A stretch of DNA of 64,000 bases from Achromobacter sp. AONIH1 (GTDB lineage: Bacteria; Pseudomonadota; Gammaproteobacteria; Burkholderiales; Burkholderiaceae_B). The stretch is from NCBI RefSeq assembly GCF_002902905.1, contig NZ_CP026124.1:1736001-1800000 (forward strand). The letters are read 5' to 3'. The position numbers and the translations under genes are program-made. Shown here piece after piece: positions 1 through 64,000 of this stretch (positions are counted from its first letter, which is position 1; each line of letters opens with the position of its first letter). A model generated the notes under the pieces. The model was not told the origin of the DNA. It searched no databases and was given only the letters and a program-made list of their open reading frames with translations.

Positions 1-1518
1 GGAGTGGTAGTACGTGCCTTCGCCCATGTTCTGGAACACGTGCGGCATCTTGGTGTAGCGGGACAGACCGATCCAGTCCACGCCTTCGCCGCCCATCTGG
101 GTCAGGCCGCCGGTGTCGCGGTCCATCCAGGCTGCCATGTAGTGGCAGCCCACGCCCGACAGGGCCTGGCTGCCCTCGGGCACCTTGGTCGAGGTGCTGT
201 GCGGACAGCCCGAACAGAAGTAGGGGCGGCGGCGCATGCCGTCGGCCTCGTTGGACAGCGGCGCCTGGCACTCGAAACCGGCCAGGTCGCCGGCGGCGGG
301 CAGGCCGGCCGCGCGGGCCAGCCAGGCTGCCAGCGGCCGCGCCAGCAGCGACGGGCGCAGCTGCCCGGCCGAGGGCACCAGCGCTTCGCCGTCAAAGTCT
401 TTCTTGCCGATGACGGTGGGGCGGTCGGGCAGGTTGAACAGCAGGTCCTTGATCTGGCTCTCGACCACCGCGCCCTTTTCCTCGATCACCAGGATGTGCG
501 AGAGGCCGCGCGCGAATTCCAGCAGGCGTTCGGCGTCCAGCGGCCAGGTCAGGCCGGGCTTGTAGATGCGTACCGGCGCGTTGGCGGTGACCGTGTCCAC
601 GCCCAGCCGCGCCAGCGCTTCCATGGTGTCCAGGTGCGCCTTGCCGACCGTGACGATGCCGGCCACGGCCTTGGGCGCCGGACAGGCGAGCTTGTCGATG
701 CTGTGGCGGCGCGCGAAGGCGGCCACCGCCTTCATGCGCAGGTTCATGCGCGTCTCGACCGCCAGCGACAGGAAGTCGCGGGCCGAGTACTCCAGCATTT
801 CGGGCGGCAGGTCCGGATCCGCCGGCATGTCGTAGTGTTGCGGCGGTGCGGGCGTGAAGGAATGGCCGCATTCGATGGTCTCGGACACGGCCTTGAACGC
901 CACCCAGGCGCCCGAGTGGCGCGACAGCGCCCAGCCCCATAGCGCGAAGGTCTCGTATTCGTCGATGGACGAGGGATGCACGATGGGCATCTGCCAGCCG
1001 ATCAGCGAGGCCTCGCTGGCGTGCGGGATCGAGGACGAGACGGCGGTATGGTCATCGCCCACCACCACCAGCACGCCGCCGTTGCGCGAGGCGCCCGCGG
1101 CATTGCCGTGGTGCAGGGCGTCGCCGGCGCGGTCCACGCCCGGACCCTTGCCGTACCACATGGCGAACACGCCATCGACCTTGCGGTCCGTGCGCATGCC
1201 GGCCTGCTGCGTGCCCATGACGGCCGTGGCCGCCAAATCTTCATTGATGCCGGGCAGGAAGCTGATCTGGTTGGCGTCCAGCGCCTTCTGCGCCTTCCAC
1301 ATGGCCATGTCCACGCCGCCCAGCGGCGATCCGCGGTAGCCGGACACGAAGCCGGCCGTGTTCAGGCCGCGCTCCTTATCCATCCGGCGCTGCGTCAGCA
1401 TGATGCGCACCAGCGCCTGGGTGCCGGTCAGGAAAATGCGGCCGGTGCTGCGCGTGAGGTTATCGCCCAGCTGGTAGTCCAGATCCAGCTGAGGTTCGGG
1501 GGCGGGGGTGCCGTCCAT
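1..1518 (-). CDS. Indolepyruvate ferredoxin oxidoreductase, N-terminal part (runs off window)
   Basis: The reading frame is open from an ATG at 1518 to the window edge (506 codons, no stop), so the C-terminal part is missing. The start follows AGGAG with 8-nt spacing. The protein begins MDGTPAPEPQLDLDYQLGDN and contains the run FVSGYRGSPLGG and later a GKGPGVDRAGDALHHGNAAG segment followed by VVVGDDH, as in the thiamine-diphosphate-binding half of IorA-type enzymes. The family decarboxylates aryl-pyruvates (indolepyruvate, phenylpyruvate) to aryl-acetyl-CoA with ferredoxin as electron acceptor. In this bacterial group the protein is usually a fused IorA/IorB polypeptide of over 1,100 residues, which would fit what is cut off. 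It is divergent from an Lrp/AsnC regulator, which probably controls it. Confidence 0.9.
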   Translation of the reverse strand, partial: MDGTPAPEPQLDLDYQLGDNLTRSTGRIFLTGTQALVRIMLTQRRMDKERGLNTAGFVSGYRGSPLGGVDMAMWKAQKALDANQISFLPGINEDLAATAVMGTQQAGMRTDRKVDGVFAMWYGKGPGVDRAGDALHHGNAAGASRNGGVLVVVGDDHTAVSSSIPHASEASLIGWQMPIVHPSSIDEYETFALWGWALSRHSGAWVAFKAVSETIECGHSFTPAPPQHYDMPADPDLPPEMLEYSARDFLSLAVETRMNLRMKAVAAFARRHSIDKLACPAPKAVAGIVTVGKAHLDTMEALARLGVDTVTANAPVRIYKPGLTWPLDAERLLEFARGLSHILVIEEKGAVVESQIKDLLFNLPDRPTVIGKKDFDGEALVPSAGQLRPSLLARPLAAWLARAAGLPAAGDLAGFECQAPLSNEADGMRRRPYFCSGCPHSTSTKVPEGSQALSGVGCHYMAAWMDRDTGGLTQMGGEGVDWIGLSRYTKMPHVFQNMGEGTYYHS

Positions 1519-1522
1519 GGTT

Positions 1523-1563
1523 GATGCTCCTAGTTTGGCACCATGATAGGTTCGCGGAGCATC
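1523..1563. repeat. Inverted repeat in the oxidoreductase/Lrp divergent promoter region
   Basis: The arms GATGCTCC (1523-1530) and GGAGCATC (1556-1563) are perfect complements separated by 25 nt. The left arm overlaps the Shine-Dalgarno of the leftward gene. A TATAAT box for the rightward lrp gene lies at 1596-1601, with a poor -35 (TTGCGT, 19-nt spacing). The position suits an Lrp-type operator that could block the oxidoreductase leader, but this is inference. Confidence 0.4.
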
Positions 1564-1657
1564 GGGTTTATTGCGTTATCGGATCGTGCTATCCCTATAA
1601 TTCGCAATGAATATTTCGTTTTCCCGATAATCAGATCAAAACAGGAGACAAACCCAT

Positions 1658-2107
1658 ATGGACAAGACCGACATCAACATCCTCAAGGCCCTGCAGGAGG
1701 ACGGCCGGGCCTCGGCGCAGCAGCTGTCGGACAAGGTCGGCCTGTCGGCCGCTCCGGTGTGGCGGCGGGTCAAGGCGCTGGAAGCCAGCGGCGTGATCCA
1801 GGGCTACAGCGCGCAGGTGGACCGGGCCAAGGTCGGATTGGGTTGCATGTTCGCGCAGATCAGCCTGGAGCGGCATTCCGCCAATACGGTCGAGAACTTC
1901 GAGCGCTCGGTGCGCGACGCGCCCGAGATCCTTGAATGTTATGCGGTCACGGGCGACTCGGATTTCCTGCTGAAGATACTGGTGGAAAGCCCCGAAGCCT
2001 ACGACCGCTTCCTGCACCGCTTCCTGTTCAACATGCCGGGCATCCGCCAGACCCGCACCATCGTGGCGCTGCGCGAGATCAAGCACGAGCAGCGCCTGCC
2101 GTTGTGA
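1658..2107 (+). CDS. Lrp/AsnC family transcriptional regulator
   Basis: A 149-residue protein of normal family length. Residues 1-60 form the winged helix-turn-helix (DINILKALQEDGRASAQQLS, then the recognition stretch SAAPVWRRVKALEASGVI). The remainder is the RAM effector-binding domain with the usual ECYAVTGDSDFLLKI strand. The start ATG follows AGGAG about 8 nt upstream. These regulators form dimers or octamers and sense amino acids or their keto acids. Divergence from an indolepyruvate oxidoreductase suggests control of aromatic amino acid or aryl-pyruvate catabolism. The ligand is not visible in the sequence. Confidence 0.95.
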   Translation: MDKTDINILKALQEDGRASAQQLSDKVGLSAAPVWRRVKALEASGVIQGYSAQVDRAKVGLGCMFAQISLERHSANTVENFERSVRDAPEILECYAVTGDSDFLLKILVESPEAYDRFLHRFLFNMPGIRQTRTIVALREIKHEQRLPL

Positions 2108-2116
2108 GGCGTGGAT

Positions 2117-2156
2117 GTCGCGGCGCTCTTCCGCTCTATATAAAGAGCACCGCGAC
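2117..2156. repeat. Long imperfect inverted repeat downstream of lrp
   Basis: GTCGCGG-c-GCTCTT (2117-2130) pairs with AAGAGC-a-CCGCGAC (2143-2156), a 13-bp stem with one mismatch and a 12-nt loop. There is no T-tract, so it is not a standard intrinsic terminator. It lies in the gene-free stretch 2108-2417. Apart from this and the promoter at 2317-2345 I see nothing else there. Confidence 0.55.
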
Positions 2157-2316
2157 GTGGCAGGGCGGCGCATGCAGCGCGTCGACATCGTGCGCGCCCC
2201 GAGGCCGTGTCGCTTGAAACCAACGCATTTTTGCGGGTTCCAGCGCTAAAACTGGCGCCGCGCCAGCTCGACTGTTGCGCAATTGCACTAGGCGCGCGCG
2301 GTCGCAGCAATCGTCG

Positions 2317-2345
2317 TTGATTCTTCATCTTGCCCTCTTTAGAGT
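2317..2345 (+). promoter_or_regulatory. Candidate sigma-70 promoter for the lipoprotein gene
   Basis: TTGATT (2317-2322), a 17-nt spacer and TAGAGT (2340-2345) lie about 70 nt upstream of the lipoprotein ATG at 2418. The match is reasonable but is prediction by eye only. Confidence 0.45.
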
Positions 2346-2417
2346 GCCTGATGTTTGTCGCGCGAGGGGCGCGCCGGGGGATCGGCGCGGCGCGTCGGCG
2401 GACGTGTTGAGGAATTC

Positions 2418-2924
2418 ATGAGCAGTCTGTATTTGCGTATGGCCGGCGCGTTTGGCGTCGCCCTGATCCTGGCCGGTTGCGCCGCCAGGAAGCCCGCCGC
2501 CATCACGGAGGCCAAGCCCGAGGGACCGCCCAAGCCGCCGGCCTGCGTGCCCGTCAAGAGCGGTGATCCGATGGTCGGCACCTGGTATTCGAGTTCCAAG
2601 CCGCGTGGCGTGAGCGGCGACTTCCAGTCGCTGACCGTGCTGCGCGCCGACGGCACCATGGCATACGAGACCCAGCTCAAGATCGGCCGCAAGACGCGTC
2701 CGGCCTTGCGCGAGAGCGGCTGTTGGACCGTGGCCGACGGCGTCTACACCATGCGCACCACCGTCTCGAACGGCGAGATCGTGGACTTCGACGATCCCAT
2801 CTACCTGAACCGCTACCGCGTCGAGAAGGTCGAACAGGCCAAGCTGACGTTGCGCGAGCTGAAGTCCGGCGGGCAGGTCGTGACCGCCCGCCGCATGCCG
2901 CAGGGCTACCGCCTGCCGTATTGA
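2418..2924 (+). CDS. Hypothetical lipoprotein (lipocalin-like size)
   Basis: A 168-residue protein with a type II signal peptide: a hydrophobic segment ends in the lipobox LAGC, with the Cys at residue 19. Alanine at +2 after the Cys suggests outer-membrane sorting by the Lol rule. The mature part has a proline-rich linker and then a GTWYSSSKPRG...LTVLRADGTMAYE pattern of short beta strands typical of small beta-barrel lipoproteins. The specific family is not recognised. The ATG at 2418 places the signal peptide correctly. No operon partner is visible; the MFS gene begins 96 nt downstream behind a hairpin. Confidence 0.8.
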   Translation: MSSLYLRMAGAFGVALILAGCAARKPAAITEAKPEGPPKPPACVPVKSGDPMVGTWYSSSKPRGVSGDFQSLTVLRADGTMAYETQLKIGRKTRPALRESGCWTVADGVYTMRTTVSNGEIVDFDDPIYLNRYRVEKVEQAKLTLRELKSGGQVVTARRMPQGYRLPY

Positions 2925-2930
2925 GCGTTG

Positions 2931-2955
2931 CGCCGGGCGGACATTTCGCCCGGCG
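2931..2955 (+). terminator. GC-rich hairpin after the lipoprotein gene
   Basis: CGCCGGGCG (2931-2939) and CGCCCGGCG (2947-2955) form a perfect 9-bp stem with a 7-nt loop immediately after the stop codon. No U-tract follows, so it may stabilise the mRNA 3' end or terminate weakly. Confidence 0.4.
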
Positions 2956-3020
2956 GCCGGGTCGGCCGCGGCGGGCTGCGGTAAGGTGCGGGTTTCGCCT
3001 GCCACCACGTCCCGGCCATC

Positions 3021-4220
3021 ATGCCCGCCCTGTCCTCCGAAGCGCGCGCCATCGCGCTGCTCGCCCTGGCTGCCTTCGTCAGCGCCAGCGCCTTCCGCAT
3101 CTGTGATCCCATGCTGCCGCAGCTCGCGGCGGAGTTCGGCACCACCACCGGGCAGGCCGCGCGCGCCGTCACGGCCTTCGCCGTGGCCTATGGCGTGCTG
3201 CAGATGTTCTTCGGTCCCGTGGGCGACCGCTATGGCAAGTACCGCGTGGTCAGCGTCGCCACCTTCGCCTGCGCGCTGGGCAGCGCGGGCGCCGTCATGG
3301 CCCAGTCGCTCGATGTGCTGGTGCTGTGCCGGGCCCTGTCGGGCGCGGCCGGGGCCGGCATCGTGCCGCTGTCCATGGCCTGGATCGGCGACACCGTTCC
3401 CTATGAGCGCCGGCAGGCCACGCTGGCGCGTTTCCTGACCGGCACCATCCTCGGCATGTCCGCCGGCCAGCTCGCCGGCGGCCTGTTCGCCGACACGGTG
3501 GGCTGGCGCTGGGCTTTCGCGGCGCTGGTTTGCGGTTATCTGATAGTTGGTCTGTTGTTGCGCCAGGAAGTCCGGCGCCAGCAGGCGGCCGGCCTGGGCG
3601 CGGGCCTGGCCGCCGGCGCGCGCCAGGGCTTTGTCGCGCAGGCGCGGCTGGTGCTGGGCGCGCCCTGGCCGCGCGTGGTGCTGGCGACCGTATTCATCGA
3701 GGGGCTGCTGGTGTTCGGCGCGCTGGCCTTCGCTCCGTCCTATCTGCACGAGCGCTTCGATATTTCGCTGACCGCCGCCGGCGCGCTGGTGGCGGTCTAT
3801 GCGGTGGGCGGATTGCTATACACCGTGGTGGCCGGTCGCATCCTCAAGCGGCTCGGCGAGCGCGGACTGGCGGTGGCGGGCGGGCTGGTGCTGGGCGTGG
3901 CCTTCCTGTCCTATCTGCTGGGGCCGGCCTGGGTGTGGAGCCTGCCGGCGAGCGTGCTGGCGGGCTTCGGCTATTACCTGCTGCACGCTACCTTGCAGAC
4001 CAATGCCACCCAGATGGTGCCGTCCGCGCGCGGCACGGCAGTGGCCTGGTTCGCGTCCTGTCTGTTCATGGGGCAGGCCGCCGGCGTGGCGCTGGCCGGC
4101 GCGGTGGTGGACGAGATCGGGGCGGCCGCGCTGTTCGGCGGTTCGGCCGTGATGCTGCCCGTGCTGGGCGCGGGCTTCGCCTGGGCTCTCAAGCGCCGCG
4201 CGGCGCCGGCCACGGCCTGA
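3021..4220 (+). CDS. MFS transporter
   Basis: A 399-residue inner-membrane protein with about 12 hydrophobic segments. The DRYGKYRV loop between helices 2 and 3 is the MFS signature (GDRYGKYR in place of GxxxDRxGRR). The arrangement of N-terminal acidic residue (DPMLPQLAAEFG) and central cytoplasmic loop resembles drug/proton antiporters of the DHA1 type. The substrate cannot be read from the sequence. There is no clear Shine-Dalgarno before the ATG. The gene is single and convergent with the next one. Confidence 0.88.
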   Translation: MPALSSEARAIALLALAAFVSASAFRICDPMLPQLAAEFGTTTGQAARAVTAFAVAYGVLQMFFGPVGDRYGKYRVVSVATFACALGSAGAVMAQSLDVLVLCRALSGAAGAGIVPLSMAWIGDTVPYERRQATLARFLTGTILGMSAGQLAGGLFADTVGWRWAFAALVCGYLIVGLLLRQEVRRQQAAGLGAGLAAGARQGFVAQARLVLGAPWPRVVLATVFIEGLLVFGALAFAPSYLHERFDISLTAAGALVAVYAVGGLLYTVVAGRILKRLGERGLAVAGGLVLGVAFLSYLLGPAWVWSLPASVLAGFGYYLLHATLQTNATQMVPSARGTAVAWFASCLFMGQAAGVALAGAVVDEIGAAALFGGSAVMLPVLGAGFAWALKRRAAPATA

Positions 4221-4238
4221 GGCGGCGGGCGCGCCCAA

Positions 4239-4258
4239 GCGCGGCCTGCTGGCCGCGC
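4239..4258. terminator. Hairpin between convergent genes
   Basis: GCGCGGCC (4239-4246), loop TGCT and GGCCGCGC (4251-4258) form a perfect 8-bp stem followed by GTTTC. It lies between the stop codons of the MFS gene and the leftward gene at 4262-4816, so it may serve both. Confidence 0.45.
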
Positions 4259-4261
4259 GTT

Positions 4262-4816
4262 TCAGTCTTCCCAGTGGAACAAGGCGTCGAACACGGCGTA
4301 GGGCGGATCGGACAGTATCGTGGGGATGCTCAGATCCGGCGGCAGCGGCGCTTCCAGTTCGGCACGCCTGGCGCGCGCCAATCCGTGTCGCTCCAGCACG
4401 GGCTGGGCGCGCTCGGCCAGGGCCGCGACCGCCGGCGAGTCCAGCCGGTCGACCATGTCCAGCGCGGGCAGGTAGCTGCTGCCGCCCCTGGCATGGCGCC
4501 ATTTCTCGCCCTGCATGAAGACGAAGCAGGGCGCCAGCCGGCATAGCAGGATCACCAGGCCGATATGCTGGTCGCCCTTGCCCGTCTTGAAATCACGCTC
4601 CTCGCGGTAGAACCAGGCGTCGACGAAGGACGCGTAGCCCGATCCATAGTGTCCCCAGGCGATACGCGAGGCCGCGGGCAGCGTCCGCTCCAGTTCGGCG
4701 CAGACGCGCCGGTAGAAACCATCGACCTGGGCTTCGTCGTTGCTGTCCCAGGGATGGCGGCCGCCGATCGGGCGTTGTGACGCCAGATTGGTCAGGTCGT
4801 CCAGGGACAGTTGCAT
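4262..4816 (-). CDS. Conserved hypothetical protein downstream of gltX
   Basis: A 184-residue soluble protein with no signal peptide. It has recognisable blocks (RPIGGRHPWDSNDEAQVDGFYRRV near the N-terminus, RIAWGHYGSGYASFVDAWFY in the middle) but no catalytic motif I can name. It starts 15 nt after the gltX stop codon on the same strand and is probably co-transcribed with it. Codon use matches its neighbours. Function unknown. Confidence 0.75.
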   Translation of the reverse strand: MQLSLDDLTNLASQRPIGGRHPWDSNDEAQVDGFYRRVCAELERTLPAASRIAWGHYGSGYASFVDAWFYREERDFKTGKGDQHIGLVILLCRLAPCFVFMQGEKWRHARGGSSYLPALDMVDRLDSPAVAALAERAQPVLERHGLARARRAELEAPLPPDLSIPTILSDPPYAVFDALFHWED

Positions 4817-4831
4817 GGCCGGGCGCGCGCC

Positions 4832-6238
4832 TCAGACCGAGGCCAGGCGCGCCAGCACCGTTTCCTTGCCCAGCAGCGCCAGCACGGCGTCCACCGCCGG
4901 CGTCTGCGTCTGGCCCACCACCGCCACGCGCAGCGGAATGGCCAGCTGCGGCATCTTCAGGCCACGGTCGGCCAGCACGGCCTTGATCAGCGCGGACAGC
5001 GCCTCGCGGGTCCATTCGGTGCCCTGGGCGCGTTGCGCGAAGTCCGCCAGCGCCTCGCGCGCGGCCGGCGTCAGGTGCTGTTCGGCCAGCTCGGCGGGGG
5101 CCGGCTTGAATTCGCCGCAGAACAGCATGGCGCCGTCGGCGAGCTGTTCCAGCGTTTCGGCGCGGTCCTTGAGCAGGCCCATGATGCCGGGCAGGTTGGT
5201 CTTTTCCGGGTGGCCGCCGCGCTTGGCCACGCGGGGGGCGACGCGCTCGGCCAGCTCGGCGTCGTCCATCTGCTTGATGTAGTGGGCGTTGACCCAGTTC
5301 AGCTTCTTCGGGTCCCACTGCGAGGCGGACTTGGACAGGTGGCGGGTGTCGAACCAGCTCACCAGCTGCTCGCGGCTGAACAGCTCGTCGTCGCCGTGGC
5401 TCCAGCCCAGGCGGGCCAGGTAGTTGATCATGGCCTCGGGCAGGTAGCCCTCGTTGTCGTATTCCATGACGTTGACCGCGCCGTGGCGCTTGGACAGCTT
5501 CTCGCCGTCCGGGCCCAGGATCATGGGCACGTGGCCGTATTCGGGCAGCGCGGCGCCCAGCGCGCGCAGGATATTGATCTGGCGCGGGGTGTTGTTGACG
5601 TGGTCGTCGCCGCGCAGCACGTGGGTGATGCCCATGTCCCAGTCATCCACCACCACGCAGAAGTTATAGGTGGGCGTGCCGTCGGGACGGGCGATGATCA
5701 GGTCGTCCAGCTCGGTATTGTCGAAGCTGATCACGCCCTTGACCATGTCGTTCCACGAGGTGGCGCCGTCCTGCGGGTTCTTGAAGCGGACCACGGGCTG
5801 GCGGCCGGCGGGCACCGGCGGCAGGGTCTTGCCCGGCTCGGGACGCCAGGTGCCGTCGTAGCGCGGCTTGTCGCCACGGGCGCGGGCGGCCTCGCGCATG
5901 GCTTCCACTTCCTCGGGCGAGCTGTAGCAATGGTAGGCGGTGCCGGCGGCCAGCATCTGCGCGACCACTTCACGGTAGCGGTCCATGCGCTGCATCTGGT
6001 AGAACGGGCCTTCGTCGGGCTGCATGCCAAGCCAGTCCATGCTGTCCAGGATCGCCTGCACCGCCTCGGGCGTGGAGCGCTCGACATCGGTGTCCTCGAT
6101 GCGCAGCACGAAGGTGCCCTGGTGGTGGCGGGCGAAGGCCCACGAGAACAGCGCGGTGCGCGCGCCGCCTAGGTGCAGGAAGCCGGTGGGCGAGGGCGCG
6201 AAGCGGGTGCGGATGGGGGAGGAAGCGTTGGCGGTCAT
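4832..6238 (-). CDS. gltX: Glutamyl-tRNA synthetase
   Basis: A 468-residue class I aminoacyl-tRNA synthetase of normal length. The HIGH-type signature is in [20 protein letters not shown] near residue 14 and the KMSKS loop is KLSKRHG near residue 243. The C-terminal helical anticodon-binding region ends at LARLASV. It charges tRNA-Glu with glutamate. The characteristic [16 protein letters not shown] helix block typical of bacterial GltX is present. The reading frame is intact. A conserved hypothetical gene follows closely downstream. Confidence 0.97.
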
Positions 6239-6370
6239 AGGAAGCGTAGCGGTGATGGCGGCGACGCCACAAAGCGGCGTCCGGCAGGGGCCACATCAAA
6301 CATGCGGCGGGCTGGTCTTGTTACGATGGACGCTATTTTAGATTAGCGCCCGAATCGCGCCCGCCACCCC

Positions 6371-8809
6371 ATGCTGCGACACACCCTGGCCCCGATGTTC
6401 GAACCCGGTTCGCTGGTGATCGTGGCCGACCGGCCCCTGCCGGCGGCGGGATCCCTGTCGCCGGCGCTCAAGGCCCGCTGCACGGTGGTCGATTGCGCCG
6501 TGAGCGAGGCGCCCGAGCTGCCCGCCAGCCTGAACGGCCTGGCGCCGGGCGAGCGTCCCGACCTGGCCCTGGTCTGCGTGTCGCCGGCAGTGCTGCCGGA
6601 AACGCTGCGCCGGCTGGCGGCGCTGTCGCCCCGCTCCGTCATCCTGCTGCCGCACGAACTGCCCGATCCGTATCCGCGCGGCACGCTGGCGCTGTGCCGC
6701 GCCTGGGCCGAGGAAAACCGCTGCGAGCTGCTGGGGCCGCGCTCCTTCGGCGCGCAGCGCCCGCACGCCGGCCTAAACCTCAGCCAGCACCCGGTGCTGG
6801 CGCGCCCGGGCCGGGTGGCCCTGCTGGCCCAGTCGCGCTCCATCATGGCGGCGGTCATGGACTGGGCCGAGGACGTGCACATCGGCTTTTCCGTCGCCGT
6901 CTCGCTGGGCGACGAGGCCGTGGTCGGACTGTCCAAGGTGCTGGACTACCTGGCCAGCGACCCGCGCACCGACAGCATCGTGCTCTATCTGGAGGACGTC
7001 GGGCCGGCGCGCGAGTTCATGAGCGTGCTGCGCGCCGCCGCCAGCGTGAAGCCGGTCATCGTGCTCAAGGCCGGCCAGCACGGCGCCGACAGCAGCGATG
7101 CTGTGTTCGACGCCGCGCTGCGGCGCGCCGGCGCGGTGCGGGTGCGCTACTTCGTGCAGCTGTTCTCGGCGGTCAAGGTGCTGGGCTATACCCGGCGGCC
7201 GAAGGGGCGGCGCGTGGCGCTGATCTCCAACGGCAACGGACCGCCGCAGCTGGCCCTGGACCTGATCGGCCCCGACGCCGCCGTGCTCAAGGCCGAGCTG
7301 ACGCCCGCGACACAGCGGGCGCTGGCGGCCATGCTGGAGCCGGACGCGGCCATCGCCAATCCCGTCATCACCTATGTGCCGCTGACGCCCGAGCGCATCC
7401 GCGCGATCCTCGACGCCGTGCTGGACGATGCAGGCGTGGACGGCGTGCTGGTGCTGCTGGCGCCGGACGCGCTGGCCGACATGCCGGCCGTGGCGCGCGA
7501 GCTGGCCCAGGTCGCGCCCAAGGCCAGGAAGCCCGTGGTGACCTGTTTCATGGGCGACGCCGGCATGCGGCCGCTGCGGCGCATGCTGGACGATGCCGGC
7601 ACTTCGGCGTTTCGCACGCCAGAGTCCGCCGCTGACGCCTTCGGCGTGCTGGCCACGCATCACTACAACCAGCAGCTGCTGTTGCAGACCCAGCCGCCCG
7701 AGCCCGCCAGCCATGTTCCCGACCTGGTCGCGGCCCGGGACCTGCTGGCGCGGGTGCGCGCCGAATGCCGGCGCGAGCTGAACACGTCCGAGATCCGCTC
7801 CCTGCTGGCGCTGTTCTACGTGCCCTTGCGCGATGCGCCTCTGGAGGTGGCCTCGGCCGAACCCGAGTCGCGTCCCATGGCGGTGCGCGTGCGTCGCGAT
7901 CCGCAATTCGGCCCCGTGATCCGCTTTGGCGCGGGCGGCCCGGACGCCTTCCTGTCGCAGTCCGATCGTGGCATGGACCTGCCGCCGCTCAACGGCTTCC
8001 TGGCGCGCCAGCTGATCGAGCGCAGCCGGCTATGGCGCCGCGTGCTGGCGCCGCGCGTCGGCCATCTGGCGGCCGAGGCGCTGCAGCAGGCGCTGGTGCA
8101 GGTGTCCGAACTGGTCTCGGAATTGCCGGACATCGAATCGCTCGACATCGATCCGCTCTACGCGGGCGAAACCCAGCTGCGCGCGGGCGGACTGCGCATG
8201 ACGCTGACCGAGACGCCCGGCTGCGCCACGCCGCAGACCGCCGGCTACCCGCACATGGCGATCCACCCGTATCCGGCGCGGCTGGTGCAGGTGCGACGCT
8301 TCAACGACGGCATCCCGTGGGTGCTGCGGCCGATCCGTCCCGAGGACGCCGAGTCGTTGCAGGAGTTCATCCGCGGCCTGTCCGAGCGCTCGCGCTACAT
8401 GCGTTTCGTGTCGATGATGCGCGAGCTGACGCCGCGCATGGTGTCGCGCTATACCCAGGTGGACTATCACCGCGAGCTGGCGCTGGTCGCCGCCACGCTG
8501 GTGCCCAATCCCGCCAATCGCGGCCATCCGAGAGAGGTGCTGGTGGGCTTCGCGCACTATCTGCGCAACCCGGACGGGCGCGGCGCCGAGTACGCGTTGG
8601 TGATCGGCGACGACTGGCAGCGCCGCGGCCTGGGGCGTCAGCTGATGTCGGCGCTGATCGACGCGGCGCGCGAGCAGGGGCTGGAATACATCGACGGGCT
8701 GGTGCTGTCGACCAACCGGCCCATGCTGGCGCTGATGACCAGCCTGGGTTTCACCAATGATCCCGACCCGGAAGACCCGACCATGCGGCGGGTCTGGCTA
8801 GAGGTTTAG
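6371..8809 (+). CDS. Pat-like GNAT acetyltransferase fused to an NDP-forming acyl-CoA synthetase-like region
   Basis: An 812-residue multidomain protein. In order: a CoA-binding Rossmann region (residues 1-130), succinyl-CoA-ligase-like domains (about 150-440; ALISNGNGPPQLALDLI), a shortened ATP-grasp remnant (about 460-620; RDPQFGPVIRFGAGG, PPLNGFLARQLI, SLDIDPLY) and a C-terminal GNAT domain (about 640-812; VLRPIRPEDAESLQEFIRGLSERSRYMRF, then the acetyl-CoA loop WQRRGLGRQLM). Pat/PatZ proteins acetylate lysines of enzymes such as acetyl-CoA synthetase. The ATP-grasp part is only about 130 residues long and I do not see the usual first half with its HK-type phosphate-site block. Synthetase activity is therefore probably lost. 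An alternative start is the ATG at 6395. Confidence 0.85.
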   Translation: MLRHTLAPMFEPGSLVIVADRPLPAAGSLSPALKARCTVVDCAVSEAPELPASLNGLAPGERPDLALVCVSPAVLPETLRRLAALSPRSVILLPHELPDPYPRGTLALCRAWAEENRCELLGPRSFGAQRPHAGLNLSQHPVLARPGRVALLAQSRSIMAAVMDWAEDVHIGFSVAVSLGDEAVVGLSKVLDYLASDPRTDSIVLYLEDVGPAREFMSVLRAAASVKPVIVLKAGQHGADSSDAVFDAALRRAGAVRVRYFVQLFSAVKVLGYTRRPKGRRVALISNGNGPPQLALDLIGPDAAVLKAELTPATQRALAAMLEPDAAIANPVITYVPLTPERIRAILDAVLDDAGVDGVLVLLAPDALADMPAVARELAQVAPKARKPVVTCFMGDAGMRPLRRMLDDAGTSAFRTPESAADAFGVLATHHYNQQLLLQTQPPEPASHVPDLVAARDLLARVRAECRRELNTSEIRSLLALFYVPLRDAPLEVASAEPESRPMAVRVRRDPQFGPVIRFGAGGPDAFLSQSDRGMDLPPLNGFLARQLIERSRLWRRVLAPRVGHLAAEALQQALVQVSELVSELPDIESLDIDPLYAGETQLRAGGLRMTLTETPGCATPQTAGYPHMAIHPYPARLVQVRRFNDGIPWVLRPIRPEDAESLQEFIRGLSERSRYMRFVSMMRELTPRMVSRYTQVDYHRELALVAATLVPNPANRGHPREVLVGFAHYLRNPDGRGAEYALVIGDDWQRRGLGRQLMSALIDAAREQGLEYIDGLVLSTNRPMLALMTSLGFTNDPDPEDPTMRRVWLEV

Positions 8810-8810
8810 T

Positions 8811-8893
8811 CCCCCCCGAAGCGCTGCGCGCTTCCCCCCCAGGGGGGCGCCGCTACGGACCGGCGAAGCCGGCTCCGTGCGGCCCCGATGGGG
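8811..8893. repeat. C-rich palindromic intergenic repeat (REP-like)
   Basis: Three nested palindromes follow directly on the stop codon: GAAGCGCTGCGCGCTTC (8818-8834), a C7-A-G6 block and ACGGACCGGC-GAA-GCCGG-c-TCCGT (8855-8878), ending in GGCCCCGATGGGG. This composite resembles the dispersed intergenic repeat I know from Bordetella and Achromobacter genomes. There is one copy in this window. It may also end transcription of the acetyltransferase gene. Confidence 0.65.
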
Positions 8894-8949
8894 TAGCGCC
8901 TGCTATTTATGCTGCAGGTGGCGTATCCGGGGGGCGGTCGTTGACTTGC

Positions 8950-9627
8950 TCAGCTCAGCACTTCGCGCAGGAAGCGCGAGATGTCGGCCACTTCCTCGGC
9001 GCACACGGAATGCGGCATGCCATAGGTGTGCCAGCGCACGTCGCAGCCCAGGCGCTGCAGCTCGGCCAGCGTGGCCTTGGCGCGCGCCAGCGGCACGACC
9101 GGATCGAAAGTGCCGTGGGCCAGGAAGATCGGAGTGCGCGCATTGGCGCCGTGGCGCTCGGCCTCGGCCGTGTCCAGCAGCGGCAGGTAGCCCGACAGGC
9201 CCATCATGCCGGCCAGCTTCTCGGGCAGGCGCAGGCCGGTGTGCAGCGTCATGGCGCAGCCCTGCGAGAAGCCGGCCAGCACGATGTTGGACGTGGGGAT
9301 GCCGCGGGCGTTCTCGCGCGCGATCAGCTTGTGGATCTCGGCTTCCGAGCGGCGGATGCCGGCGCCGTCCTCGACGCGCACCAGGTCCATCACCAGGATG
9401 TCGTACCAGGAACGCATGGCCATGCCATTGTTGATGGTCACCGGCTGCACCGGCGCGTTCGGGAACACGAAGCGCACCTTGCTGCCGGCCGGCAGGTCCA
9501 GCTCCGGCACGATGGGCGCGAAGTCGTTGCCGTCGGCGCCCAGCCCGTGCAGCCAGATCACGGCGTGCGTGGGATTGGGGGCGGTTTCGATCTCGATGCA
9601 GTCGAGCAGGTCGGTCGTGGCGGTCAT
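8950..9627 (-). CDS. Carboxylesterase / acyl-protein-thioesterase-family alpha/beta hydrolase
   Basis: A 225-residue alpha/beta hydrolase without signal peptide, the usual length for the phospholipase/carboxylesterase family. The visible motifs are the oxyanion loop WLHGLGADGNDF, the nucleophile elbow GFSQG (Ser near residue 115), the acid region HGTFDPVVP and the catalytic His in GMPHSVC. These enzymes cleave short acyl esters or acyl-protein thioesters in the cytoplasm. It is 8 nt from darP on the same strand and is probably co-transcribed with it. Confidence 0.92.
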   Translation of the reverse strand: MTATTDLLDCIEIETAPNPTHAVIWLHGLGADGNDFAPIVPELDLPAGSKVRFVFPNAPVQPVTINNGMAMRSWYDILVMDLVRVEDGAGIRRSEAEIHKLIARENARGIPTSNIVLAGFSQGCAMTLHTGLRLPEKLAGMMGLSGYLPLLDTAEAERHGANARTPIFLAHGTFDPVVPLARAKATLAELQRLGCDVRWHTYGMPHSVCAEEVADISRFLREVLS

Positions 9628-9635
9628 GGATGGAA

Positions 9636-10187
9636 TCAGTGGATGAGGGCCTTGAGCGCCTGGAACAGCGCCCGGTACTGCTTCTTTTGCGGCTCCTGGC
9701 CTTGCAGCAGGGCGGCGTTGGCCTGTTTTTCCTTGCGCGCGGCCCGGATCACGGCGCGCAGGTGCTGCACGTCGGCCTGCGGATTGTTCTCCAGCAGGCG
9801 GGTCAGGGCCTCGTCGTCGTCGAGCAGGCGGTCGCGCAGGGTCTCCAGCCGGTGCATGGCGGCGGTTTCCTCGCGCGAGCCGTTTTCCCAGACGTCGAGC
9901 TGGGCGCGGATTTCCTCGGCGGGGGCGTCGCGCATCAATTTGCCCACGAAATGGGTCTGGCGGCGCAGGCCCTCGCGGCTGGTGGTGCGCTGGGCCATGC
10001 GGATGGCTTCGTACAGGCGTTCCGCCAGCGGCAGCTGTTTCAGGCGTTCGGGCGACAGGGCGATCAGCTGCTTGCCCAGGTCCAGCAGCGCGTGCATCTC
10101 GCGCTTGACCTGGGATTTGCTGGGACGGTCGTAGCCGTTCTCGTCGTAGCCTTCGTCGACGGATTCTTCTTCGGGATGGGAATTCAT
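9636..10187 (-). CDS. darP: DarP (YjgA, DUF615) ribosome-associated protein
   Basis: 183 residues from the chosen start MNSHPEEES at 10187. The longer in-frame extension to 10253 would overlap the divergent pmbA start and lacks family similarity. The conserved core is [20 protein letters not shown], followed by [16 protein letters not shown] and a basic C-terminal helix. DarP/YjgA associates with the dimerisation interface of the 50S subunit and helps late ribosome maturation. It is divergent from pmbA, a pairing common in proteobacteria. Confidence 0.92.
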
Positions 10188-10245
10188 GGAAAACTGCGCA
10201 ATGACAGACTTGGCTATGATAACCGTCTCTGCAAATTGGACAGCA

Positions 10246-11610
10246 ATGGTCAAACCCTCCTCATCCCTGCCGCTGGCGGCAAATCACGCGCGTTTTTCCG
10301 AACTCGTCGAGCAAACCCTCGCCTACGCGCGCCAGATCGGCGCCTCGGACGCGGCGGCTGAAGTCTCCGAGAGCCTGGGGCTGTCGGTCTCCGTGCGCAA
10401 GAACGACATCGAAACCGTCGAGCAGACCCGCGACCGCTCGCTGGACCTGACGGTCTACGCCGGCCAGAGCCGAGGCTCGGCCTCGACCTCCGACTTTTCC
10501 GAGGCGGCGCTGCGCCAGACCGTGGAAGCGGCCTGGCACATTGCCCGCCATACCGCCGCCGACCCGGCGGCCGGCCTGCCCGACGCCGATCAGCTGGCCA
10601 CCGAATTCCCCGACCTGGACCTGCACCACGCCTGGCCGGTGTCCACCGAAGAGGCGGCCGAGCTGGCCCTGCGCGCCGAGCGCGCCGCCCGCGAGGTCGA
10701 TTCCCGCATCACCAATACCGATGGCGCCTCGGTGGGCACCTACGAAGGCCAGTTCGTCATGGGCAATACCCGTGGCTTCCTGGGTGGCTACGCCTATTCG
10801 CGCCACAGCCTGTCGGTGGCGCCGATCGCCGGCCGCGGCAACGGCATGCAGCGCGATTACTGGTACACGTCCGAGCGCGATCCGGCCAGCCTGGCCTCGC
10901 CCGAGGCCGTGGGTCGCTATGCCGCCGGGCGCACGCTGTCGCGCCTGTCGGCGCGCCGTATCCGCACCGGCAAGTTCCCGGTGCTGTTCGAGGCGCCGCT
11001 GGCCCTGGGCCTGGTCGGCGCCCTGACGCAGGCGGCCAACGGTGGCGCGCTGTACCGCAAGGCCAGCTTCCTGCTCGACGCCCTGGGCAAGCCGATCTTC
11101 CCGTCGCACATCAACCTGACCGAGGATCCGCACGTGCGTGGCGCCATGGGCAGCTCGCCGTTCGACGACGAAGGCGTGCGCACGCGCAAGCGCAGCGTGG
11201 TGACGGCCGGCGTGCTGGAAGGCTATTTCCTGTCCTCGTACACCGCCCGCAAGCTCGGCATGACCACCACCGGCAACGCCGGCGGCTCGCACAACCTGAC
11301 CTTCAGCTCCACCCAGACCCAGGCCGGCGACGATTTCGAAGCCATGCTGCGCAAGATGGGCACGGGCTTCCTGGTCACCGAGCTGATCGGGCAGGGCGTG
11401 AACTACGTCTCCGGCGACTATTCGCGCGGCGCGTTCGGCTATTGGGTCGAGAACGGCAAGATCCAGCACGCCGTGCAGGAAGTGACCATCGCCGGCAACC
11501 TGAACGACATGTTCCGCCAGATCGTGGCGGTGGGCGCCGACGTCATCTCGCGCGGCACCAAGACCACGGGCTCGATCCTGATCGAGCAGATGGCCATCGC
11601 CGGCGTCTGA
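10246..11610 (+). CDS. pmbA: Metalloprotease PmbA/TldE
   Basis: 454 residues from the ATG at 10246 (MVKPSSSLP). In-frame codons further upstream at 10186 overlap the darP start and are unlikely. The sequence shows the family blocks [35 protein letters not shown] and, near the C-terminus, [13 protein letters not shown] and [16 protein letters not shown]. PmbA/TldE partners TldD in a zinc metalloprotease that matures microcin B17-like peptides and degrades CcdA antitoxin. TldE itself lacks the metal-binding HExxxH, and none is seen here. tldD is not in the window. Confidence 0.96.
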
Positions 11611-11614
11611 TCCC

Positions 11615-11641
11615 GTTGGCCGGGGCGCGGCCCCGGCCAAC
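11615..11641 (+). terminator. Strong hairpin after pmbA, no U-tract
   Basis: GTTGGCCGGGGC (11615-11626), loop GCG and GCCCCGGCCAAC (11630-11641) form a perfect 12-bp stem four nucleotides after the pmbA stop codon. No run of T follows, so termination would need another factor. Confidence 0.5.
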
Positions 11642-11673
11642 GCCGCCTTGCCCGGCCGCCCGCGCCGTCGCGT

Positions 11674-11730
11674 CTTTGCAATCCTGCCTTTGCAATCCCT
11701 TACCTGCTCGGGAATTCCTCTAGCAATCCC
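11674..11730 (+). repeat. Short direct repeats upstream of the TRAP receptor gene
   Basis: CTTTGCAATCC occurs at 11674-11684 and 11688-11698 with a 14-nt period. A shorter copy, GCAATCCC, lies at 11723-11730. They sit 75-130 nt before the receptor start and could be regulator half-sites. Confidence 0.45.
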
Positions 11731-11804
11731 TGACCCCGCCAGCGTGTAATATCCGGCGGGTATTGCTGGAAGTCCCTGGTGTTGCTGTAAAGAAGGAGCA
11801 AGAG

Positions 11805-12902
11805 ATGCAACGACGTTCATTCTTGAAACAGGCGGGGCTCGGCGCCGTGGCAACGGGCGCGGCCATCGCCGCGCCGGCATATGCCCAGGATTCGCCGTCG
11901 TTGAAGTGGCGCCTGGCCTCCGGTTTCCCCAGCGCCCTGGACCTGCGCTTCGGCGCGGGCGAGACCTTCTGCAAGTTCGTTTCCGAATCCACCGGCGGCA
12001 AGTTCAGCATCCGCCACCTGCCCGAGGGCGAGGTCGCGCCCGCGGCCGAGCTGGTCGACGCGGTCGGCGCCGGCAAGGTCGAATGCGCCCACGCCTCTTC
12101 CGCGCTGCTGCACGCGCGCAATCCCGCCTTTTGCTTCGATGCCGGCATGCCTTTCGGCCTGACCGCGCGCCAGATGGACGCCTGGATGATGGAAGGCGAG
12201 GGCCTGCGCCTGACCCGCGAGCTGTTCAAGCCCCTGAAGGCCGTCAACTTCCCGCTGGGCAATACCGGCGGCCAGATGGGCGGCTGGTTCAGGAAAGAGG
12301 TCAAGCGCGTGGGCGACCTGAAGGGCCTGAAGATGCGCGTGGACGGCCTGGCCGCCGACGTGCTGGCCCGCCTGGGCGTGGCGCCGCAACAGGCGGCGCT
12401 GGCCGAGCTGGCGCAGGCGGCCGAGAAGGACGGCCTGGAGGCCGTGGCCGGCTCGGGCGCCTACGATGACAGCAAGCTAGGGCTGAACAAGTTCGCCAAG
12501 TTCTATTACGGGCCGGGCTGGTGGGCGGGCAGCGGCCAGCTGTCGCTCTATATCAATGACGAGGCCTGGAGCAAGCTGCCCAAGAACTACCAATCGGTGG
12601 TCGAGGCCGCCGCCCGTGCCGCGCACGCCGCCGCCTCGGCCCGCTATGACGCGCGCAATCCCGGCGCCCTGGCGCAGTTGACGGCCAATGGCGCGCAGTT
12701 GCGCGCCTTTTCCCGCTCGATCATGGACGCGGCCTTCGAGGCCACGCAGCAGCTCTACAAGGAACTGGGCGACAAGGACCCGGCCTTCAAGGCGCTGCAC
12801 AGCAGCTATATGGGTTTTCGCGACAGCGAGATGCCCTGGTTCCGCCTGACCGAGGGCGCCTACGGCCAGTACCTGGGCGTGGCGCTGTCGGCCAGGAGCT
12901 GA
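11805..12902 (+). CDS. Orphan TRAP transporter solute-binding protein (DctP family)
   Basis: 365 residues with a twin-arginine-like export signal (MQRRSFLKQAGLG...AYAQ). The ATG at 11805 follows AAGGAG at a proper distance; a longer upstream frame is not needed. The mature protein has the DctP pattern: LKWRLASGFP, the central LGNTGGQMGGWFRKEVKRVGDLKGLKMRV with the carboxylate-binding Arg, and the YYGPGWWAGSGQLSLYIND block. It binds an organic anion, usually a carboxylate, in the periplasm. No dctQ or dctM is adjacent, so it must work with a permease encoded elsewhere, perhaps promiscuously. Confidence 0.92.
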   Translation: MQRRSFLKQAGLGAVATGAAIAAPAYAQDSPSLKWRLASGFPSALDLRFGAGETFCKFVSESTGGKFSIRHLPEGEVAPAAELVDAVGAGKVECAHASSALLHARNPAFCFDAGMPFGLTARQMDAWMMEGEGLRLTRELFKPLKAVNFPLGNTGGQMGGWFRKEVKRVGDLKGLKMRVDGLAADVLARLGVAPQQAALAELAQAAEKDGLEAVAGSGAYDDSKLGLNKFAKFYYGPGWWAGSGQLSLYINDEAWSKLPKNYQSVVEAAARAAHAAASARYDARNPGALAQLTANGAQLRAFSRSIMDAAFEATQQLYKELGDKDPAFKALHSSYMGFRDSEMPWFRLTEGAYGQYLGVALSARS

Positions 12903-12913
12903 GCAGGAGGCCG

Positions 12914-12934
12914 TTGCCGAATGGCATTCGGCAA
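12914..12934 (+). terminator. Perfect 10-bp hairpin after the TRAP receptor gene
   Basis: TTGCCGAATG (12914-12923), one G and CATTCGGCAA (12925-12934) form a near-continuous palindrome just after the stop codon. A GGGGTTTT run follows about 5 nt later. It could be an intrinsic terminator or a dyad regulatory site. Confidence 0.45.
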
Positions 12935-13041
12935 GGAGTGGGGTTTTCACTGATTTCCCCTGGTTTTTGACTAGAAATCGGGCGGTTTGGCGCCTTTTGT
13001 TGAACGGCATTCAAGTTTCGGCCTGATACAAAAGGAGTAAT

Positions 13042-13146
13042 ATGCCGGGTCTTGACGCGCGAACGCGCCGCCTTCGAGCGGCAACCGCCGTCAATCCGGC
13101 AGGCCTGGCCGACCCGGATTACCAAACATTCCGAGACAGACTTTAG
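13042..13146 (+). CDS. Possible 34-residue leader peptide before the LIV receptor gene
   Basis: A short frame with a strong ribosome binding site (AAAGGAG, 4 nt before the ATG) reads MPGLDARTRRLRAATAVNPA and ends RDRL-stop 13 nt before the receptor ATG at 13160. The placement suggests translational coupling or attenuation of the amino acid importer. It is not a classical attenuator peptide because it has no run of Leu, Ile or Val codons. It could also be chance. Confidence 0.35.
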   Translation: MPGLDARTRRLRAATAVNPAGLADPDYQTFRDRL

Positions 13147-13159
13147 GGTGGTATCAACC

Positions 13160-14314
13160 ATGCAATCGAAGACCAAGAAGCTGCTGGCCGCGCTGATCGC
13201 GGCCGGTGTCGTTCCGGCTGCCCACGCGGCCGACCTCAAGCTGGGCGTGGCCGAGGCCCTGTCGGGCGGCGCCGCCCAGTACGGCGCGTCGATCCGCAAC
13301 GGCTTCCAGCTGGCTGCCGATGAAATCAACGCCGCCGGCGGCATCAACGGCAACAAGGTCGTGCTGGTGATCGAGGACGAACAGGGCAAGAAGGAAGAAG
13401 CCATCAACGTCTTCAAGAAGCTGATCTTCAAGGACAACGTCCTGATGGTCTTCGGCCCGACGCTGTCGAACTCGGCCCAGGCCGCCGACCCGATCGCCCA
13501 GGCCGCCAAGACGGTCGTCTTCGGCACCTCCAACACCGCCGATGGCATCACCTCCATCGGCAACTACGTGTTCCGCAACTCGGTCACCGAAGCCGACGTG
13601 CTGCCGGCCACCATCTCCACCGTCAAGGCCAAGACCGGCCTGAAGAACGTGGCGGTGCTCTACGGCAACGACGACGTCTTCACCAAGAGCGGCTACGACA
13701 ACTTCAAGAAGGCCCTGGAAGACCAGAAGATCCCGGTCACCACGACCGAGACCTTCGCCAAGGGCGACGTGGACTTCAAGGCCCAGCTGACCAAGATCAA
13801 GGGCACCAACCCCGACGCCATCGTGCTGTCGGCCCTGCTGGCCGAAGGCGCCCCGATCATGGTGCAGGCCCGCCAGCTCGGCATCAACCTGCCGGTCATC
13901 GGCGGCAACGGCATGAACTCGGTCAAGATCTTCGACCTGGCTCCCGGCGGCGCGTCGAACAACCTGTGGATCGGCAGCCCCTGGTCCATCGAGAACAAGT
14001 CGGCCGAGAACGTGAAGTTCATCGACGCCTACAAGGCCAAGTTCAACGGCGCGCCCGACCAGTTCGCGGCCCAGTCGTACGACGCCATGTACATCGTCGC
14101 CCAGGCCCTGAAGAACACCAAGATCAGCGGCGACCTGCCCAAGGACCGCACGGCACTGCGCGACGCGCTGCCGTCGGTGCAGTGGACCGGCGCCACCGGC
14201 GCCTTCAAGTTCCGCCAGGCCAACGACCGCGCCGGCAAGCCCGCCGGCTACGACGCCGACCAGGCGCCGATCGTCAGCGTGACCAAGGACGGCAAGTACG
14301 TCATCGAGAAGTAA
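13160..14314 (+). CDS. Branched-chain amino acid ABC transporter substrate-binding protein
   Basis: 384 residues with a Sec signal peptide (MQSKTKKLLAALIAAGVVPAAHA) and a mature start ADLKLGVAEALSGGAAQYG. This is the type I periplasmic-binding fold of the LivJ/LivK family (ADEINAAGGINGNKVVLVIED in the first lobe, VAVLYGNDDVFTKSGYDNFKKALE further on). Start ATG 13160 places the signal peptide correctly; the preceding in-frame codons belong to unlikely upstream sequence. It captures branched-chain or other hydrophobic amino acids, or related acids, for the permease genes that follow. A terminator-like hairpin separates it from livH, so the receptor may be made in excess. Confidence 0.93.
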   Translation: MQSKTKKLLAALIAAGVVPAAHAADLKLGVAEALSGGAAQYGASIRNGFQLAADEINAAGGINGNKVVLVIEDEQGKKEEAINVFKKLIFKDNVLMVFGPTLSNSAQAADPIAQAAKTVVFGTSNTADGITSIGNYVFRNSVTEADVLPATISTVKAKTGLKNVAVLYGNDDVFTKSGYDNFKKALEDQKIPVTTTETFAKGDVDFKAQLTKIKGTNPDAIVLSALLAEGAPIMVQARQLGINLPVIGGNGMNSVKIFDLAPGGASNNLWIGSPWSIENKSAENVKFIDAYKAKFNGAPDQFAAQSYDAMYIVAQALKNTKISGDLPKDRTALRDALPSVQWTGATGAFKFRQANDRAGKPAGYDADQAPIVSVTKDGKYVIEK

Positions 14315-14341
14315 TCGGCACGCGTCCCCCTGATGGGGGAT

Positions 14342-14385
14342 GCGCCTGGCGCGCGGCCTGGACGGGGCGTGCGCCAGGCGCTTTT
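14342..14385 (+). terminator. Intrinsic terminator / attenuating hairpin between receptor and livH
   Basis: GCGCCTGGCGC (14342-14352) pairs perfectly with GCGCCAGGCGC (14371-14381) and is followed by TTTT. It would release most transcripts after the receptor gene. This commonly gives more binding protein than permease. Confidence 0.7.
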
Positions 14386-14567
14386 CATAGCAGGGCCGCC
14401 CCAAGACAAGAACATCCCCCGGGGGCAGCAGGCCCGCGCGGCGCAAGCGGCGCGGGAGCATTTCCTTGTCGCGGGAGCGCTTCAAGCAGAAGCGCATCCG
14501 CGGGGCGCAGGCCCGCGCCATCAGCGCGGCGCGGCGGTCCTTTCGGTTTTATCTGGAACGTCCAATC

Positions 14568-15449
14568 ATGTTGGAACAACAATTCGTCAACGCCTTGTCG
14601 CTGGGCTGCGTCTACGCCCTGTTCGCGCTGGGCTTCACGCTGGTCTTCGGCGTGCTCGGGGTCATCAATCTGGCGCATGGCGCGGTTTTCATGGTGGGGG
14701 CCTACGCGGCGCTGACCGTGGTGCAGAACCTGGCCCTGCCGCTGTGGGCGGGACTGGTGGCGGCCTTCGTCGTCGCGGGCCTGACCGGCGTCATCATCGA
14801 CTACCTGGTGCTCAAGCCGCTGCGCAAGCGCAACGCGCCTCACCTGATTCCCATGATCGCCACCATCGGCGTGGGCATCATCCTGAACAACGCCGCGCAG
14901 GGCATTTTCGGCGCCAGCAACCTGCGCTTCCCGCACGGCACCGTGCCCGAGGAAGTGATCGAGGTCGCCGGTCTGCACCTGACCGTGATCGAGCTGGGCA
15001 TCATCTTCATGTCCTTCGCGCTGATGGCCGTGCTGATGTTCGTCATGCGCCGCACGCAGTTCGGCCGCGCGCTGCGCGCCATCGCCGAATCGCCCAAGGC
15101 CGCCTGGCTGCTGGGCATCAATGTTGAAAAACTGTTCATCACCACTTCGTTCGCCGCCGCGGCGCTGGGCGGCGTGGCCGGCGTGCTGATCGGGCTGTAC
15201 TCGAACGCGCTCTTCCCGCTCATGGGCCAGCCCATGCTGCACAAGGGCATCGCGGTCATCATCCTGGGCGGCATGGGCGACATCCGCGGCGCCATGCTGG
15301 GCGGCCTGTTCCTGGGCTTCGCCGAGGTGCTGTCGGTGGCCTATATCGGCTCCACCATGCGCGATGCGGTGGCATTCGGCCTGCTGTTCCTGATCCTGCT
15401 GGTGCGTCCGCAGGGCCTGTTCGGCAAAGTGGTTCAACGCAAGGCGTAA
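14568..15449 (+). CDS. livH: LIV-type ABC transporter permease LivH
   Basis: 293 residues from the ATG at 14568 (MLEQQFVNALSLGCVYALFALG). It has about eight hydrophobic helices and the family blocks LVFGVLGVINLAHGAVFMVGAY and GVAGVLIGLYSNALFPLMG. It pairs with LivM to form the inner-membrane channel of a branched-chain amino acid importer. The ABC-ATPase contact loop (RAIAESPKAAWLLGIN) is intact. The frame is open upstream to 14466 but that part is charged and unlike the family. Confidence 0.95.
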   Translation: MLEQQFVNALSLGCVYALFALGFTLVFGVLGVINLAHGAVFMVGAYAALTVVQNLALPLWAGLVAAFVVAGLTGVIIDYLVLKPLRKRNAPHLIPMIATIGVGIILNNAAQGIFGASNLRFPHGTVPEEVIEVAGLHLTVIELGIIFMSFALMAVLMFVMRRTQFGRALRAIAESPKAAWLLGINVEKLFITTSFAAAALGGVAGVLIGLYSNALFPLMGQPMLHKGIAVIILGGMGDIRGAMLGGLFLGFAEVLSVAYIGSTMRDAVAFGLLFLILLVRPQGLFGKVVQRKA

Positions 15450-15454
15450 GTGTG

Positions 15455-16321
15455 ATGAGCGGATTCGAAAATTTCTGGGCCATTTATGGCAACCTGGTGC
15501 TGACGCTGGGCACCAATGCCCTGCTGGCCCTGTCCATCTGGCTGACGCTGGCCTGCGGCATGCTGGCCATGGCCAATGCGGCCTTCATGGGCATCGGCGC
15601 CTACGCCGCCGCCTTGCTCACCATGAACTACGACGCCTCCTTCCCGGTGGCGCTGGCCGGCGGCATGCTGGCGCCGGCCCTGGTGGCGGCGCTGATCGGC
15701 CTGCCCACGCTGCGCTTGTCCGGGGTCTACCTGGCCATGGCGACGCTGGGTTTCGGCGAGGTGGTGCGCGTGACCGTGCTGAACACCGAGTCCATCACCG
15801 GCGGCGCGCTGGGCCTTAACGGCATCCCGCAGCTGACCCAGTGGTGGCACGTGATCCTGGCGGTCGTCATCGTGCTGTTCGTGCTGTGGCGCGTGCGCGT
15901 GTCCAAGATCGGCCGCGCCTTCGACGCCATCCGTGGCGACGAAACCGCCGCCGGTCTGATGGGCATCGACGTGCGCGCCAACAAGATGCTGGCATTCGTG
16001 GCGGGCGCCATGATCGCCGGCCTGGCGGGCGCGCTGAACGCTCACCTGACCTTTTTCATCGGACCCAACGAATACGGCTTCGACCGTGGCGTGGAAATCC
16101 TGACCATGGCGATCCTGGGCGGCATCGGCGGCCTGGCGGGCCCGGTGCTGGGCAGCTTCATCATCACGGTGCTGCCCGAGATGCTGCGCGGCTTCGCGGA
16201 TTTCCGCCTGGTCGTCAATGGAGTGATCCTGGTGGTGATCGTGTTGTTCCTGCCGCAAGGCATCTGGGATCCGGCGCGCTTCAAGCGCTGGATGCGTCAG
16301 GGAGGCAAGCGCCATGCTTGA
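15455..16321 (+). CDS. livM: LIV-type ABC transporter permease LivM
   Basis: About 288 residues. A GTG at 15452 directly precedes the ATG at 15455, so either could start. The protein is the second membrane subunit (ALSIWLTLACGMLAMANAAFMGIGAYAAALL near the N-terminus, then the ATPase-contact block RAFDAIRGDETAAGLMGIDV). It begins a few nucleotides after livH and overlaps livG by 8 nt, which indicates translational coupling. Confidence 0.95.
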   Translation: MSGFENFWAIYGNLVLTLGTNALLALSIWLTLACGMLAMANAAFMGIGAYAAALLTMNYDASFPVALAGGMLAPALVAALIGLPTLRLSGVYLAMATLGFGEVVRVTVLNTESITGGALGLNGIPQLTQWWHVILAVVIVLFVLWRVRVSKIGRAFDAIRGDETAAGLMGIDVRANKMLAFVAGAMIAGLAGALNAHLTFFIGPNEYGFDRGVEILTMAILGGIGGLAGPVLGSFIITVLPEMLRGFADFRLVVNGVILVVIVLFLPQGIWDPARFKRWMRQGGKRHA

Positions 16322-17098
16322 GCTTTCCTCCGTCTCCAAGAGCTTTGGCGGCCTGCATGTGCTGCATGACGTCAATCTGTCCGTGCCCCAGGGCAGCATC
16401 TACGGCCTGATCGGCCCGAACGGCGCCGGCAAGACCACGGTGTTCAACCTGATCACCGGCCTGCTGCCGCCCAGCGGCGGCGCCATCACGTTCAACGGCG
16501 ACAGCCTGCTGCGGCGCGCGCCGCACCAGATCACGCGCATGGGCATCGCCCGCACGTTCCAGAACATTCGCCTGTTCAAGGAGATGACGCTGCTGGAAAA
16601 CGTGGTGGTCGGCGCCTACCGCCACATGAACTACGGCTTCCCCAGCCTGCTGCTGGGCCTGCCGGGATTCCGCGAGCACGAGAAGCGGGCCCGCGAACGC
16701 GCCCACGAGCTGCTGACCTGGATGCGCCTGGACCACAAGGCCAATGACCTGGCTGACAATCTGTCCTACGGCGAACAGCGCCGGCTGGAGCTGGCGCGCG
16801 CGCTGGCCACCGAGCCCAAGCTGCTGTTGCTGGACGAGCCGGTCGCGGGCATGAACACCGGCGAGCGCGCCGAGCTCATGCGCGAGATCCTGGCGATCCG
16901 CGAACGCGGCTACACCATTCTCATGATCGAGCACGACATGCGCTTCGTCATGGGCCTGTGCGAACAGATCGCGGTGCTGAACTTCGGCAAGATCATCGCC
17001 TGCGGCGGGCCTGAAGAGATCCGCAACAACGAGCAGGTCATCGAGGCCTACCTGGGCCGCGAAGACGATGAAGACGCCGAACACGCGGAGGCCGCAAA

Positions 17099-17102
<4 letters not shown>
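16314..17102 (+). CDS. livG: LIV-type ABC transporter ATP-binding protein LivG
   Basis: 262 residues with Walker A GPNGAGKTT (about residues 35-43), the ABC signature LSYGEQRRLELARAL and Walker B LLLLDEPVAG followed by MIEHDM with the switch His. The NIRLFKEMTLLENV block is typical of LivG. It powers the importer with LivF at the cytoplasmic face. It overlaps livM by 8 nt and livF by 4 nt (ATGA). Confidence 0.96.
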
Positions 17103-17809
<707 letters not shown>

Positions 17810-18223
17810 CCGGATCTTGCCGGGGCGCGCGCGGTTCAGGTTGCGCGCGCCGGCCGCTGTCTGGCGGGACGTCTGCCGCCTGTCAGGGCAGGCGCCGCCA
17901 GGCAGGCATTTCGTCCAGCGAAGGTTGTCCCTTTTATATGAGGCCCTTTCGTCTGGCTGCCCCCGCGAGCCGTCCCGGTGAGGACGGGGGCGGATGCGGG
18001 AGGCCGTCGCCTCCTGGCTTGCCCATTTTTTGAGCAGCTGTGTTAGAATCACAGGCTTTCCCTCATTTTGGCTATTGCACGGGCGGGTAATAACGCTTAG
18101 GCGGGACGCTGATAGAGGCTTGAAATTCCAGGGTTTTCTCGGGAATCACGGCCTAGTCGGGGGAAGGAAGCGCTGGCAGGGATACGCCCGCCGGCGGAAT
18201 CATTTTTCTTCTTAGGAACCATC
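17810..18223 (+). promoter_or_regulatory. Gene-free leader region upstream of rplM
   Basis: These 414 bases hold no credible gene. A GC-rich hairpin at 17824-17851 (GGCGCGCGC and GCGCGCGCC, 10-nt loop, no U-tract) probably marks the end of the liv transcript. A TAGAAT box near 18044-18050 preceded by TTGCCC is the likely rplM promoter. It leaves a leader of more than 150 nt, long enough for ribosomal-protein autoregulation, but I cannot identify an L13 binding structure. Confidence 0.5.
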
Positions 18224-18652
18224 ATGAAGACCTTTGTGGCCAAGCCGCATGAAGTCCAACGTGACTGGTTTGTGATCGACGCCAAGGGCAAAGTCCTCGG
18301 TCGTGTGGCCAGCGAAGTCGCACGTCGTCTGCGTGGCAAGCACAAACCTGAATTCACGCCGCACGTTGATACTGGCGATTACATCGTCATCATCAACGCT
18401 TCCGATATCGTCGTTACCGGCACGAAGGCGAAGGACAAGAAGTACTTCCGCCACACCACGTACCCGGGCGGTATCCGCGAAACGAACTTCGAGAAAATGC
18501 AAGAGCGTTTTCCCGGCCGCGCCATCCAGAAGGCTGTCAAGGGCATGCTGCCCAAGGGTCCGCTGGGCTACGCGATGATCAAGAAACTGAAGGTGTACGC
18601 CGGTGCCGAGCACCCGCACACCGCCCAGCAGCCCAAGACGCTGGATATCTAA
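18224..18652 (+). CDS. rplM: 50S ribosomal protein L13
   Basis: 142 residues, the standard length. The N-terminus [20 protein letters not shown] and the block [20 protein letters not shown] identify L13, an early-assembly protein of the large subunit. The start follows AGGA. rpsI begins 9 nt after the stop, the usual rplM-rpsI operon. The codon choice is more optimised than in neighbours, as expected for a highly expressed gene. Confidence 0.98.
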
Positions 18653-18661
18653 GGAAACGCC

Positions 18662-19054
18662 ATGATCGGTAACTGGAACTACGGAACCGGCCGTCGCAAA
18701 ACCTCGGTGGCTCGCGTTTTCATCAAGAAGGGCACCGGCAAGATCGTCGTCAACGGCAAGCCCGTCGACGAGTTCTTCGCTCGTGAAACCGGCCGCATGG
18801 TCGTGCGCCAGCCGCTGGAACTGACCGGCCACCTGGAATCGTTCGACATCAAGGTCAATGTGCACGGCGGCGGTGAAACCGGCCAGGCCGGCGCAGTCCG
18901 TCACGGCATCACGCGTGCCCTGATCGACTACGACGCGACCCTGAAGCCCGCGCTGTCGCAAGCTGGTTTCGTGACCCGCGATGCCCGCGAAGTCGAACGC
19001 AAGAAGGTCGGCTTCCGCAAGGCCCGTCGTCGCAAGCAGTTCAGCAAGCGCTGA
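18662..19054 (+). CDS. rpsI: 30S ribosomal protein S9
   Basis: 130 residues with the N-terminal [15 protein letters not shown] and the C-terminal basic tail [17 protein letters not shown] that reaches the P-site tRNA in the 30S subunit. The [19 protein letters not shown] segment is the conserved core. It is co-transcribed with rplM and is followed by a strong terminator. Confidence 0.98.
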
Positions 19055-19063
19055 TGCCTGCAG

Positions 19064-19091
19064 AAAAAAGCCCGCTACGGCGGGCTTTTTT
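19064..19091. terminator. Intrinsic terminator of rplM-rpsI
   Basis: AAAAAAGCCCG (19064-19074), loop ctacg and CGGGCTTTTTT form a stem with A and T tracts on the two sides. It can act in both directions but here serves the rightward ribosomal operon. Confidence 0.93.
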
Positions 19092-19172
19092 CATTTGGGG
19101 CCGCCGCTCCGCCTGCCCGCGATTGTCGGGCGATACAATCACGTTTCGTTCCACGTAGAGTTCATATCCATC

Positions 19173-20237
19173 ATGGCCCAAGCATCGAACACCCGTATCA
19201 AGGTTGGCATCGTCGGCGGCACCGGCTACACCGGCGTCGAGCTGCTGCGCCTGCTGTCGCAGCACCCGAATGTGGAATTGACCGCCATCACGTCCCGCAA
19301 GGAAGACGGGCTGCCGGTGGCCGATATGTACCCGAACCTGCGCGGCCGCGTGAAGATCGCTTTCTCCGCGCCCGAAAAGGCCTCGCTGACCGATTGCGAC
19401 GTGGTGTTCTTCGCCACGCCCCATGGCGTGGCCATGGCGCAGGCGCCCGAGCTGATCGCCGCCGGCACCCGCGTGATCGACCTGGCCGCCGATTTCCGCC
19501 TGCAGGACATCCCCACGTTCGAGCGCTGGTACAAGATTCCCCATACCTGCCCGGAAGTGCTGGCCGAGTCCCAGTACGGCCTGGTCGAGCTGAACCGTGA
19601 AGCCATCTCCAAGGCCCGCGTGATCGGCAATCCGGGCTGCTACCCGACCACGGTGCTGCTGGGCCTGGCGCCGCTGCTGGAAGGCGGCAAGAAGCTGATC
19701 GACGCGCAGACCCTGATCGCGGACTGCAAGTCGGGCGTGTCCGGCGCGGGCCGCAAGGCGGAGGTGGGCTCGCTGTTCTCCGAGGCCTCCGACAACTTCA
19801 AGGCCTATGGCGTGGCGGGCCACCGCCATCATCCGGAAATCGTTTCGCAGCTGGAGAAGATCGCTGGCGGCAAGGTCGGCCTGACCTTCGTGCCGCACCT
19901 GGTGCCCATGATTCGCGGCATGTACTCCACCCTCTACGCCCGCATCCTGCCCGAGGCGCGCGACACGGACTTCCAGGCCCTGTTCGAGCAGCGTTATGCC
20001 GACGAGGCCTTTGTCGACGTGATGCCGGCCGGCAGCCTGCCGGAAACCCGCTCGGTGCGCGCGTCCAACAACCTGCGCATCGCGCTGTCGCGCCCGGGCA
20101 ATGGCGACCAGCTGATCGTGATGGTGGTGCAGGACAACCTGGTCAAGGGCGCCGCCGGCCAGGCCGTGCAGAACATGAACCTGATGTTCGGCTTCGCGGA
20201 ATCCACCGGCCTGGACCAGGTCGCGATCCTGCCCTGA
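19173..20237 (+). CDS. argC: N-acetyl-gamma-glutamyl-phosphate reductase
   Basis: 354 residues from the ATG at 19173 ([21 protein letters not shown]). The NADP-binding GGTGYTG motif is at the N-terminus and the catalytic Cys lies in [10 protein letters not shown]. The HRHHPEI and [11 protein letters not shown] blocks confirm ArgC of the long type. It makes N-acetylglutamate semialdehyde in arginine biosynthesis. The frame continues upstream to 18981 through rpsI and the terminator, which is not real coding. Confidence 0.97.
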
Positions 20238-20277
20238 TGCATTGCCGGAGGGGCGGCTGGCCGCCCTTTCGAGTGCC

Positions 20278-21015
20278 ATGTCCAACGATTCTCCCATCGC
20301 TTCGCAATCGCGCCGTCCTCGCGGACTGGCGCGCGTCGGCATCGCGCTCGCGTTAGGCGTCGCGCTGGGCGTCGCGGGGACCAGTCTCTACGTCCGCCAC
20401 CAGGCGCGCGCGAGCGTGGCGGCGGCTGCTTCGGATCCCCTGCCGAGCAGCGCGCAGGAAGAGGCGATGCGCCAGCAGCGCACGCTGCTGCGTTTCACCC
20501 AGGGCCAGCTGGACGCGGCCGATGGCGAACTGGTGATCGAGCGGGCCGCGCGGCAGGAGCTGGAAACGCAGTTGCGCGCCGCCCAGGCCGAGGTCGGCCG
20601 CGTGCGCGACCAGCTGGCGTTCTATGAGCAGCTGCTGCCGCCCGGGCCGGAAGGCTCGGTCGATATACGCGGCGCGCAGGTCGAGCGCGCCGGGCAGGGC
20701 CTGCGCTACAAGGTGCTGCTGATGCGCAGTGGTCGCAATGGTGGCGCACCGTTTTCGGGCGCGTTGCGCTTCCAGGCGGTCGGCACGCTCAAGGGCGAGA
20801 CCGTGACCGTCGAGCTCGCGCCCATGCAGGTCAAGTCGGAAACGACGCCGGCGCCCGATGGTGTCGCCGCCGGACTGGCCTTGCAGTTCGACCAGTATCA
20901 ACGCAGCCAGGGCATGCTGGCCTTGCCCGAGGGTTTTGTCCCCGAAAGCGTGACCATCACCGTGCTCGAAGGCGATACGGTGCGCGCGACCCGCAGCGTC
21001 AAGCTCGAACTTTGA
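20278..21015 (+). CDS. DUF6776-type membrane-anchored coiled-coil protein
   Basis: 245 residues from the ATG at 20278. There is a short cytoplasmic basic segment, one membrane helix (about residues 20-40, ARVGIALALGVALGVAGTSLYV), a coiled coil (about 60-125, RQELETQLRAAQAEVGRVRDQLAFYEQLLP) and a C-terminal beta-rich domain (about 130-245). This architecture and the position between argC and erpA match the DUF6776 proteins of beta-proteobacteria. Function unknown. Confidence 0.8.
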   Translation: MSNDSPIASQSRRPRGLARVGIALALGVALGVAGTSLYVRHQARASVAAAASDPLPSSAQEEAMRQQRTLLRFTQGQLDAADGELVIERAARQELETQLRAAQAEVGRVRDQLAFYEQLLPPGPEGSVDIRGAQVERAGQGLRYKVLLMRSGRNGGAPFSGALRFQAVGTLKGETVTVELAPMQVKSETTPAPDGVAAGLALQFDQYQRSQGMLALPEGFVPESVTITVLEGDTVRATRSVKLEL

Positions 21016-21101
21016 GTCCGGCCCGGGGCTGCGCTATAGTGACAGCATACGAGTGGCGACGCCGCTCACCGAAATTCGGCCTCAACGGCCAGGAGTGAAC
21101 C

Positions 21102-21473
21102 ATGAATGCAGTGACCGAAACCGTCGACCTGCAGGCCCCGCCGCCTGCTCCCCTGGTCTTTACCGACTCGGCGGCCGCCAAGGTCAAGGACCTGCTGGCC
21201 GAGGAAGGCAACCCCGAGCTGAAGCTGCGCGTCTTCGTGCAAGGCGGCGGCTGTTCGGGTTTCCAGTACGGCTTCACCTTTGATGAAGTCGTCAACGAAG
21301 ACGACACCGTGCTCGACAAGGCTGGTGTGCAGCTGCTGGTCGACCCGATGAGCTTCCAGTATCTGGTCGGCGCCGAGATCGACTACAAGGAGGACATCGA
21401 GGGCTCGCAGTTCGTCATCCGCAATCCCAACGCCAGCACGACTTGCGGTTGCGGTTCCTCGTTCTCGGTCTGA
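21102..21473 (+). CDS. erpA: Iron-sulfur cluster insertion protein ErpA
   Basis: 123 residues of the A-type carrier family. The three cluster-binding cysteines are visible in [12 protein letters not shown] and the C-terminal [12 protein letters not shown]. ErpA passes Fe-S clusters to apo-enzymes such as IspG. The start follows a CAGGAG ribosome site. It is followed by a strong bidirectional terminator shared with the convergent anmK. Confidence 0.96.
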
Positions 21474-21497
21474 TCGCGCCCTGAGCGTCAGCTCATT

Positions 21498-21529
21498 AAA
21501 AAACCCTTCGGCTTGCCGAAGGGTTTTTT
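21498..21529. terminator. Bidirectional intrinsic terminator between erpA and anmK
   Basis: AAAAAACCCTTCGGC and GCCGAAGGGTTTTTT form a perfect stem with A and T tracts on the two sides, placed between the two convergent stop codons. Confidence 0.93.
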
Positions 21530-21540
21530 GTTTTGGGCAA

Positions 21541-22719
21541 TCAGGCCGGATAGAGCGCGCCCAGGATGCGCGGACCGCGCGCGCCGGTCACGTCGGGCAG
21601 TCCGGCGGGGCGGCGTTCCGTAAAACGGTGCGCCAGCCAGGCGAAGGCCAGCGCCTCGACCTGCTGGGCCGGCACGCCGAGCGCATCGGTCGGATGGACG
21701 GGCCGTTGCAGGCAGTACGCCAGTTCGCGCATCAGCGCGCCGTTGCGCGCGCCGCCGCCGCAGACATAGATCTCGGTCACGCCAGCGGCGGCCGCGTCAA
21801 TGGCGTTGGCCACGGTCCTGGCCGTCAGGCGCTGCAATGTGGCCTGCACGTCCTCAGGCGCCGGGCGCGGGCCGTCGCAGGCCGCCAGCCGGTCGTCCAG
21901 CCAGCGCATGTTGAAGAGATCGCGCCCGGTGGACTTGGGTGGCGGCAGGGCGAACCAGGGTTCGCCCGCGATCAACGCCTCGAGCAGCGGCGCCAGCACC
22001 TGGCCGCTGGCCGCCCAGCGGCCGTCGGCGTCAAAGGGCTGGTTCAGGTGGCGCTGGCACCATCCGTCCAGCAGCACATTGGCGGGGCCGGTGTCGAAGC
22101 CGCGCACCGGCGTGCCGGGCGCAAGCAGCGTGACGTTGGCGATGCCGCCCAGGTTCAGCACCGCGCGCGCCCGTGGCGCGCCGAAGATCGCCGCATGAAA
22201 GGGCGGCACCAGCGGCGCGCCCTGGCCGCCGGCGGCCACGTCGCGGCTGCGGAAATCGGCCACCACGTCGATGCCGCTCAGCTCGGCCAGGAGCGCCGGG
22301 GCGTTCAATTGCACGGTATAGCCGCTGTCGGGCCGGTGGCGCACGGTTTGTCCGTGGACGCCGATGGCGATTACATCGCGCGGCGCGACGCCGGATGCGT
22401 CGAGCAGGCGGGCGGCTGTGTCGGCATAGAGACGCGCCAGCGAATTGGCCGCCAGCGCGGCGCGCGCCAGTTCGTCGGCGCCGGCGTGGTTCAGCGACAG
22501 CAGCTCGGCGCGCAGGGCGGAGGGCATGTCCAGGCTGGCGCTGGCCAGCACCTGCGGCGGCTGGCCGTGGGCCAGCCGGGCCAGCACGCCGTCGACACCG
22601 TCGACGCTGGTGCCCGACATCAGGCCGATATAGAGTCCGGGAGCGGGGCGGGCGGGCGCGGCGCCCGCCGCCTGGAGGCGGCCGGGCTGGGAATCGCGCG
22701 GGCCGCCGGAAGCGCTCAT
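21541..22719 (-). CDS. anmK: Anhydro-N-acetylmuramic acid kinase
   Basis: 392 residues. The phosphate-binding [20 protein letters not shown] block is near residue 29, preceded by a variable N-terminal extension, so the true start could be slightly further in. [23 protein letters not shown] and [13 protein letters not shown] complete the family pattern. The enzyme phosphorylates and opens 1,6-anhydro-MurNAc released from peptidoglycan, giving MurNAc-6-phosphate. It lies 10 nt downstream of the M23 endopeptidase gene, forming a cell-wall turnover and recycling unit. Confidence 0.95.
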
Positions 22720-22729
22720 GTTCGCGCGC

Positions 22730-24136
22730 TCAGCGGCTGGCCACGTTGGTCAGCGCGTCGGGCAGGGTCTGCTGGAATTCCGTCAGCAGCTGGATCTGCT
22801 GCTGGTACGGCGCCACGGCCTGCTTGAAGGCGCGGATTTCCGCGGGCTCCAGCGTGCGGGCCACGGGCAGGTCCACCGACAGCGGGTCGATGGGCTGGTT
22901 GTCCACGCGGAATTCGTAGTGCAGGTGCGGGCCCGTGGCCCAGCCGGTGGCGCCCACGTAGCCGAGCAGCTGGCCCTGGGAGATCTTGGAGCCCTTGGTG
23001 ATGCCTTCGGCGATGCGGCTCTGGTGCGCGTACAGCGTCGAGTACTTGCCGTGGTGCTTGACGATGACCACGTTGCCGTAGCCGTTCTGCCAGCCCGAGA
23101 ATTCCACCGTGCCGTCAGCCGTGGAATGGATGGGCGTGCCCGACGGCGCGGCGTAGTCCACGCCCTTGTGCCCCGTCCAGGTCTTGTGGATGGGGTGCAT
23201 GCGCATGCCGAAGGTCGAGCTGATGCGGCTGAACTTCAGGGCGGTGCGAAGGAAGGCGCCGCGCAGGCTGGTGCCGTCGAAATCGTAATACGAGCCGCTC
23301 TTGCCGTCGGGGCTGAACCAGACGGCGTTGTAGGTCTTCTCGCCGTTGATGAACTCCAGCGCCAGCACGCGTCCGGCGCCGGCATAGCGGCCGTCGTGCG
23401 AGCGCACTTCGTAGACCACGCGGAACTGGTCGCCCTGCCGCAGGTCGCGCAGGAAGTCGATCTTGGCGCTGAGGATGTCGGCCATCTGCAGCGTGACGGA
23501 ATCGGGGATGCCGGCCGCATCGGTGGCGCCGAACAGCGAGGAGCGGATGGTGCCGACCGCGACGCGGGTCTGGCGATCGGTGCTCTCGGTGATTTCCTCG
23601 GCCTTGTAGCTGTTGCCGGCCGGGGCCACGTGCAGCATGCGGGTGACGACCTGGCCGTCGGTCTCGTTGCCGGGCGTGTGGATGTAGCGCAGCCAGATCA
23701 GGTTGCCGTCTTCGTCGGTCGCCGCCTGGACCGAGCGGCCCGGATAGAGCTTGTAGATGCTGCGGGCGCTGGCGTCGTGGGTGAGGAAGGTTTGCAGTTC
23801 CGGCGCGTCCAGTTCCAGGCGCTGCAGCACCGCGGCCAGCGTGTCGCCCGCGCGGATGCGGGTTTCGCTGATGTAGGGCGCGGCGCTCGGCGTGCTGACT
23901 TCGACCTGTTCGGCGGTCAGGGGCAGGATGCTCTGGATGATGCGGGCGGAGGGGATGTCGGAGCGATCGGGATGCTGCACCATGCCCAGCGCGGCAGCGC
24001 CGGCGAACAGGCCGATCGCGGTGACCAGCAGCGTGCGGCTGACAATCCCGGAGCGCGGCTTGGGCTCGACGGGCGAGAGCGACGCTGCGGTTTTGCGCTT
24101 GAAGCGGTTCGCAATGTCGTGGAGGCCACGATTCAT
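22730..24136 (-). CDS. M23 family murein DD-endopeptidase (MepM-like)
   Basis: 468 residues: a cytoplasmic basic start, one membrane anchor (about 30-50, [19 protein letters not shown]), a periplasmic OapA/LysM-like domain with [15 protein letters not shown], an intermediate domain and a C-terminal LytM/M23 domain. The zinc ligands are in [14 protein letters not shown] (HxxxD) and GPHLHYEF (HxH). These enzymes cut D-Ala-mDAP crosslinks so the wall can expand. It is transcribed together with anmK. Confidence 0.93.
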
Positions 24137-24267
24137 CGTGAAAAAACCCTCTCAGGTAGCTGGGACTCGCAGGGTGCGTGACACGAACGGCCCCCGCGCG
24201 CCACGTTATCCGGGGCAAGGGCTGGCGCGGGGCGCAACTTGTGAACAGCAGGTGACAGACCGGACGA

Positions 24268-24330
24268 CAACTGCGTATATATGACAGTTGCGTATGATTA
24301 GGGCGGTATCCTAGCTGATTCAGCTAGAAT
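24268..24330 (+). promoter_or_regulatory. Dense palindromes at the tyrS promoter
   Basis: CAACTG (24268-24273) and CAGTTG (24285-24290) form one dyad. CTAGCTGATTCAGCTAG (24311-24327) is a perfect 17-bp palindrome whose right end overlaps a TAGAAT -10 box (24325-24330). The region is AT-richer than its surroundings and lies between divergent M23 and tyrS genes, so it could regulate either. Confidence 0.5.
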
Positions 24331-24394
24331 TTTCGATAGTTTTCGTCACTTTTTACACCTTTTATCGGCCGAAGCCGTCTTGGTCCCCCCGGAA

Positions 24395-25639
24395 ATGTCC
24401 TCCTCAGAAGCCCCCATCGCAGCAGCCCCCATCACCCCCGAAGTCGAAGCCGACCTGCGCATCGCCAAGCGCGGCTGCGACGAACTGCTGGTCGAATCGG
24501 AGTTCGCCCGCAAGCTGGCCCGCAGCCGCGCCACCGGCGTGCCGCTGCGTATCAAGCTGGGGCTGGATCCGACCGCGCCGGACATCCACCTGGGCCACAC
24601 GGTGGTGTTGAACAAGATGCGCCAGCTGCAGGACCTGGGCCACACGGTCATCTTCCTGATCGGCGACTTCACCTCGACCATTGGCGATCCCAGCGGTCGC
24701 AACAGCACCCGCCCGCCGCTGACCCGCGAGCAGATCGAGGCCAACGCCAAGACCTACTATGCGCAGGCCAGCCTGGTGCTGGACCCGGCCAAGACCGAGA
24801 TCCGTTACAACTCCGAGTGGTGTGACCCGCTGGGCGCGCGCGGCATGATCCAGCTGGCCTCGCGTTACACGGTGGCGCGCATGATGGAGCGCGAGGACTT
24901 CACCAAGCGCTTCAAGGGCGGCGTGCCGATCTCGGTGCATGAATTCCTGTATCCGCTGATGCAGGGCTATGACTCGGTGGCGCTGAAATCCGATCTGGAG
25001 CTGGGGGGCACCGATCAGAAGTTCAACCTGCTGGTCGGGCGCGAGCTGCAGAAGGAATATGGCCAGGAGCCGCAGTGCATCCTGACCATGCCGCTGCTGG
25101 TGGGGACGGATGGCGTCGAAAAGATGTCCAAATCCAAGGGCAACTACATCGGTATTTCCGAGTCGCCGGATTCGATGTTCGGCAAGCTCATGTCGATCTC
25201 CGACACGCTGATGTGGCGTTACTTCGAACTGCTGTCGTTCCGCTCGCTGGAAGACATCGCCGCGCTCAAGGCCGAGACCGAGGCCGGCCGCAATCCGCGC
25301 GACGCCAAGGTCCTGCTGGCCCAGGAGATCATCACCCGCTTCCATTCGGCCCGCGCGGCCGAAGAGGCGCTGGCTTCCTTCGAGGCGCGTTTCCGCGACG
25401 GCGCCATCCCGGACGACATGCCCGAAGTGAACGTCGCCGGCGCGCCGGTGGGCATCCTGAAGCTGCTGCGCGAGGCCGGCCTGGTGGCGTCGGGCTCCGA
25501 AGCCCAGCGCAACGTGGAGCAGGGCGGCGTGCGGGTGGACGGCGACCGCGTCGAGGACAAATCGTTGCAATTGCCCGCCGGCACTTATGTGGTGCAGGTA
25601 GGCAAGCGCAAATTCGCCCGTGTTACCGTGAAGTCGTGA
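24395..25639 (+). CDS. tyrS: Tyrosyl-tRNA synthetase
   Basis: 414 residues from the ATG at 24395; a TTG at 24380 is a weaker alternative. Class I signatures are HLGH in [10 protein letters not shown] and KMSKS in [10 protein letters not shown]. The C-terminal S4-like RNA-binding domain ([19 protein letters not shown]) is present. The sequence belongs to the longer bacterial TyrRS type with [15 protein letters not shown] as substrate-pocket block. It charges tRNA-Tyr. Confidence 0.97.
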
Positions 25640-25740
25640 TTTTGCGAAGATCGCTTGATCCGGTGGCTGCGGAGATTTGATACGCTGGGAGCCAGGGCCG
25701 AGGACCCGGGCGTCCTGTGCGGCACATTGAGGAGCACGAC

Positions 25741-26397
25741 ATGAAGCTTTTGAGTTTGTCCTTTTCCGATGCCGAGTCGATTCCCGAGCGCTACGCCTTC
25801 GGCAGGATCGACGCGCAATCGCACGTCGCGCTGGCTGATAACTTCAATCCGCAGTTTTCCTGGGACGACGCGCCGGCCGGCACGCAGTCCTTCGCGCTGA
25901 TCTGCCACGATCCGGACGTGCCGTCAGTTCCCGACGACGTCAACCAGGAGGGCCGCGAAGTGCCCGCCAGCCTGCCGCGCGTCGATTTCTTCCATTGGGT
26001 GCTGGTGGACCTGCCCGCCGACCTGCGCGAAATCGACGAGGGCGCCTTTTCCAACGGCATCACGCCGCGCGGCAAGGGCGGCCCGTTGGCGCCGCTTGGC
26101 GCGCGCCAGGGTGTCAACTCCTACACGTCCTGGTTCGCCAGCGACCACGACATGAGCGGCGACTATTTCGGCTATGACGGCCCGTGCCCGCCCTGGAACG
26201 ACGCGCTGGTCCACCGCTACGTGTTCACGTTGTATGCGCTGGACGTGGCCACGCTGGGCCTGCAAGGGTCCTTCACCGGCGAGGATGCGCTGCGCGCGAT
26301 CCAGAAGCATGTGCTGGCCCAGGCTTCGCTGACCGGCACCTACACGCTCAACCCGGCCCTCGCGCCCAAGCAGATCGGGGCCACCTCGGCCTCCTGA
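25741..26397 (+). CDS. YbhB/YbcL-family (PEBP-like) protein
   Basis: 218 residues from the ATG at 25741, 8 nt after GAGGAG. The PEBP/Raf-kinase-inhibitor-like fold is indicated by NPQFSWDDAPAGTQSFALICHDPDVP and FHWVLVDLP near the ligand pocket, then YDGPCPPWNDALVHRYVFTLYALD. No signal peptide is evident. Bacterial members bind small anionic ligands and their role is not established. It ends at a hairpin terminator. Confidence 0.9.
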   Translation: MKLLSLSFSDAESIPERYAFGRIDAQSHVALADNFNPQFSWDDAPAGTQSFALICHDPDVPSVPDDVNQEGREVPASLPRVDFFHWVLVDLPADLREIDEGAFSNGITPRGKGGPLAPLGARQGVNSYTSWFASDHDMSGDYFGYDGPCPPWNDALVHRYVFTLYALDVATLGLQGSFTGEDALRAIQKHVLAQASLTGTYTLNPALAPKQIGATSAS

Positions 26398-26417
26398 CGC
26401 CCCGCGCGGGCCGATCA

Positions 26418-26455
26418 CGCCCTGTCGTCGGATCCGTCCGGCGGCAGGGCGTTTT
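26418..26455 (+). terminator. Terminator after the PEBP-like gene
   Basis: CGCCCTG (26418-26424) pairs with CAGGGCG (26445-26451), with further partial pairing inside, followed by TTTT. Confidence 0.65.
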
Positions 26456-26527
26456 CAATTGGGGCGATCCATTGCGGCCGCGGCTGCCGGTCGGGCCGAG
26501 GCCCGAGCCGGCGTCCATCCGCGCGCA

Positions 26528-27166
26528 TCAGCCCGCCGCGCGTTTCAAGCGCAGCAGCGCCACGCCGAAGCTCACGAAGATCGAGCCCACCAGCCGGTTG
26601 AGCCAGGTCACGATGCGCGGCTGGCGCAGCAGCCGCCGCGCGCGATGGGCCAGCGCGCCATAGGCCAGCAGCGAGACCAGCGACATGCCCATGAAGATGC
26701 CCGTCAGGATGAGGAACTGCGGCAGCAGCGATTCGCTCGCGTTCAGGAATTGCGGGAACAGCGCGGTGAAGAACAGGATGGGCTTGGGATTCATCGTCGC
26801 CACCAGCGCCGCTTCAAGGTACAGACGGCTGGCGCGGCGCGGCGCCTGTTGCGTGGCCTGTTCGGGCGGCGGCGCGATATTCGAGCGGCCAAGCAGATGG
26901 CGCAGGCCGATGTAGAGCAGATAGGCCGCGCCCGCGACTTTCACCAGCGTGAACAGCAGCGCCGACGATTGCAGCACCACGCCCAGTCCCAGCATGGCGG
27001 CGGCGGACAGCAGGAACAGCCCTGTCACGTTCCCCAGCGTCGACGGCAGCACGGCGCGCACGCCGCCCGCCGCGCCATTGCGGATGGCGAGCATGGTGGC
27101 GGGGCCGGGGCTGACCACGCTGACGGCGGCGACCAGCGAGTAGGTAAGGAGGGTGGCGGTTTGCAT
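26528..27166 (-). CDS. LysE-family amino acid exporter
   Basis: 212 residues with six hydrophobic segments. The N-terminal VVSPGPATMLAIRNGAAGG matches the LysE/RhtB motif SPGPxxxxxxxxxxxxG, and the ALVATMNPKPILFF block in the second half is also typical. Such proteins export amino acids or homoserine lactone-like compounds. It is divergent from glyA, which could hint at glycine or serine export, but this is weak inference. Confidence 0.9.
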   Translation of the reverse strand: MQTATLLTYSLVAAVSVVSPGPATMLAIRNGAAGGVRAVLPSTLGNVTGLFLLSAAAMLGLGVVLQSSALLFTLVKVAGAAYLLYIGLRHLLGRSNIAPPPEQATQQAPRRASRLYLEAALVATMNPKPILFFTALFPQFLNASESLLPQFLILTGIFMGMSLVSLLAYGALAHRARRLLRQPRIVTWLNRLVGSIFVSFGVALLRLKRAAG

Positions 27167-27289
27167 GAAAATTGCTCAAGGCGGCTTGAGGCCGGTTTCA
27201 GGGGGCGGAACGGCGCGCGTGGTTTTCGCGCCCGTGCATGGCATTTTGCGCCGATTGCCGGTAGATGGGGGGCAATTCCGCGCGCCCGA

Positions 27290-27326
27290 CGGGGTAAACT
27301 AAGCGCCATTCTCCGGGTTTACCCCG
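27290..27326 (+). promoter_or_regulatory. Inverted repeat in the glyA leader/promoter
   Basis: CGGGGTAAA (27290-27298) and TTTACCCCG (27318-27326) are perfect 9-bp arms with a 19-nt spacer, ending about 50 nt before the glyA start. It could be an operator dyad or an RNA hairpin. It does not look like a glycine riboswitch. Confidence 0.45.
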
Positions 27327-27377
27327 GCCAGCCTTTCCCCGGTTTTTTCTCTTCTACTGCCTCAGGAACCCTCCGTC

Positions 27378-28628
27378 ATGTTTGACCGCAACCTCACCCT
27401 GTCCAAGGCTGACCCGGATGTCTGGGCCGCCGTCCAGAAGGAAGACGTGCGCCAGGAACAGCACATCGAGCTGATCGCGTCCGAGAACTACGCCAGCCCC
27501 GCCGTCATGGAAGCCCAGGGCACGCAGCTCACGAACAAGTACGCCGAAGGCTACCCCGGCAAGCGCTACTACGGCGGCTGCGAATACGTGGACGTGGTCG
27601 AGCAGCTGGCCATCGATCGCCTGAAGCAGATCTTCGGCGCCGAAGCCGCCAATGTGCAGCCCAACTCGGGCTCGCAGGCCAACCAGGGCGTGTACATGGC
27701 CGTGCTCAAGCCAGGCGACACCGTGCTGGGCATGAGCCTGGCCGAAGGCGGCCACCTGACGCACGGCGCGTCGGTCAACGCCTCGGGCAAGCTGTACAAC
27801 TTCATCTCGTATGGCCTGGACGAAAACGAAGTCCTGAACTACGACCAGGTCGAAAAGCTGGCCAAGGAACACAAGCCCAAGCTGATCGTGGCCGGCGCCT
27901 CGGCCTACGCGCTGCACATCGACTTCGAGCGCATGGGCCGCATCGCCCGTGAAAACGGCGCGCTGTTCATGGTCGACATCGCCCACTACGCGGGCCTGGT
28001 CGCTGGCGGTGCCTACCCCAACCCGGTTCCGCATGCAGACTTCGTCACCTCGACCACGCACAAGTCGCTGCGCGGCCCGCGCGGCGGCGTCATCATGATG
28101 AAGGCCGAACACGAGAAGATCATCAACTCGGCGATCTTCCCCGGCATCCAGGGCGGCCCGCTGATGCATGTCATCGCCGGCAAGGCCGTGGCCTTCAAGG
28201 AAGCGCTGGCCCCGGAATTCAAGGACTACGCGCAGCAAGTGGTCAAGAACGCCAAGGTGCTGGCCGATACGCTGGTCAAGCGCGGCCTGCGCATCGTTTC
28301 CGGCCGCACCGAAAGCCACGTCATGCTGGTTGACCTGCGCGCCAAGGGCATCACCGGCAAGGAAGCCGAAGCCGTGCTGGGCCAGGCTCACATCACGGTC
28401 AACAAGAACGCCATCCCGAATGATCCGGAAAAGCCCTTCGTGACCAGCGGCATCCGCCTGGGCACGCCGGCCATGACGACCCGCGGCTTCACCGAAGCCG
28501 AGGCCGAACTGACCGCCAACCTGATCGCCGACGTGCTGGACAACCCGCGCGACGAGGCCAACATCGCCGCCGTGCGCGCCAAGGTCAACGCACTGACCTC
28601 GCGCCTGCCGGTCTACGGCCGCAAGTAA
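27378..28628 (+). CDS. glyA: Serine hydroxymethyltransferase
   Basis: 416 residues, standard length. The PLP lysine is in the block [35 protein letters not shown] and [18 protein letters not shown] are N-terminal family signatures. The enzyme interconverts serine and glycine with tetrahydrofolate and supplies one-carbon units. glyA-nrdR-ribD is a common gene order in related beta-proteobacteria. Confidence 0.98.
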
Positions 28629-28670
28629 GCGCCTGCGCTGTCCGCCCGGGAAACCGGGCGGCGGGGATGA

Positions 28671-28707
28671 AAAGGGACGGTTCCGCAAGGGCCGTCCCTT
28701 TGTTTTT
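28671..28707 (+). terminator. Intrinsic terminator after glyA
   Basis: AAAGGGACGG (28671-28680) pairs with CCGTCCCTTT (28692-28701), followed by GTTTTT. A second perfect hairpin, CCGCCCGG-gaaa-CCGGGCGG, lies just before it at 28642-28661. Confidence 0.88.
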
Positions 28708-28827
28708 GGCCGGACGCACGGTTGCTGGCAAAAATATCGGGGACGAATTCAGCCCTATTGACGATTTCCGCCGGACGGATCGTTACAATATGCTTAATTC
28801 TTGCCATCCGGCCTTCAGGGATCACAC

Positions 28828-29307
28828 ATGCGGTGTCCATTTTGCGGCAACCCCGAAACGCAGGTCGTCGACAGCCGCGTCTCGGAAGAAGGCGACGCCA
28901 TCCGGCGCCGCCGCCGTTGCCTGTCCTGCGACAAGCGCTTCACCACCTATGAACGGGTGGAGCTGGCGCTGCCCTCGGTCGTCAAGCGCAATGGCAGCCG
29001 CAGCGACTACGATCCGGCCAAGCTGCGCGCCAGCCTGAGCCTGGCGCTGCGCAAGCGTCCCGTCAGTACCGGCGACGTGGATGCCGCCGTTTCCCGCATC
29101 GAAGAGCAGTTGCGGGCCAGCGGGCAGCGCGAAGTGCCCACCGAGCACATCGGCGAGCTGGTCATGAACGAGCTGCGCAAGCTCGACAAGGTGGCCTACG
29201 TGCGCTTTGCTTCGGTCTACAAGAGTTTCGAGGACATCGGCGAATTCGTCGAAGCCATCCGCGAGATGCAGGGGCCCTTGCTGCCCGGCAAGCTGCGCAA
29301 GGACTGA
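28828..29307 (+). CDS. nrdR: Transcriptional repressor NrdR
   Basis: 159 residues from the ATG at 28828. The zinc ribbon cysteines are C3, C6, C31 and C34 (MRCPFCG...[16 protein letters not shown]) and an ATP-cone domain follows ([20 protein letters not shown]). NrdR senses ATP/dATP and represses ribonucleotide reductase genes. No nrd gene is in the window. Confidence 0.97.
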
Positions 29308-29337
29308 GCGGATCCGCCTGTTGTCGTCACGCCGCCG

Positions 29338-29368
29338 CTCGGGCGCCGTGGCTAGGTCGGCGCCCGAG
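29338..29368. terminator. Hairpin between convergent nrdR and the GlxA-type regulator
   Basis: CTCGGGCGCC (29338-29347) and GGCGCCCGAG (29359-29368) form a perfect 10-bp stem with an 11-nt loop. There is no U-tract in either direction. Confidence 0.45.
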
Positions 29369-29382
29369 GCCGACGGCCCGCT

Positions 29383-30345
29383 TCAGGCCGCCAGCTGCTG
29401 CCGCGCCATGCCGGGCGTGCGCGGCTCGAAGCGACGCCACACGCGCCGCATGTGCTGGGCCGAGCCAAATCCCGCCTTCTCCGCCACGCGCTCCAGGTCC
29501 AGCCGGGTTTCGCGCAGCAGGTCGCGCGCCAGCGCGACGCGTATCTGATAAAGATAGTCCATCGGCGTGCAGCCCGCGTGCAGGCGGAACAGCCGGGTCA
29601 GGTGGCGCGCGCTGGTATGGGCTTCCTGCGCCAGCGATTGCGCCGACCAGGGCGCCGCCGGGTTGCGCACCACCGCATCCTGCACCTTGTGGACGCCGGG
29701 ATGCAGATGACTGCGGTGTTCCAGCCAGGGCGACAGGGCCGAATCCGTGCCGGCGCGGCGCTGGTAGACCAGCATTTCACGGGCGACCTCGCAGGCGATG
29801 CGCGGGCCGCAGTGGCGCGACACCATGTGCAGCGCGAGATCGATACCCGCCGTGATGCCCGCGCTGCTGACCAGCGCGCCGTCTTCGACGAAGATGCGGT
29901 TGTCGAGGATCCGCGCGCTGGGATCCAGCGCCGCCAGCTGCGCCAGGCTGCCGTGATGGGTGGTGCATTCGCGCCCGCGCGTGAGGCCGGCGGCCGCGGC
30001 GAACAGCGCGCCGGCGCAGATCGTCATCAGCGTGAAGCCGTCGGCCGGTTGGCGCGCGGCCAGCCAGTCGATGATGGCGCGCGCCTGCGCATCGTCCAGC
30101 CGCGTCGGCGTGCCCACCACGCCGGAAACGATGACCAGCGCGTTGGCGGGCAATCTGGCCGGCAGCGGCTTGATGCGCGCCAGGTGCAGCCCCGCCAGGC
30201 CGCATTCCAGCTCCGCCTCCGGTCCGCAGAAATGCAGCGCGAACGTGCCGGGGCACAGCCTTTCGGCCACCCGGAACGCCTCCGCCGGACCGGCCAGGTC
30301 CAGCAGCACCAGGCCGCGCGTCAGCACGAAGTACACCGGGATCAT
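29383..30345 (-). CDS. GlxA-family AraC-type transcriptional regulator
   Basis: 320 residues. Residues 1-190 form a DJ-1/PfpI-like domain (FVLTRGLVLLDLAGPAEAFRVAE, with TICAGALFAAAAGLTRGRECTTHH around the nucleophile-elbow Cys). The C-terminal 100 residues are an AraC helix-turn-helix pair (AQSLAQEAHTSARHLTRLFR and RVAEKAGFGSAQHMRRVWRR). GlxA-type activators control amine or betaine catabolism in other bacteria. It is 34 nt upstream of nothing on its own strand but directly follows an isochorismatase-like hydrolase gene, so the two are probably functionally linked. Confidence 0.9.
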   Translation of the reverse strand: MIPVYFVLTRGLVLLDLAGPAEAFRVAERLCPGTFALHFCGPEAELECGLAGLHLARIKPLPARLPANALVIVSGVVGTPTRLDDAQARAIIDWLAARQPADGFTLMTICAGALFAAAAGLTRGRECTTHHGSLAQLAALDPSARILDNRIFVEDGALVSSAGITAGIDLALHMVSRHCGPRIACEVAREMLVYQRRAGTDSALSPWLEHRSHLHPGVHKVQDAVVRNPAAPWSAQSLAQEAHTSARHLTRLFRLHAGCTPMDYLYQIRVALARDLLRETRLDLERVAEKAGFGSAQHMRRVWRRFEPRTPGMARQQLAA

Positions 30346-30379
30346 GGCGTGCGCTCGCGCATTTCAGCGGGACGACATG

Positions 30380-30943
30380 CTAAGCCGCCAGCACGTCGGC
30401 GGCACGCAAGACCCGCGCGAAGCGGCCCTGCAGCACCAGCTCGGTGCGGTCGCGGATCTCGGCGGGCGTGTATTGCCGGCCGGACGGGCTCTGCATGGCG
30501 AAGGTCAGGGTGGCGTCGGTGGGGAAGATCACCTTGAAGCCGGCGTCGCTGGCATGGCGGGAAGTGGTCTCGCAGCACTGCTCGGTGCGGATGCCGCTGA
30601 CGATGATCTCGCCGATATCGTGATCCCGCAGCCAGTCATGCAGCGTCGCGCCGTCCTGGCCCTTGGCGTAGAGCGAGGAGTGCACGGTCTTGTGGAACAC
30701 GGCGGTGGGCGAGATCTTCAGCTCTTTCAGCGTCTTGACGTGCCCGGACGCCAGCGAGAAGGGGTTGGCTGGATCGTCCGACACGCTGGTGTGGAAAACC
30801 TGCAGCACCGGCACGCCCTGGGACGTCGCGGCGTCGATCAGGCGCTGGATCTGCGCCACGAACGCGGGGTATTCGGTTTCGTCCCAAAACGGACGTTGCC
30901 GAAAGGAATCCTGGACATCGATGACGATCAGCGCTTGCTTCAT
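30380..30943 (-). CDS. Isochorismatase-family cysteine hydrolase
   Basis: 187 residues with the family pattern: ALIVIDVQDSFRQRP (catalytic Asp, residue 9), the basic FHKTVHSSLYAKG and VSGIRTEQCCETTSRHASDAGFKV with the nucleophile Cys. Members hydrolyse amides such as nicotinamide, ureidoacrylate or biuret-type bonds. The substrate here is unknown. It is on the same strand as, and just upstream of, the GlxA-like regulator gene. Confidence 0.9.
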   Translation of the reverse strand: MKQALIVIDVQDSFRQRPFWDETEYPAFVAQIQRLIDAATSQGVPVLQVFHTSVSDDPANPFSLASGHVKTLKELKISPTAVFHKTVHSSLYAKGQDGATLHDWLRDHDIGEIIVSGIRTEQCCETTSRHASDAGFKVIFPTDATLTFAMQSPSGRQYTPAEIRDRTELVLQGRFARVLRAADVLAA

Positions 30944-31153
30944 GGTCTGGGCTCCAAAACATGGATTTTAAAAGGACACGCAGCCATTTTCATCCTCGCG
31001 GACCGGCCAGACGAGCACGCTGGCAGACCAGCATCGGCCCGAAACGGACATCATGGCGGTCGGGGTGGCGGGCGGCGCCGGATGGCGGGAGCGGCGGGTT
31101 GGGACGGGCGCGGGTCTCCCAGGGCGCGGCCGCGCGGACATACAATCCTGCGC

Positions 31154-32305
31154 ATGACGACTGCCACCGATTACGACGATCTACACTGGATGCGACGCGC
31201 GCTGGAGCTGGCGCGGACCGTCATGTACACGACCGCGCCCAATCCCCGGGTCGGCTGCGTCATCGTGCGCGACGGACGCGTGGTGGGCGAAGGCGCGACC
31301 CAGCCGCCGGGCGGCCCGCACGCCGAGGTGTGCGCCTTGCGCGATGCCCAGGCCCGTGGCGAGACGGTGGCGGGCGCCACCCTCTATGTCACGCTGGAGC
31401 CGTGCAGCCATCACGGCCGCACCCCGCCCTGCGTGGACGCCGTGCTGGCCGCCGCGCCGGCGCGCGTGGTGGTGGCGATCGGCGACCCCAATCCCCTGGT
31501 CAACGGCCAGGGCCTGGCGCGGCTGCGCGCCGCCGGCATCGCCGTCACCACCGGCGTTTGCCAAGAGGAAGCGCTGGCGCTCAACGCGGGCTTCATCTCC
31601 CGCATGAGTCGCGGGCTGCCCTGGGTCTGGATGAAGATGGCGGCTTCGCTGGATGGCCGCAGCGCGTTGCATAACGGCATGTCGCAATGGATCACCGGCC
31701 CGCAGGCGCGCGAGGACGGCCATCGCTGGCGCGCGCGCAGCTGCGTCGTGCTGACGGGCATGGGCACGGTGCTGAAGGACGATCCTCAGCTCAATGTCCG
31801 GGGCGTCGACACGCCGCGCCAGCCACGCAAGGCGGTGGTCGATGGCGGATTCGCCATTCCCGAAACGGCGCGGCTGTTCGATGGCGCGGAAGTCATCGTC
31901 TTCACCGCCCGCGAGGATGCGGCCAAGGCGCGCCGCCTGGAACAGCGCAACGCGCGCGTCGTTTGCCTGCCGGGCGAGACGGCCGGCAAGGTGGACCTGC
32001 CCGCCATGATGCGTTGGCTGGCCCGGGAGCAATTCAATGAAGTCCACGTCGAGGCCGGCGCGGGCCTGAGCGGCGCACTGGTATCGGCGGGCTGCGTGGA
32101 TGAGCTGCTGCTGTACCTGGCGCCGGTGCTGCTGGGCGACGCGGCCGGCATGGTGCGCCTGCCGCTGCTGGAACACCTGGATGGCGCCCGGCGCTACGCC
32201 TTCATCGACACGGCTGCGATCGGACCCGACCTGCGCCTGCGCGCGCGGGTCGAGGCCAGCTGGCAGCAGCTGCTGCAGCGGGTGGCCTTGCCCGACCTGG
32301 GCTGA
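31154..32305 (+). CDS. ribD: Bifunctional diaminohydroxyphosphoribosylaminopyrimidine deaminase / reductase
   Basis: 383 residues from the ATG at 31154. The deaminase zinc site is HAE in GGPHAEVCAL plus EPCSHHGRTPPC. The reductase half follows (WVWMKMAASLDGRSALHNGMSQWITG, then VEAGAGLSGALVSAGCVDELLLYLAP). It catalyses the second and third steps of riboflavin synthesis from GTP. The frame is open far upstream to 29960, which is antisense to two other genes and not coding. The adjacent rib genes are not in the window. Confidence 0.96.
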   Translation: MTTATDYDDLHWMRRALELARTVMYTTAPNPRVGCVIVRDGRVVGEGATQPPGGPHAEVCALRDAQARGETVAGATLYVTLEPCSHHGRTPPCVDAVLAAAPARVVVAIGDPNPLVNGQGLARLRAAGIAVTTGVCQEEALALNAGFISRMSRGLPWVWMKMAASLDGRSALHNGMSQWITGPQAREDGHRWRARSCVVLTGMGTVLKDDPQLNVRGVDTPRQPRKAVVDGGFAIPETARLFDGAEVIVFTAREDAAKARRLEQRNARVVCLPGETAGKVDLPAMMRWLAREQFNEVHVEAGAGLSGALVSAGCVDELLLYLAPVLLGDAAGMVRLPLLEHLDGARRYAFIDTAAIGPDLRLRARVEASWQQLLQRVALPDLG

Positions 32306-32355
32306 ACGGATGGGGCATTGCTGCCGGCCTTGGCGCCGGCCCGGATAGAGGGGGG

Positions 32356-32379
32356 GCGTCCGGCCCCTGGGCCGGACGC
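32356..32379. terminator. Hairpin between convergent ribD and the TPR-like lipoprotein gene
   Basis: GCGTCCGGCC (32356-32365), loop CCTG and GGCCGGACGC (32370-32379) form a perfect 10-bp stem. No U-tract follows on either strand. Confidence 0.5.
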
Positions 32380-32388
32380 AGGCGCTGC

Positions 32389-34881
32389 TCAGCCCTGCGC
32401 GCCGCGACGCGCGCGCCAGACCCACAGCGCAACGCCCGCGGCGGCGGCCGCCAGCGCCAGCAGGCCGGCGGCCAGCAGGCGGCCCGGATGGTCGTGGCGC
32501 AGCCGTTCCCAGGCCTTCCAGGCCTGCACATAGTGGAACCGGGCCGCGCCCTTGAAGTCGGGTTCCGCGCATTCCTGGCCGAAGCTGCCGCTGAATGGCA
32601 CGACGGCGCCGGTTTCCACATAGCGCCGGTACATTTTCGCCGCGACGTCCGGCGCGTCGTTGATGACGAAGCGCGTGCCCTGGCACAGCACCGCCGCGTA
32701 AGCCTGCGAGCGCGCCGGCAGTTCGTCGGCCGCCTTCATCATGTGGCTGGCGGCGATCTGCCGGTAGTGGAAGCGGGCATAGGGCCGCGCTTCGCTGGCG
32801 GCGTAGCGCTCGCGCTCCTGCTGCGTGACATAGGGACCGGGCAGGGCGGCCTCGGCGCGTTGCGCGGGCGTGGCGGGAATCGCGTCGCCATGCTCTTGCG
32901 TCCACAGGAAGTAGTTGCGGCCCGCGCCATAGGTATAGCTGCCGTCATAGACCGCGTAGTCGGGATCTTCTTCGTAGCCCATGATCTCCATGCCATGGCG
33001 ACGGGCCATCAGCCCGGCCTGGTGCCAGGCCTGCGCCCGTCCGGTGCGGCCCCAGCCATTGCCGGCTTCGCGCAGGGCCGCCGCATAGGCGGCGGCCTGG
33101 CTGCGTGATTCGTCGTTCTCCAGCTTCGCCACGCCTGCCGCGTCATAGCGCATGCGGGCAAAGCGCGGATCGGCCTCGGCGGGGAAATAGGGCACCGCCT
33201 GGTCGATCATGCCCTCGCGCACCATGCGCCGCGCCAGCAGCAGGCGCAGGCGGTCAGCGGTCGGAACGGGATGCTGCCGGGCCCAGCCGTAGTAGTCGTC
33301 GCCGTCCTTCAGGTCGAACACCTTGGGCCGGGCGGGGGCGGGCGTGGCGGGCGCCTGCGCGTCCACGTACTGTTTGAGTTCGTCCAGCGTCAGCACGCGT
33401 TCGGCGACATAGGCGGCGTCGTTCCAGTAGGGCGCCATCGGCCAGCCCTCTTCTTCGGCGGGCCGAGTCGCGTCCAGCGGGCCGCCCGCCCGCAGCAACT
33501 GGTCCAGCGCTTCGACATATTGGCCGCGCGACAGGGTCAGCACGCCCTGTTCGGCCCGCAGACGTCCCGCGCTGTCGGCGTCGAGGCTGCCATCGGCGCG
33601 CGGGAACGCGGCGGCGGCGCGGGCATAGGCCTGCGCGGCCTGGACCGAGTCGCCCTGGCGCAGCGCCAGCTTGGCGCGCACCCACCAGGCCAGCGCCGTG
33701 TCCAGCCGGCTGGCCAGCGATTGCGCCAGGTCGTAGCGGCCGATGCGATAGGCCAGGGCGGCGACGCGGTCGGCGTTGGCCACCTGCCGTACGTCCAGCG
33801 CCTGCAGGGCCGATACCAGGGACTTGAGCGTGGGATTGGGCTCGACATTGGGCGCGCCGCGCGCCGAATCGGCCAGGCCGGGCTGGCCGGTGGCGTCGAA
33901 ATTGGCGTAGGCATCGAAAGCGCTGTCGGGCTGGCCATCGACGATGTCGCCGAGCCGGGCCAGCGCATAGGACACCAGCAGCCCTTGCGCGACGGGATCG
34001 TCGATCAAGGCGCGTGCGCGTTCGGGCTTGCCCAGCGCCCAGCTGGCCAGCAGGCGCAGCGACGCATGGCCGCTGGACGAGCCGCGCGCCGCCTGTTCGG
34101 CGTACAGGCGGATGGCCTGCTTGAGCGCGGCCGCGGGAACCGCGTCCATGCAGGGGGTGTCGTTCAGGAGATCAATATAGCTGCACTCGCCTTGCGCGCC
34201 GGTCAGCAGCAGGCGCGCCTGCTGGCCGTAGCTGGCGACGGCCAGGCCCAGCGGATCCGGCGCACCGGCGCGGGCCAGTTCGCGGGCGTGTTCGTAGGCC
34301 TTGGCGGTTTGTGCCCGCGCGGCGGCATCGTCGTGGATGGCGCTGGAGATGTCCCCGATATCAGCCAGCATGTACGACGCCCACACGCTGCGTGCGACAG
34401 ACTGCGCGGCCGGCAGCGCCAGGATGGCCTGGAAGCGTCGCTGCGCCCGCGCCAGCCGCTGTTCGCCGAGCCCGCCCGGTTCGCGCTGTGCCAGCAGGTA
34501 GTCCACCGCGCCGGCGGCATACAGGCGCGCGGCTTCCGGGACGCCGGCGCCGGCGGCGTAGGCCGCGTCGCCGTCGGCCTGCGCGCGCATCTTGCGGATG
34601 GCGTTGCGCTGGGTCGCGTCCAGTTCAGGATCGTCGTCTTCCGGTATGTACGCCTGCGGCGGCTGATAGTACGGATCGGTATCGCGGGCCCGCAGCGCGT
34701 CGGTGGCTGGCGTCAGCCGCGCCGCCTCGTAGCGGAACGAGTTGGACGGCGTGGCGTGCAGCGTGCCGCCGCGGTCGTCCAGCAGTTGCGCGGGGAAGTC
34801 GGGGCCGCAGGCGATGACCACACCGGCGCCGATGAGGCCGGCAAACAGGAGCGCCTTTGCGAGTTTCTTAGGGTTGGACAT
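32389..34881 (-). CDS. Large TPR-like putative lipoprotein with C-terminal membrane helix
   Basis: 830 residues from ATG 34881; a GTG at 34905 would add 8. The N-terminus has a hydrophobic stretch ending in VIACG (lipobox-like, Cys near residue 25). The body (about 100-500) is alanine-rich helical repeat resembling tetratricopeptide/Sel1-like arrays (e.g. ARLYAAGAVDYLLAQREPG, LAWWVRAKLALRQGDSVQAAQAYARAA). Another helical part (500-790) follows, then a C-terminal transmembrane helix (LLAAGLLALAAAAAGVALWVW) and basic tail. The start lies 14 nt inside the upstream DUF3142 gene, so the two are translationally coupled. I do not recognise a named family. It may be a scaffold in the periplasm. Confidence 0.72.
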   Translation of the reverse strand: MSNPKKLAKALLFAGLIGAGVVIACGPDFPAQLLDDRGGTLHATPSNSFRYEAARLTPATDALRARDTDPYYQPPQAYIPEDDDPELDATQRNAIRKMRAQADGDAAYAAGAGVPEAARLYAAGAVDYLLAQREPGGLGEQRLARAQRRFQAILALPAAQSVARSVWASYMLADIGDISSAIHDDAAARAQTAKAYEHARELARAGAPDPLGLAVASYGQQARLLLTGAQGECSYIDLLNDTPCMDAVPAAALKQAIRLYAEQAARGSSSGHASLRLLASWALGKPERARALIDDPVAQGLLVSYALARLGDIVDGQPDSAFDAYANFDATGQPGLADSARGAPNVEPNPTLKSLVSALQALDVRQVANADRVAALAYRIGRYDLAQSLASRLDTALAWWVRAKLALRQGDSVQAAQAYARAAAAFPRADGSLDADSAGRLRAEQGVLTLSRGQYVEALDQLLRAGGPLDATRPAEEEGWPMAPYWNDAAYVAERVLTLDELKQYVDAQAPATPAPARPKVFDLKDGDDYYGWARQHPVPTADRLRLLLARRMVREGMIDQAVPYFPAEADPRFARMRYDAAGVAKLENDESRSQAAAYAAALREAGNGWGRTGRAQAWHQAGLMARRHGMEIMGYEEDPDYAVYDGSYTYGAGRNYFLWTQEHGDAIPATPAQRAEAALPGPYVTQQERERYAASEARPYARFHYRQIAASHMMKAADELPARSQAYAAVLCQGTRFVINDAPDVAAKMYRRYVETGAVVPFSGSFGQECAEPDFKGAARFHYVQAWKAWERLRHDHPGRLLAAGLLALAAAAAGVALWVWRARRGAQG

Positions 34882-36109
34882 GGAGGTTGGTCGGTTCGTG
34901 TTCACAGCGTATCCAGCCGATGTTGCGTTGAGCGCCGGCGTGCAGCAGGCCTTCCTGCGCGCGACGCAGGTAGATGCCTAGTCCGTCGCGTTCCAGCGTG
35001 TAGCCGTTGATGCCGTCGGCGGCGGCGCAGGCGCCATCCAGCCGCACGGCGAAGGGGAGCGCGGCGTCGGCATCGCCGGCGTTCGCGAGTATGAGGTCGC
35101 GCGCGCCGCCGGCGGCGGCCCGCGCGCTGACGGACAGCGCCGGACGCAGCGGCTGGCGCGCCAGCACGGCGCGCCACGTCGGCAGGCTCCAGGCGCGCGC
35201 GTCGACGCGGGTCGGCAGCCGGAACCAGACGATGCCGGCCAGGCCGGACGGGCGCCGGTCTTCGATGCGGGAGACAAAGGCCGCCATGTCGGCGGGCGTC
35301 ACGAGCAGCTCCGCCGAGCGTCCGCCAGGCAGGAGCGCGGGTTGCTCGCTTTCGACCGCGGCGATTCGGCCCTCGTCGTCCCAGGCGACGCGACTGCCGT
35401 AGGCGGGCAGGGCCACGCGCCAGGGCTTGCGGGTCTGCGCCGCGTAGGCGTCCAGCCAGGCCTGCGCGCGCTTGGCATCGAACAGTCCGCGCGTCGGACT
35501 GAGCACGGCATGGACCTGCAGCACGCTTTCGTCGGGGATGGCGAGCAGGGCGGCGAGCGCGGGACTGTCCAGCCAGGTCGGCAGGGCGGTGATGGACAGG
35601 GGGATGGACGGATCCAGGCGCGCCCGCAGGCCGGCAAGGAAGCGCGTGTACGCCGGCAGCTTGGAGGTGGCGCAGTCGTAGTCGATTTCCACGCCCGCCA
35701 GCGCGATGCCGGCCCGTTGCCACGAATCGCGCAAGGCCGCGATGCGCGCATGGATCTCGGCGTCGCGCAAACCGTCCACGCGGCCGTCGAAGCGCAGCAC
35801 CATGATGGCGGGCCGGCCGGCGGCGGCCAGGGCCGGCAGGGCGGGCGTCGCGTCGGACCACTTGCCGTCCGGGGCCACGTCGGCGGCCAGCACGCGCCAG
35901 GCCCGCACCAGATCGGCGCTGTCAGACATCGCGGCAGTCACGGCCGGCGTCCAGCGGCGTTGCCAGACATAGGCATCGTTGTCCAAGGCCGGGTCGGTCT
36001 TGCCGCAAGCCGCCACGAGGACGCTGCACAGGACGACGGCAACGCAGCCATGCGCCGCGTGGGCGGCAGGCAGGTACCGGCGAACCACGTTTCGCAGGCG
36101 GGATGGCAT
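34868..36109 (-). CDS. DUF3142 domain lipoprotein (TIM-barrel/glycosidase-like)
   Basis: 413 residues with a basic N-terminus, hydrophobic segment and lipobox VAACG (Cys near residue 35). The DUF3142-like part contains YVWQRRWTPAV, ALAGVEIDYDCATSKLPAY and GIVWFRLP, where IDYD recalls the catalytic acid loop of GH18/deacetylase-type barrels. A beta domain closes the protein. Function is not established for this family. It is the first gene of a two-gene unit with the TPR-like protein and has about 800 nt of gene-free sequence upstream. Confidence 0.78.
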   Translation of the reverse strand: MPSRLRNVVRRYLPAAHAAHGCVAVVLCSVLVAACGKTDPALDNDAYVWQRRWTPAVTAAMSDSADLVRAWRVLAADVAPDGKWSDATPALPALAAAGRPAIMVLRFDGRVDGLRDAEIHARIAALRDSWQRAGIALAGVEIDYDCATSKLPAYTRFLAGLRARLDPSIPLSITALPTWLDSPALAALLAIPDESVLQVHAVLSPTRGLFDAKRAQAWLDAYAAQTRKPWRVALPAYGSRVAWDDEGRIAAVESEQPALLPGGRSAELLVTPADMAAFVSRIEDRRPSGLAGIVWFRLPTRVDARAWSLPTWRAVLARQPLRPALSVSARAAAGGARDLILANAGDADAALPFAVRLDGACAAADGINGYTLERDGLGIYLRRAQEGLLHAGAQRNIGWIRCEHEPTNLHVQP

Positions 36110-36913
36110 GGGCGGCTGATGCTGCTTCGGAGATGGGCGCGATTGCGCAAAGCCGTGATTCTAGCGCCGCAGGCAATCCTTGCGCGCTGCATGGGTATTA
36201 GCACTCCGCCGGGCCGGCTGCCAGATGTCCGCGAATCATTCAGCATCCCCGCGCCTCGCATTTCTGACGCGTTCTTGAAGTGTTCTTGGCGTGCTTTTCA
36301 CAGACGGCGTTTGATATTTTTTGCAAGGTCGCGGCAAATGAATTGCCACAAAACGGTCAATTGGGCTTAGCATAGGTGCATGACTTGGCGCTACGCCCGC
36401 GGTTCGTACCGTTCTCAGCCACGCGCCCTCGTCACACCTAGGATTCGCGTGCTGTCTGCTTGGCGCTTTTTCACGCCGCATCGGCACGCCGCTGAACGAA
36501 GCCGCAGCGCGACGTTCAGGCCGCTCGCCGCGATCGCATGGCGGGCCTTGCGGGACCGACATCTCCCGCACATAAGAATCCATGGGATATCGCTCATCCC
36601 TTCAAATCATTGCCGACCATTTCGTATGCGGCCGCGTTTTGCGCGCGTACTACGGCGATATGCTGAAGCCGATAGAGTGAACTTATTCACCGAAGTTGCA
36701 TTCCCTGACGGAACTAGTGTCCAAAGGGTGCAGCCTAATTGGAAAGGACCCCGATACGCCTCATGGCCGATGTGTGGCGAAAGCAACATACGGCTACGCT
36801 GAAAATGCTTATCGCGAGTTTGTATTGCAATACGGAAGTATTGCGATGGCACTGAGGCACAATGGGGACAAGTCGGGTCGTAATGGCTTTTTCGCGTGTT
36901 GTAGGAGGTTTCC
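36110..36913. other. 804-base gene-free region upstream of prkA
   Basis: The stretch is visibly lower in G+C than the flanks, especially 36240-36910. Frames inside it lack a ribosome site and family-like composition. It carries a perfect palindrome GTATTGCAATAC (36822-36833) followed closely by another GTATTGCG, about 80 nt before the prkA start, which could be a regulator site. I could not place a sigma-70 or sigma-54 promoter with confidence. A small RNA or long 5' leader is possible. Confidence 0.45.
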
Positions 36914-38839
36914 GTGCAAAACATCGTCGAAGGCTTCAAGTCGCAGTATGCAAGAGAGCAGGAGTCAGAGCTTTCCCTCGAGGAATATCTGAACCTGGCC
37001 AAGAGCGATCCCATGGCGTACGCCAGTCCCGCCGAGCGCATGCTCGCCGCGATCGGCGAGCCCGAGGTCGTGGATACGCGCAACGACCCGCGCCTTTCCC
37101 GCTTGTTTTCCAACCGGACCATCCGGTGCTATCCAGCGTTCCAGGAGTTCTACGGCATGGAGGACGTGATCGGGCAGATCGTCGCGTTCTTCAAGCATGC
37201 CGCGCAGGGACTGGAAGAGCGCAAGCAGATCCTCTATCTGCTCGGCCCCGTGGGCGGCGGCAAGTCGTCCATCGCCGAGCGGCTCAAGGTGCTGATGGAG
37301 CGCTTCCCCATCTACGCGCTGAAGGGCTCGCCCGTCAACGAGTCGCCGCTGGGCCTGTTCCATTCGGAACGCTTCGGCGAGACGCTGGAAAAGGAATACG
37401 GCATTCCGCGCCGCTACCTCACCGGCATCATGTCGCCGTGGGCCGTCAAGCGCCTGAAGGAATTCGACGGCGACATCTCGCAGTTCCGCGTCGTGCGCCT
37501 CAATCCCTCGGTGTTGCGCCAGGTGGCCATCGCCAAGACCGAGCCGGGCGACGAGAACAACCAGGACATCTCGTCCCTGGTCGGCAAGGTGGACATCCGC
37601 AAGCTCGATCGCCATTCGCAGGACGATCCCGACGCCTACAGCTACTCGGGCGGGCTGTGCCTGGCCAACCAGGGGTTGCTTGAGTTCGTGGAAATGTTCA
37701 AGGCGCCGATCAAGATGCTGCATCCGCTCTTGACGGCCACGCAGGAAGGCAACTTCAAGGGCACCGAGGGCTTCTCGGCCATCCCGTTCAACGGCTGCAT
37801 CCTGGCGCACTCGAACGAATCGGAATGGCAGACCTTCCGCAACAACAAGCACAACGAGGCCTTCCTCGACCGTATCTACATCGTCAAGGTCCCGTACTGC
37901 CTGCAGGTGTCGGAAGAGGTTCGCATCTACGAGAAGCTGCTGCATCACAGCTCGCTGTCGACGGCGCCCTGCGCGCCGGGAACGCTGGACATGATGGCGC
38001 AGTTCTCGGTGCTGACGCGGCTGAAGGAACCGGAAAATTCCAGCATCTATTCGAAGCTGCGCGTCTATGACGGCGAAAGCCTGAAGGACGTGGATCCGAA
38101 GGCCAAGGCCTTGCAGGAGTACAAGGACTACGCCGGCACGGATGAAGGCATGACCGGCGTGTCCACGCGCTTCGCCTACAAGATCCTGTCCAGCGTCTTC
38201 AACTACGACCAGACCGAGGTCGCCGCGAACCCGGTGCACCTGATGTATGTGCTCGAGCAGCGCATCGGCCGCGAGGACTATCCCGACGAGGTCCGCCGGC
38301 GCTATCTCGAATTCATCAAGGGCTACCTGGCGCCGCGTTACGCCGAGTTCATCGGCAAGGAGATTCAGACCGCCTACCTGGAGTCCTACTCCGAGTACGG
38401 CCAGAACATCTTCGACCGCTACGTGACCTTCGCCGACTGCTGGATCCAGGACGAGGAATTCCGCGACCCGGAAACCGGCGAGAGCTTCGATCGCAGCGCC
38501 TTGAACGATGAGCTGGAAAAGATCGAGAAACCGGCCGGCATCGCCAACCCGAAGGATTTCCGCAACGAGATCGTCAACTTCGTGCTGCGCGCCCGCGCCA
38601 ACAACAACGGCCGCAATCCGACCTGGACCAGCTATGAAAAGCTGCGCGAAGTGATCGAGAAGAAGATGTTCTCGAACACGGAAGACCTGCTGCCGGTGAT
38701 CTCGTTCAACGCCAAGGCATCGGCCGAGGACAAGTCCAAGCATCAGAGTTTCGTCGACCGGATGGTCGAGAAGGGATACACGGAGAAGCAGGTCCGACTG
38801 CTGTGCGAGTGGTACCTCCGTGTGAGGAAGTCTTCCTGA
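36914..38839 (+). CDS. prkA: PrkA family AAA/serine-protein-kinase-like protein (YeaG)
   Basis: 641 residues with a GTG start preceded by AGGAGG. The N-terminal AAA-type domain holds Walker A LLGPVGGGKSS (Lys near residue 117) and VNESPLGLFH. The C-terminal PrkA-kinase-like part includes GMTGVSTRFAYKILSSVFN and ARANNNGRNPTWTSYEKLREVIEKKMF. YeaG/PrkA acts in stress and stationary-phase adaptation, and some homologues show Lon-like protease activity. It is the first gene of the conserved prkA-yeaH-spoVR group and spacing to the next gene is 12 nt. Confidence 0.95.
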   Translation: MQNIVEGFKSQYAREQESELSLEEYLNLAKSDPMAYASPAERMLAAIGEPEVVDTRNDPRLSRLFSNRTIRCYPAFQEFYGMEDVIGQIVAFFKHAAQGLEERKQILYLLGPVGGGKSSIAERLKVLMERFPIYALKGSPVNESPLGLFHSERFGETLEKEYGIPRRYLTGIMSPWAVKRLKEFDGDISQFRVVRLNPSVLRQVAIAKTEPGDENNQDISSLVGKVDIRKLDRHSQDDPDAYSYSGGLCLANQGLLEFVEMFKAPIKMLHPLLTATQEGNFKGTEGFSAIPFNGCILAHSNESEWQTFRNNKHNEAFLDRIYIVKVPYCLQVSEEVRIYEKLLHHSSLSTAPCAPGTLDMMAQFSVLTRLKEPENSSIYSKLRVYDGESLKDVDPKAKALQEYKDYAGTDEGMTGVSTRFAYKILSSVFNYDQTEVAANPVHLMYVLEQRIGREDYPDEVRRRYLEFIKGYLAPRYAEFIGKEIQTAYLESYSEYGQNIFDRYVTFADCWIQDEEFRDPETGESFDRSALNDELEKIEKPAGIANPKDFRNEIVNFVLRARANNNGRNPTWTSYEKLREVIEKKMFSNTEDLLPVISFNAKASAEDKSKHQSFVDRMVEKGYTEKQVRLLCEWYLRVRKSS

Positions 38840-38851
38840 GCGAGGTGAATC

Positions 38852-40114
38852 ATGAATTCACTGATCGATCGCCGTCTTAACGGGCGCAACAAGAGCGCCG
38901 TCAACCGGGAACGTTTTCTCCGGCGCTACAAGGATCAGATCCGCAAGGCGGTGCATGGCATGATCCGCGACCGCTCGATCCAGGACATGGATCAGGGCGG
39001 CGAGGTCAACCTGCCCGCGCGCGACATCTCCGAGCCTACCTTCCATCACGGGCAGGGCGGCGACCGCGAGATGGTGCATCCCGGCAACCGCGAGTTCGCC
39101 AAGGGAGACACCTTCGACCGGCCGCAGGGAGGCGGGCAGGGGCAGGGAGGATCCGAGCCCGGCGAGGGCGAGGCGGTCGATCAGTTCACCTTCAGCCTGT
39201 CGCGCGCTGAATTCCTGAACCTGTTCTTCGAAGACCTGGAACTTCCCAACCTGGCGCGCAACCAATTGGGCGAGGTCAGCCAGCGCAAGTGGCAGCGCGC
39301 CGGCTACACCACCTCGGGCTCGCCCAGCATGCTGAGCATCAGCCGCACGCTCAAGTCATCGCTGGCGCGCCGCGTGGCGCTGAGCGTCAAGGCGCGCGCG
39401 GACCTGGAAGACGCCGAGGAACGCCTGGCCAAGGCCCTGGCCGCTGGCGCGGGCGCCGACGAGATCCGCGCGCTGGAGCAGGACGTGGAGGACTGCCGCG
39501 AGCGCCTTGCGCGCGTGCCCTTCCTGGACGACCTGGACCTGCGCTACCGCAACCGGGTATCGGTCTCGATTCCGATGGCGCGCGCCGTCATGTTCTGCCT
39601 GATGGACGTGTCCGGCTCGATGGACGAAGGCAAGAAGGATCTGGCTAAGCGCTTCTTCACGCTGCTGTACCTGTTCCTGTCGCGCAAGTACGAGCACGTC
39701 GATCTGGTGTTCATCCGCCATACCGACAACGCCGAGGAAGTAGACGAACGCACCTTCTTCTACGACCCGAAGAGCGGCGGCACCATCGTGCTGTCGGCGC
39801 TGGAGCTGATGCGCGAGATCCTGGAAAAGCGCTACCCGCCCAGCGCTTGGAACGTCTACGCGGCCCAGGCCAGCGACGGCGATTCATTCGGCGCCGACGC
39901 GGGCAAGAGCGCGCGCTTCCTGGCCGAGCACCTGCTGCCGGCCACGCGCTATTTCGCCTACATCGAGGTGCCAGACTCGCAGGAGGCGCGCAAGAGCAGC
40001 CTGTGGGCCGAGTACGAACAGAAGCTGGAGCCGCATTTCGTGATGCGGCGGATCTGCGATCGCGGGGAGATCTACCCCGTGTTCCATGACCTGTTCAAGA
40101 AGGAAACGGTATGA
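38852..40114 (+). CDS. yeaH: YeaH/YhbH family protein (DUF444, vWA-like)
   Basis: 420 residues. The N-terminus NSLIDRRLNGRNKSAVNRERFLRRY is family-typical and a glycine/glutamine-rich linker follows (PQGGGQGQGGSEPGEG). The C-terminal half is a von Willebrand A-like domain with the MIDAS motif DVSGSMDEGKKDLAKRFF. It works with PrkA in the same stress pathway; its partners are not known in detail. It overlaps spoVR by 4 nt (ATGA). Confidence 0.94.
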   Translation: MNSLIDRRLNGRNKSAVNRERFLRRYKDQIRKAVHGMIRDRSIQDMDQGGEVNLPARDISEPTFHHGQGGDREMVHPGNREFAKGDTFDRPQGGGQGQGGSEPGEGEAVDQFTFSLSRAEFLNLFFEDLELPNLARNQLGEVSQRKWQRAGYTTSGSPSMLSISRTLKSSLARRVALSVKARADLEDAEERLAKALAAGAGADEIRALEQDVEDCRERLARVPFLDDLDLRYRNRVSVSIPMARAVMFCLMDVSGSMDEGKKDLAKRFFTLLYLFLSRKYEHVDLVFIRHTDNAEEVDERTFFYDPKSGGTIVLSALELMREILEKRYPPSAWNVYAAQASDGDSFGADAGKSARFLAEHLLPATRYFAYIEVPDSQEARKSSLWAEYEQKLEPHFVMRRICDRGEIYPVFHDLFKKETV

Positions 40115-41667
40115 ATGCCATCGCGGGTGCACTCGTGGAGCCGGATGCGGCCGGAGGCTCTCGGCCGATCTCGCAGGGCTCCGAATGGACGTTCGAGTTG
40201 CTGCAGTCCTATGACGACGCGATCGCGCAGGTCGCGCGCGAGTACGGGCTGGACACCTACCCGAACCAGATCGAGGTCATCACCTCGGAGCAGATGCTTG
40301 ATGCCTATGCCTCGGCGGGCCTGCCTATCGGTTATTCGCACTGGTCCTACGGCAAGGAATTCATCCGCAACGAGCAGTTCTACCGGCGCGGCATGCAGGG
40401 ACTGGCCTATGAGATCGTGATCAATTCCAATCCCTGCATCTCGTATCTCATGGAAGAAAACTCCATGACGATGCAGGCGCTGGTGATCGCGCACGCCTGC
40501 TACGGCCACAACTCCTTCTTCAAGGGCAACTATCTGTTCCGCCAGTGGACCGACGCCGACGGCGTGCTGGACTACCTGGTGTTCGCGCGCAAGTACGTCA
40601 TGTCCTGCGAGGACCGCTACGGCATCGACGCGGTCGAGGCCGTGCTGGATTCCTGCCATGCGCTGTCGCACCACGGGGTCGACCGCTACAAGCGGCCCAC
40701 GCCGATCTCGTACAAGGAAGAGGCGGCGCGCCAGGCCGAGCGCCAGGAGCATGCGCGGTTGCAGTACAACGACCTGTGGCGCACGCTGCCGCGCCTGGAA
40801 GAGGACAAGGACACGCACAGCCAGTCCTCGACCTTCCCGCCCGAGCCCGAAGAGAACCTGCTGTACTTCATCGAAAAGTACTCGCCCAAGCTCGCGCCCT
40901 GGCAGAAGGAGCTGGTGCGGATCGTGCGCAAGATCGCGCAGTACTTCTATCCGCAGACCCAGACCAAGGTCATGAACGAGGGCTGGGCCACGTTCTGGCA
41001 CTACACCATCCTGAACCGCCTGCACGAGAAGGGGCTGGTCAACGACGGCTTCATGATGGAGTTCCTGCAGAGCCATACCAACGTAGTCAGCCAGCGCGGC
41101 TTCGACGAGCGCGGCTACGGCGGCATCAATCCGTATGCGCTGGGATTCGCGATGATGTCGGACATCCGCCGCATCTGCGAGGCGCCCACGCCGGAAGACC
41201 GCCGCTGGTTCCCCGACATCGCCGGCGGCGACTGGCTGAAGACGCTGGACTTCGCCATGCGCAACTTCAAGGACGAGTCCTTCATCTCGCAGTACCTGTC
41301 GCCCAAGCTGATCCGTGAGTTCCGCTTCTTCGCCATCTCGGATCACCAGGCCAATCCCAAGCTGGAAGTGGCCGCGATCCATGACGACGAGGGCTATCGC
41401 GACATCCGCCGTTTGCTGGCCGCGCAGCACAACCGCGACAACCTGGTGCCCGATGTGCAGGTGGTGCGCTTCAACCGCGACACCGACCGCTCGCTGGTGC
41501 TGCGCCACCTGAAGAGCCGGGGCCGTCCCCTGGCCGGCGACGACGCCGAGCAGGTGATGAAGCACCTGGCCCGGCTGTGGGGCTTCAAGGTCCGGCTCGA
41601 AGAGACCGAGCCGGACGGCACGGTCAGCGCCTACCGCGAGCAGGAAGCGCCGCAAGCGGCGGCCTGA
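40111..41667 (+). CDS. SpoVR family protein (YcgB)
   Basis: 518 residues, complete. The typical blocks are IGYSHWSYGKEF, HACYGHNSFFKGNYLF, KVMNEGWATFWHYTILNRLHEKG and the C-terminal VRFNRDTDRSLVLRH. SpoVR was named from Bacillus spore cortex formation, but in non-sporing proteobacteria it travels with prkA and yeaH and its biochemical role is unknown. The histidine/glutamate-rich core suggests a metal site. It is translationally coupled to yeaH. Confidence 0.95.
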   Translation: MNAIAGALVEPDAAGGSRPISQGSEWTFELLQSYDDAIAQVAREYGLDTYPNQIEVITSEQMLDAYASAGLPIGYSHWSYGKEFIRNEQFYRRGMQGLAYEIVINSNPCISYLMEENSMTMQALVIAHACYGHNSFFKGNYLFRQWTDADGVLDYLVFARKYVMSCEDRYGIDAVEAVLDSCHALSHHGVDRYKRPTPISYKEEAARQAERQEHARLQYNDLWRTLPRLEEDKDTHSQSSTFPPEPEENLLYFIEKYSPKLAPWQKELVRIVRKIAQYFYPQTQTKVMNEGWATFWHYTILNRLHEKGLVNDGFMMEFLQSHTNVVSQRGFDERGYGGINPYALGFAMMSDIRRICEAPTPEDRRWFPDIAGGDWLKTLDFAMRNFKDESFISQYLSPKLIREFRFFAISDHQANPKLEVAAIHDDEGYRDIRRLLAAQHNRDNLVPDVQVVRFNRDTDRSLVLRHLKSRGRPLAGDDAEQVMKHLARLWGFKVRLEETEPDGTVSAYREQEAPQAAA

Positions 41668-41684
41668 ACCGGCTGGCCGGACGG

Positions 41685-41710
41685 GGGGACGCCTTTGGTG
41701 TCCCCTTTTT
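41685..41710 (+). terminator. Intrinsic terminator of prkA-yeaH-spoVR
   Basis: GGGGACGCC (41685-41693), loop TTT and GGTGTCCCC (41697-41705) form a 9-bp stem with one G-T pair, followed by TTTTT. Confidence 0.88.
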
Positions 41711-41793
41711 CTTTCCCGACGTGCGGCTTTCCCGGCAATCTGCTAGAATCGCGGATTCGCATTTTCAGCAATGCGGCGTCCCTAGGACGATCA

Positions 41794-41884
41794 GGACAGG
41801 TGGCCGAGTGGTTGAAGGCGCACGCCTGGAAAGCGTGTATACGTCAAAAGCGTATCGGGGGTTCGAATCCCCCTCTGTCCGCCA
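41794..41884 (+). tRNA. tRNA-Ser (anticodon GGA)
   Basis: A 91-nt tRNA with encoded CCA. The acceptor arm GGACAGG pairs with TCTGTCC (one G-U), followed by discriminator G and CCA. The anticodon stem CACGC/GCGTG encloses CTGGAAA, giving anticodon GGA (serine, UCC/UCU). A long variable arm (TATACGTCAAAAGCGTATC) and the T-arm GGGGGTTCGAATCCCCC are characteristic. A TAGAAT box near 41744-41749 is the likely promoter. A terminator hairpin follows directly. Confidence 0.97.
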
Positions 41885-41896
41885 AGAATGCATCCC

Positions 41897-41932
41897 AAGC
41901 CCTTGAACTCATCGCGAGTTCAAGGGCTTTTT
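41897..41932 (+). terminator. Intrinsic terminator after tRNA-Ser
   Basis: AAGCCCTTGAACTC (41897-41910), loop ATCGC and GAGTTCAAGGGCTT (41916-41929) make a perfect 14-bp stem followed by TTT. The rest of 41933-42131 holds nothing I can identify. Confidence 0.92.
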
Positions 41933-42131
41933 GCTTGCGGCGCGGCTTGAAGGCTCGCATGAAAAATCCAGCGCCTGGGCGCAGGATCGACTCGCGCCAG
42001 ACCCATGCAAGCCCTATATTGGCGGGCAAGTCTGACCGTCAGGCTTGACCATCAACCCGACACCGACGCATCGGCGCTGCGGCCGGTTAGCAGCCAACAG
42101 TTCCGCTTCCTCAGAACCCGGAGCCCTCCTC

Positions 42132-42557
42132 ATGCCCTTCACGCCCAAGCTCGCGCGCCTTGCCCTGCCGCTATGCGCCGCCGCCCTGACGGTCGGCTGC
42201 GTGACCACCCCCGCATCCCGTGCCTGCGCGCCCAACGAGACGAACATGGTCAATGACCAGATATTCCTGGGCACCGACACCCCGTCCGGCCCGGTGTCGC
42301 CGCAGGAATGGACGTCCTTCCTGGCCGAGTCCGTGACGCCGCGCTTTCCGCAGGGGCTGACGGTCTGGCAGGCGTCCGGCCAGTGGCGCGGCAACGACGG
42401 CGCGATCGTGCGCGAGCCGTCCTATGTGCTGAACCTGGTGCATCCGGGCGATGTGGCCAGCGAGGCGGCGGTGCGCGACATCCGGACGGAGTATCAGACG
42501 CGCTTCCGGCAGGAGGCGACGTTGCGGGTGCGGCAGGCGGCCTGCGTGTCGTTCTGA
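42132..42557 (+). CDS. DUF3574 lipoprotein
   Basis: 141 residues from ATG 42132. The signal peptide ends in lipobox TVGC (Cys near residue 23). The mature part contains NDQIFLGTDTPSG and FPQGLTVWQASGQWRG, typical of the DUF3574 family of small secreted proteins with unknown function. The following gene also encodes a lipoprotein. Confidence 0.82.
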   Translation: MPFTPKLARLALPLCAAALTVGCVTTPASRACAPNETNMVNDQIFLGTDTPSGPVSPQEWTSFLAESVTPRFPQGLTVWQASGQWRGNDGAIVREPSYVLNLVHPGDVASEAAVRDIRTEYQTRFRQEATLRVRQAACVSF

Positions 42558-42669
42558 GTTCCGGCGGTCCGTGTGGTGACAGGCCCGTGACGGCCTTGGC
42601 GGATGTCACGTCCGCGCAGTATGCGGCTGTCATCATCGCGGATCTCGTTCGATCTTCCTGTTGATACTC

Positions 42670-43986
42670 ATGACCCCTACGCTGACTCGCCGGCCTTCCC
42701 TGTTTCCATTTCCGGGCGCGCGCCTGATCGCCGTGGCGCTGCTGCCGCTGGCGCTGGCCGCCTGCAATGGCGGCAGCGACGACGACGAACCGGCGGCGCA
42801 GCCCGCGCCGGTGCCCGAGACGCCGGCGCCGCCCAAGCCGGAAATGCCGGCAAAGAACCAGGCGTACCTGAAGGCGAAGCCGGGCGATGTGATCAAGGTC
42901 CGCATCGAAGAGCTGAATCCCACGCAGGCCGCCATCGGCTACGACCAGATCTACTACAAGCTGGGCCGCTGGCAAGGCGATTTCGCCCGTCCCACCTGGG
43001 CCGGCGATACCGCCAACCAGATCGACTACCTGAACCGCACCGTCGGCAAGAAATTCGACGACTATTGCGAGGACACGGGCGCGGGCAAGCGCGCGCAGCC
43101 CTTCGCCAGCATTGCCCAGGCGCAGGCGGCGCGGCTGGACAAGCCGGAGACCTTCAGCTGCCTGAACGCGCCGGGCGCGGACGCCACCGCGCTGAAGACC
43201 GTGGTGGTGGGCTGGGACGGCAAGCTGTATCTCACCGACGGGCATCACAGCTTCTCGGCGCTGCGCGAGATCTTCGACGGCGGGCCCAAGCTGCCGGTGT
43301 GGGTCAAGGTCGACGCCAACTATAGCGACATGGCCGACGCCAAGTCGTTCTGGCAGCGCCTGGTCGATGAGCGCAAGGCCTGGCTGCGCGATGGCGACAA
43401 TCAGCCGGTCACGGTGGACCAGCTGCCCAAGCGGCTGGGCCTGGCCAGCGCGGGCGAGGCTGGCGGCATGCAGGAAGACCGCTATCGTTCGCTGGTCTAT
43501 TTCACGCGCGACATCGCCTATGCCAACGGCGGTCTGCCCGAGTTCGCCGAGTTTCTGTGGGGCGACTGGCTGCGCCGGCAGGTGGCGGCGGGCCAATTGC
43601 CCGCGTTGAGCGCCTACAAGATGATTCCGCCCGCCACGCTGGCAGGCATCCTGGCCGTCAGCAAGCTGGACAAGAACCTGCTGCCCACCGACGCGAGCGA
43701 CAGCTACTCCGCCGCGGTGCGCGACGCCGCCAGCAAGATGGCGGCGCTGGCCGATGGCGATGTGGTGTTCCAGGATCGGACCGCCGCTCAGCTCGGTCGC
43801 ATCGCCTGGGTGCAGAACGCCGCCAGCGGCACGCCGACCAAGAACGCGCGCGACGCGCTGGAAGAGCTGCCGCGCAATGACATCAAGGCCGTGGGCTCGC
43901 CGCCGCGCAACGGCGGCAAGCTCTGGTACGCGGCCAACTACCGCAACTGCGGCAAGCCGGCGGCCGGCACCTGCTGGGGCTGGTAA
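42670..43986 (+). CDS. Secreted ParB/Srx-like domain lipoprotein
   Basis: 438 residues from ATG 42670. A signal peptide with lipobox LAAC (Cys near residue 32) is followed by an acidic/proline linker (GGSDDDEPAAQPAPVPETPAPP). The domain that follows has VRIEELNPTQAAIGYDQI and LYLTDGHHSFSALREIF, where DGHHSFSAL resembles the ParB/sulfiredoxin DGHHR motif of the ParBc_2 family. The C-terminal region is helical. A ParB-like fold outside the cytoplasm is unusual; the role is unknown. Confidence 0.78.
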   Translation: MTPTLTRRPSLFPFPGARLIAVALLPLALAACNGGSDDDEPAAQPAPVPETPAPPKPEMPAKNQAYLKAKPGDVIKVRIEELNPTQAAIGYDQIYYKLGRWQGDFARPTWAGDTANQIDYLNRTVGKKFDDYCEDTGAGKRAQPFASIAQAQAARLDKPETFSCLNAPGADATALKTVVVGWDGKLYLTDGHHSFSALREIFDGGPKLPVWVKVDANYSDMADAKSFWQRLVDERKAWLRDGDNQPVTVDQLPKRLGLASAGEAGGMQEDRYRSLVYFTRDIAYANGGLPEFAEFLWGDWLRRQVAAGQLPALSAYKMIPPATLAGILAVSKLDKNLLPTDASDSYSAAVRDAASKMAALADGDVVFQDRTAAQLGRIAWVQNAASGTPTKNARDALEELPRNDIKAVGSPPRNGGKLWYAANYRNCGKPAAGTCWGW

Positions 43987-44007
43987 GGCCGGCGCTGATC
44001 GCGGCGC

Positions 44008-44238
44008 TCAAGGGCCGCTGTGTTCGTAGTTGATGTCGAGCACGTCTTCTTCGGCCGAGATGATGCCGGGCTCGCCCGGCGCCTCGATGGCGCGGCCGCG
44101 CCGCGGCATGCCCGCGACCATGCGGCTGTTGCTCGCCAGCGGCAGGACGGTGGTGCCTGTGCGCGGGTCGACGCGGGGCGGGGGTTCGACGTCGCGGCGG
44201 GCGTCGCTGGCGTTCGGATCTGTCGTGGGCTTGAGCAT
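44008..44238 (-). CDS. Small hypothetical protein (76 aa)
   Basis: A 76-residue frame with GGAG 8 nt before the ATG. The protein is charged and proline-rich (MLKPTTDPNASDARRDVEPP) with no membrane helix or recognisable motif, and ends in ISAEEDVLDINYEHSGP. It is convergent with the ParB-like gene. It could be a real small gene because of the good ribosome site. No family is recognised. Confidence 0.5.
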   Translation of the reverse strand: MLKPTTDPNASDARRDVEPPPRVDPRTGTTVLPLASNSRMVAGMPRRGRAIEAPGEPGIISAEEDVLDINYEHSGP

Positions 44239-44433
44239 GATGCGCGCTCCTGCAAACGGGCGCCGCCATGGCGGGCGGCGCGCATGGACATGAGATCCAT
44301 CTTAGGCCTGGAATGGGCGTGTGCGGGGCCTTGCGTTGTCACGGTTGCAAGCAGCCATTGCCGGGCGCGGGGCTTATAATTCGGGTCGGATCGCGCGGCC
44401 GCGATCCGCGTCTTTCCGGCCCCGGCCGGCGCT

Positions 44434-45408
44434 TTGATTTCCCATCCTCCTTCGCCCGATACCGCCTTGACCGAATCCGTCGCGCGTTCCGTCCATGCCG
44501 AGCTAGTCGCCGTGCTGGTCGCCGTCACCAACGGCGAGCCCAGGGTGCTGACCACGGAAGACGCGCGCGCCTTGCCGGCCGGGCCGTTCGAGCTGTCGCA
44601 CCGTTCGCTGCAGGCGGGGCTGCGCGCCTGGGTCGAGGCGCAGACGCATCATCCGCTCGGTTACGTTGAGCAGCTTTACACCTTCGCCGATGGCGACCGC
44701 TCCGACGAGTCGGGCGCGCGGGTCATGTCGGTGAGCTATTTGGGCCTGACGCGCGAGGCGGGCGAGACCGGCGTCGCGCAGGTCGGCTGGCAGGATTGGT
44801 ATCGCTATTTCCCCTGGGAAGACCGGCGCGCCGGCGTGCCCGCGCTGCTGGACGAGGCCATCGCGCCGCGGCTGGCCGCCTGGTGCGAGGCGGGCGCGGA
44901 TCAGGCCTCGCGCGCGCGCCGCCGCCAGCGCGCGGATATCACGTTCGGCCTGAACGGCGCGGCCTGGAACGAGGACATGGTGCTGCAGCGTTACGAACTG
45001 CTGTTCGAGGCGGGCCTGGTGCCCGAGGCCGCGCGGCGCGGGGCGGTCGGGGGCGAGGCCGTGCCCGGCGAGCCCATGCGTCATGACCATCGTCGCATCC
45101 TGGCCACCGGCATCGCGCGGTTGCGCGCCAAGATCAAGTACCGGCCCGTCGTGTTCGAGCTGATGCCGGCCCAGTTCACCCTGCTGCAATTGCAGCAGGC
45201 CGTGGAGGCGCTGGCGGGGCGAGGGCTGCACAAGCAGAATTTCCGGCGGCTGATCGAGCAGCAGGATCTGGTCGAGGAGACCGGCGACATGGCCTCGGGC
45301 ACCGCCGGCAGGCCGGCCAAGCTGTTCCGGTTTCGCCGCGACGTGCTACTGGAACGAGCCATCGCGGGCAGCAAGCTGCCGCTGTCCAGAGGGCCGCGCG
45401 AGGCTTGA
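44434..45408 (+). CDS. nadQ: NadQ-like (COG4111) Nudix-related regulator of NAD synthesis
   Basis: About 324 residues. No ATG start exists in frame; TTG at 44434 or TTG at 44467 must be used, and no good ribosome site is seen. The N-terminal two-thirds is a Nudix-like domain without the catalytic Nudix box ([39 protein letters not shown]). The C-terminal part is a winged helix ([28 protein letters not shown]) as in the NrtR/NadQ regulators. NadQ is proposed to control nadA/B/C in other proteobacteria. nadC lies directly downstream, with paired operator-like sites, which supports the call. A TATAAT at 44375-44380 and a perfect 9-bp hairpin (44387-44408) lie just upstream. Confidence 0.82.
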
Positions 45409-45433
45409 CAAAGATTATGCTCATGCCTAGCAT
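45405..45433 (+). promoter_or_regulatory. Sigma-70 promoter overlapping the nadQ stop codon
   Basis: A consensus TTGACA (45405-45410), 17-nt spacer and TAGCAT (45428-45433). The -35 box includes the nadQ TGA stop. It would transcribe nadC if the hairpin that follows is read through. Confidence 0.7.
45417..45433 (+). promoter_or_regulatory. Candidate NadQ operator 1
   Basis: ATGCTCATGCCTAGCAT fills the spacer and -10 of the promoter above, with TTATGCT/AGCATAA forming perfect 7-bp outer arms (45415-45435). Its left half matches ATGCTCAT, also found in operator 2. Confidence 0.65.
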
Positions 45434-45437
45434 AAGT

Positions 45438-45464
45438 GGCACGCGATCAGGCGTGCCTTTTTTT
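45438..45464 (+). terminator. Intrinsic terminator between nadQ and nadC
   Basis: GGCACGC (45438-45444), a 6-nt loop and GCGTGCC (45451-45457) form a perfect 7-bp stem followed by seven T residues. It ends transcription from nadQ, or attenuates nadC, only 19 nt before the nadC ATG. Confidence 0.8.
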
Positions 45465-45473
45465 GACTCAAAA

Positions 45474-45490
45474 ATACTCATTATGAGCAT
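45474..45490 (+). promoter_or_regulatory. Candidate NadQ operator 2, spanning the nadC start codon
   Basis: ATACTCATTATGAGCAT is a 17-bp palindrome with one mismatch and shares the ATGCTCAT half-site (reverse strand) with operator 1. The assigned nadC ATG (45483) lies inside it. TTGACT at 45463-45468 stands 11 nt before it, the same relation as in promoter 1, so a second promoter here is possible. Confidence 0.65.
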
Positions 45491-46367
45491 AAATACTGAA
45501 GCCCTCGCAGCGACCGACCGCCTGCCCGTTCCGCCGCTGCCGGACGTAATGCTGGAGCCTGTGGTGCGCGCCGCGCTGCTCGAGGACCTGGGTCGCGCGG
45601 GAGACTTGACGACGGATGCCATCGTGCCCGCCGACGCCCAGGCGGAAACGCGCCTGGTGGCGCGCCAGGAGGGTGTGCTGGCCGGGCTGGACCTGGCGCG
45701 GCTGGCGTTCCGCGCGCTGGATCCGGCGATCCGCTTCAGCGTGTCGCGCGCGGACGGCAGCGTGCTGGAGCCGGGCGCGGAGATCGCGCGCATCCAGGGC
45801 GGCGCCCGCGCCATGCTGACGGCCGAGCGCGTGGCGCTGAACTTCCTGTGCCACCTGAGCGGCGTCGCCACCGCCACCGCGTCGATCGCGCGGGCCGTGG
45901 CGCCTTATGGCGCGCGCGTGACCTGCACGCGCAAGACCATGCCGGGCCTGCGCGCCTTGCAGAAATACGCCGTGCGCGTGGGCGGCGGCAGCAATCATCG
46001 CTTCGGCCTGGACGACGCGGTGCTGATCAAGGACAACCACATCGCCTTCGCGGGCGGCATCGCCAATGCGGTGGTGCGGGCGCGGGCGGGCGTCGGCCAC
46101 ATGGTCAGGATCGAGCTGGAGGTCGACACGCTGGAGCAGCTGGAGACCGCGCTGGCGCTGGGCGTGGACGTGGTCCTGCTGGACAACATGAGCCTGGATG
46201 ATCTGCGCCGCGCCGTGGCGATGGCGCGCGGCCGGGCGGTCACGGAGGCCTCGGGCCGCATCACGCCCGAGACGGCCGCCGAGATCGCGGCGACCGGGGT
46301 GGACCAGATCGCCGTGGGCTGGCTGACGCACAGCGCCAAGGTGCTGGACATCGGCCTGGACGCTTGA
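45483..46367 (+). CDS. nadC: Nicotinate-nucleotide pyrophosphorylase (carboxylating)
   Basis: 294 residues from ATG 45483. The family signature is [22 protein letters not shown] near the N-terminus. Substrate-binding blocks [21 protein letters not shown] and [25 protein letters not shown] follow. It converts quinolinate and PRPP to nicotinate mononucleotide in de novo NAD synthesis. No Shine-Dalgarno precedes the ATG and an operator covers it, so the real start could be the ATG at 45549 ([13 protein letters not shown]), which also fits family length. nadA and nadB are not in the window. Confidence 0.94.
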
Positions 46368-46425
46368 GCACGCAGCCGCCATTTACCTTTTTGCTTACCG
46401 GCCCGACATATCGCAGGCCCGCATC

Positions 46426-47412
46426 ATGATCCGCCTTCTCAGCCGCCTTTCCGTCCTGTCCGCGCTGGCCCTGACCGCCTGCGGCAATTCGCCGTCTGGC
46501 GAACCGATGACCGATGCCTCCTACCCCACGCACCCCATCACCATCGTGGTGACGTTTCCGCCGGGCGGCGGCACCGACCTGCTGGCCCGCCGTATCGGCG
46601 CCAGCCTGCAGGAGCAACTGGGCCAGCCCGTGGTCGTGGAAAACCGGCCCGGCGCCAGCGGCAATATCGGCGCGCGCGCCGTGGCCGAGGCGCCGCCCGA
46701 CGGCTACACGCTGCTGATGGTGAACAGTTCCTTCGCCATCAATCCCGGCGTCTATCGCAACCTGGGTTTTGATCCCAGGCGCGATTTCGCCGCCGTCATC
46801 AACGTGGCCTTCGTGCCGTCGGTGTTCGTGACGCCGGCCGCGAGCGCGCTGCACAACCTGGACGATGCGCTGGAGGCGGCGCAGCCGGGCAAGCCGCTGC
46901 CGTTCGCGTCCTGCGGCAACGGCACGCCGCAGCATCTGGCCGGCGAGATGCTGGCGCGCGCGACCGGCGCGGCCTTGCAGCAGGTGCCGTACAAGGGTTG
47001 TGGCCCGGCCTTGACCGATGTGACGGCGGGGCAGGTGCCGCTGGGCATCGTCACCGCGTCCAGCGCCGCGCCGTTGATCGCGGCGGGCAAGCTGCGGGCG
47101 CTGGCGGTAACCTCGCCCAAGCGTTCGCCGCTGTTGCCGCAAGTCGCCACGGTGGCCGAGCAGGGCGTGAAGGACTATGCGCTGGACCAGTGGCACGGCT
47201 TGCTGGCGCCCGCCGCCACGCCGCCAGCCGTGATCGACCGCATCAATGTCGCGGTGGCGCGCATCATGCAGCGCCCGGACGTGCAGGTGGCCTTGCGCGA
47301 ACAGGGGTTCACGCCCGCCACCAGCACGCCGGCCGCCTTCCAGGCCATGATCCGCGCCGACATCGACCGCTACGCGGCGCTGACCGAGGCGATCGGCCTG
47401 CGCGCCGATTGA
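46426..47412 (+). CDS. Bug-family (TctC-like) solute-binding lipoprotein
   Basis: 328 residues. The signal peptide ends in LTACG (lipobox, Cys near residue 19). The mature part starts YPTHPITIVVTFPPGGGTDLLARRIG, the Bug/TctC signature with the carboxylate-binding loop. VENRPGASGNIGARAVAEAPPDGYTLLM is the second typical block. Bug receptors, very numerous in Bordetella relatives, bind dicarboxylates, amino acids or nicotinate-like acids. It lies 58 nt after nadC, which could mean a pyridine carboxylate ligand, but this is a guess. No tctAB is adjacent. Confidence 0.92.
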   Translation: MIRLLSRLSVLSALALTACGNSPSGEPMTDASYPTHPITIVVTFPPGGGTDLLARRIGASLQEQLGQPVVVENRPGASGNIGARAVAEAPPDGYTLLMVNSSFAINPGVYRNLGFDPRRDFAAVINVAFVPSVFVTPAASALHNLDDALEAAQPGKPLPFASCGNGTPQHLAGEMLARATGAALQQVPYKGCGPALTDVTAGQVPLGIVTASSAAPLIAAGKLRALAVTSPKRSPLLPQVATVAEQGVKDYALDQWHGLLAPAATPPAVIDRINVAVARIMQRPDVQVALREQGFTPATSTPAAFQAMIRADIDRYAALTEAIGLRAD

Positions 47413-47428
47413 CGCGCGGCCGCGGGCT

Positions 47429-49318
47429 TCACTTGAGGAAGCCCGTCGAGATCCATGGCACGGTCGCGACGATCACGATGCCGACGGCGATCGAGGCCAG
47501 ATAGCCCATGATCGGCCGCACGCCTTCCTCCGGCGCCACGCGGCCGATCGCGCAGGCCGCGTAGTAGCCCACGCCGAAAGGCGGCGCGAACAGGCCGATG
47601 CCCATGGACAGGATCACCACCATCGCATAGTGCACTTCGTGGATGCCCATCTGGTGGGCGATCGGAAAGAGCAGGGGGCCGAACAGCACGATGGCCGGGA
47701 TGCCTTCCAGCACGCTGCCCAGGATGATGAAGGCGACGATGGATACCGCCATGAACGTCGTGGCGCCGCCGGGCAGGCCGGCCATGAGGGTCGCCAGCTG
47801 CGTCGAAAAGCCGGATTGCGTCAGGGCCCAGGCCATGGCGGTGGCCGTGCCGATGATCAGCAGGATGGCGCCCGACAGGCAGGCCGTGTCCACCAGCATG
47901 GGCATGAGCCGCTTCGCGTCGAAGCAGCGGTAGATCAGCAGCCCGACCAGCGTCGCGTAGACGATGCCGATGGTGGAGACCTCGGTGGCCGTGGCGATGC
48001 CCTCGACCACGGCGGCCCGGATCACGAAAGGCAGGGCCAGCGCGGGCAGGGCCACCACCAGCGCGCGGCCGATCTCGCGGCCCGTGGCCTTGCGCGTGGC
48101 GAAGGGCGCGACATGGCGATGGCGCCACCACACCACCAGGCACAGCATCACGCCCAGCACCAGGCCGGGCAGCAACCCGCCGATGAAGAGCGCCGTGATC
48201 GACACGCCGGTGACCGAGCCGATGGTGATCAGGACCAGGCTGGGCGGCACGGTCTCGGTCTGCGCGCCGGTGGCTGACAGCAGCGCCACCAGATCGCCGT
48301 CGCTGGCGCCGCGCTTGCGCATTTCCGGGAACAGCACCGGCGCCACCGCGGCCATGTCGGCGGCCTTGGCGCCGGAAATGCCGGACACCACGTACATGGC
48401 GCCGATCAACACATAGGACAGGCCGCCGCGCACGTGTCCGAGCAGGCTGGCCAGGAACGCGACCATGCGCTGCGCCATGCCGGTCATTTCGATGAGCACG
48501 CCCAGGAACACGAACAGCGGCACGGCCAGCAGGATCAGGTGCGACATGCCTTCGTCCATGCGCCCTACCACCACCATCATGGGCAGGTCGGTGGTCAGCG
48601 ACAGGTAGCCGAACGTCGCCAGGCCGAAGGCGAAGGCGATGGGCACGCCGGCGAATACGGACCCGGCGACGATGCCGACGAAGAAGATCAGCAGGTTGGC
48701 ATTGCCCAGTCCGGCCAGCGCGGGCTGCAGCGCAAGCATCAGGGCGACCACGCCGCCCACCAGCAGCAGCGCGAGGCCCGTGGTGCGCCACTGGCCATGC
48801 TCGACCAGCCGCAGCAGCGCGATCAGCGTCATCAGCGCCGTGCCCACCGGCAGCGCGGCGGCGCGCCACACGTTGGGGATCTCCAGCGCGGCGGTGGTGA
48901 CATAGCGTTCCTCGGACGCGTACTCGAAGCCCGGCCCTTGCAGCATCAGTAGAAAGGCCAGCGCCGCGGCCACCGCCACCATGTCCAGCATGGCTCGCGT
49001 CGCGGGCGAGGCGCGGTTGACCAGCGCGGCCATGCGCATGTGTTCGCCGCGCCGGAACGCGATGACCGAGCCCAGCATGGCCAGCCAGAGGAACAGGATG
49101 GATGCGAGTTCGTCGGACCACACCAGCGGCGTGTGCAGGACGTAGCGGGCGACGATGCCGGAGAACAGGATGATGATCTCGGCGACCACCAGCAGGGCCG
49201 CCGGGATTTCGACCAGATGGCCCAGCGCGCTGTCCAGCGCGACGGCCCACGGCTGCCGGGCGCCGGCCGGCGGGCTATGGCCCGGCAGGTCCGCGGCGTG
49301 CGCCGCCGCTGCCTTCAT
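47429..49318 (-). CDS. Fused TRAP transporter DctQ-DctM permease
   Basis: 629 residues from ATG 49318. Residues 1-190 form a four-helix DctQ-type small subunit (LVWSDELASILFLWLAMLGSVIAFRRGEHMRM). The rest is the DctM large subunit with about 12 helices (VPLFVFLGVLIEMTGMAQRMV, SGISGAKAADMAAVAPVLFPEM, GLFAPPFGVGYYAACAIG). The pair drives sodium-coupled uptake of an organic acid delivered by DctP. The start overlaps the dctP stop (ATGA). Operator A lies upstream of dctP. Confidence 0.94.
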   Translation of the reverse strand: MKAAAAHAADLPGHSPPAGARQPWAVALDSALGHLVEIPAALLVVAEIIILFSGIVARYVLHTPLVWSDELASILFLWLAMLGSVIAFRRGEHMRMAALVNRASPATRAMLDMVAVAAALAFLLMLQGPGFEYASEERYVTTAALEIPNVWRAAALPVGTALMTLIALLRLVEHGQWRTTGLALLLVGGVVALMLALQPALAGLGNANLLIFFVGIVAGSVFAGVPIAFAFGLATFGYLSLTTDLPMMVVVGRMDEGMSHLILLAVPLFVFLGVLIEMTGMAQRMVAFLASLLGHVRGGLSYVLIGAMYVVSGISGAKAADMAAVAPVLFPEMRKRGASDGDLVALLSATGAQTETVPPSLVLITIGSVTGVSITALFIGGLLPGLVLGVMLCLVVWWRHRHVAPFATRKATGREIGRALVVALPALALPFVIRAAVVEGIATATEVSTIGIVYATLVGLLIYRCFDAKRLMPMLVDTACLSGAILLIIGTATAMAWALTQSGFSTQLATLMAGLPGGATTFMAVSIVAFIILGSVLEGIPAIVLFGPLLFPIAHQMGIHEVHYAMVVILSMGIGLFAPPFGVGYYAACAIGRVAPEEGVRPIMGYLASIAVGIVIVATVPWISTGFLK

Positions 49319-50328
49319 GACAGCCTCCCGGCGGCCTGTTCGAGCAGGGCCCAGGCCTTGTCGCCGTACTTTTCCTTCCAGGATGCGTAGAAGCCGGCCT
49401 TGCGCAGCGCCTCGCGGATCGGTTCGGGCTGGGGCGTGTTGAAGGCCAGGCCCTGCTCCGCCAGCTTGGCCTGCAGCTGGTTGTTCAGCGCCAGCACGTC
49501 GGCGCGCTCGGCCATGCCGGCGGCGTTGATGTGCTTGGCCACGACTTCGCGGATGTCGGCCGGCAGCTTTTCCCAAGCGCGTCGATTGCCCAGGAACCAG
49601 AAGCCGTCCCACATGTGGTTGGTCATGGAGCAGTACTTCTGCACCTCATACAGCTTGGCGGTCTGGATGATGGCCAGCGGGTTTTCCTGCGCGTCGACCA
49701 CGCGGGTCTGCAGAGCGGAATAGGTTTCGTTGAAGTTGATGCTGGCGGGCGACGAACCCAGCGCCTTGAACATCGAGGTCCACAGCGGACTGACCGGCAC
49801 GCGGATCTTCAGGTCGCGGAAATCGTCCGGACCCGCGATGGCGCGGTTGCTGGTCGTGACCTGGCGAAAGCCGCTGTCCCAGATGCGGTCCATCACGAAC
49901 AGGCCCTTGCCGTTGATCTCGCGGCGCACGTGCGCGCCCAGTTCCCCGTCCATGGCCTTCCAGACGGCGTCGTAGTCGGGAAAGGCGAAGCCCACGCCGC
50001 TGATGGAGGCGGCGGGAACCAGGGTGGACAGGATCAGTCCGGACAGGGTGAAGAACTCGACGGCCCCCGCGCGCAGCTGGCTGAGGGTGTCCGTGTCGGA
50101 GCCCAGCTGGCTGCTGGGGAACACGGCCAGTTCGAAGCGCCCGCCGGTGTCGCGCGCGATGTTCTGCGCGGCTTCGTTGGCGCGCAGGTTCATGGGGTGC
50201 GACGGGGGCAGGTTGTTGGCGTACTTGTAGCGGAACTCCGGGGCCGCCAGCGCTTTCTGGAACGGCGCCAGCGCCAGCAGCGCGCCGCCTCCCGCGGCGC
50301 GCATCAGGTTGCGTCGAGTGGTATTCAT
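49315..50328 (-). CDS. TRAP transporter solute-binding protein DctP
   Basis: 337 residues with a twin-arginine-like signal (MNTTRRNLMRAAGGGALLALAPFQKALA). The DctP fold is shown by FRYKYANNLPPSHPMNLRANEAAQNI, the carboxylate-binding Arg in FRDLKIRVPVSPLWTSMFKALG and SALQTRVVDAQENPLAIIQTAKLYEVQKY. It delivers an organic acid to the fused DctQM encoded directly downstream. A candidate promoter at 50423-50451 (reverse-strand TTTAAG, 17 nt, TATTTT) has operator A over its -10, so the IclR-type regulator encoded divergently probably controls it. Confidence 0.94.
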   Translation of the reverse strand: MNTTRRNLMRAAGGGALLALAPFQKALAAPEFRYKYANNLPPSHPMNLRANEAAQNIARDTGGRFELAVFPSSQLGSDTDTLSQLRAGAVEFFTLSGLILSTLVPAASISGVGFAFPDYDAVWKAMDGELGAHVRREINGKGLFVMDRIWDSGFRQVTTSNRAIAGPDDFRDLKIRVPVSPLWTSMFKALGSSPASINFNETYSALQTRVVDAQENPLAIIQTAKLYEVQKYCSMTNHMWDGFWFLGNRRAWEKLPADIREVVAKHINAAGMAERADVLALNNQLQAKLAEQGLAFNTPQPEPIREALRKAGFYASWKEKYGDKAWALLEQAAGRLS

Positions 50329-50416
50329 GCTGTCTCCTTGGTTATGAGAGCCGGTCCGCTGTCGAGAGCGGACCGGGTAAGGCGCCGTTTCCGGCTTCTT
50401 GCTTTATCTTTGCATG

Positions 50417-50435
50417 AGGTCCAAAATATGGACCT
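50417..50435. promoter_or_regulatory. IclR-type operator A (dctP side)
   Basis: AGGTCCAAAATATGGACCT has perfect 7-bp arms around 5 nt. It covers the probable -10 (reverse TATTTT, 50423-50428) of the leftward dctP promoter. It is one of four matching sites in the window. Confidence 0.75.
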
Positions 50436-50465
50436 AGGTACAACTCTTAAATTCATTAAATCATA

Positions 50466-50493
50466 TTGATTCTGCTGCGTAAACCAATAGAAT
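50466..50493 (+). promoter_or_regulatory. Candidate iclR promoter
   Basis: TTGATT (50466-50471), a 16-nt spacer and TAGAAT (50488-50493). It would give a leader of about 80 nt to the GTG start at 50581 and contains operator B. Confidence 0.5.
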
Positions 50494-50525
50494 GGGCGTG
50501 TGATGAAAAAGAAGTCAGTTAATAA

Positions 50526-50544
50526 TGGTCCACAAAATGGACCA
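50526..50544. promoter_or_regulatory. IclR-type operator B (iclR leader)
   Basis: TGGTCCACAAAATGGACCA has perfect 7-bp arms around 5 nt and lies about 33 nt after the iclR -10 box. A site here fits autoregulation. Confidence 0.75.
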
Positions 50545-50580
50545 AAAAATAATATCGAAGAACAAATCCACGGAGACGAT

Positions 50581-51408
50581 GTGGCGGAAGTGTCGACCCA
50601 GGTGGGCGGAGCGCAGGCCATCGCGCGCGCCATGCAGGTGCTGCGCGGCGTGTCGCGCGCCCGTGGCGACGGCGCCGGCTTGCTGGCCCTGACGCGCGAT
50701 ACCGGCCTGAGCAAGCCCACCGTGCATCGCATCCTGGCCGCGCTCGCCGCCGAAGGCATGGTCGAGCAGGAACCCGTCAGCCGGCGCTACTTCCTGGGAC
50801 CGGAATGCCATGTGCTGGGCAATGTCGCCAGCGAGCGTTTCGGCATCAACCGCCTGGCGGCGCCGGTGGTGGCGCGGCTGGCGCATGAATGCGGTGATTC
50901 CGCCTTCTTTTCCATCCGGCGCGACGTGTTCGCCGTCTGCGTGCTGCGCGAGGACGGCGACTATCCGCTCAAGACCCACGTGCTGCTGCCGGGCGACCGC
51001 CATCCGCTGGGCGTGGGCGCGGGCAGCCTGGCGATCCTGGCCGCGCTGCCGGACGACGAGGTCGACGCCTGCCTGCAGGCCAACGCGGCGCTGATCGCGC
51101 GGCGCTATCCGCACTATTCGGTGCCGCTGATCCGCGCGCTGGTCGACGAGTCTCGCGAACGCGGCTACTCGGTGAACCAGGGGCTGGTGGTGCCCGGCTC
51201 CTGGGGCCTCGGCGTGCCGCTGCGCGACGAGCAGGGGCAGGTGCTGGGCGCGCTCAGCATCGCCGCCGTGGAGTCGCGCATGGACGAGGAAAGACAGTTC
51301 CAGTTGGCCAAGCTGTTGTCGCGCGAGGCCCAACGCCTGCTGGCGCAGGCCAGTCCCGGGGGGAGGGAGGCGCGCGCGCGCCCGCCTGTCCCCAAGCCCA
51401 AGCCCTGA
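50581..51408 (+). CDS. IclR family transcriptional regulator
   Basis: 275 residues from the GTG at 50581 (GGAG 5 nt upstream). An ATG at 50503 would add 26 residues, but that stretch is AT-rich, low-complexity (Asn/Lys) and holds a perfect operator, so it is more likely leader. The N-terminal wHTH (AIARAMQVLRGVSRARG, LSKPTVHRILAALAAEGMVEQ) and effector domain (GDRHPLGVGAGSLAILAALP, RGYSVNQGLVVPGSWGLGVPL) are of family length. IclR proteins repress or activate catabolic and transport genes on binding a small acid. Targets are suggested by the four matching palindromes around dctP, itself, tauE and the carrier-protein operon. Confidence 0.94.
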   Translation: MAEVSTQVGGAQAIARAMQVLRGVSRARGDGAGLLALTRDTGLSKPTVHRILAALAAEGMVEQEPVSRRYFLGPECHVLGNVASERFGINRLAAPVVARLAHECGDSAFFSIRRDVFAVCVLREDGDYPLKTHVLLPGDRHPLGVGAGSLAILAALPDDEVDACLQANAALIARRYPHYSVPLIRALVDESRERGYSVNQGLVVPGSWGLGVPLRDEQGQVLGALSIAAVESRMDEERQFQLAKLLSREAQRLLAQASPGGREARARPPVPKPKP

Positions 51409-51452
51409 TTCCGCCGCCGGCGGGGACGGGGCTGCATCCTGAGGAGACAGCA

Positions 51453-52625
51453 ATGAGCAAGCGCGCCGTGATTGCGGGATGGTCGCACATCCCCTTCGGC
51501 AAACTCGACGATCCGGACACCGAGAGCCTGATGGCCCGGGTGTCCGGCGCGGCCCTGGATCATGCCGGCTTCGCCGCCGAGGAAGTCGACGGCATCTGCG
51601 TCGGCGTCATGAACAGCGGCTTCCAGAAACAGGACTTCCAGGGCGCGCTGGTGGCGCTGGCGCATCCCGCCCTGGCGCACGTGCCGGCGACGCGGCTGGA
51701 GAACGCCTGCGCCACTGGATCCGCGGCCCTGTACACGGCCATGGATTTCATCGAATCGGGCCGTGGGCGCGTCGCCCTGGTGGTCGGCGCCGAGAAGATG
51801 AGCGCGCGCCCGACGTCCGAGGTGGGCGATATCCTGCTCAACGCCAGCTACCGCAAGGAAGAGGCCGGCATCGAAGGCGGCTTCGCGGGCGTGTTCGGCC
51901 GCATCGCCGCTGCCTATTTCGAGCGCTATGGCGATCAGGGCGAGGCCCTGGCCCGCATCGCGGCGAAGAACCACCGCAACGGCGTGGACAACCCCTATGC
52001 GCAGATCCGCAAGGACCTGGGCTTTGAATTCTGCAACGCCGTGAGCGAGCGCAATCCCTACGTGGCCGCGCCGCTGCGCCGCACGGACTGCTCGCTGATT
52101 TCCGATGGCGCGGCCGCGCTGGTGCTGGCCGATGCGGAGCTGTTGCCGGACTTGCGGCGCGCCATCGCGTTCCGCGCGCGGCAGCACGTCAACGACATCC
52201 TGCCGCTCAGCCGCCGCGACCCCATCGCATTCGAGGGTGCGGCGCGCGCCTGGCGCGCCGCGCTGGATCAGGCCGGGCTGGTGCTGGACGACCTGAGCCT
52301 GGTGGAAACGCACGACTGCTTCACTATCGCTGAACTGATCGAGTACGAGGCCATGGGCCTGACCCCGCGCGGGCAAGGCCACAAGGCGCTGCGCGAAGGC
52401 TGGGTGCAGAAGGATGGGCGTCTGCCGGTGAACCCGTCCGGTGGTCTCAAGGCCAAGGGGCATCCTGTGGGCGCCACGGGCGTGTCCATGCATGTGATGG
52501 CCTGCATGCAGCTGGCGGGCGAGGCCGCGGGCATGCAGATTCCCGGCGCGGCGCTGGCGGGCGTGTTCAACATGGGCGGCGCGGCCGTGGCCAACTACGT
52601 CAGCATCCTGGAGCGCGCCAAATGA
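51453..52625 (+). CDS. Thiolase-family (SCP2-like) protein
   Basis: 390 residues. The acylation Cys is C86 in ENACATGSAAL, and the GHPVGATG block near residue 345 carries the catalytic His. The C-terminal second Cys of classical thiolases is replaced by VFNMGGAAVANY, as in SCP2-type/lipid-transfer thiolases. It may cleave or condense a beta-keto acyl-CoA. It starts 44 nt after iclR behind GAGGAG and overlaps the ligase gene by 4 nt, forming a catabolic unit. Confidence 0.9.
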   Translation: MSKRAVIAGWSHIPFGKLDDPDTESLMARVSGAALDHAGFAAEEVDGICVGVMNSGFQKQDFQGALVALAHPALAHVPATRLENACATGSAALYTAMDFIESGRGRVALVVGAEKMSARPTSEVGDILLNASYRKEEAGIEGGFAGVFGRIAAAYFERYGDQGEALARIAAKNHRNGVDNPYAQIRKDLGFEFCNAVSERNPYVAAPLRRTDCSLISDGAAALVLADAELLPDLRRAIAFRARQHVNDILPLSRRDPIAFEGAARAWRAALDQAGLVLDDLSLVETHDCFTIAELIEYEAMGLTPRGQGHKALREGWVQKDGRLPVNPSGGLKAKGHPVGATGVSMHVMACMQLAGEAAGMQIPGAALAGVFNMGGAAVANYVSILERAK

Positions 52626-54259
52626 GCGGACCTGCTGCACATATGCCGGAAGGCGGCGTCGCGCCGGTATCGCGCCGGGTGATGAACCTGGCCCATTTCC
52701 TGGTGCAGGCGGCGCGCCGGCATCCTGAGCGGCACGCGCTGATCTGCGGCGAGGCGACGCTCAGCTGGCGCGAGCTGGATGGCCGCAGCGCGGCGCTGGC
52801 CCGGGCGTTGGCCGCCCATGGCGTGGGCAAGGGCGACCGCGTGCTGGTGCATTCGCGCAACAGCTTTGAATTCGTCGAAACGCTCTTCGCCACGCTGCGC
52901 CTGGGCGCCGTCTGGGTGCCGACGAACTTCCGCATCGCGCCGGACGAGGCGGCCTATCTGGCGCAGGCATCTGGCGCCAAGGTGTTCCTGTGCCAGGGCG
53001 ACTATGCCGACCACGCCGAGGCCGTGGCGCGGGCCATGCCGCAGCTGGCGCTGCTGGCAAGGCTCGGGCCGGAAGGCTTCGCCGCGCCCGAGGTCGCGGA
53101 CCTGATCGAGGCGCAGCGGGGCGCCGCGCCGGCCTGCGTCGATGTGGAGCATGACGATCCCTGCTGGTTCTTCTTCACGTCCGGCACCACCGGGCGGCCG
53201 AAAGCGGCGGTGCTGACGCATGGGCAGATGGCCTTCGTGATCACCAATCATCTGTGCGATCTCATGCCGGGCACGACCGAGCAGGACGTCAGCCTGGCCG
53301 TGGCGCCGCTGTCGCACGGCGCCGGCATCCATCTGCTGACCCAGGTGGCGCGCACCGCCTGCACCGTGCTGCCGGCGTCCACGCGCTTCGACGCCGAGGA
53401 GATCTGGCAGCTGGTGGAGCGCCATCGGGTGAGCAACATGTTCACCGTGCCCACCATCGTCAAGATGCTGGTCGAACATCCTGCCGTCGACGCCTGGGAT
53501 CACTCCAGCCTGCGCTACGTGATCTATGCCGGCGCGCCCATGTACCGCGAAGACCAGAAGCGCGCGCTGGAAAAGCTGGGGCCGGTGCTGGTGCAGTACT
53601 TCGGCCTGGGCGAGGTCACTGGCAACATCACCGTGCTGCCGCCGGCCCTGCATGAGGCGGCGGACGCGCCCGGCGCGCGCCTGGGCACTTGCGGCATCGA
53701 GCGCACCGGCATGCAGGTCAGCATCCAGGACGACAGCGGCCGGCAACTGGACCCCGGCCAGCCGGGCGAGATCTGCGTCTGCGGTCCGGCGGTGTTCGCG
53801 GGCTACTACGCCAATCCGCAGGCCAACGAAAAGGCCTTCCGTGACGGCTGGTTCCGCACCGGGGACCTGGGCTATATGGATGCGGAGGGCTTCGTCTATA
53901 TCACCGGCCGGCAATCCGATATGTACATCTCGGGCGGCTCGAACATCTATCCGCGCGAGGTCGAGGAAAAGGTGCTGACACACCCTGCCGTGGCTGAAAG
54001 CGCGGTGCTGGGCGTACCCGATCCGACCTGGGGCGAGGCCGGCGTCATGGTCTGCGTGTTGCGAGCTGGGCATGACCTGAGCGAGGACGAATTGCTGGCC
54101 TGGATGGCGCCGCGCATGGCGCGCTACAAGCTGCCGCGCCACATCTTCTTCTGGGACGAGTTGCCGCGCTCGGGCTACGGCAAGGTCACGAAGAAGCTGG
54201 TGCGCGATGCGCTGTACGAGCGCGGCTGCCTGGACCGCGCGCCGGAGCTGGCGCGCTGA
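52622..54259 (+). CDS. AMP-dependent acyl-CoA synthetase/ligase
   Basis: 545 residues of the ANL superfamily. The P-loop is FFTSGTTGRPKAA; YFGLGEVTG replaces the usual YGxTE but keeps the Glu. The hinge region GDLGYMDAEGFVYITGR is followed by the catalytic Lys in SGYGKVTKK. It activates a carboxylic acid as acyl-AMP and then acyl-CoA. With the TRAP importer, thiolase and SDR it suggests breakdown of an imported acid. Substrate not predictable. Confidence 0.93.
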   Translation: MSGPAAHMPEGGVAPVSRRVMNLAHFLVQAARRHPERHALICGEATLSWRELDGRSAALARALAAHGVGKGDRVLVHSRNSFEFVETLFATLRLGAVWVPTNFRIAPDEAAYLAQASGAKVFLCQGDYADHAEAVARAMPQLALLARLGPEGFAAPEVADLIEAQRGAAPACVDVEHDDPCWFFFTSGTTGRPKAAVLTHGQMAFVITNHLCDLMPGTTEQDVSLAVAPLSHGAGIHLLTQVARTACTVLPASTRFDAEEIWQLVERHRVSNMFTVPTIVKMLVEHPAVDAWDHSSLRYVIYAGAPMYREDQKRALEKLGPVLVQYFGLGEVTGNITVLPPALHEAADAPGARLGTCGIERTGMQVSIQDDSGRQLDPGQPGEICVCGPAVFAGYYANPQANEKAFRDGWFRTGDLGYMDAEGFVYITGRQSDMYISGGSNIYPREVEEKVLTHPAVAESAVLGVPDPTWGEAGVMVCVLRAGHDLSEDELLAWMAPRMARYKLPRHIFFWDELPRSGYGKVTKKLVRDALYERGCLDRAPELAR

Positions 54260-54323
54260 TGCGTGGAAATACAGACAAGGATGTACAGATAAAAAAAGCC
54301 CTAGCGGGCAAGGAGACGCAATC

Positions 54324-55088
54324 ATGGAGACGACGCAGGAGGCAGTGCTGGTAACAGGAGGGGCGTCGGGCATCGGCCTGGCGGTGGTTCGGGGGCTGCT
54401 GGATGCCGGACGCCGGGTGCTGGCGGCCGACCTTTCGCAGGAGCGGCTGGACGTCATGGGCGACATCGCGCCGCCCGAGAGGCTGGGGCGCGTGCGCCTG
54501 GATGTGTCGGACGAAGCGCAGGTCGTGGATGCGCTGGCGCGGCAGGAGAGCGCTTTCGGGCCGATAGGCGGGCTGGTCAACAGCGCCGGCATCGGCCAGG
54601 ACCTGCCGTTCCTGGACACCGAAACCGCGGCGCTGCGCCGCATGCTGGAGGTGAACCTGGTGGGGTCCTTCGTCGTGGCGCGCGAGGTCGCGCGCCGCAT
54701 GCGCAAGCGCGGACATGGCTCCATCGTCAACATCACCTCGGTGTCGGGCATACGCGGCAATGCCGGACGCGCGGCCTACGGCGCGTCCAAGGGCGGGGTG
54801 GTGACGCTGACGCGCGTGATGGCGGTCGAACTGGCTGAATACGGCATTCGCGTCAACGCGGTTGCGCCGGGGCCGATCGAAACGCCGCTGGTGGGGCAGA
54901 TGCATACCGAGCAGGCGCGCGCCGCCTGGCGCCGGGTGGTGCCGCAGCATCGCTATGCCGCGCCCGAAGAGCTGAATGGGACTATCGGCTGGTTGCTCGA
55001 CGAGTCCAAATCCAGCTATGTTACCGGGCAGGTCATCTGCGTGGACGGCGGCTTCACCGCGGCCGGCATGTTGCCCGCCATGCACTGA
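54324..55088 (+). CDS. Short-chain dehydrogenase/reductase
   Basis: 254 residues from ATG 54324, after AAGGAG. The NAD(P) motif TGGASGIG is at residues 11-18. The catalytic Ser region is NITSVSG and the YxxxK is Y152/K156 (YGASK). The C-terminal GQVICVDGGF is typical. The acidic residue at the end of beta 2 (AADLSQ) favours NAD. It probably oxidises a hydroxyacyl intermediate between the ligase and thiolase steps. Confidence 0.93.
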   Translation: METTQEAVLVTGGASGIGLAVVRGLLDAGRRVLAADLSQERLDVMGDIAPPERLGRVRLDVSDEAQVVDALARQESAFGPIGGLVNSAGIGQDLPFLDTETAALRRMLEVNLVGSFVVAREVARRMRKRGHGSIVNITSVSGIRGNAGRAAYGASKGGVVTLTRVMAVELAEYGIRVNAVAPGPIETPLVGQMHTEQARAAWRRVVPQHRYAAPEELNGTIGWLLDESKSSYVTGQVICVDGGFTAAGMLPAMH

Positions 55089-55143
55089 GTTTGTCATTGC
55101 CCAGGTTTCATTCATTGCGCCACAAGCGCACGGAGACCAGACC

Positions 55144-55725
55144 ATGCGATACACCACCGTGGATCGTTCGTTGCGGGGAGTACAAGCGCCGCCCCGTCCC
55201 AGAACGCTGATACACCCGGGCGCCTTCAACCCGGTCCGCATACACAGCCGCTGCGCCGGACATGGCCGCCACGTGCGGCTGCTGCTCAGGCCGGGGGCTT
55301 CCCTGTTCGACGCCATGGTCGACACGCTGGCCGGGGCCGGCATCGCCAATGCGTCCATGACCATCCTGGGCGGGGGCTTCCGTCACCTGGACTACTGCAC
55401 CGCGCCGCCCGATCCGCAGCACCGGATGGTGGTGGCCTATACAGCGCCCATCTCGGCCGGCGCCGCCTATCTTATTTTCGGCAACGCCACGCTGGGCAAG
55501 ACCGATGCGGGCGCGCCGCTGGTGCATTGCCACGCGGCATTCTGCGACGAGACGGGCGCGCCGCTGGGCGGACACATCGTGCCCCAGACCACCATCGTCG
55601 GCGAACGGCCGGTGCCGGTGCTGGTGACGTCACTGGAAGGCTTTGAGCTGCGTGCCACCTATGACGCCGAAACCAATCTGCGGCTATTGCAGCCCCAAGG
55701 GACGGGTGACCATGGACATGCCTGA
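55144..55725 (+). CDS. PPC/DUF296 domain protein 1
   Basis: 193 residues from ATG 55144; the frame extends further upstream to 54976 through the SDR gene, which is not coding. The PPC-type fold is indicated by RLLLRPGASLFDAMVDTLAGAGIANASMTILGG and the LVHCHAAFCDETG / GGHIV residues that often hold metal or ligand. The family is small and trimeric, related to plant AT-hook proteins, with unknown bacterial role. A second family member overlaps its end by 14 nt. Confidence 0.82.
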   Translation: MRYTTVDRSLRGVQAPPRPRTLIHPGAFNPVRIHSRCAGHGRHVRLLLRPGASLFDAMVDTLAGAGIANASMTILGGGFRHLDYCTAPPDPQHRMVVAYTAPISAGAAYLIFGNATLGKTDAGAPLVHCHAAFCDETGAPLGGHIVPQTTIVGERPVPVLVTSLEGFELRATYDAETNLRLLQPQGTGDHGHA

Positions 55726-56113
55726 TGTCGAAAGCGGCAGCATGGGCCGCGTGGCCTACGCCCGCATCGGACCCAACGAAGACCTGGTGCAGGGCGTGGA
55801 AAAGCTCTGCCTGGCCGAGGGCTTTCGCAATGCCTTCGTGCGCGGCGCGCTGGGCAGCCTGGTGGATGCCTGCCTGTACACCCGCGATGGCGGATACCGC
55901 CATGTGTCCGGGCCGGCGGTCGAGATCGTCAGTCTCGCCGGCGAGGTGCGGGCGCAGCCGGACGGCTCGCTGACGGCGTCGCTGTCGGGCGTGGTCGCCG
56001 ATCCGCAGGGGCAGGTGCACGGCGGACCGTTCGTGCCGGGCGCCAATCCCATCTGCATGACCTTCGAGGTCACGCTCGAGGAATGGCTGCCGGCAGAGGA
56101 TGCGGCGGCCTAG
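55712..56113 (+). CDS. PPC/DUF296 domain protein 2
   Basis: 133 residues from ATG 55712. It is a compact PPC/DUF296 protein (VAYARIGPNEDLVQGVEKLCLAEG, AFVRGALGSLVDACL, GGPFVPGANPICMTFEVTLEEW). It overlaps the previous family member by 14 nt in a different frame. The tandem pair could form mixed trimers. It overlaps the convergent tauE stop region by 4 nt. Confidence 0.82.
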   Translation: MDMPDVESGSMGRVAYARIGPNEDLVQGVEKLCLAEGFRNAFVRGALGSLVDACLYTRDGGYRHVSGPAVEIVSLAGEVRAQPDGSLTASLSGVVADPQGQVHGGPFVPGANPICMTFEVTLEEWLPAEDAAA

Positions 56114-56874
56114 AACCAGTAACGCGCCGCGTAGATGATCGTCATCGCGGCGCCCGTCACGATGACGAACAGGCGCACGGCCTGGGCGGGGAGCACGCGG
56201 ATCAGGTAGCCGCCCAGGTATCCGCCCAGCAACGCGCCCGCCAGCATGCAGAGGGTGGCGGGCCAGTGGACCGATCCCTGCGCGATGAAGATGACGATGG
56301 CCGCCGCGGTGACGAAGGTGGCCAGCAGGTTCTTCAGCGACTTGATGGCGCGCAGGTTGCCGGGGTCGGTGATTGATATCACCGCGGTCAGGATGACGCC
56401 GAGCCCGGCGCCGAAGAAACCTCCATACACCGATGCCAGCGCGATCGGCACGACGCCGCGCGCGGCGCGGTCCTGCGCCTGCGCGCCGCGCCGGCACGCG
56501 CTCCAGGCTTGTACTTGTGGCGCAAAGGCGAACAGCAGCGTGGCGAAGGCAATGAGCGCCGGCACCGGCAGGATGAAATAGGCCGGCGGGATCGCCAGCA
56601 GGACGAAGGCGCCCAGCGCGCCGCCCGCCGTCGTCGCCACGGCCAGCAGCCAGAAGCGGCGATCGGGCGCGGGCAGGTTTTCGCGGTCGGCCAGCGCGGC
56701 CAGGATATGGCCCGGCGATATCGCCACCGCGCTGGAGGCGTTGGCGATGACGGGCGGCAGTCCGGCCGCGACCATGGCGGGGAAGGTGATGAGCGTCGCG
56801 CCGCCCGCCAGCGCGTTGATGGCCCCGCCCAGTACGCCCGCGCCCGCCAGCAGCGCCGCCATGCTCCAGTCCAT
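56110..56874 (-). CDS. TauE/SafE family permease
   Basis: 254 residues from ATG 56874, chosen because AGGAGG stands 5 nt upstream; an upstream ATG at 56895 lacks this. About eight hydrophobic segments carry the two family repeats (GGAINALAGGATLITFPAMVAAGLPP and VYGGFFGAGLGVILTAVISIT). TauE/SafE proteins move sulfite, sulfonates or organic acids, often outward. A reverse-strand promoter (TTCACA, 17 nt, TTACAT; 56907-56935) has operator C over its -10. It is divergent from the carrier-protein operon and may export its product. Confidence 0.9.
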   Translation of the reverse strand: MDWSMAALLAGAGVLGGAINALAGGATLITFPAMVAAGLPPVIANASSAVAISPGHILAALADRENLPAPDRRFWLLAVATTAGGALGAFVLLAIPPAYFILPVPALIAFATLLFAFAPQVQAWSACRRGAQAQDRAARGVVPIALASVYGGFFGAGLGVILTAVISITDPGNLRAIKSLKNLLATFVTAAAIVIFIAQGSVHWPATLCMLAGALLGGYLGGYLIRVLPAQAVRLFVIVTGAAMTIIYAARYWF

Positions 56875-56900
56875 GCGTGCCTCCTGTTCAAACAACGTAT

Positions 56901-56919
56901 TGGTCCATGTAATGGACTT
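56901..56919. promoter_or_regulatory. IclR-type operator C (tauE side)
   Basis: TGGTCCATGTAATGGACTT keeps the TGGTCCA arm and 5-nt spacing; the right arm differs at two of seven bases. It covers the -10 of the leftward tauE promoter, exactly as operator A does for dctP. Confidence 0.65.
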
Positions 56920-56943
56920 AAATATGTCATGTGAAATTTATTA

Positions 56944-56971
56944 TTGCCTATTATCTGCGAGGGTATAGAAT
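56944..56971 (+). promoter_or_regulatory. Candidate promoter of the carrier-protein operon
   Basis: TTGCCT (56944-56949), a 16-nt spacer and TAGAAT (56966-56971), the same layout as the iclR promoter. The 5' leader to the methyltransferase ATG would be about 230 nt. Confidence 0.5.
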
Positions 56972-56995
56972 GCAATCAAACAAAATATAAATTAA

Positions 56996-57014
56996 TGGTC
57001 CATCAAATGGACCT
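56996..57014. promoter_or_regulatory. IclR-type operator D (operon leader)
   Basis: TGGTCCATCAAATGGACCT has near-perfect arms (outermost pair mismatched) and lies 25 nt after the -10 box, mirroring operator B. Confidence 0.75.
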
Positions 57015-57208
57015 AAATAAAGAGACTCCGGCGACGCCTTTTAGTCGCCACCGCTGTGTCGCTGTCACTCCCGGGACGGCGTTCGCGGCCCAATCTCTAT
57101 CCGGCCTTCCGCGTTCGCGTCCTGATCACTGGCGCGCGGCTCGTACCCGAGCTGCCGCGTATTCATCCGCATGGCCTTACCGGCCGCCGTTGAATCAGGA
57201 GGGAATCG

Positions 57209-58198
57209 ATGGATGTGAGTTTCATGGCGTTTTCCCGTTTGGCGTTCGGGCATTGGGAAGGACAGCCGCTCTATGCGCTGGCCGACCTGGGTATTCCGCA
57301 GCGCCTGGCCCAGCCGCGCAGCTGCGCCGATCTGGCCGCCGAGCTGGGATGCCCCGCCGAGGCCTTGGAGCGCTTGCTGGATTGCGCGGTGGCGCAGAAG
57401 CTGCTGGTTTGCGAGGCCGGCCGCTACGGCAACAGTGAACTGAGCGCGCGCTTCCTGACCGAGGACAGTCCCGAGTCGCTGCTCAGCTGGATCCGCATCA
57501 TGGACCGCTGGAAGCGGCCCTGGGCACAGCTGGCCGAGGCGGTGCGGCAGGGAGCGGCGGTCGACAATCAGGCCAAGTGGCTGGGCGAGGATCCGCAGTT
57601 CATGCGCGACTTCATCCTGGGCATGCACCAATTCGCCGCGCGTTCCGGACCGCAATTCGCCGAGGCGCTGAAGGACCTGCCCGTGCGCCGGCTGATCGAC
57701 GTGGGCGGCGGCGCGGGCACCTACTCGATCGCGCTGTGCGCCGCGCGTCCCGAGGCGCGGGCGGAGATCCTGGACCTGGCGCCGGTGGTGGACATCACGC
57801 GCGAGACAGCGCGCGCCGCCGGCCTGGCCGAGCGCGTCACGGCGCGGGTGGCCGACTACCGCCACGACGAGTTCGGCGCGGATGCCGACGCGCTGCTGTT
57901 CTCCAACGTGCTGCACCAGGAAAGCGCCGAGGTCTGCCGCTCGATGCTGGCGCGCGCGCTGCGGGCGCTGCGCGCCGGCGGCACGTTGCTGGTACAGGGC
58001 TACTTCCTGTCGGAAGACCGGCGCGCGCCGCAGTTCACCACCCTGCACAACCTGTCGGCGCTGGCGCTGTGGGACGGCGGACGTAGCTGGACCGTGGGTG
58101 ACATGCAGGCGCTGATCGCCGCGGCCGGCTTCGAGCGGCAGACCGTGCTGCGGCAGGAGAGCAGCGGCTTCTGCCTGCTGTCGGCCGCGAAGCTGTGA
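57209..58198 (+). CDS. SAM-dependent methyltransferase (O-methyltransferase family 2-like)
   Basis: 329 residues with AGGAGGG 5 nt before the ATG. The N-terminal winged-helix dimerisation domain (about 1-100, YALADLGIPQRLAQPRSCADLAAELGC) precedes a Rossmann SAM domain with motif I LIDVGGGAGTYSIAL at about residues 162-176. The His of LFSNVLHQE (H236) is at the place of the catalytic base in plant-type and antibiotic O-methyltransferases. It is the first gene of the carrier-protein operon. The substrate may be a carrier-bound or free hydroxyl/oxime group. Confidence 0.92.
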   Translation: MDVSFMAFSRLAFGHWEGQPLYALADLGIPQRLAQPRSCADLAAELGCPAEALERLLDCAVAQKLLVCEAGRYGNSELSARFLTEDSPESLLSWIRIMDRWKRPWAQLAEAVRQGAAVDNQAKWLGEDPQFMRDFILGMHQFAARSGPQFAEALKDLPVRRLIDVGGGAGTYSIALCAARPEARAEILDLAPVVDITRETARAAGLAERVTARVADYRHDEFGADADALLFSNVLHQESAEVCRSMLARALRALRAGGTLLVQGYFLSEDRRAPQFTTLHNLSALALWDGGRSWTVGDMQALIAAAGFERQTVLRQESSGFCLLSAAKL

Positions 58199-58230
58199 CG
58201 CCGTTCCCATCCCCCAATCACGGAGCCAAC

Positions 58231-58479
58231 ATGTCCACGTTGACGCTGAACAATACCGAGTCCGAAGTGATCGCCTGGCTGAAGGAGAACCGCAATGCGA
58301 CCGTCGAGGGCATCAAGGAAAAGAACCTGATCGAGGAACGCATTCTGGACAGCATGCAGTTCCTGGATTTCATCATGTTCCTGGGCGAACTGACCGGGCG
58401 CGACGTGTCTGGCGCGATCACCGTGGACGACCTGAAGACGGTGGACGCGATCGTGCGCTTCGTCCACGCGCAGAGCTAG
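58231..58479 (+). CDS. Acyl carrier protein
   Basis: 82 residues with GGAG 5 nt before ATG 58231. The four-helix carrier fold is indicated by SEVIAWLKENRN, the phosphopantetheine Ser S41 in ILDSMQFLDFIMFLGEL and a last helix TVDAIVRFVHAQS. The DSM motif in place of DSL is common in stand-alone aminoacyl carrier proteins. It is the likely scaffold for the aaRS-like ligase, with the PPTase at the operon end installing its cofactor. Confidence 0.93.
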   Translation: MSTLTLNNTESEVIAWLKENRNATVEGIKEKNLIEERILDSMQFLDFIMFLGELTGRDVSGAITVDDLKTVDAIVRFVHAQS

Positions 58480-58495
58480 CCGGGAGCGTCATGCC

Positions 58496-59389
58496 ATGGA
58501 TATCGACTACGCCAGAATCGGCCGCCTCATGACGCTGTCCAAGGGGCGCACGCACGACCCCTACGAGCGTTTCACCTGGCCCGAGCGCATTCCAGAGGAC
58601 CAGCCCTGGTGCAGCGAGGATCTGCTGACCACCTACGGCACGCCCTACCAGGACCAGCTGGACCCCGGCCAACGGGTGCGCCTGAGCAAATGGGAGGCGG
58701 TCAATTTCTTCAGCCTCAACGTGCACGGCATCAAGGGCGTGCTGGGCTTCGTCAGCCGTTGCATCTACGAGCCGCGCTATGCCGACGTGTCCGAGTACCT
58801 GCACGTCTTCATGGGCGAAGAGAACTTCCACATGTGGTACTTCGCCAAGGCCTGCCTGGACTACGCGGGCAAGATCTATCCGGCGATCCAGCTGCAAGGA
58901 CCGGAGCAGACGGACAGCCCCGAGCTGGAGGACCTGTACATGTTCGCCAGCACGCTGATCTTCGAGGAGTTCGTCGACTACTACAACCATAAGGTCGGCA
59001 CTACCGAAGGCATCACCGACATCCTCAAGCAGGTCAACTACGAGCACCACGTCGACGAATCGCGGCACGTCTCGTTCGGCCGCGAGATGGTCCCCAGGCT
59101 GTACCGGCTGGCGCTGGAACGCAGCGCCGACCCTGAAGCCACGCGCGCCGACGTAGACCGCATGGTGACCAGCATGTTCCGCTATTTCATCAGCCTGATG
59201 TACAAGCCGGCCGTGTATGACGATGCGGATGTTCACGGACCGCTGGGCTTTCGCAATGGTCACGCGATGCGCAACGCGCTGCGCGCGCATCCGGCCCGCA
59301 AGGCCGTGCATGAGCAATGGTTCAAGCGCAGCGCGGCCTTTTTCAGCAAACAGGGCCTGGTCGCCGGCCTGGACCTGGCCGCGCTGTAG
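58496..59389 (+). CDS. AurF-like diiron oxygenase
   Basis: 297 residues. The ferritin-like four-helix metal ligand pattern is E67 (KWEAVNFF), E109/H112 (EENFH), E157 (FEEFVDYY), H184/E188/H191 (HHVDESRH). Spacings from E109 to H112 (3), E157 to H184 (27) and then +4 and +3 match those I recall for the AurF N-oxygenase ligands (E136-H139, E196-H223-E227-H230). AurF/CmlI enzymes oxidise amines to hydroxylamine, nitroso or nitro groups, others hydroxylate C-H. The neighbouring carrier protein suggests an aminoacyl-S-carrier substrate. Family membership is firm; the reaction is inference. Confidence 0.88.
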   Translation: MDIDYARIGRLMTLSKGRTHDPYERFTWPERIPEDQPWCSEDLLTTYGTPYQDQLDPGQRVRLSKWEAVNFFSLNVHGIKGVLGFVSRCIYEPRYADVSEYLHVFMGEENFHMWYFAKACLDYAGKIYPAIQLQGPEQTDSPELEDLYMFASTLIFEEFVDYYNHKVGTTEGITDILKQVNYEHHVDESRHVSFGREMVPRLYRLALERSADPEATRADVDRMVTSMFRYFISLMYKPAVYDDADVHGPLGFRNGHAMRNALRAHPARKAVHEQWFKRSAAFFSKQGLVAGLDLAAL

Positions 59390-59400
59390 GAGGACCCGCC

Positions 59401-60357
59401 ATGGCAAGCGTCCTGAGCGGACCGGCGGTCCAAGCCCTGTTCGGCGCTCGCCTGCCCGTGCTGCAGGCGGGTATGGGCGGCGTGGCGCAACCGGAACTGG
59501 CTGCGGCGGTCTGCGAGGCCGGCGGTTTCGGCATGATCGGCCTGTACCGGCACGAAGAAGGCGAGATCTGCGAGTTGCTTGCGCGGACCGCCGCGCTCAC
59601 GCCGGCGCGTTTCGGCGTGAACTTCGTGCCATTCGTGCTGGACGCCGAGCAACTGCTCGGTCGCCTGGCCTGCCTGGCCGACCGGCCGGAACGTCCGGTG
59701 GTGACTTTCTTCGGTCTGCCGCAGGCGCGCGTGCTGCGCAGCCTGCCCGCCGGCATGGACTATGGCGCGCAGGTCGGCTCGCGGGAGGATCTGGACGCCG
59801 CGTTCGACGCGGGACTGCGTTTCGGCGTGCTGCAGACCGTCGAGGCGGGTGGCCACCATCTGGGCGCGCTGACGCGCGCGCGGGCGCTGGATCAGGCGGA
59901 CCAGCTGCTGGCTGGCGGCCGGATGGTGTTCCTGAGCGGCGGCATCAGCAATGCCGCCGAGCTTCGGCTGGCGCTGGACGCCGGCTATGCCGGCGCCCTG
60001 TGCGGCACCGTGTTCGCCGCCACCGAGGAATCGGCGGCGCACGCGCGCTACAAGCAGGCGATCGTCGACGCCCGGCCGGACGACACCGTGGTCACCGACC
60101 GCTTCAGCATCGGCTGGCACACGCACCGCCACCGGGTCATCCGCAACCGCAGCTGTGACGGCGACCTGTCGGCCGGCGTCATTGGATTTGCCCACTATTT
60201 CGGAAAACGCTACCCCATCCTGCGCTACAGCGTTGCTGTGCCCACTGCCCAGACCGAGGGGCAGATCGAGGACATGGCGTTGTATTGCGGGACGTCCTGC
60301 AAGGACACGCATGCCGTCCGCACCGTGAGGCAGGTGCTGGCGGACCTGACGTCCTGA
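59401..60357 (+). CDS. Nitronate monooxygenase-like FMN protein
   Basis: 318 residues of the NMO/2-nitropropane dioxygenase family. The N-terminal PVLQAGMGGVAQPELAAAVCEAGGFGMIG and the flavin/active-site block QTVEAGGHHLG with the catalytic His are clear, as is FLSGGISNAAELRLALDAGYAGALCGTVFAATEES in the C-terminal half of the TIM barrel. It could oxidise a nitronate formed by the diiron enzyme, or protect the cell from it. The same family also includes enoyl reductases (FabK) that act on carrier-bound acyl groups, so a carrier reductase role remains possible. It is 11 nt after the diiron gene. Confidence 0.88.
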   Translation: MASVLSGPAVQALFGARLPVLQAGMGGVAQPELAAAVCEAGGFGMIGLYRHEEGEICELLARTAALTPARFGVNFVPFVLDAEQLLGRLACLADRPERPVVTFFGLPQARVLRSLPAGMDYGAQVGSREDLDAAFDAGLRFGVLQTVEAGGHHLGALTRARALDQADQLLAGGRMVFLSGGISNAAELRLALDAGYAGALCGTVFAATEESAAHARYKQAIVDARPDDTVVTDRFSIGWHTHRHRVIRNRSCDGDLSAGVIGFAHYFGKRYPILRYSVAVPTAQTEGQIEDMALYCGTSCKDTHAVRTVRQVLADLTS

Positions 60358-60384
60358 GCGCATCCACCCGAAGGAGATTGCATC

Positions 60385-61170
60385 GTGATTATCGAGAAGC
60401 AGTGGCACCAGGTGAAGAACGTCCTGCAGGCCAAGCTGGACAGCACATTCTCGGTCGCGCCGGACGCGACCACCGAATTCGACAGCCTGCTGGCCTTGGA
60501 CGAGATCAACGCGCTCGGCTATGTGCGCAATTTCCCGCACCTGACCTGCGTCATGTGTTCGATCGAGCAAGGCGAGCTGCTGGGCTTCGCGCGCGGCCAG
60601 CGCAAGCTCGAACCCGACTTCAAGCAGTTGAATGCGGATGTGGCCCTGTTGCCCGCGACCTGCTACAAGATCTACCTGGGCCTGAAGGGCCAGCAGCTGG
60701 ATGGCGCGCGGGTGGAGTCCTGCATCGCGCGCTGCTTCCGCCATGAAGACAAGGCGCTGGACAGCTACCGCGCCTTCAACTTCACCATGAAGGAATACGT
60801 GTACCTGGGCACCGCCGAGGGCGCGCAGGCGCATCTGGAGGCCGGCTACGACCGTGTGTTCTCTTTGTTCGCGCAGCTGGGCATCCGCGCCGATTGCGAA
60901 GAAGCCAACGATCCCTTCTTCGATTCCGGCAGCCCGGTGGCCCGGCTGTCGGCCTTGACGCCCACCAAGCGCGAGCTGGTGTTCGACGGACATGCCGTGT
61001 CTTCGCTGAACTATCACCGCAACTATTTCGGCGAGAAGTTCGAGATCCGCCTGAACGGCGAATTCGCGCATACGAGCTGCGTGGCCTTCGGGCTGGAGCG
61101 CTGGATCTCCATGCTGAAGGACCATTTCGGCGACGCCCGCCGCGCGCTGGCCGCGTTGGAACAGGCCTAG
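60385..61170 (+). CDS. Amino acid:[carrier protein] ligase-like truncated class II aaRS
   Basis: 261 residues with a GTG start and AAGGAG 8 nt upstream. It is a lone class II synthetase catalytic domain related to archaeal-type SerRS but without a tRNA-binding arm. Motif 2 is CFRHE (117-121) and motif 3 is GLERW (236-240). C93, E137 and C232 sit where this family has its three zinc ligands (Cys-Glu-Cys). Characterised homologues activate Gly or Ala and load it on a small carrier protein rather than tRNA. The carrier gene is three genes upstream in the same operon. Amino acid choice is not readable here. Confidence 0.88.
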   Translation: MIIEKQWHQVKNVLQAKLDSTFSVAPDATTEFDSLLALDEINALGYVRNFPHLTCVMCSIEQGELLGFARGQRKLEPDFKQLNADVALLPATCYKIYLGLKGQQLDGARVESCIARCFRHEDKALDSYRAFNFTMKEYVYLGTAEGAQAHLEAGYDRVFSLFAQLGIRADCEEANDPFFDSGSPVARLSALTPTKRELVFDGHAVSSLNYHRNYFGEKFEIRLNGEFAHTSCVAFGLERWISMLKDHFGDARRALAALEQA

Positions 61171-61179
61171 GGGCGGGCC

Positions 61180-61551
61180 ATGGCGCAGGCGCAGACTCTG
61201 TTTCGCTCGGGGCAGCAGTTCGAGAAGACCTGGGAGGTGGACGCCGCCGCCCTGTCCTTGAACTACGGCGGTGACATGGACGTGCTGGCCACGCCGGTCA
61301 TCGTCTATTGGATCGAGTCCTATGCCACCGAGTGCATACGCCGGGCGGGCGACGGCAGTTGCCGTTCGGTCGGCCAGGCCGTGAGCGTCAAGCATGTCGC
61401 GCCCGCGTATCCGGGCAGCGCGGTGCGGCTGACGCTCACGGTGCAGGCCATGTTCGGCAACGCGCTGCGCTTCGATGCCCGCGCGGTGGCGGCGCGGGAC
61501 GGCAGCCTGATCGCCACCGGCACCCATGACCGCACCCTCATCGGGACTTGA
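61180..61551 (+). CDS. FlK-like hotdog thioesterase
   Basis: 123 residues. The fold and motif order match FlK-type (fluoroacetyl-CoA) thioesterases. T38 (LATP), E46 (YWIESYA) and H72 (SVKHVAPAYPGS) have the same spacings (8 and 26) as the FlK catalytic Thr42/Glu50/His76. Such enzymes hydrolyse small activated acyl thioesters. It may release the finished acid from the carrier or clear toxic acyl-CoA. It overlaps the PPTase gene by 26 nt. Confidence 0.87.
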   Translation: MAQAQTLFRSGQQFEKTWEVDAAALSLNYGGDMDVLATPVIVYWIESYATECIRRAGDGSCRSVGQAVSVKHVAPAYPGSAVRLTLTVQAMFGNALRFDARAVAARDGSLIATGTHDRTLIGT

Positions 61552-62041
61552 TCTCACAGTGGTGCTCGGCGCCAGGCCGGCGCAGGCGCCGGCCCGCACA
61601 CGCCTGGGCAAGCCCTATCTGCCCGGCACGGCCGGGTTCGGCCTGAGCGACAGCGGCGGCGTGCAGGCCGCGCTATACGCCAACCGCAAGTACGTGGGCA
61701 TCGATATCGAACGGCTCGACCGGCCGGATCTGGCGGCGCGGCGGCACCGGCTGGGCGCCTGGGTGGCGCGGCGCGACCATGTGCCGGTGGAGTTCCTGGC
61801 GGGCTGGGTCGCGCGCGAGGCCTGCGCCAAGTGCGTGGGGCTGGGCTTGCTGCATGCTCTGCCGCGCATGGCGATCGCCTGGACGCGGCAGGTCGCCGAA
61901 GGGGGCGGGGCCGTGGACATCGGGCTGGACTTCGCCGGCCGGGGCTTCGTGGCGCGCTGCGCCCGGCTGGATGGCCTGATGCTGGGGCTGTGCTATCGCG
62001 AGGACTACGGTCCGCCGAGAATCGTGCTGCTGCGCGGATAG
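61526..62041 (+). CDS. 4'-phosphopantetheinyl transferase
   Basis: 171 residues, short for the Sfp type but with both motifs: VGIDIERL (D60, E62) for magnesium and GWVAREACAK (W94, E98, K102), the WxxxExxxK signature. It converts apo-carrier to holo-carrier by transferring phosphopantetheine from CoA. Being the last gene of the operon, it most likely serves the ACP encoded at 58231-58479. The start lies within the thioesterase gene, so translation is coupled. Confidence 0.9.
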   Translation: MTAPSSGLDLTVVLGARPAQAPARTRLGKPYLPGTAGFGLSDSGGVQAALYANRKYVGIDIERLDRPDLAARRHRLGAWVARRDHVPVEFLAGWVAREACAKCVGLGLLHALPRMAIAWTRQVAEGGGAVDIGLDFAGRGFVARCARLDGLMLGLCYREDYGPPRIVLLRG

Positions 62042-62054
62042 GCGGCGGCCGCGC

Positions 62055-63668
62055 TCATGTGGCGGCAAGCAGCAGGCGTGTCGAGTGTTGCGCGGGCGGG
62101 GACTGGGGCTCGTTGCGGAAGACCGACATGGATTCGCGCAGATCTTGCGCCTGGTCCGACATGCTGCGCGTGGCCTCGGCGGCCTGCTCCACCAGCGCCG
62201 CGTTCTGCTGCGTGACGCTATCCATCTGCGAGATCGCGACGTTGACCTGGTCGATGCCGGTGCTCTGCTCGCGCGAGGCCGCCGCGATTTCCCCCATGAT
62301 GTCCGCGACATGACGCACCGAGGCCAGGACCTCCTCCATGGTGTCGCCGGTGCCGGTGGCCAGCTCGGATCCCGTCGTCACATGCTGGCTGGAGGTTTCG
62401 ATCAAGGCCTTGATCTCCTTGGCCGCCGTGGCGCTGCGCTGCGCCAGCGTGCGCACTTCCGCCGCCACGACCGCGAAGCCGCGGCCTTGTTCGCCGGCCC
62501 GGGCGGCCTCCACCGCAGCGTTCAGCGCCAGGATATTGGTCTGGAAGGCAATGCCCTCGATGACCGAGATGATTTCATGGACCTTGGCGGAACTGGCCGC
62601 GATGTCCTGCATGGTGGCGATCATGCGCCGCATGGCCTGGCCGCCGGCCTCGGCTGTCTGCGAGGCGGCCAGCGCCATCGCGCTGCCCTGTTGCGCGCTT
62701 TCGGTGTTTTGTTTCACGGCGGACGTCAGCTGTTCCATGCTGGCGGCGGTCTGCTCCAGCGACGCAGCCTGCTCCTCGGTGCGACCCGAGAGATCTGCAT
62801 TGCCGCTCGCGAGCTGGGACGACGCGGTGGAAATGGCGTCGGCGGCGGTCTGGATGCGGGACACGGTCGCGCTCAGTTGCACGCGCATGGTCTCCAGCGA
62901 GGCGATCAGGCTGTTCGCGCCGCCGGCGGTGGGACGCAGGCTCAGCGTCAGGTTGCCATTGGCGATCTCGCGCGCCATTTCCTGGGCCTGCCGCGGCTCG
63001 CCGCCAAGCTGGCGCAGCACGCTGCGCGTGATCAGCCACGCCGCCAGTCCGCCCAGGGCCAGCGCCAGCACGGTCGCGCCCAGGGTCGCCGTCTGCAGCG
63101 TGGCCGAGGCTCGCAGCGCCTCGTCGGCCGCCTCGTCGCTCAGGCGCGTTTCCAGCGCGGTCAGCGCGGCCAGCTCCTTGAGCCATGACGCCTGTGGCGC
63201 GCGGGCCTCCTGGACCAGCACGACGATGGCGCCCGCCGGGTCGCCGGCCAGTCCCAGGCTGGCGGCCTTGTCGATCAGCGGCATGGCCTTCAGCTCATCG
63301 CGCTTGACGGCTTGAAGCAGCGCCAGCTCCTCAGGCTGCGTGGTGGGATTGGACGTGAGCATCCGTTCCAGCTTGGCGTAGTCCTCGCGGTAGATCTGCT
63401 CCTGGGTCTTCAGCCGCTGCGCCTCGAAGTCTATGGCCTTGGGATCGCGCAGCAGCGCGATGTTGCGCACGGCGACCGCGCGGTCCGTCACGGCGGCGCG
63501 CATCTCGGCGGCCAGCCTGGCCTGTTCGTTGTTGACCTCGACGATGTCGATCATGCCGTCGCGCAGGATGCGCGTGTTGTAGGACTCGAGCACGGCGATG
63601 GCGCACAGCAACGCCAGCAGCATGCCAAAGCCGCCGAACAGGCGGGTGGATACCTTCAGGTTTTTCAT
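62055..63668 (-). CDS. Methyl-accepting chemotaxis protein
   Basis: 537 residues with GGAG before the ATG. An N-terminal transmembrane helix ([20 protein letters not shown]), a four-helix-bundle periplasmic sensor (about 30-190, [22 protein letters not shown]), a second helix ([22 protein letters not shown]), HAMP, and the signalling domain with the hairpin tip [34 protein letters not shown]. There is no NWETF-like CheR tether. It is convergent with the PPTase and probably senses an extracellular solute; the ligand is unknown. Confidence 0.96.
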
Positions 63669-63861
63669 CGTTTTCTCCGGGGCGGACGCGAGCCGCCGTC
63701 ATGAGAGATAACGACAGGGGAGCCGGTGCAGTTGAGGGCTGAAGAGGTGAGACTAGTCTGATATTGAGGGCAGTCCTAGGCACTCAGGACGCGGGGGAAC
63801 TGACGGAGTGCGGGGGATGCCGGCATACGGAAGGGGCCGCCTTGCGCGGCCCCCCGCGGGT

Positions 63862-64000
63862 TCAGACGGTCTGGGCGTGAGCCTTGGCGTGCTGTTCGAG
63901 TTGCAGCTTGAGATCGGGCGGCAGCTTCAGCTGGCGCGCGAGCTCGTCCAGGTAGGCACGCTCCATGAAGCTTTCTTCGTCGACCACCAGCAGGCTGGCC
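63862..64000 (-). CDS. DUF533 (YebE/TerB-like) protein, C-terminal end
   Basis: Only the last 46 codons lie in the window, ending VVDEESFMERAYLDELARQL followed by a Lys/Gln-rich tail and TGA. The pattern of an acidic residue pair before ERAYLxxLAxxL matches the C-terminus of inner-membrane DUF533/TerB-like proteins. The remainder is outside the window, and the assignment rests on this short segment. The 193 bases between it and the chemotaxis gene hold no gene. Confidence 0.6.
   Translation of the reverse strand, partial: ASLLVVDEESFMERAYLDELARQLKLPPDLKLQLEQHAKAHAQTV

Follow-up and report, generated by a model that had tools for sequence, protein, structure and literature searches.

An eight-gene unit of Achromobacter sp. 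AONIH1 that may run a nitronate pathway on a free-standing carrier protein

A functional unit of eight genes, comprising a divergent TauE/SafE transporter gene and seven enzyme or carrier genes (Table 1), is present in the window, i.e., the whole 64,000-nucleotide stretch of contig NZ_CP026124.1 of Achromobacter sp. AONIH1 that was analysed. We give roughly even chances to the proposal that this accessory unit runs a nitronate pathway on its carrier protein, in which an amino acid would be loaded, N-oxidised, denitrified, methylated, released and exported. The gene set, the conserved residues, the linkage of the genes, the either/or occurrence of two branch enzymes and the co-occurrence with TauE are matters of observation. 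The seven closely spaced genes of the initial annotation (57209..62041) are all real, intact and under purifying selection (dN/dS = 0.24-0.26 for the PPTase gene), and the NRPS- and PKS-free thiotemplate logic that had been read from them is backed by family assignments and by the conservation of residues among loci. Its seven-gene extent was too narrow: all seven belong, but the unit also includes TauE and a palindrome pair at its promoter.

Table 1. Features of the unit and of the nearby IclR region (window positions)
Feature	Position	Strand	Basis or remark
Palindrome, first of DctP/IclR intergenic pair	50417..50435		like cassette pair
IclR-family regulator	50500..51408	+	PF01614 56.0 bits, PF09339 45.0 bits
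Palindrome, second of DctP/IclR pair	50526..50544		overlaps called IclR start
TauE/SafE-family exporter	56110..56895	-	PF01925 119.4 bits; divergent, member of unit
Palindrome TGGTCCAT-N3-ATGGACC, operator-like, first of cassette pair	56901..56918		sequence symmetry
Palindrome, second of cassette pair, 95 bp after first	56996..57013		sequence symmetry
SAM-dependent O-methyltransferase (dimerisation + Methyltransf_2)	57209..58198	+	family match, conserved His
Acyl/aminoacyl carrier protein (ACP), 82 aa	58231..58479	+	Ser of DSM/DSL motif
AurF-like ferritin-like diiron N-oxygenase	58496..59389	+	PF11583 86.3 bits (gathering cutoff 29.6); Glu/His set
Nitronate-monooxygenase (NMO) / FabK superfamily flavoprotein	59401..60357	+	PF03060 80.0 bits (gathering cutoff 28); GGH motif
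Class II aaRS-like amino acid:[carrier protein] ligase, 261 aa, GTG start	60385..61170	+	homology to Bll0957
FlK-like hotdog thioesterase	61180..61551	+	PF22636 69.1 bits (gathering cutoff 27)
4'-Phosphopantetheinyl transferase (PPTase)	61526..62041	+	PF01648 23.4 bits, slightly below cutoff

The block common to the AurF-bearing Achromobacter genomes has sharp edges at 56112 and about 62034, and of 43 genomes of the genus the five with a TauE orthologue are exactly those with the AurF gene; TauE is therefore counted as part of the unit. It adjoins the cassette in Variovorax (locus L039) as well, and in the plasmid locus of A. vitis (L118) it is co-directional and follows the PPTase gene, which in the window shares 26 bp with the thioesterase gene. 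The ORFs of the block 56110-62041 include no NRPS, PKS or aminotransferase gene. Upstream, genes of SDR and PCC-domain type (54207-56113) were considered as members and set aside, because AurF-less genomes have the PCC flank as well and the shared block begins at the PCC end. A long antisense ORF (59260-61611, 783 aa) was likewise rejected as a gene, since the opposite strand carries conserved genes with conserved residues. The downstream chemotaxis gene was of no use as a flank marker, as all 43 genomes match it via paralogues.

Residues characteristic of each family are conserved. The phosphopantetheine Ser of the ACP is kept in 88/88 loci. Among nine Glu/His positions checked in the AurF-like protein, E67, E108, E109, H112, E157, H184, E188 and H191 are kept in 100/100 loci and E158 in 89/100; the iron ligands among them are presumed by analogy with AurF. 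PDB sequence searches with this protein and with the AurF alignment gave no match at E 0.001. In the ligase, C93, E137 and C232, together with two class II Arg residues, are kept in 93-94 of 94 loci, and these three positions align with residues of the amino acid--[ACP] ligase Bll0957 that we take to be its zinc site. The ligase scores 121.8 bits against the equivalog NF005479 (curated cutoff 357), i.e., it is a relative outside that equivalog, and its amino acid may therefore differ from that of Bll0957. The FlK-like protein, for which a PDB sequence search gave no match at E 0.001, keeps T38, E46 and H72, presumably the catalytic triad of FlK, in 7/7 copies, window included. H236 of the O-methyltransferase aligns with the VLH histidine of hydroxyindole O-methyltransferase and is present in all 13 cassette copies, that of the window among them. 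The His of the GGH motif of the NMO homologue is kept in 46/46 loci; its reaction, however, is not readable from the sequence, because the score against the FabK model TIGR03151 (75.7 bits, far below the equivalog cutoff) almost equals the NMO score.

Linkage was surveyed in 100 loci, namely the best 80 of 244 relatives from an AurF-anchored scan of genome contigs, three loci from an order-level search (the stronger matches in a set of 28 genomes with any match, the other 25 being weak), five from plasmids (five of 11 plasmid records covered), 11 from two further searches, one of them genus-level (strong matches of types already represented and weak ones, about E 1e-15 to 1e-18 and above, left out), and the window. 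Genes were counted within 7 kb of AurF at more than 40 bits in general, with special cut-offs of 25 bits for ACP and FlK, 200 for LCM and 300 for MT2 (the methyltransferase type of the window), and the profiles behind these counts were built from those very loci. The AurF-like and ligase genes are neighbours in 93/100 loci, and a recognised ACP is present in 90/100; NMO is found in 46/100 and MT2 in 11 of these 46 NMO loci. The branch partner of AurF and ligase is NMO in 46 loci, an LCM-type methyltransferase in 32, neither in 22 (at least one of them, L111, on a very short contig of 3640 bases) and both in none. Several loci share one genome or near-identical species; after dereplication at 90% AurF identity, the corresponding numbers are 22, 22, 16 and 0. 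In the best of the quick AurF trees, at least four changes between NMO and LCM are required, and both states are present within the proteobacterial group that contains the window, as would be expected if the diiron enzyme makes a single intermediate that different follow-on steps can use. The loader is likewise exchangeable: seven loci lack the ligase, and of these L042, L117 and L176 encode an AMP-binding enzyme according to Pfam, with the gene family of L176 recurring in L177-L179.

The window itself has the NMO-family gene, no LCM methyltransferase and a Methyltransf_2-type enzyme of another family. Above 300 bits, this MT2 type is absent from the 54 loci without NMO, and weak profile matches (43-57 bits) in LCM and other loci were, where inspected, a different methyltransferase type; its confinement to NMO loci suggests that the MT2 step comes after or with the NMO step. 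Glycine-derived nitronates, as studied by He and Ryan, reportedly fork to O-methylation or denitrification. The NMO/LCM either/or fits this fork, with the LCM-type enzyme as the presumed O-methylating arm, and the chemistry class is thus already known; the suggestion that no described pathway has this exact set can hold for the exact set of genes but not for the chemistry.

It is reasonable to propose the following order of events, in which substrates, reactions and sequence of steps are predicted. PPTase would convert the carrier to holo-ACP, and the aaRS-like ligase would adenylate a small amino acid, probably glycine, and load it onto the ACP. The AurF-like enzyme would then oxidise the amine to the nitro/aci-nitro (nitronate) level. 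N-oxygenation of a carrier-bound amino acid, as initially suggested, is the best reading and has precedent in the glycine-derived nitronates described in PMC9967187 and PMC12154687. Of the two products initially named, an oxime or a nitro compound, the oxime agrees less well with the family pattern than a nitronate does, though aldoximes are also ascribed to related diiron enzymes (PMC9967187). The NMO-family flavoprotein would act on the carrier-bound nitronate, most likely by oxidative denitrification to nitrite and glyoxylyl-ACP, and the O-methyltransferase might tailor some product of this branch. Denitrification leaves no obvious acceptor for an O-methyltransferase, which counts against it. 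The FlK-like thioesterase, of a type that handles small acyl groups carrying an electron-withdrawing substituent at the alpha position, would free a small acid, and TauE might export its anion (or nitrite).

Among other outcomes of the same genes, the one that survives best, although we consider it improbable, has a FabK-like reductase taking the carrier-bound nitronate to an aldoxime, which the methyltransferase would convert to an O-methyl oxime and the thioesterase release as methoxyiminoacetate. FabK enzymes use ACP-bound substrates, the two profile scores are about equal (80.0 vs 75.7 bits), and this route accounts for MT2 being found only beside the flavoprotein (11/46 vs 0/54); furthermore, aldoximes occur in the enteromycin class (akazaoxime, althiomycin), where their formation is attributed to a diiron oxygenase (PMC9967187). 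However, the published alternative fate, from a title cited in PMC9967187 and PMC12154687, is denitrification, 35 of the 46 NMO loci lack this methyltransferase in the neighbourhood, and the flavoprotein scores far below the FabK equivalog cutoff. Less probable still is a pathway in which the ligase charges the ACP with some amino acid besides glycine, or in which oxidation by the diiron enzyme halts at the N-hydroxy/nitroso level, yielding a hydroxylamine- or diazeniumdiolate-type product with a function similar to that of the ham/pvf signals. Diiron N-oxygenases giving nitroso, nitro, nitronate or azoxy products are described in PMC12154687, valdiazen, a signal of Burkholderia cenocepacia, involves such chemistry (PMC11659414, PMC5878181, excerpts), and the ligase falls under its equivalog cutoff, whereas the NMO/LCM either/or fits a nitronate best and the block 56110-62041 lacks NRPS and aminotransferase genes. 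Least probable, we think, is that the non-LCM O-methyltransferase makes an O-methyl nitronate from the nitronate itself while the flavoprotein merely clears what is unmethylated: nitronate O-methylation is a known alternative fate (PMC9967187) and the enzyme retains the His of O-methyltransferases, but an LCM substitute would be expected in NMO-less cassettes, and it occurs in 0/54 (>300 bits).

Control of the unit may reside in the palindromes; promoter-like sites lie on both strands between the two of the cassette pair. That pair, with 0-3 mismatches per site, is found in each of the five Achromobacter sequences that were compared, the window among them; it was not found at the Variovorax or A. 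vitis loci. The true start of the IclR gene may lie downstream of the called one. The similar pair between DctP and IclR is present in 7/7 genomes examined, out of 14 in the genus with that flank (spacing of 109 bp in six and 119 bp in one), and also in three AurF-less genomes (L203, L205, L211). This arrangement suggests shared control, and the IclR-family protein is a candidate regulator that would probably act on the unit via the paired palindromes. A wider picture, which we regard as doubtful, would have the unit make a small C2 acid, N-oxidised or O-methylated, without any NRPS, and TauE send it out to serve as a diffusible signal or antimetabolite. The unit would then be one member of a palindrome-pair regulon whose IclR regulator also governs a TRAP importer, together with a thiolase/CoA-ligase operon, and in certain species a further accessory biosynthetic cluster (PhyH, aminotransferases, arginase).

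The preferred nitronate reading suggests that carrier-bound nitronate chemistry can exist as a compact, free-standing unit outside NRPS/PKS assembly lines. As loader, carrier, activator, oxidase, branch enzyme, release and export are contained in 6 kb, the unit should be easy to rebuild in vitro. With the NMO/LCM either/or, the bifurcation known from the literature becomes a rule that can be tested and by which products might be predicted from neighbouring genes; the other methyltransferase type, on the NMO branch, hints at a fate beyond the literature covered here.

Several single components have relatives elsewhere. The pvf/mgo/ham diazeniumdiolate systems include an NRPS, unlike the block described here. 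The AurF-like protein shares 14-16% identity with the arylamine N-oxygenases AurF and CmlI in structural alignment, and its substrate, unlike theirs, is probably carrier-bound and aliphatic. The thioesterase resembles the fluoroacetyl-CoA thioesterase FlK in its family and Thr/Glu/His set, but would probably act on a nitro-, glyoxylyl- or methoxy-type acyl-ACP. Like the amino acid:[carrier protein] ligases of the Bll0957 type (Mocibob et al. 2010, as noted in PMC2922099), the ligase has a class II aaRS-like core, the three aligned zinc-site residues and a small ACP adjoining it; unlike Bll0957, it is 261 rather than 346 aa long (PDB chain), scores about a third of the equivalog cutoff and lies in an N-oxygenation context. 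As far as the excerpted sources go, class I aaRS-like systems (PMC2922099) and the chalkophomycin-type N-hydroxypyrrole and lipothrenin hydroxamate systems (PMC11177257, PMC10616846) differ in loaders and enzymes and were set aside. Cyanobacterial CylC clusters with NMO also exist (PMC8406957).

The closest known systems are those of nitronate formation. A diiron oxygenase takes part in making glycine-derived nitronates (He and Ryan, Nat. Chem. 2021, 10.1038/s41557-021-00656-8, as cited in PMC9967187 and PMC12154687), and the unit is like these cassettes, as they are described, in combining a probable carrier-bound amino acid with a diiron oxygenase; the NMO/LCM either/or across the family fits their next step, a methyltransferase or denitrification. 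The carrier with its Ser and the AurF-type diiron oxygenase are both present, and the loading enzyme is matched by homology. In the enteromycin-class cluster, according to excerpts of PMC9967187, glycine is loaded on an NRPS A-PCP and then extended, whereas here the loader is an aaRS-like ligase in a block without NRPS/PKS, and the unit is accompanied by the FlK-like thioesterase, the PPTase, the Methyltransf_2 enzyme and TauE. Thus, the unit appears to be a stand-alone relative of known chemistry rather than wholly new, while its gene set, with no NRPS/PKS but with an FlK-like thioesterase, its own PPTase, TauE and an NMO-linked O-methyltransferase of another family, looks new.

All seven plus-strand genes of the cassette, which lies in a genome of 6.65 Mb, are free of internal stop codons, and key positions of their products are kept in the copies compared (window included in each count). 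Thus, the AurF-like diiron oxygenase (predicted model with a mean pLDDT of 91.0; best PDB matches CmlI and AurF) retains E67, E108, E109, H112, E157, H184, E188 and H191 in 100/100 copies and E158 in 89/100, and the aaRS-like ligase retains C93, R119 and E137 in 94/94 and C232 and R239 in 93/94, with one gap. The ACP serine (88/88), H151 of the nitronate-monooxygenase-family flavoprotein (NMO; 46/46), T38, E46 and H72 of the FlK-like thioesterase (7/7) and H236 of the methyltransferase (13/13) are likewise kept; residue numbers follow the query start, which is one codon early for the ACP and one codon late for the NMO. Metal-binding or catalytic roles among these positions are assigned by analogy with AurF, FlK, Bll0957 and O-methyltransferases, alongside our own alignments for the ligase and the methyltransferase. 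Purifying selection acts on all eight genes of the unit, the divergent TauE/SafE-family gene among them, with dN/dS of 0.08-0.26 in comparisons with four species. The initial observation of a seven-gene set is borne out.

The unit itself, however, is larger than the seven genes first described, all of which are real, and comprises eight, TauE included. The AurF gene occurs at high identity in five of 43 Achromobacter genomes, and a TauE orthologue (E cutoff 1e-40; 91% identity outside its own genome) is found in the same five and in 0/38 others. In comparisons with related species, conservation is confined to a single block that starts near 56112 and ends at 61961-62034 and is continuous with the upstream PCC-domain genes in two loci (L038 and L191); in three genomes (G476, G478 and G488), this PCC flank lies on the same contig, approximately 26-39 kb from TauE. 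In Variovorax (L039), TauE adjoins a homologous operon upstream in the same direction; at L118, a locus without the methyltransferase on a plasmid of Agrobacterium vitis, it follows the PPTase gene, also in the same direction.

Positions of the unit, of palindrome pairs and of related cassettes (within the window unless a locus is named)
Feature	Position	Strand	Detail
TauE/SafE-family gene	56110-56895	-	divergent from methyltransferase gene
Palindrome pair between TauE and methyltransferase	56901-57014		TGGTCCAT-N3-ATGGACC-like; 95 bp apart
Seven-gene cassette	57209-62041	+	O-methyltransferase, ACP, AurF-like diiron oxygenase, NMO-family flavoprotein, aaRS-like amino acid:ACP ligase, FlK-like hotdog thioesterase, PPTase
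Palindrome pair, DctP/IclR region	50417-50544		sites 50417, 50526; 109 bp apart
Palindrome-pair sites, L201	8156-8257		
Palindrome-pair sites, L210	7095-7191		
Palindrome-pair sites, L211	4067-4204		
Second AurF-ACP-ligase cassette of the window's genome, L032	7839-13234		G000:C1 about 4426839-4432234
Variovorax, L039	11600-16472		
Tistrella plasmid, L115	8765-18070		
Nonomuraea soli, L090	9079-10700		

Between the two palindromes of the TauE/methyltransferase region are promoter-like sites on both strands, and the pair is present in all five Achromobacter sequences compared, the window among them (0-3 mismatches a site, spacing 93-106 bp). The only other close pair within the 64-kb window is that of the DctP/IclR region; no pair arose in 20 triplet shuffles of the window. 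This second pair was found in 7/7 genomes examined, of 14 with this flank, each time beside the IclR gene; three of the seven (L203, L205 and L211) lack the AurF gene. Elsewhere in the window's genome, another pair, with 4 and 2 mismatches, stands ahead of a PhyH-methyltransferase-aminotransferases-arginase-MFS cluster; the PhyH gene occurs in one other of 43 genomes (G494), together with the whole cluster and a palindrome pair, at a distance of some 3 kb from where the IclR operon ends. Promoters of the IclR/TRAP locus, the cassette and the PhyH-aminotransferase-arginase cluster thus have the paired signature in common. A whole-genome scan at no more than 2 mismatches gave 28 matches versus 18 for the reversed control, with both strands of each palindrome counted, so single weak sites mean little and the signal is the paired arrangement. 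We infer that the IclR protein binds these palindromes, which, save for one 4-mismatch site each, are absent from the Variovorax and A. vitis loci.

For the wider family, genes within 7 kb of an AurF homologue were tabulated, with profiles built here, in 100 loci (the window, the 80 best of 244 relatives, and the rest from further genome and plasmid searches). The ligase is present in 93/100 loci, without exception on the same strand. For the ligase-less loci (L034, L042, L117 and L176-L179), Pfam detects an AMP-binding enzyme in L042, L117 and L176; L177-L179 carry the gene family seen in L176, and L034, a short contig, includes a PKS. The NMO occurs in 46/100 loci, an LCM-family methyltransferase (PF04072) in 32/100 and neither branch enzyme in 22; NMO and LCM are found together in 0/100. 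Dereplication at 90% AurF identity left 60, divided into 22 NMO, 22 LCM and 16 neither, where a group whose near-identical AurFs mix LCM and neither is counted as LCM; the exclusion has a Fisher p of 1.6e-6, uncorrected for relatedness. On an AurF tree made by a quick method and having several long branches, the NMO and LCM states need at least four changes, and well-supported branches alone require at least three for each label versus the rest; the proteobacterial group that holds the window contains five LCM, four NMO and one neither.

The window's own methyltransferase, MT2 (Methyltransf_2), belongs to a different family from LCM. Its matches above 300 bits are confined to NMO loci (11/46, versus 0/32 LCM and 0/22 others; dereplicated 7/22, 0/22 and 0/16, p 4e-4, uncorrected for relatedness), and the weak matches of 43-57 bits in LCM loci are another methyltransferase type in those inspected. 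This distribution suggests that MT2 would follow the flavoprotein step or depend on it, rather than act on the nitronate itself. By analogy with FlK, the FlK-like thioesterase would suit a small acyl thioester whose alpha substituent is acidifying. An alpha/beta hydrolase profile matches near AurF in 28/46 NMO loci; the seven with an FlK-like gene all lie outside these 28, so release may fall to different enzymes in different loci.

Neighbouring genes vary among the related cassettes. The window's genome has a second AurF-ACP-ligase cassette (identities of 36% and 32%), which includes genes for an enoyl-CoA hydratase, an alpha/beta hydrolase, an EamA transporter and a methyltransferase and adjoins a divergent LysR gene. 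In Variovorax, AMP-binding, fatty-acid-desaturase and MFS genes follow the operon, and a longer pathway may therefore exist there. After the Tistrella plasmid cassette (AurF, ACP, ligase, NMO and methyltransferase) come, on the other strand, genes for an aldo/keto reductase, an SDR and a TRAP transporter, reminiscent of the TRAP locus close to the cassette in the window. In two Micromonospora loci (L173 and L174), AurF, ligase, NMO and ACP occur alongside a stand-alone condensation-domain gene, two methyltransferases of the same family as the window's and two ABC-transporter genes. In NMO-type cassettes such as L044-L064 and similar Streptomyces/Micromonospora loci, a 325 aa protein that matches nothing in Pfam or NCBIfam is frequent (26/46 NMO loci), and a gene matching a PigE-like aminotransferase fusion profile is found in 19/46, weak matches included. 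Nonomuraea soli has two consecutive ligase genes beside one AurF.

He and Ryan are reported to have found, in 2021, denitrification of the nitronate by related cassettes. The NMO/LCM pattern is what would be expected of a fork at the nitronate if LCM enzymes O-methylate it and NMO enzymes denitrify it, and the window's operon would then lie on the NMO arm. The chemistry class is already known: PMC9967187 describes carrier-bound glycine, a diiron oxygenase and a nitronate O-methyltransferase for the enteromycin class, and aldoximes in akazaoxime and althiomycin, and PMC12154687 cites He and Ryan on nitronates formed by a diiron enzyme. The earlier statement that no described pathway is known with this exact gene set can hold only for the set, a new variant within the open-access literature searched, and not for the chemistry class.
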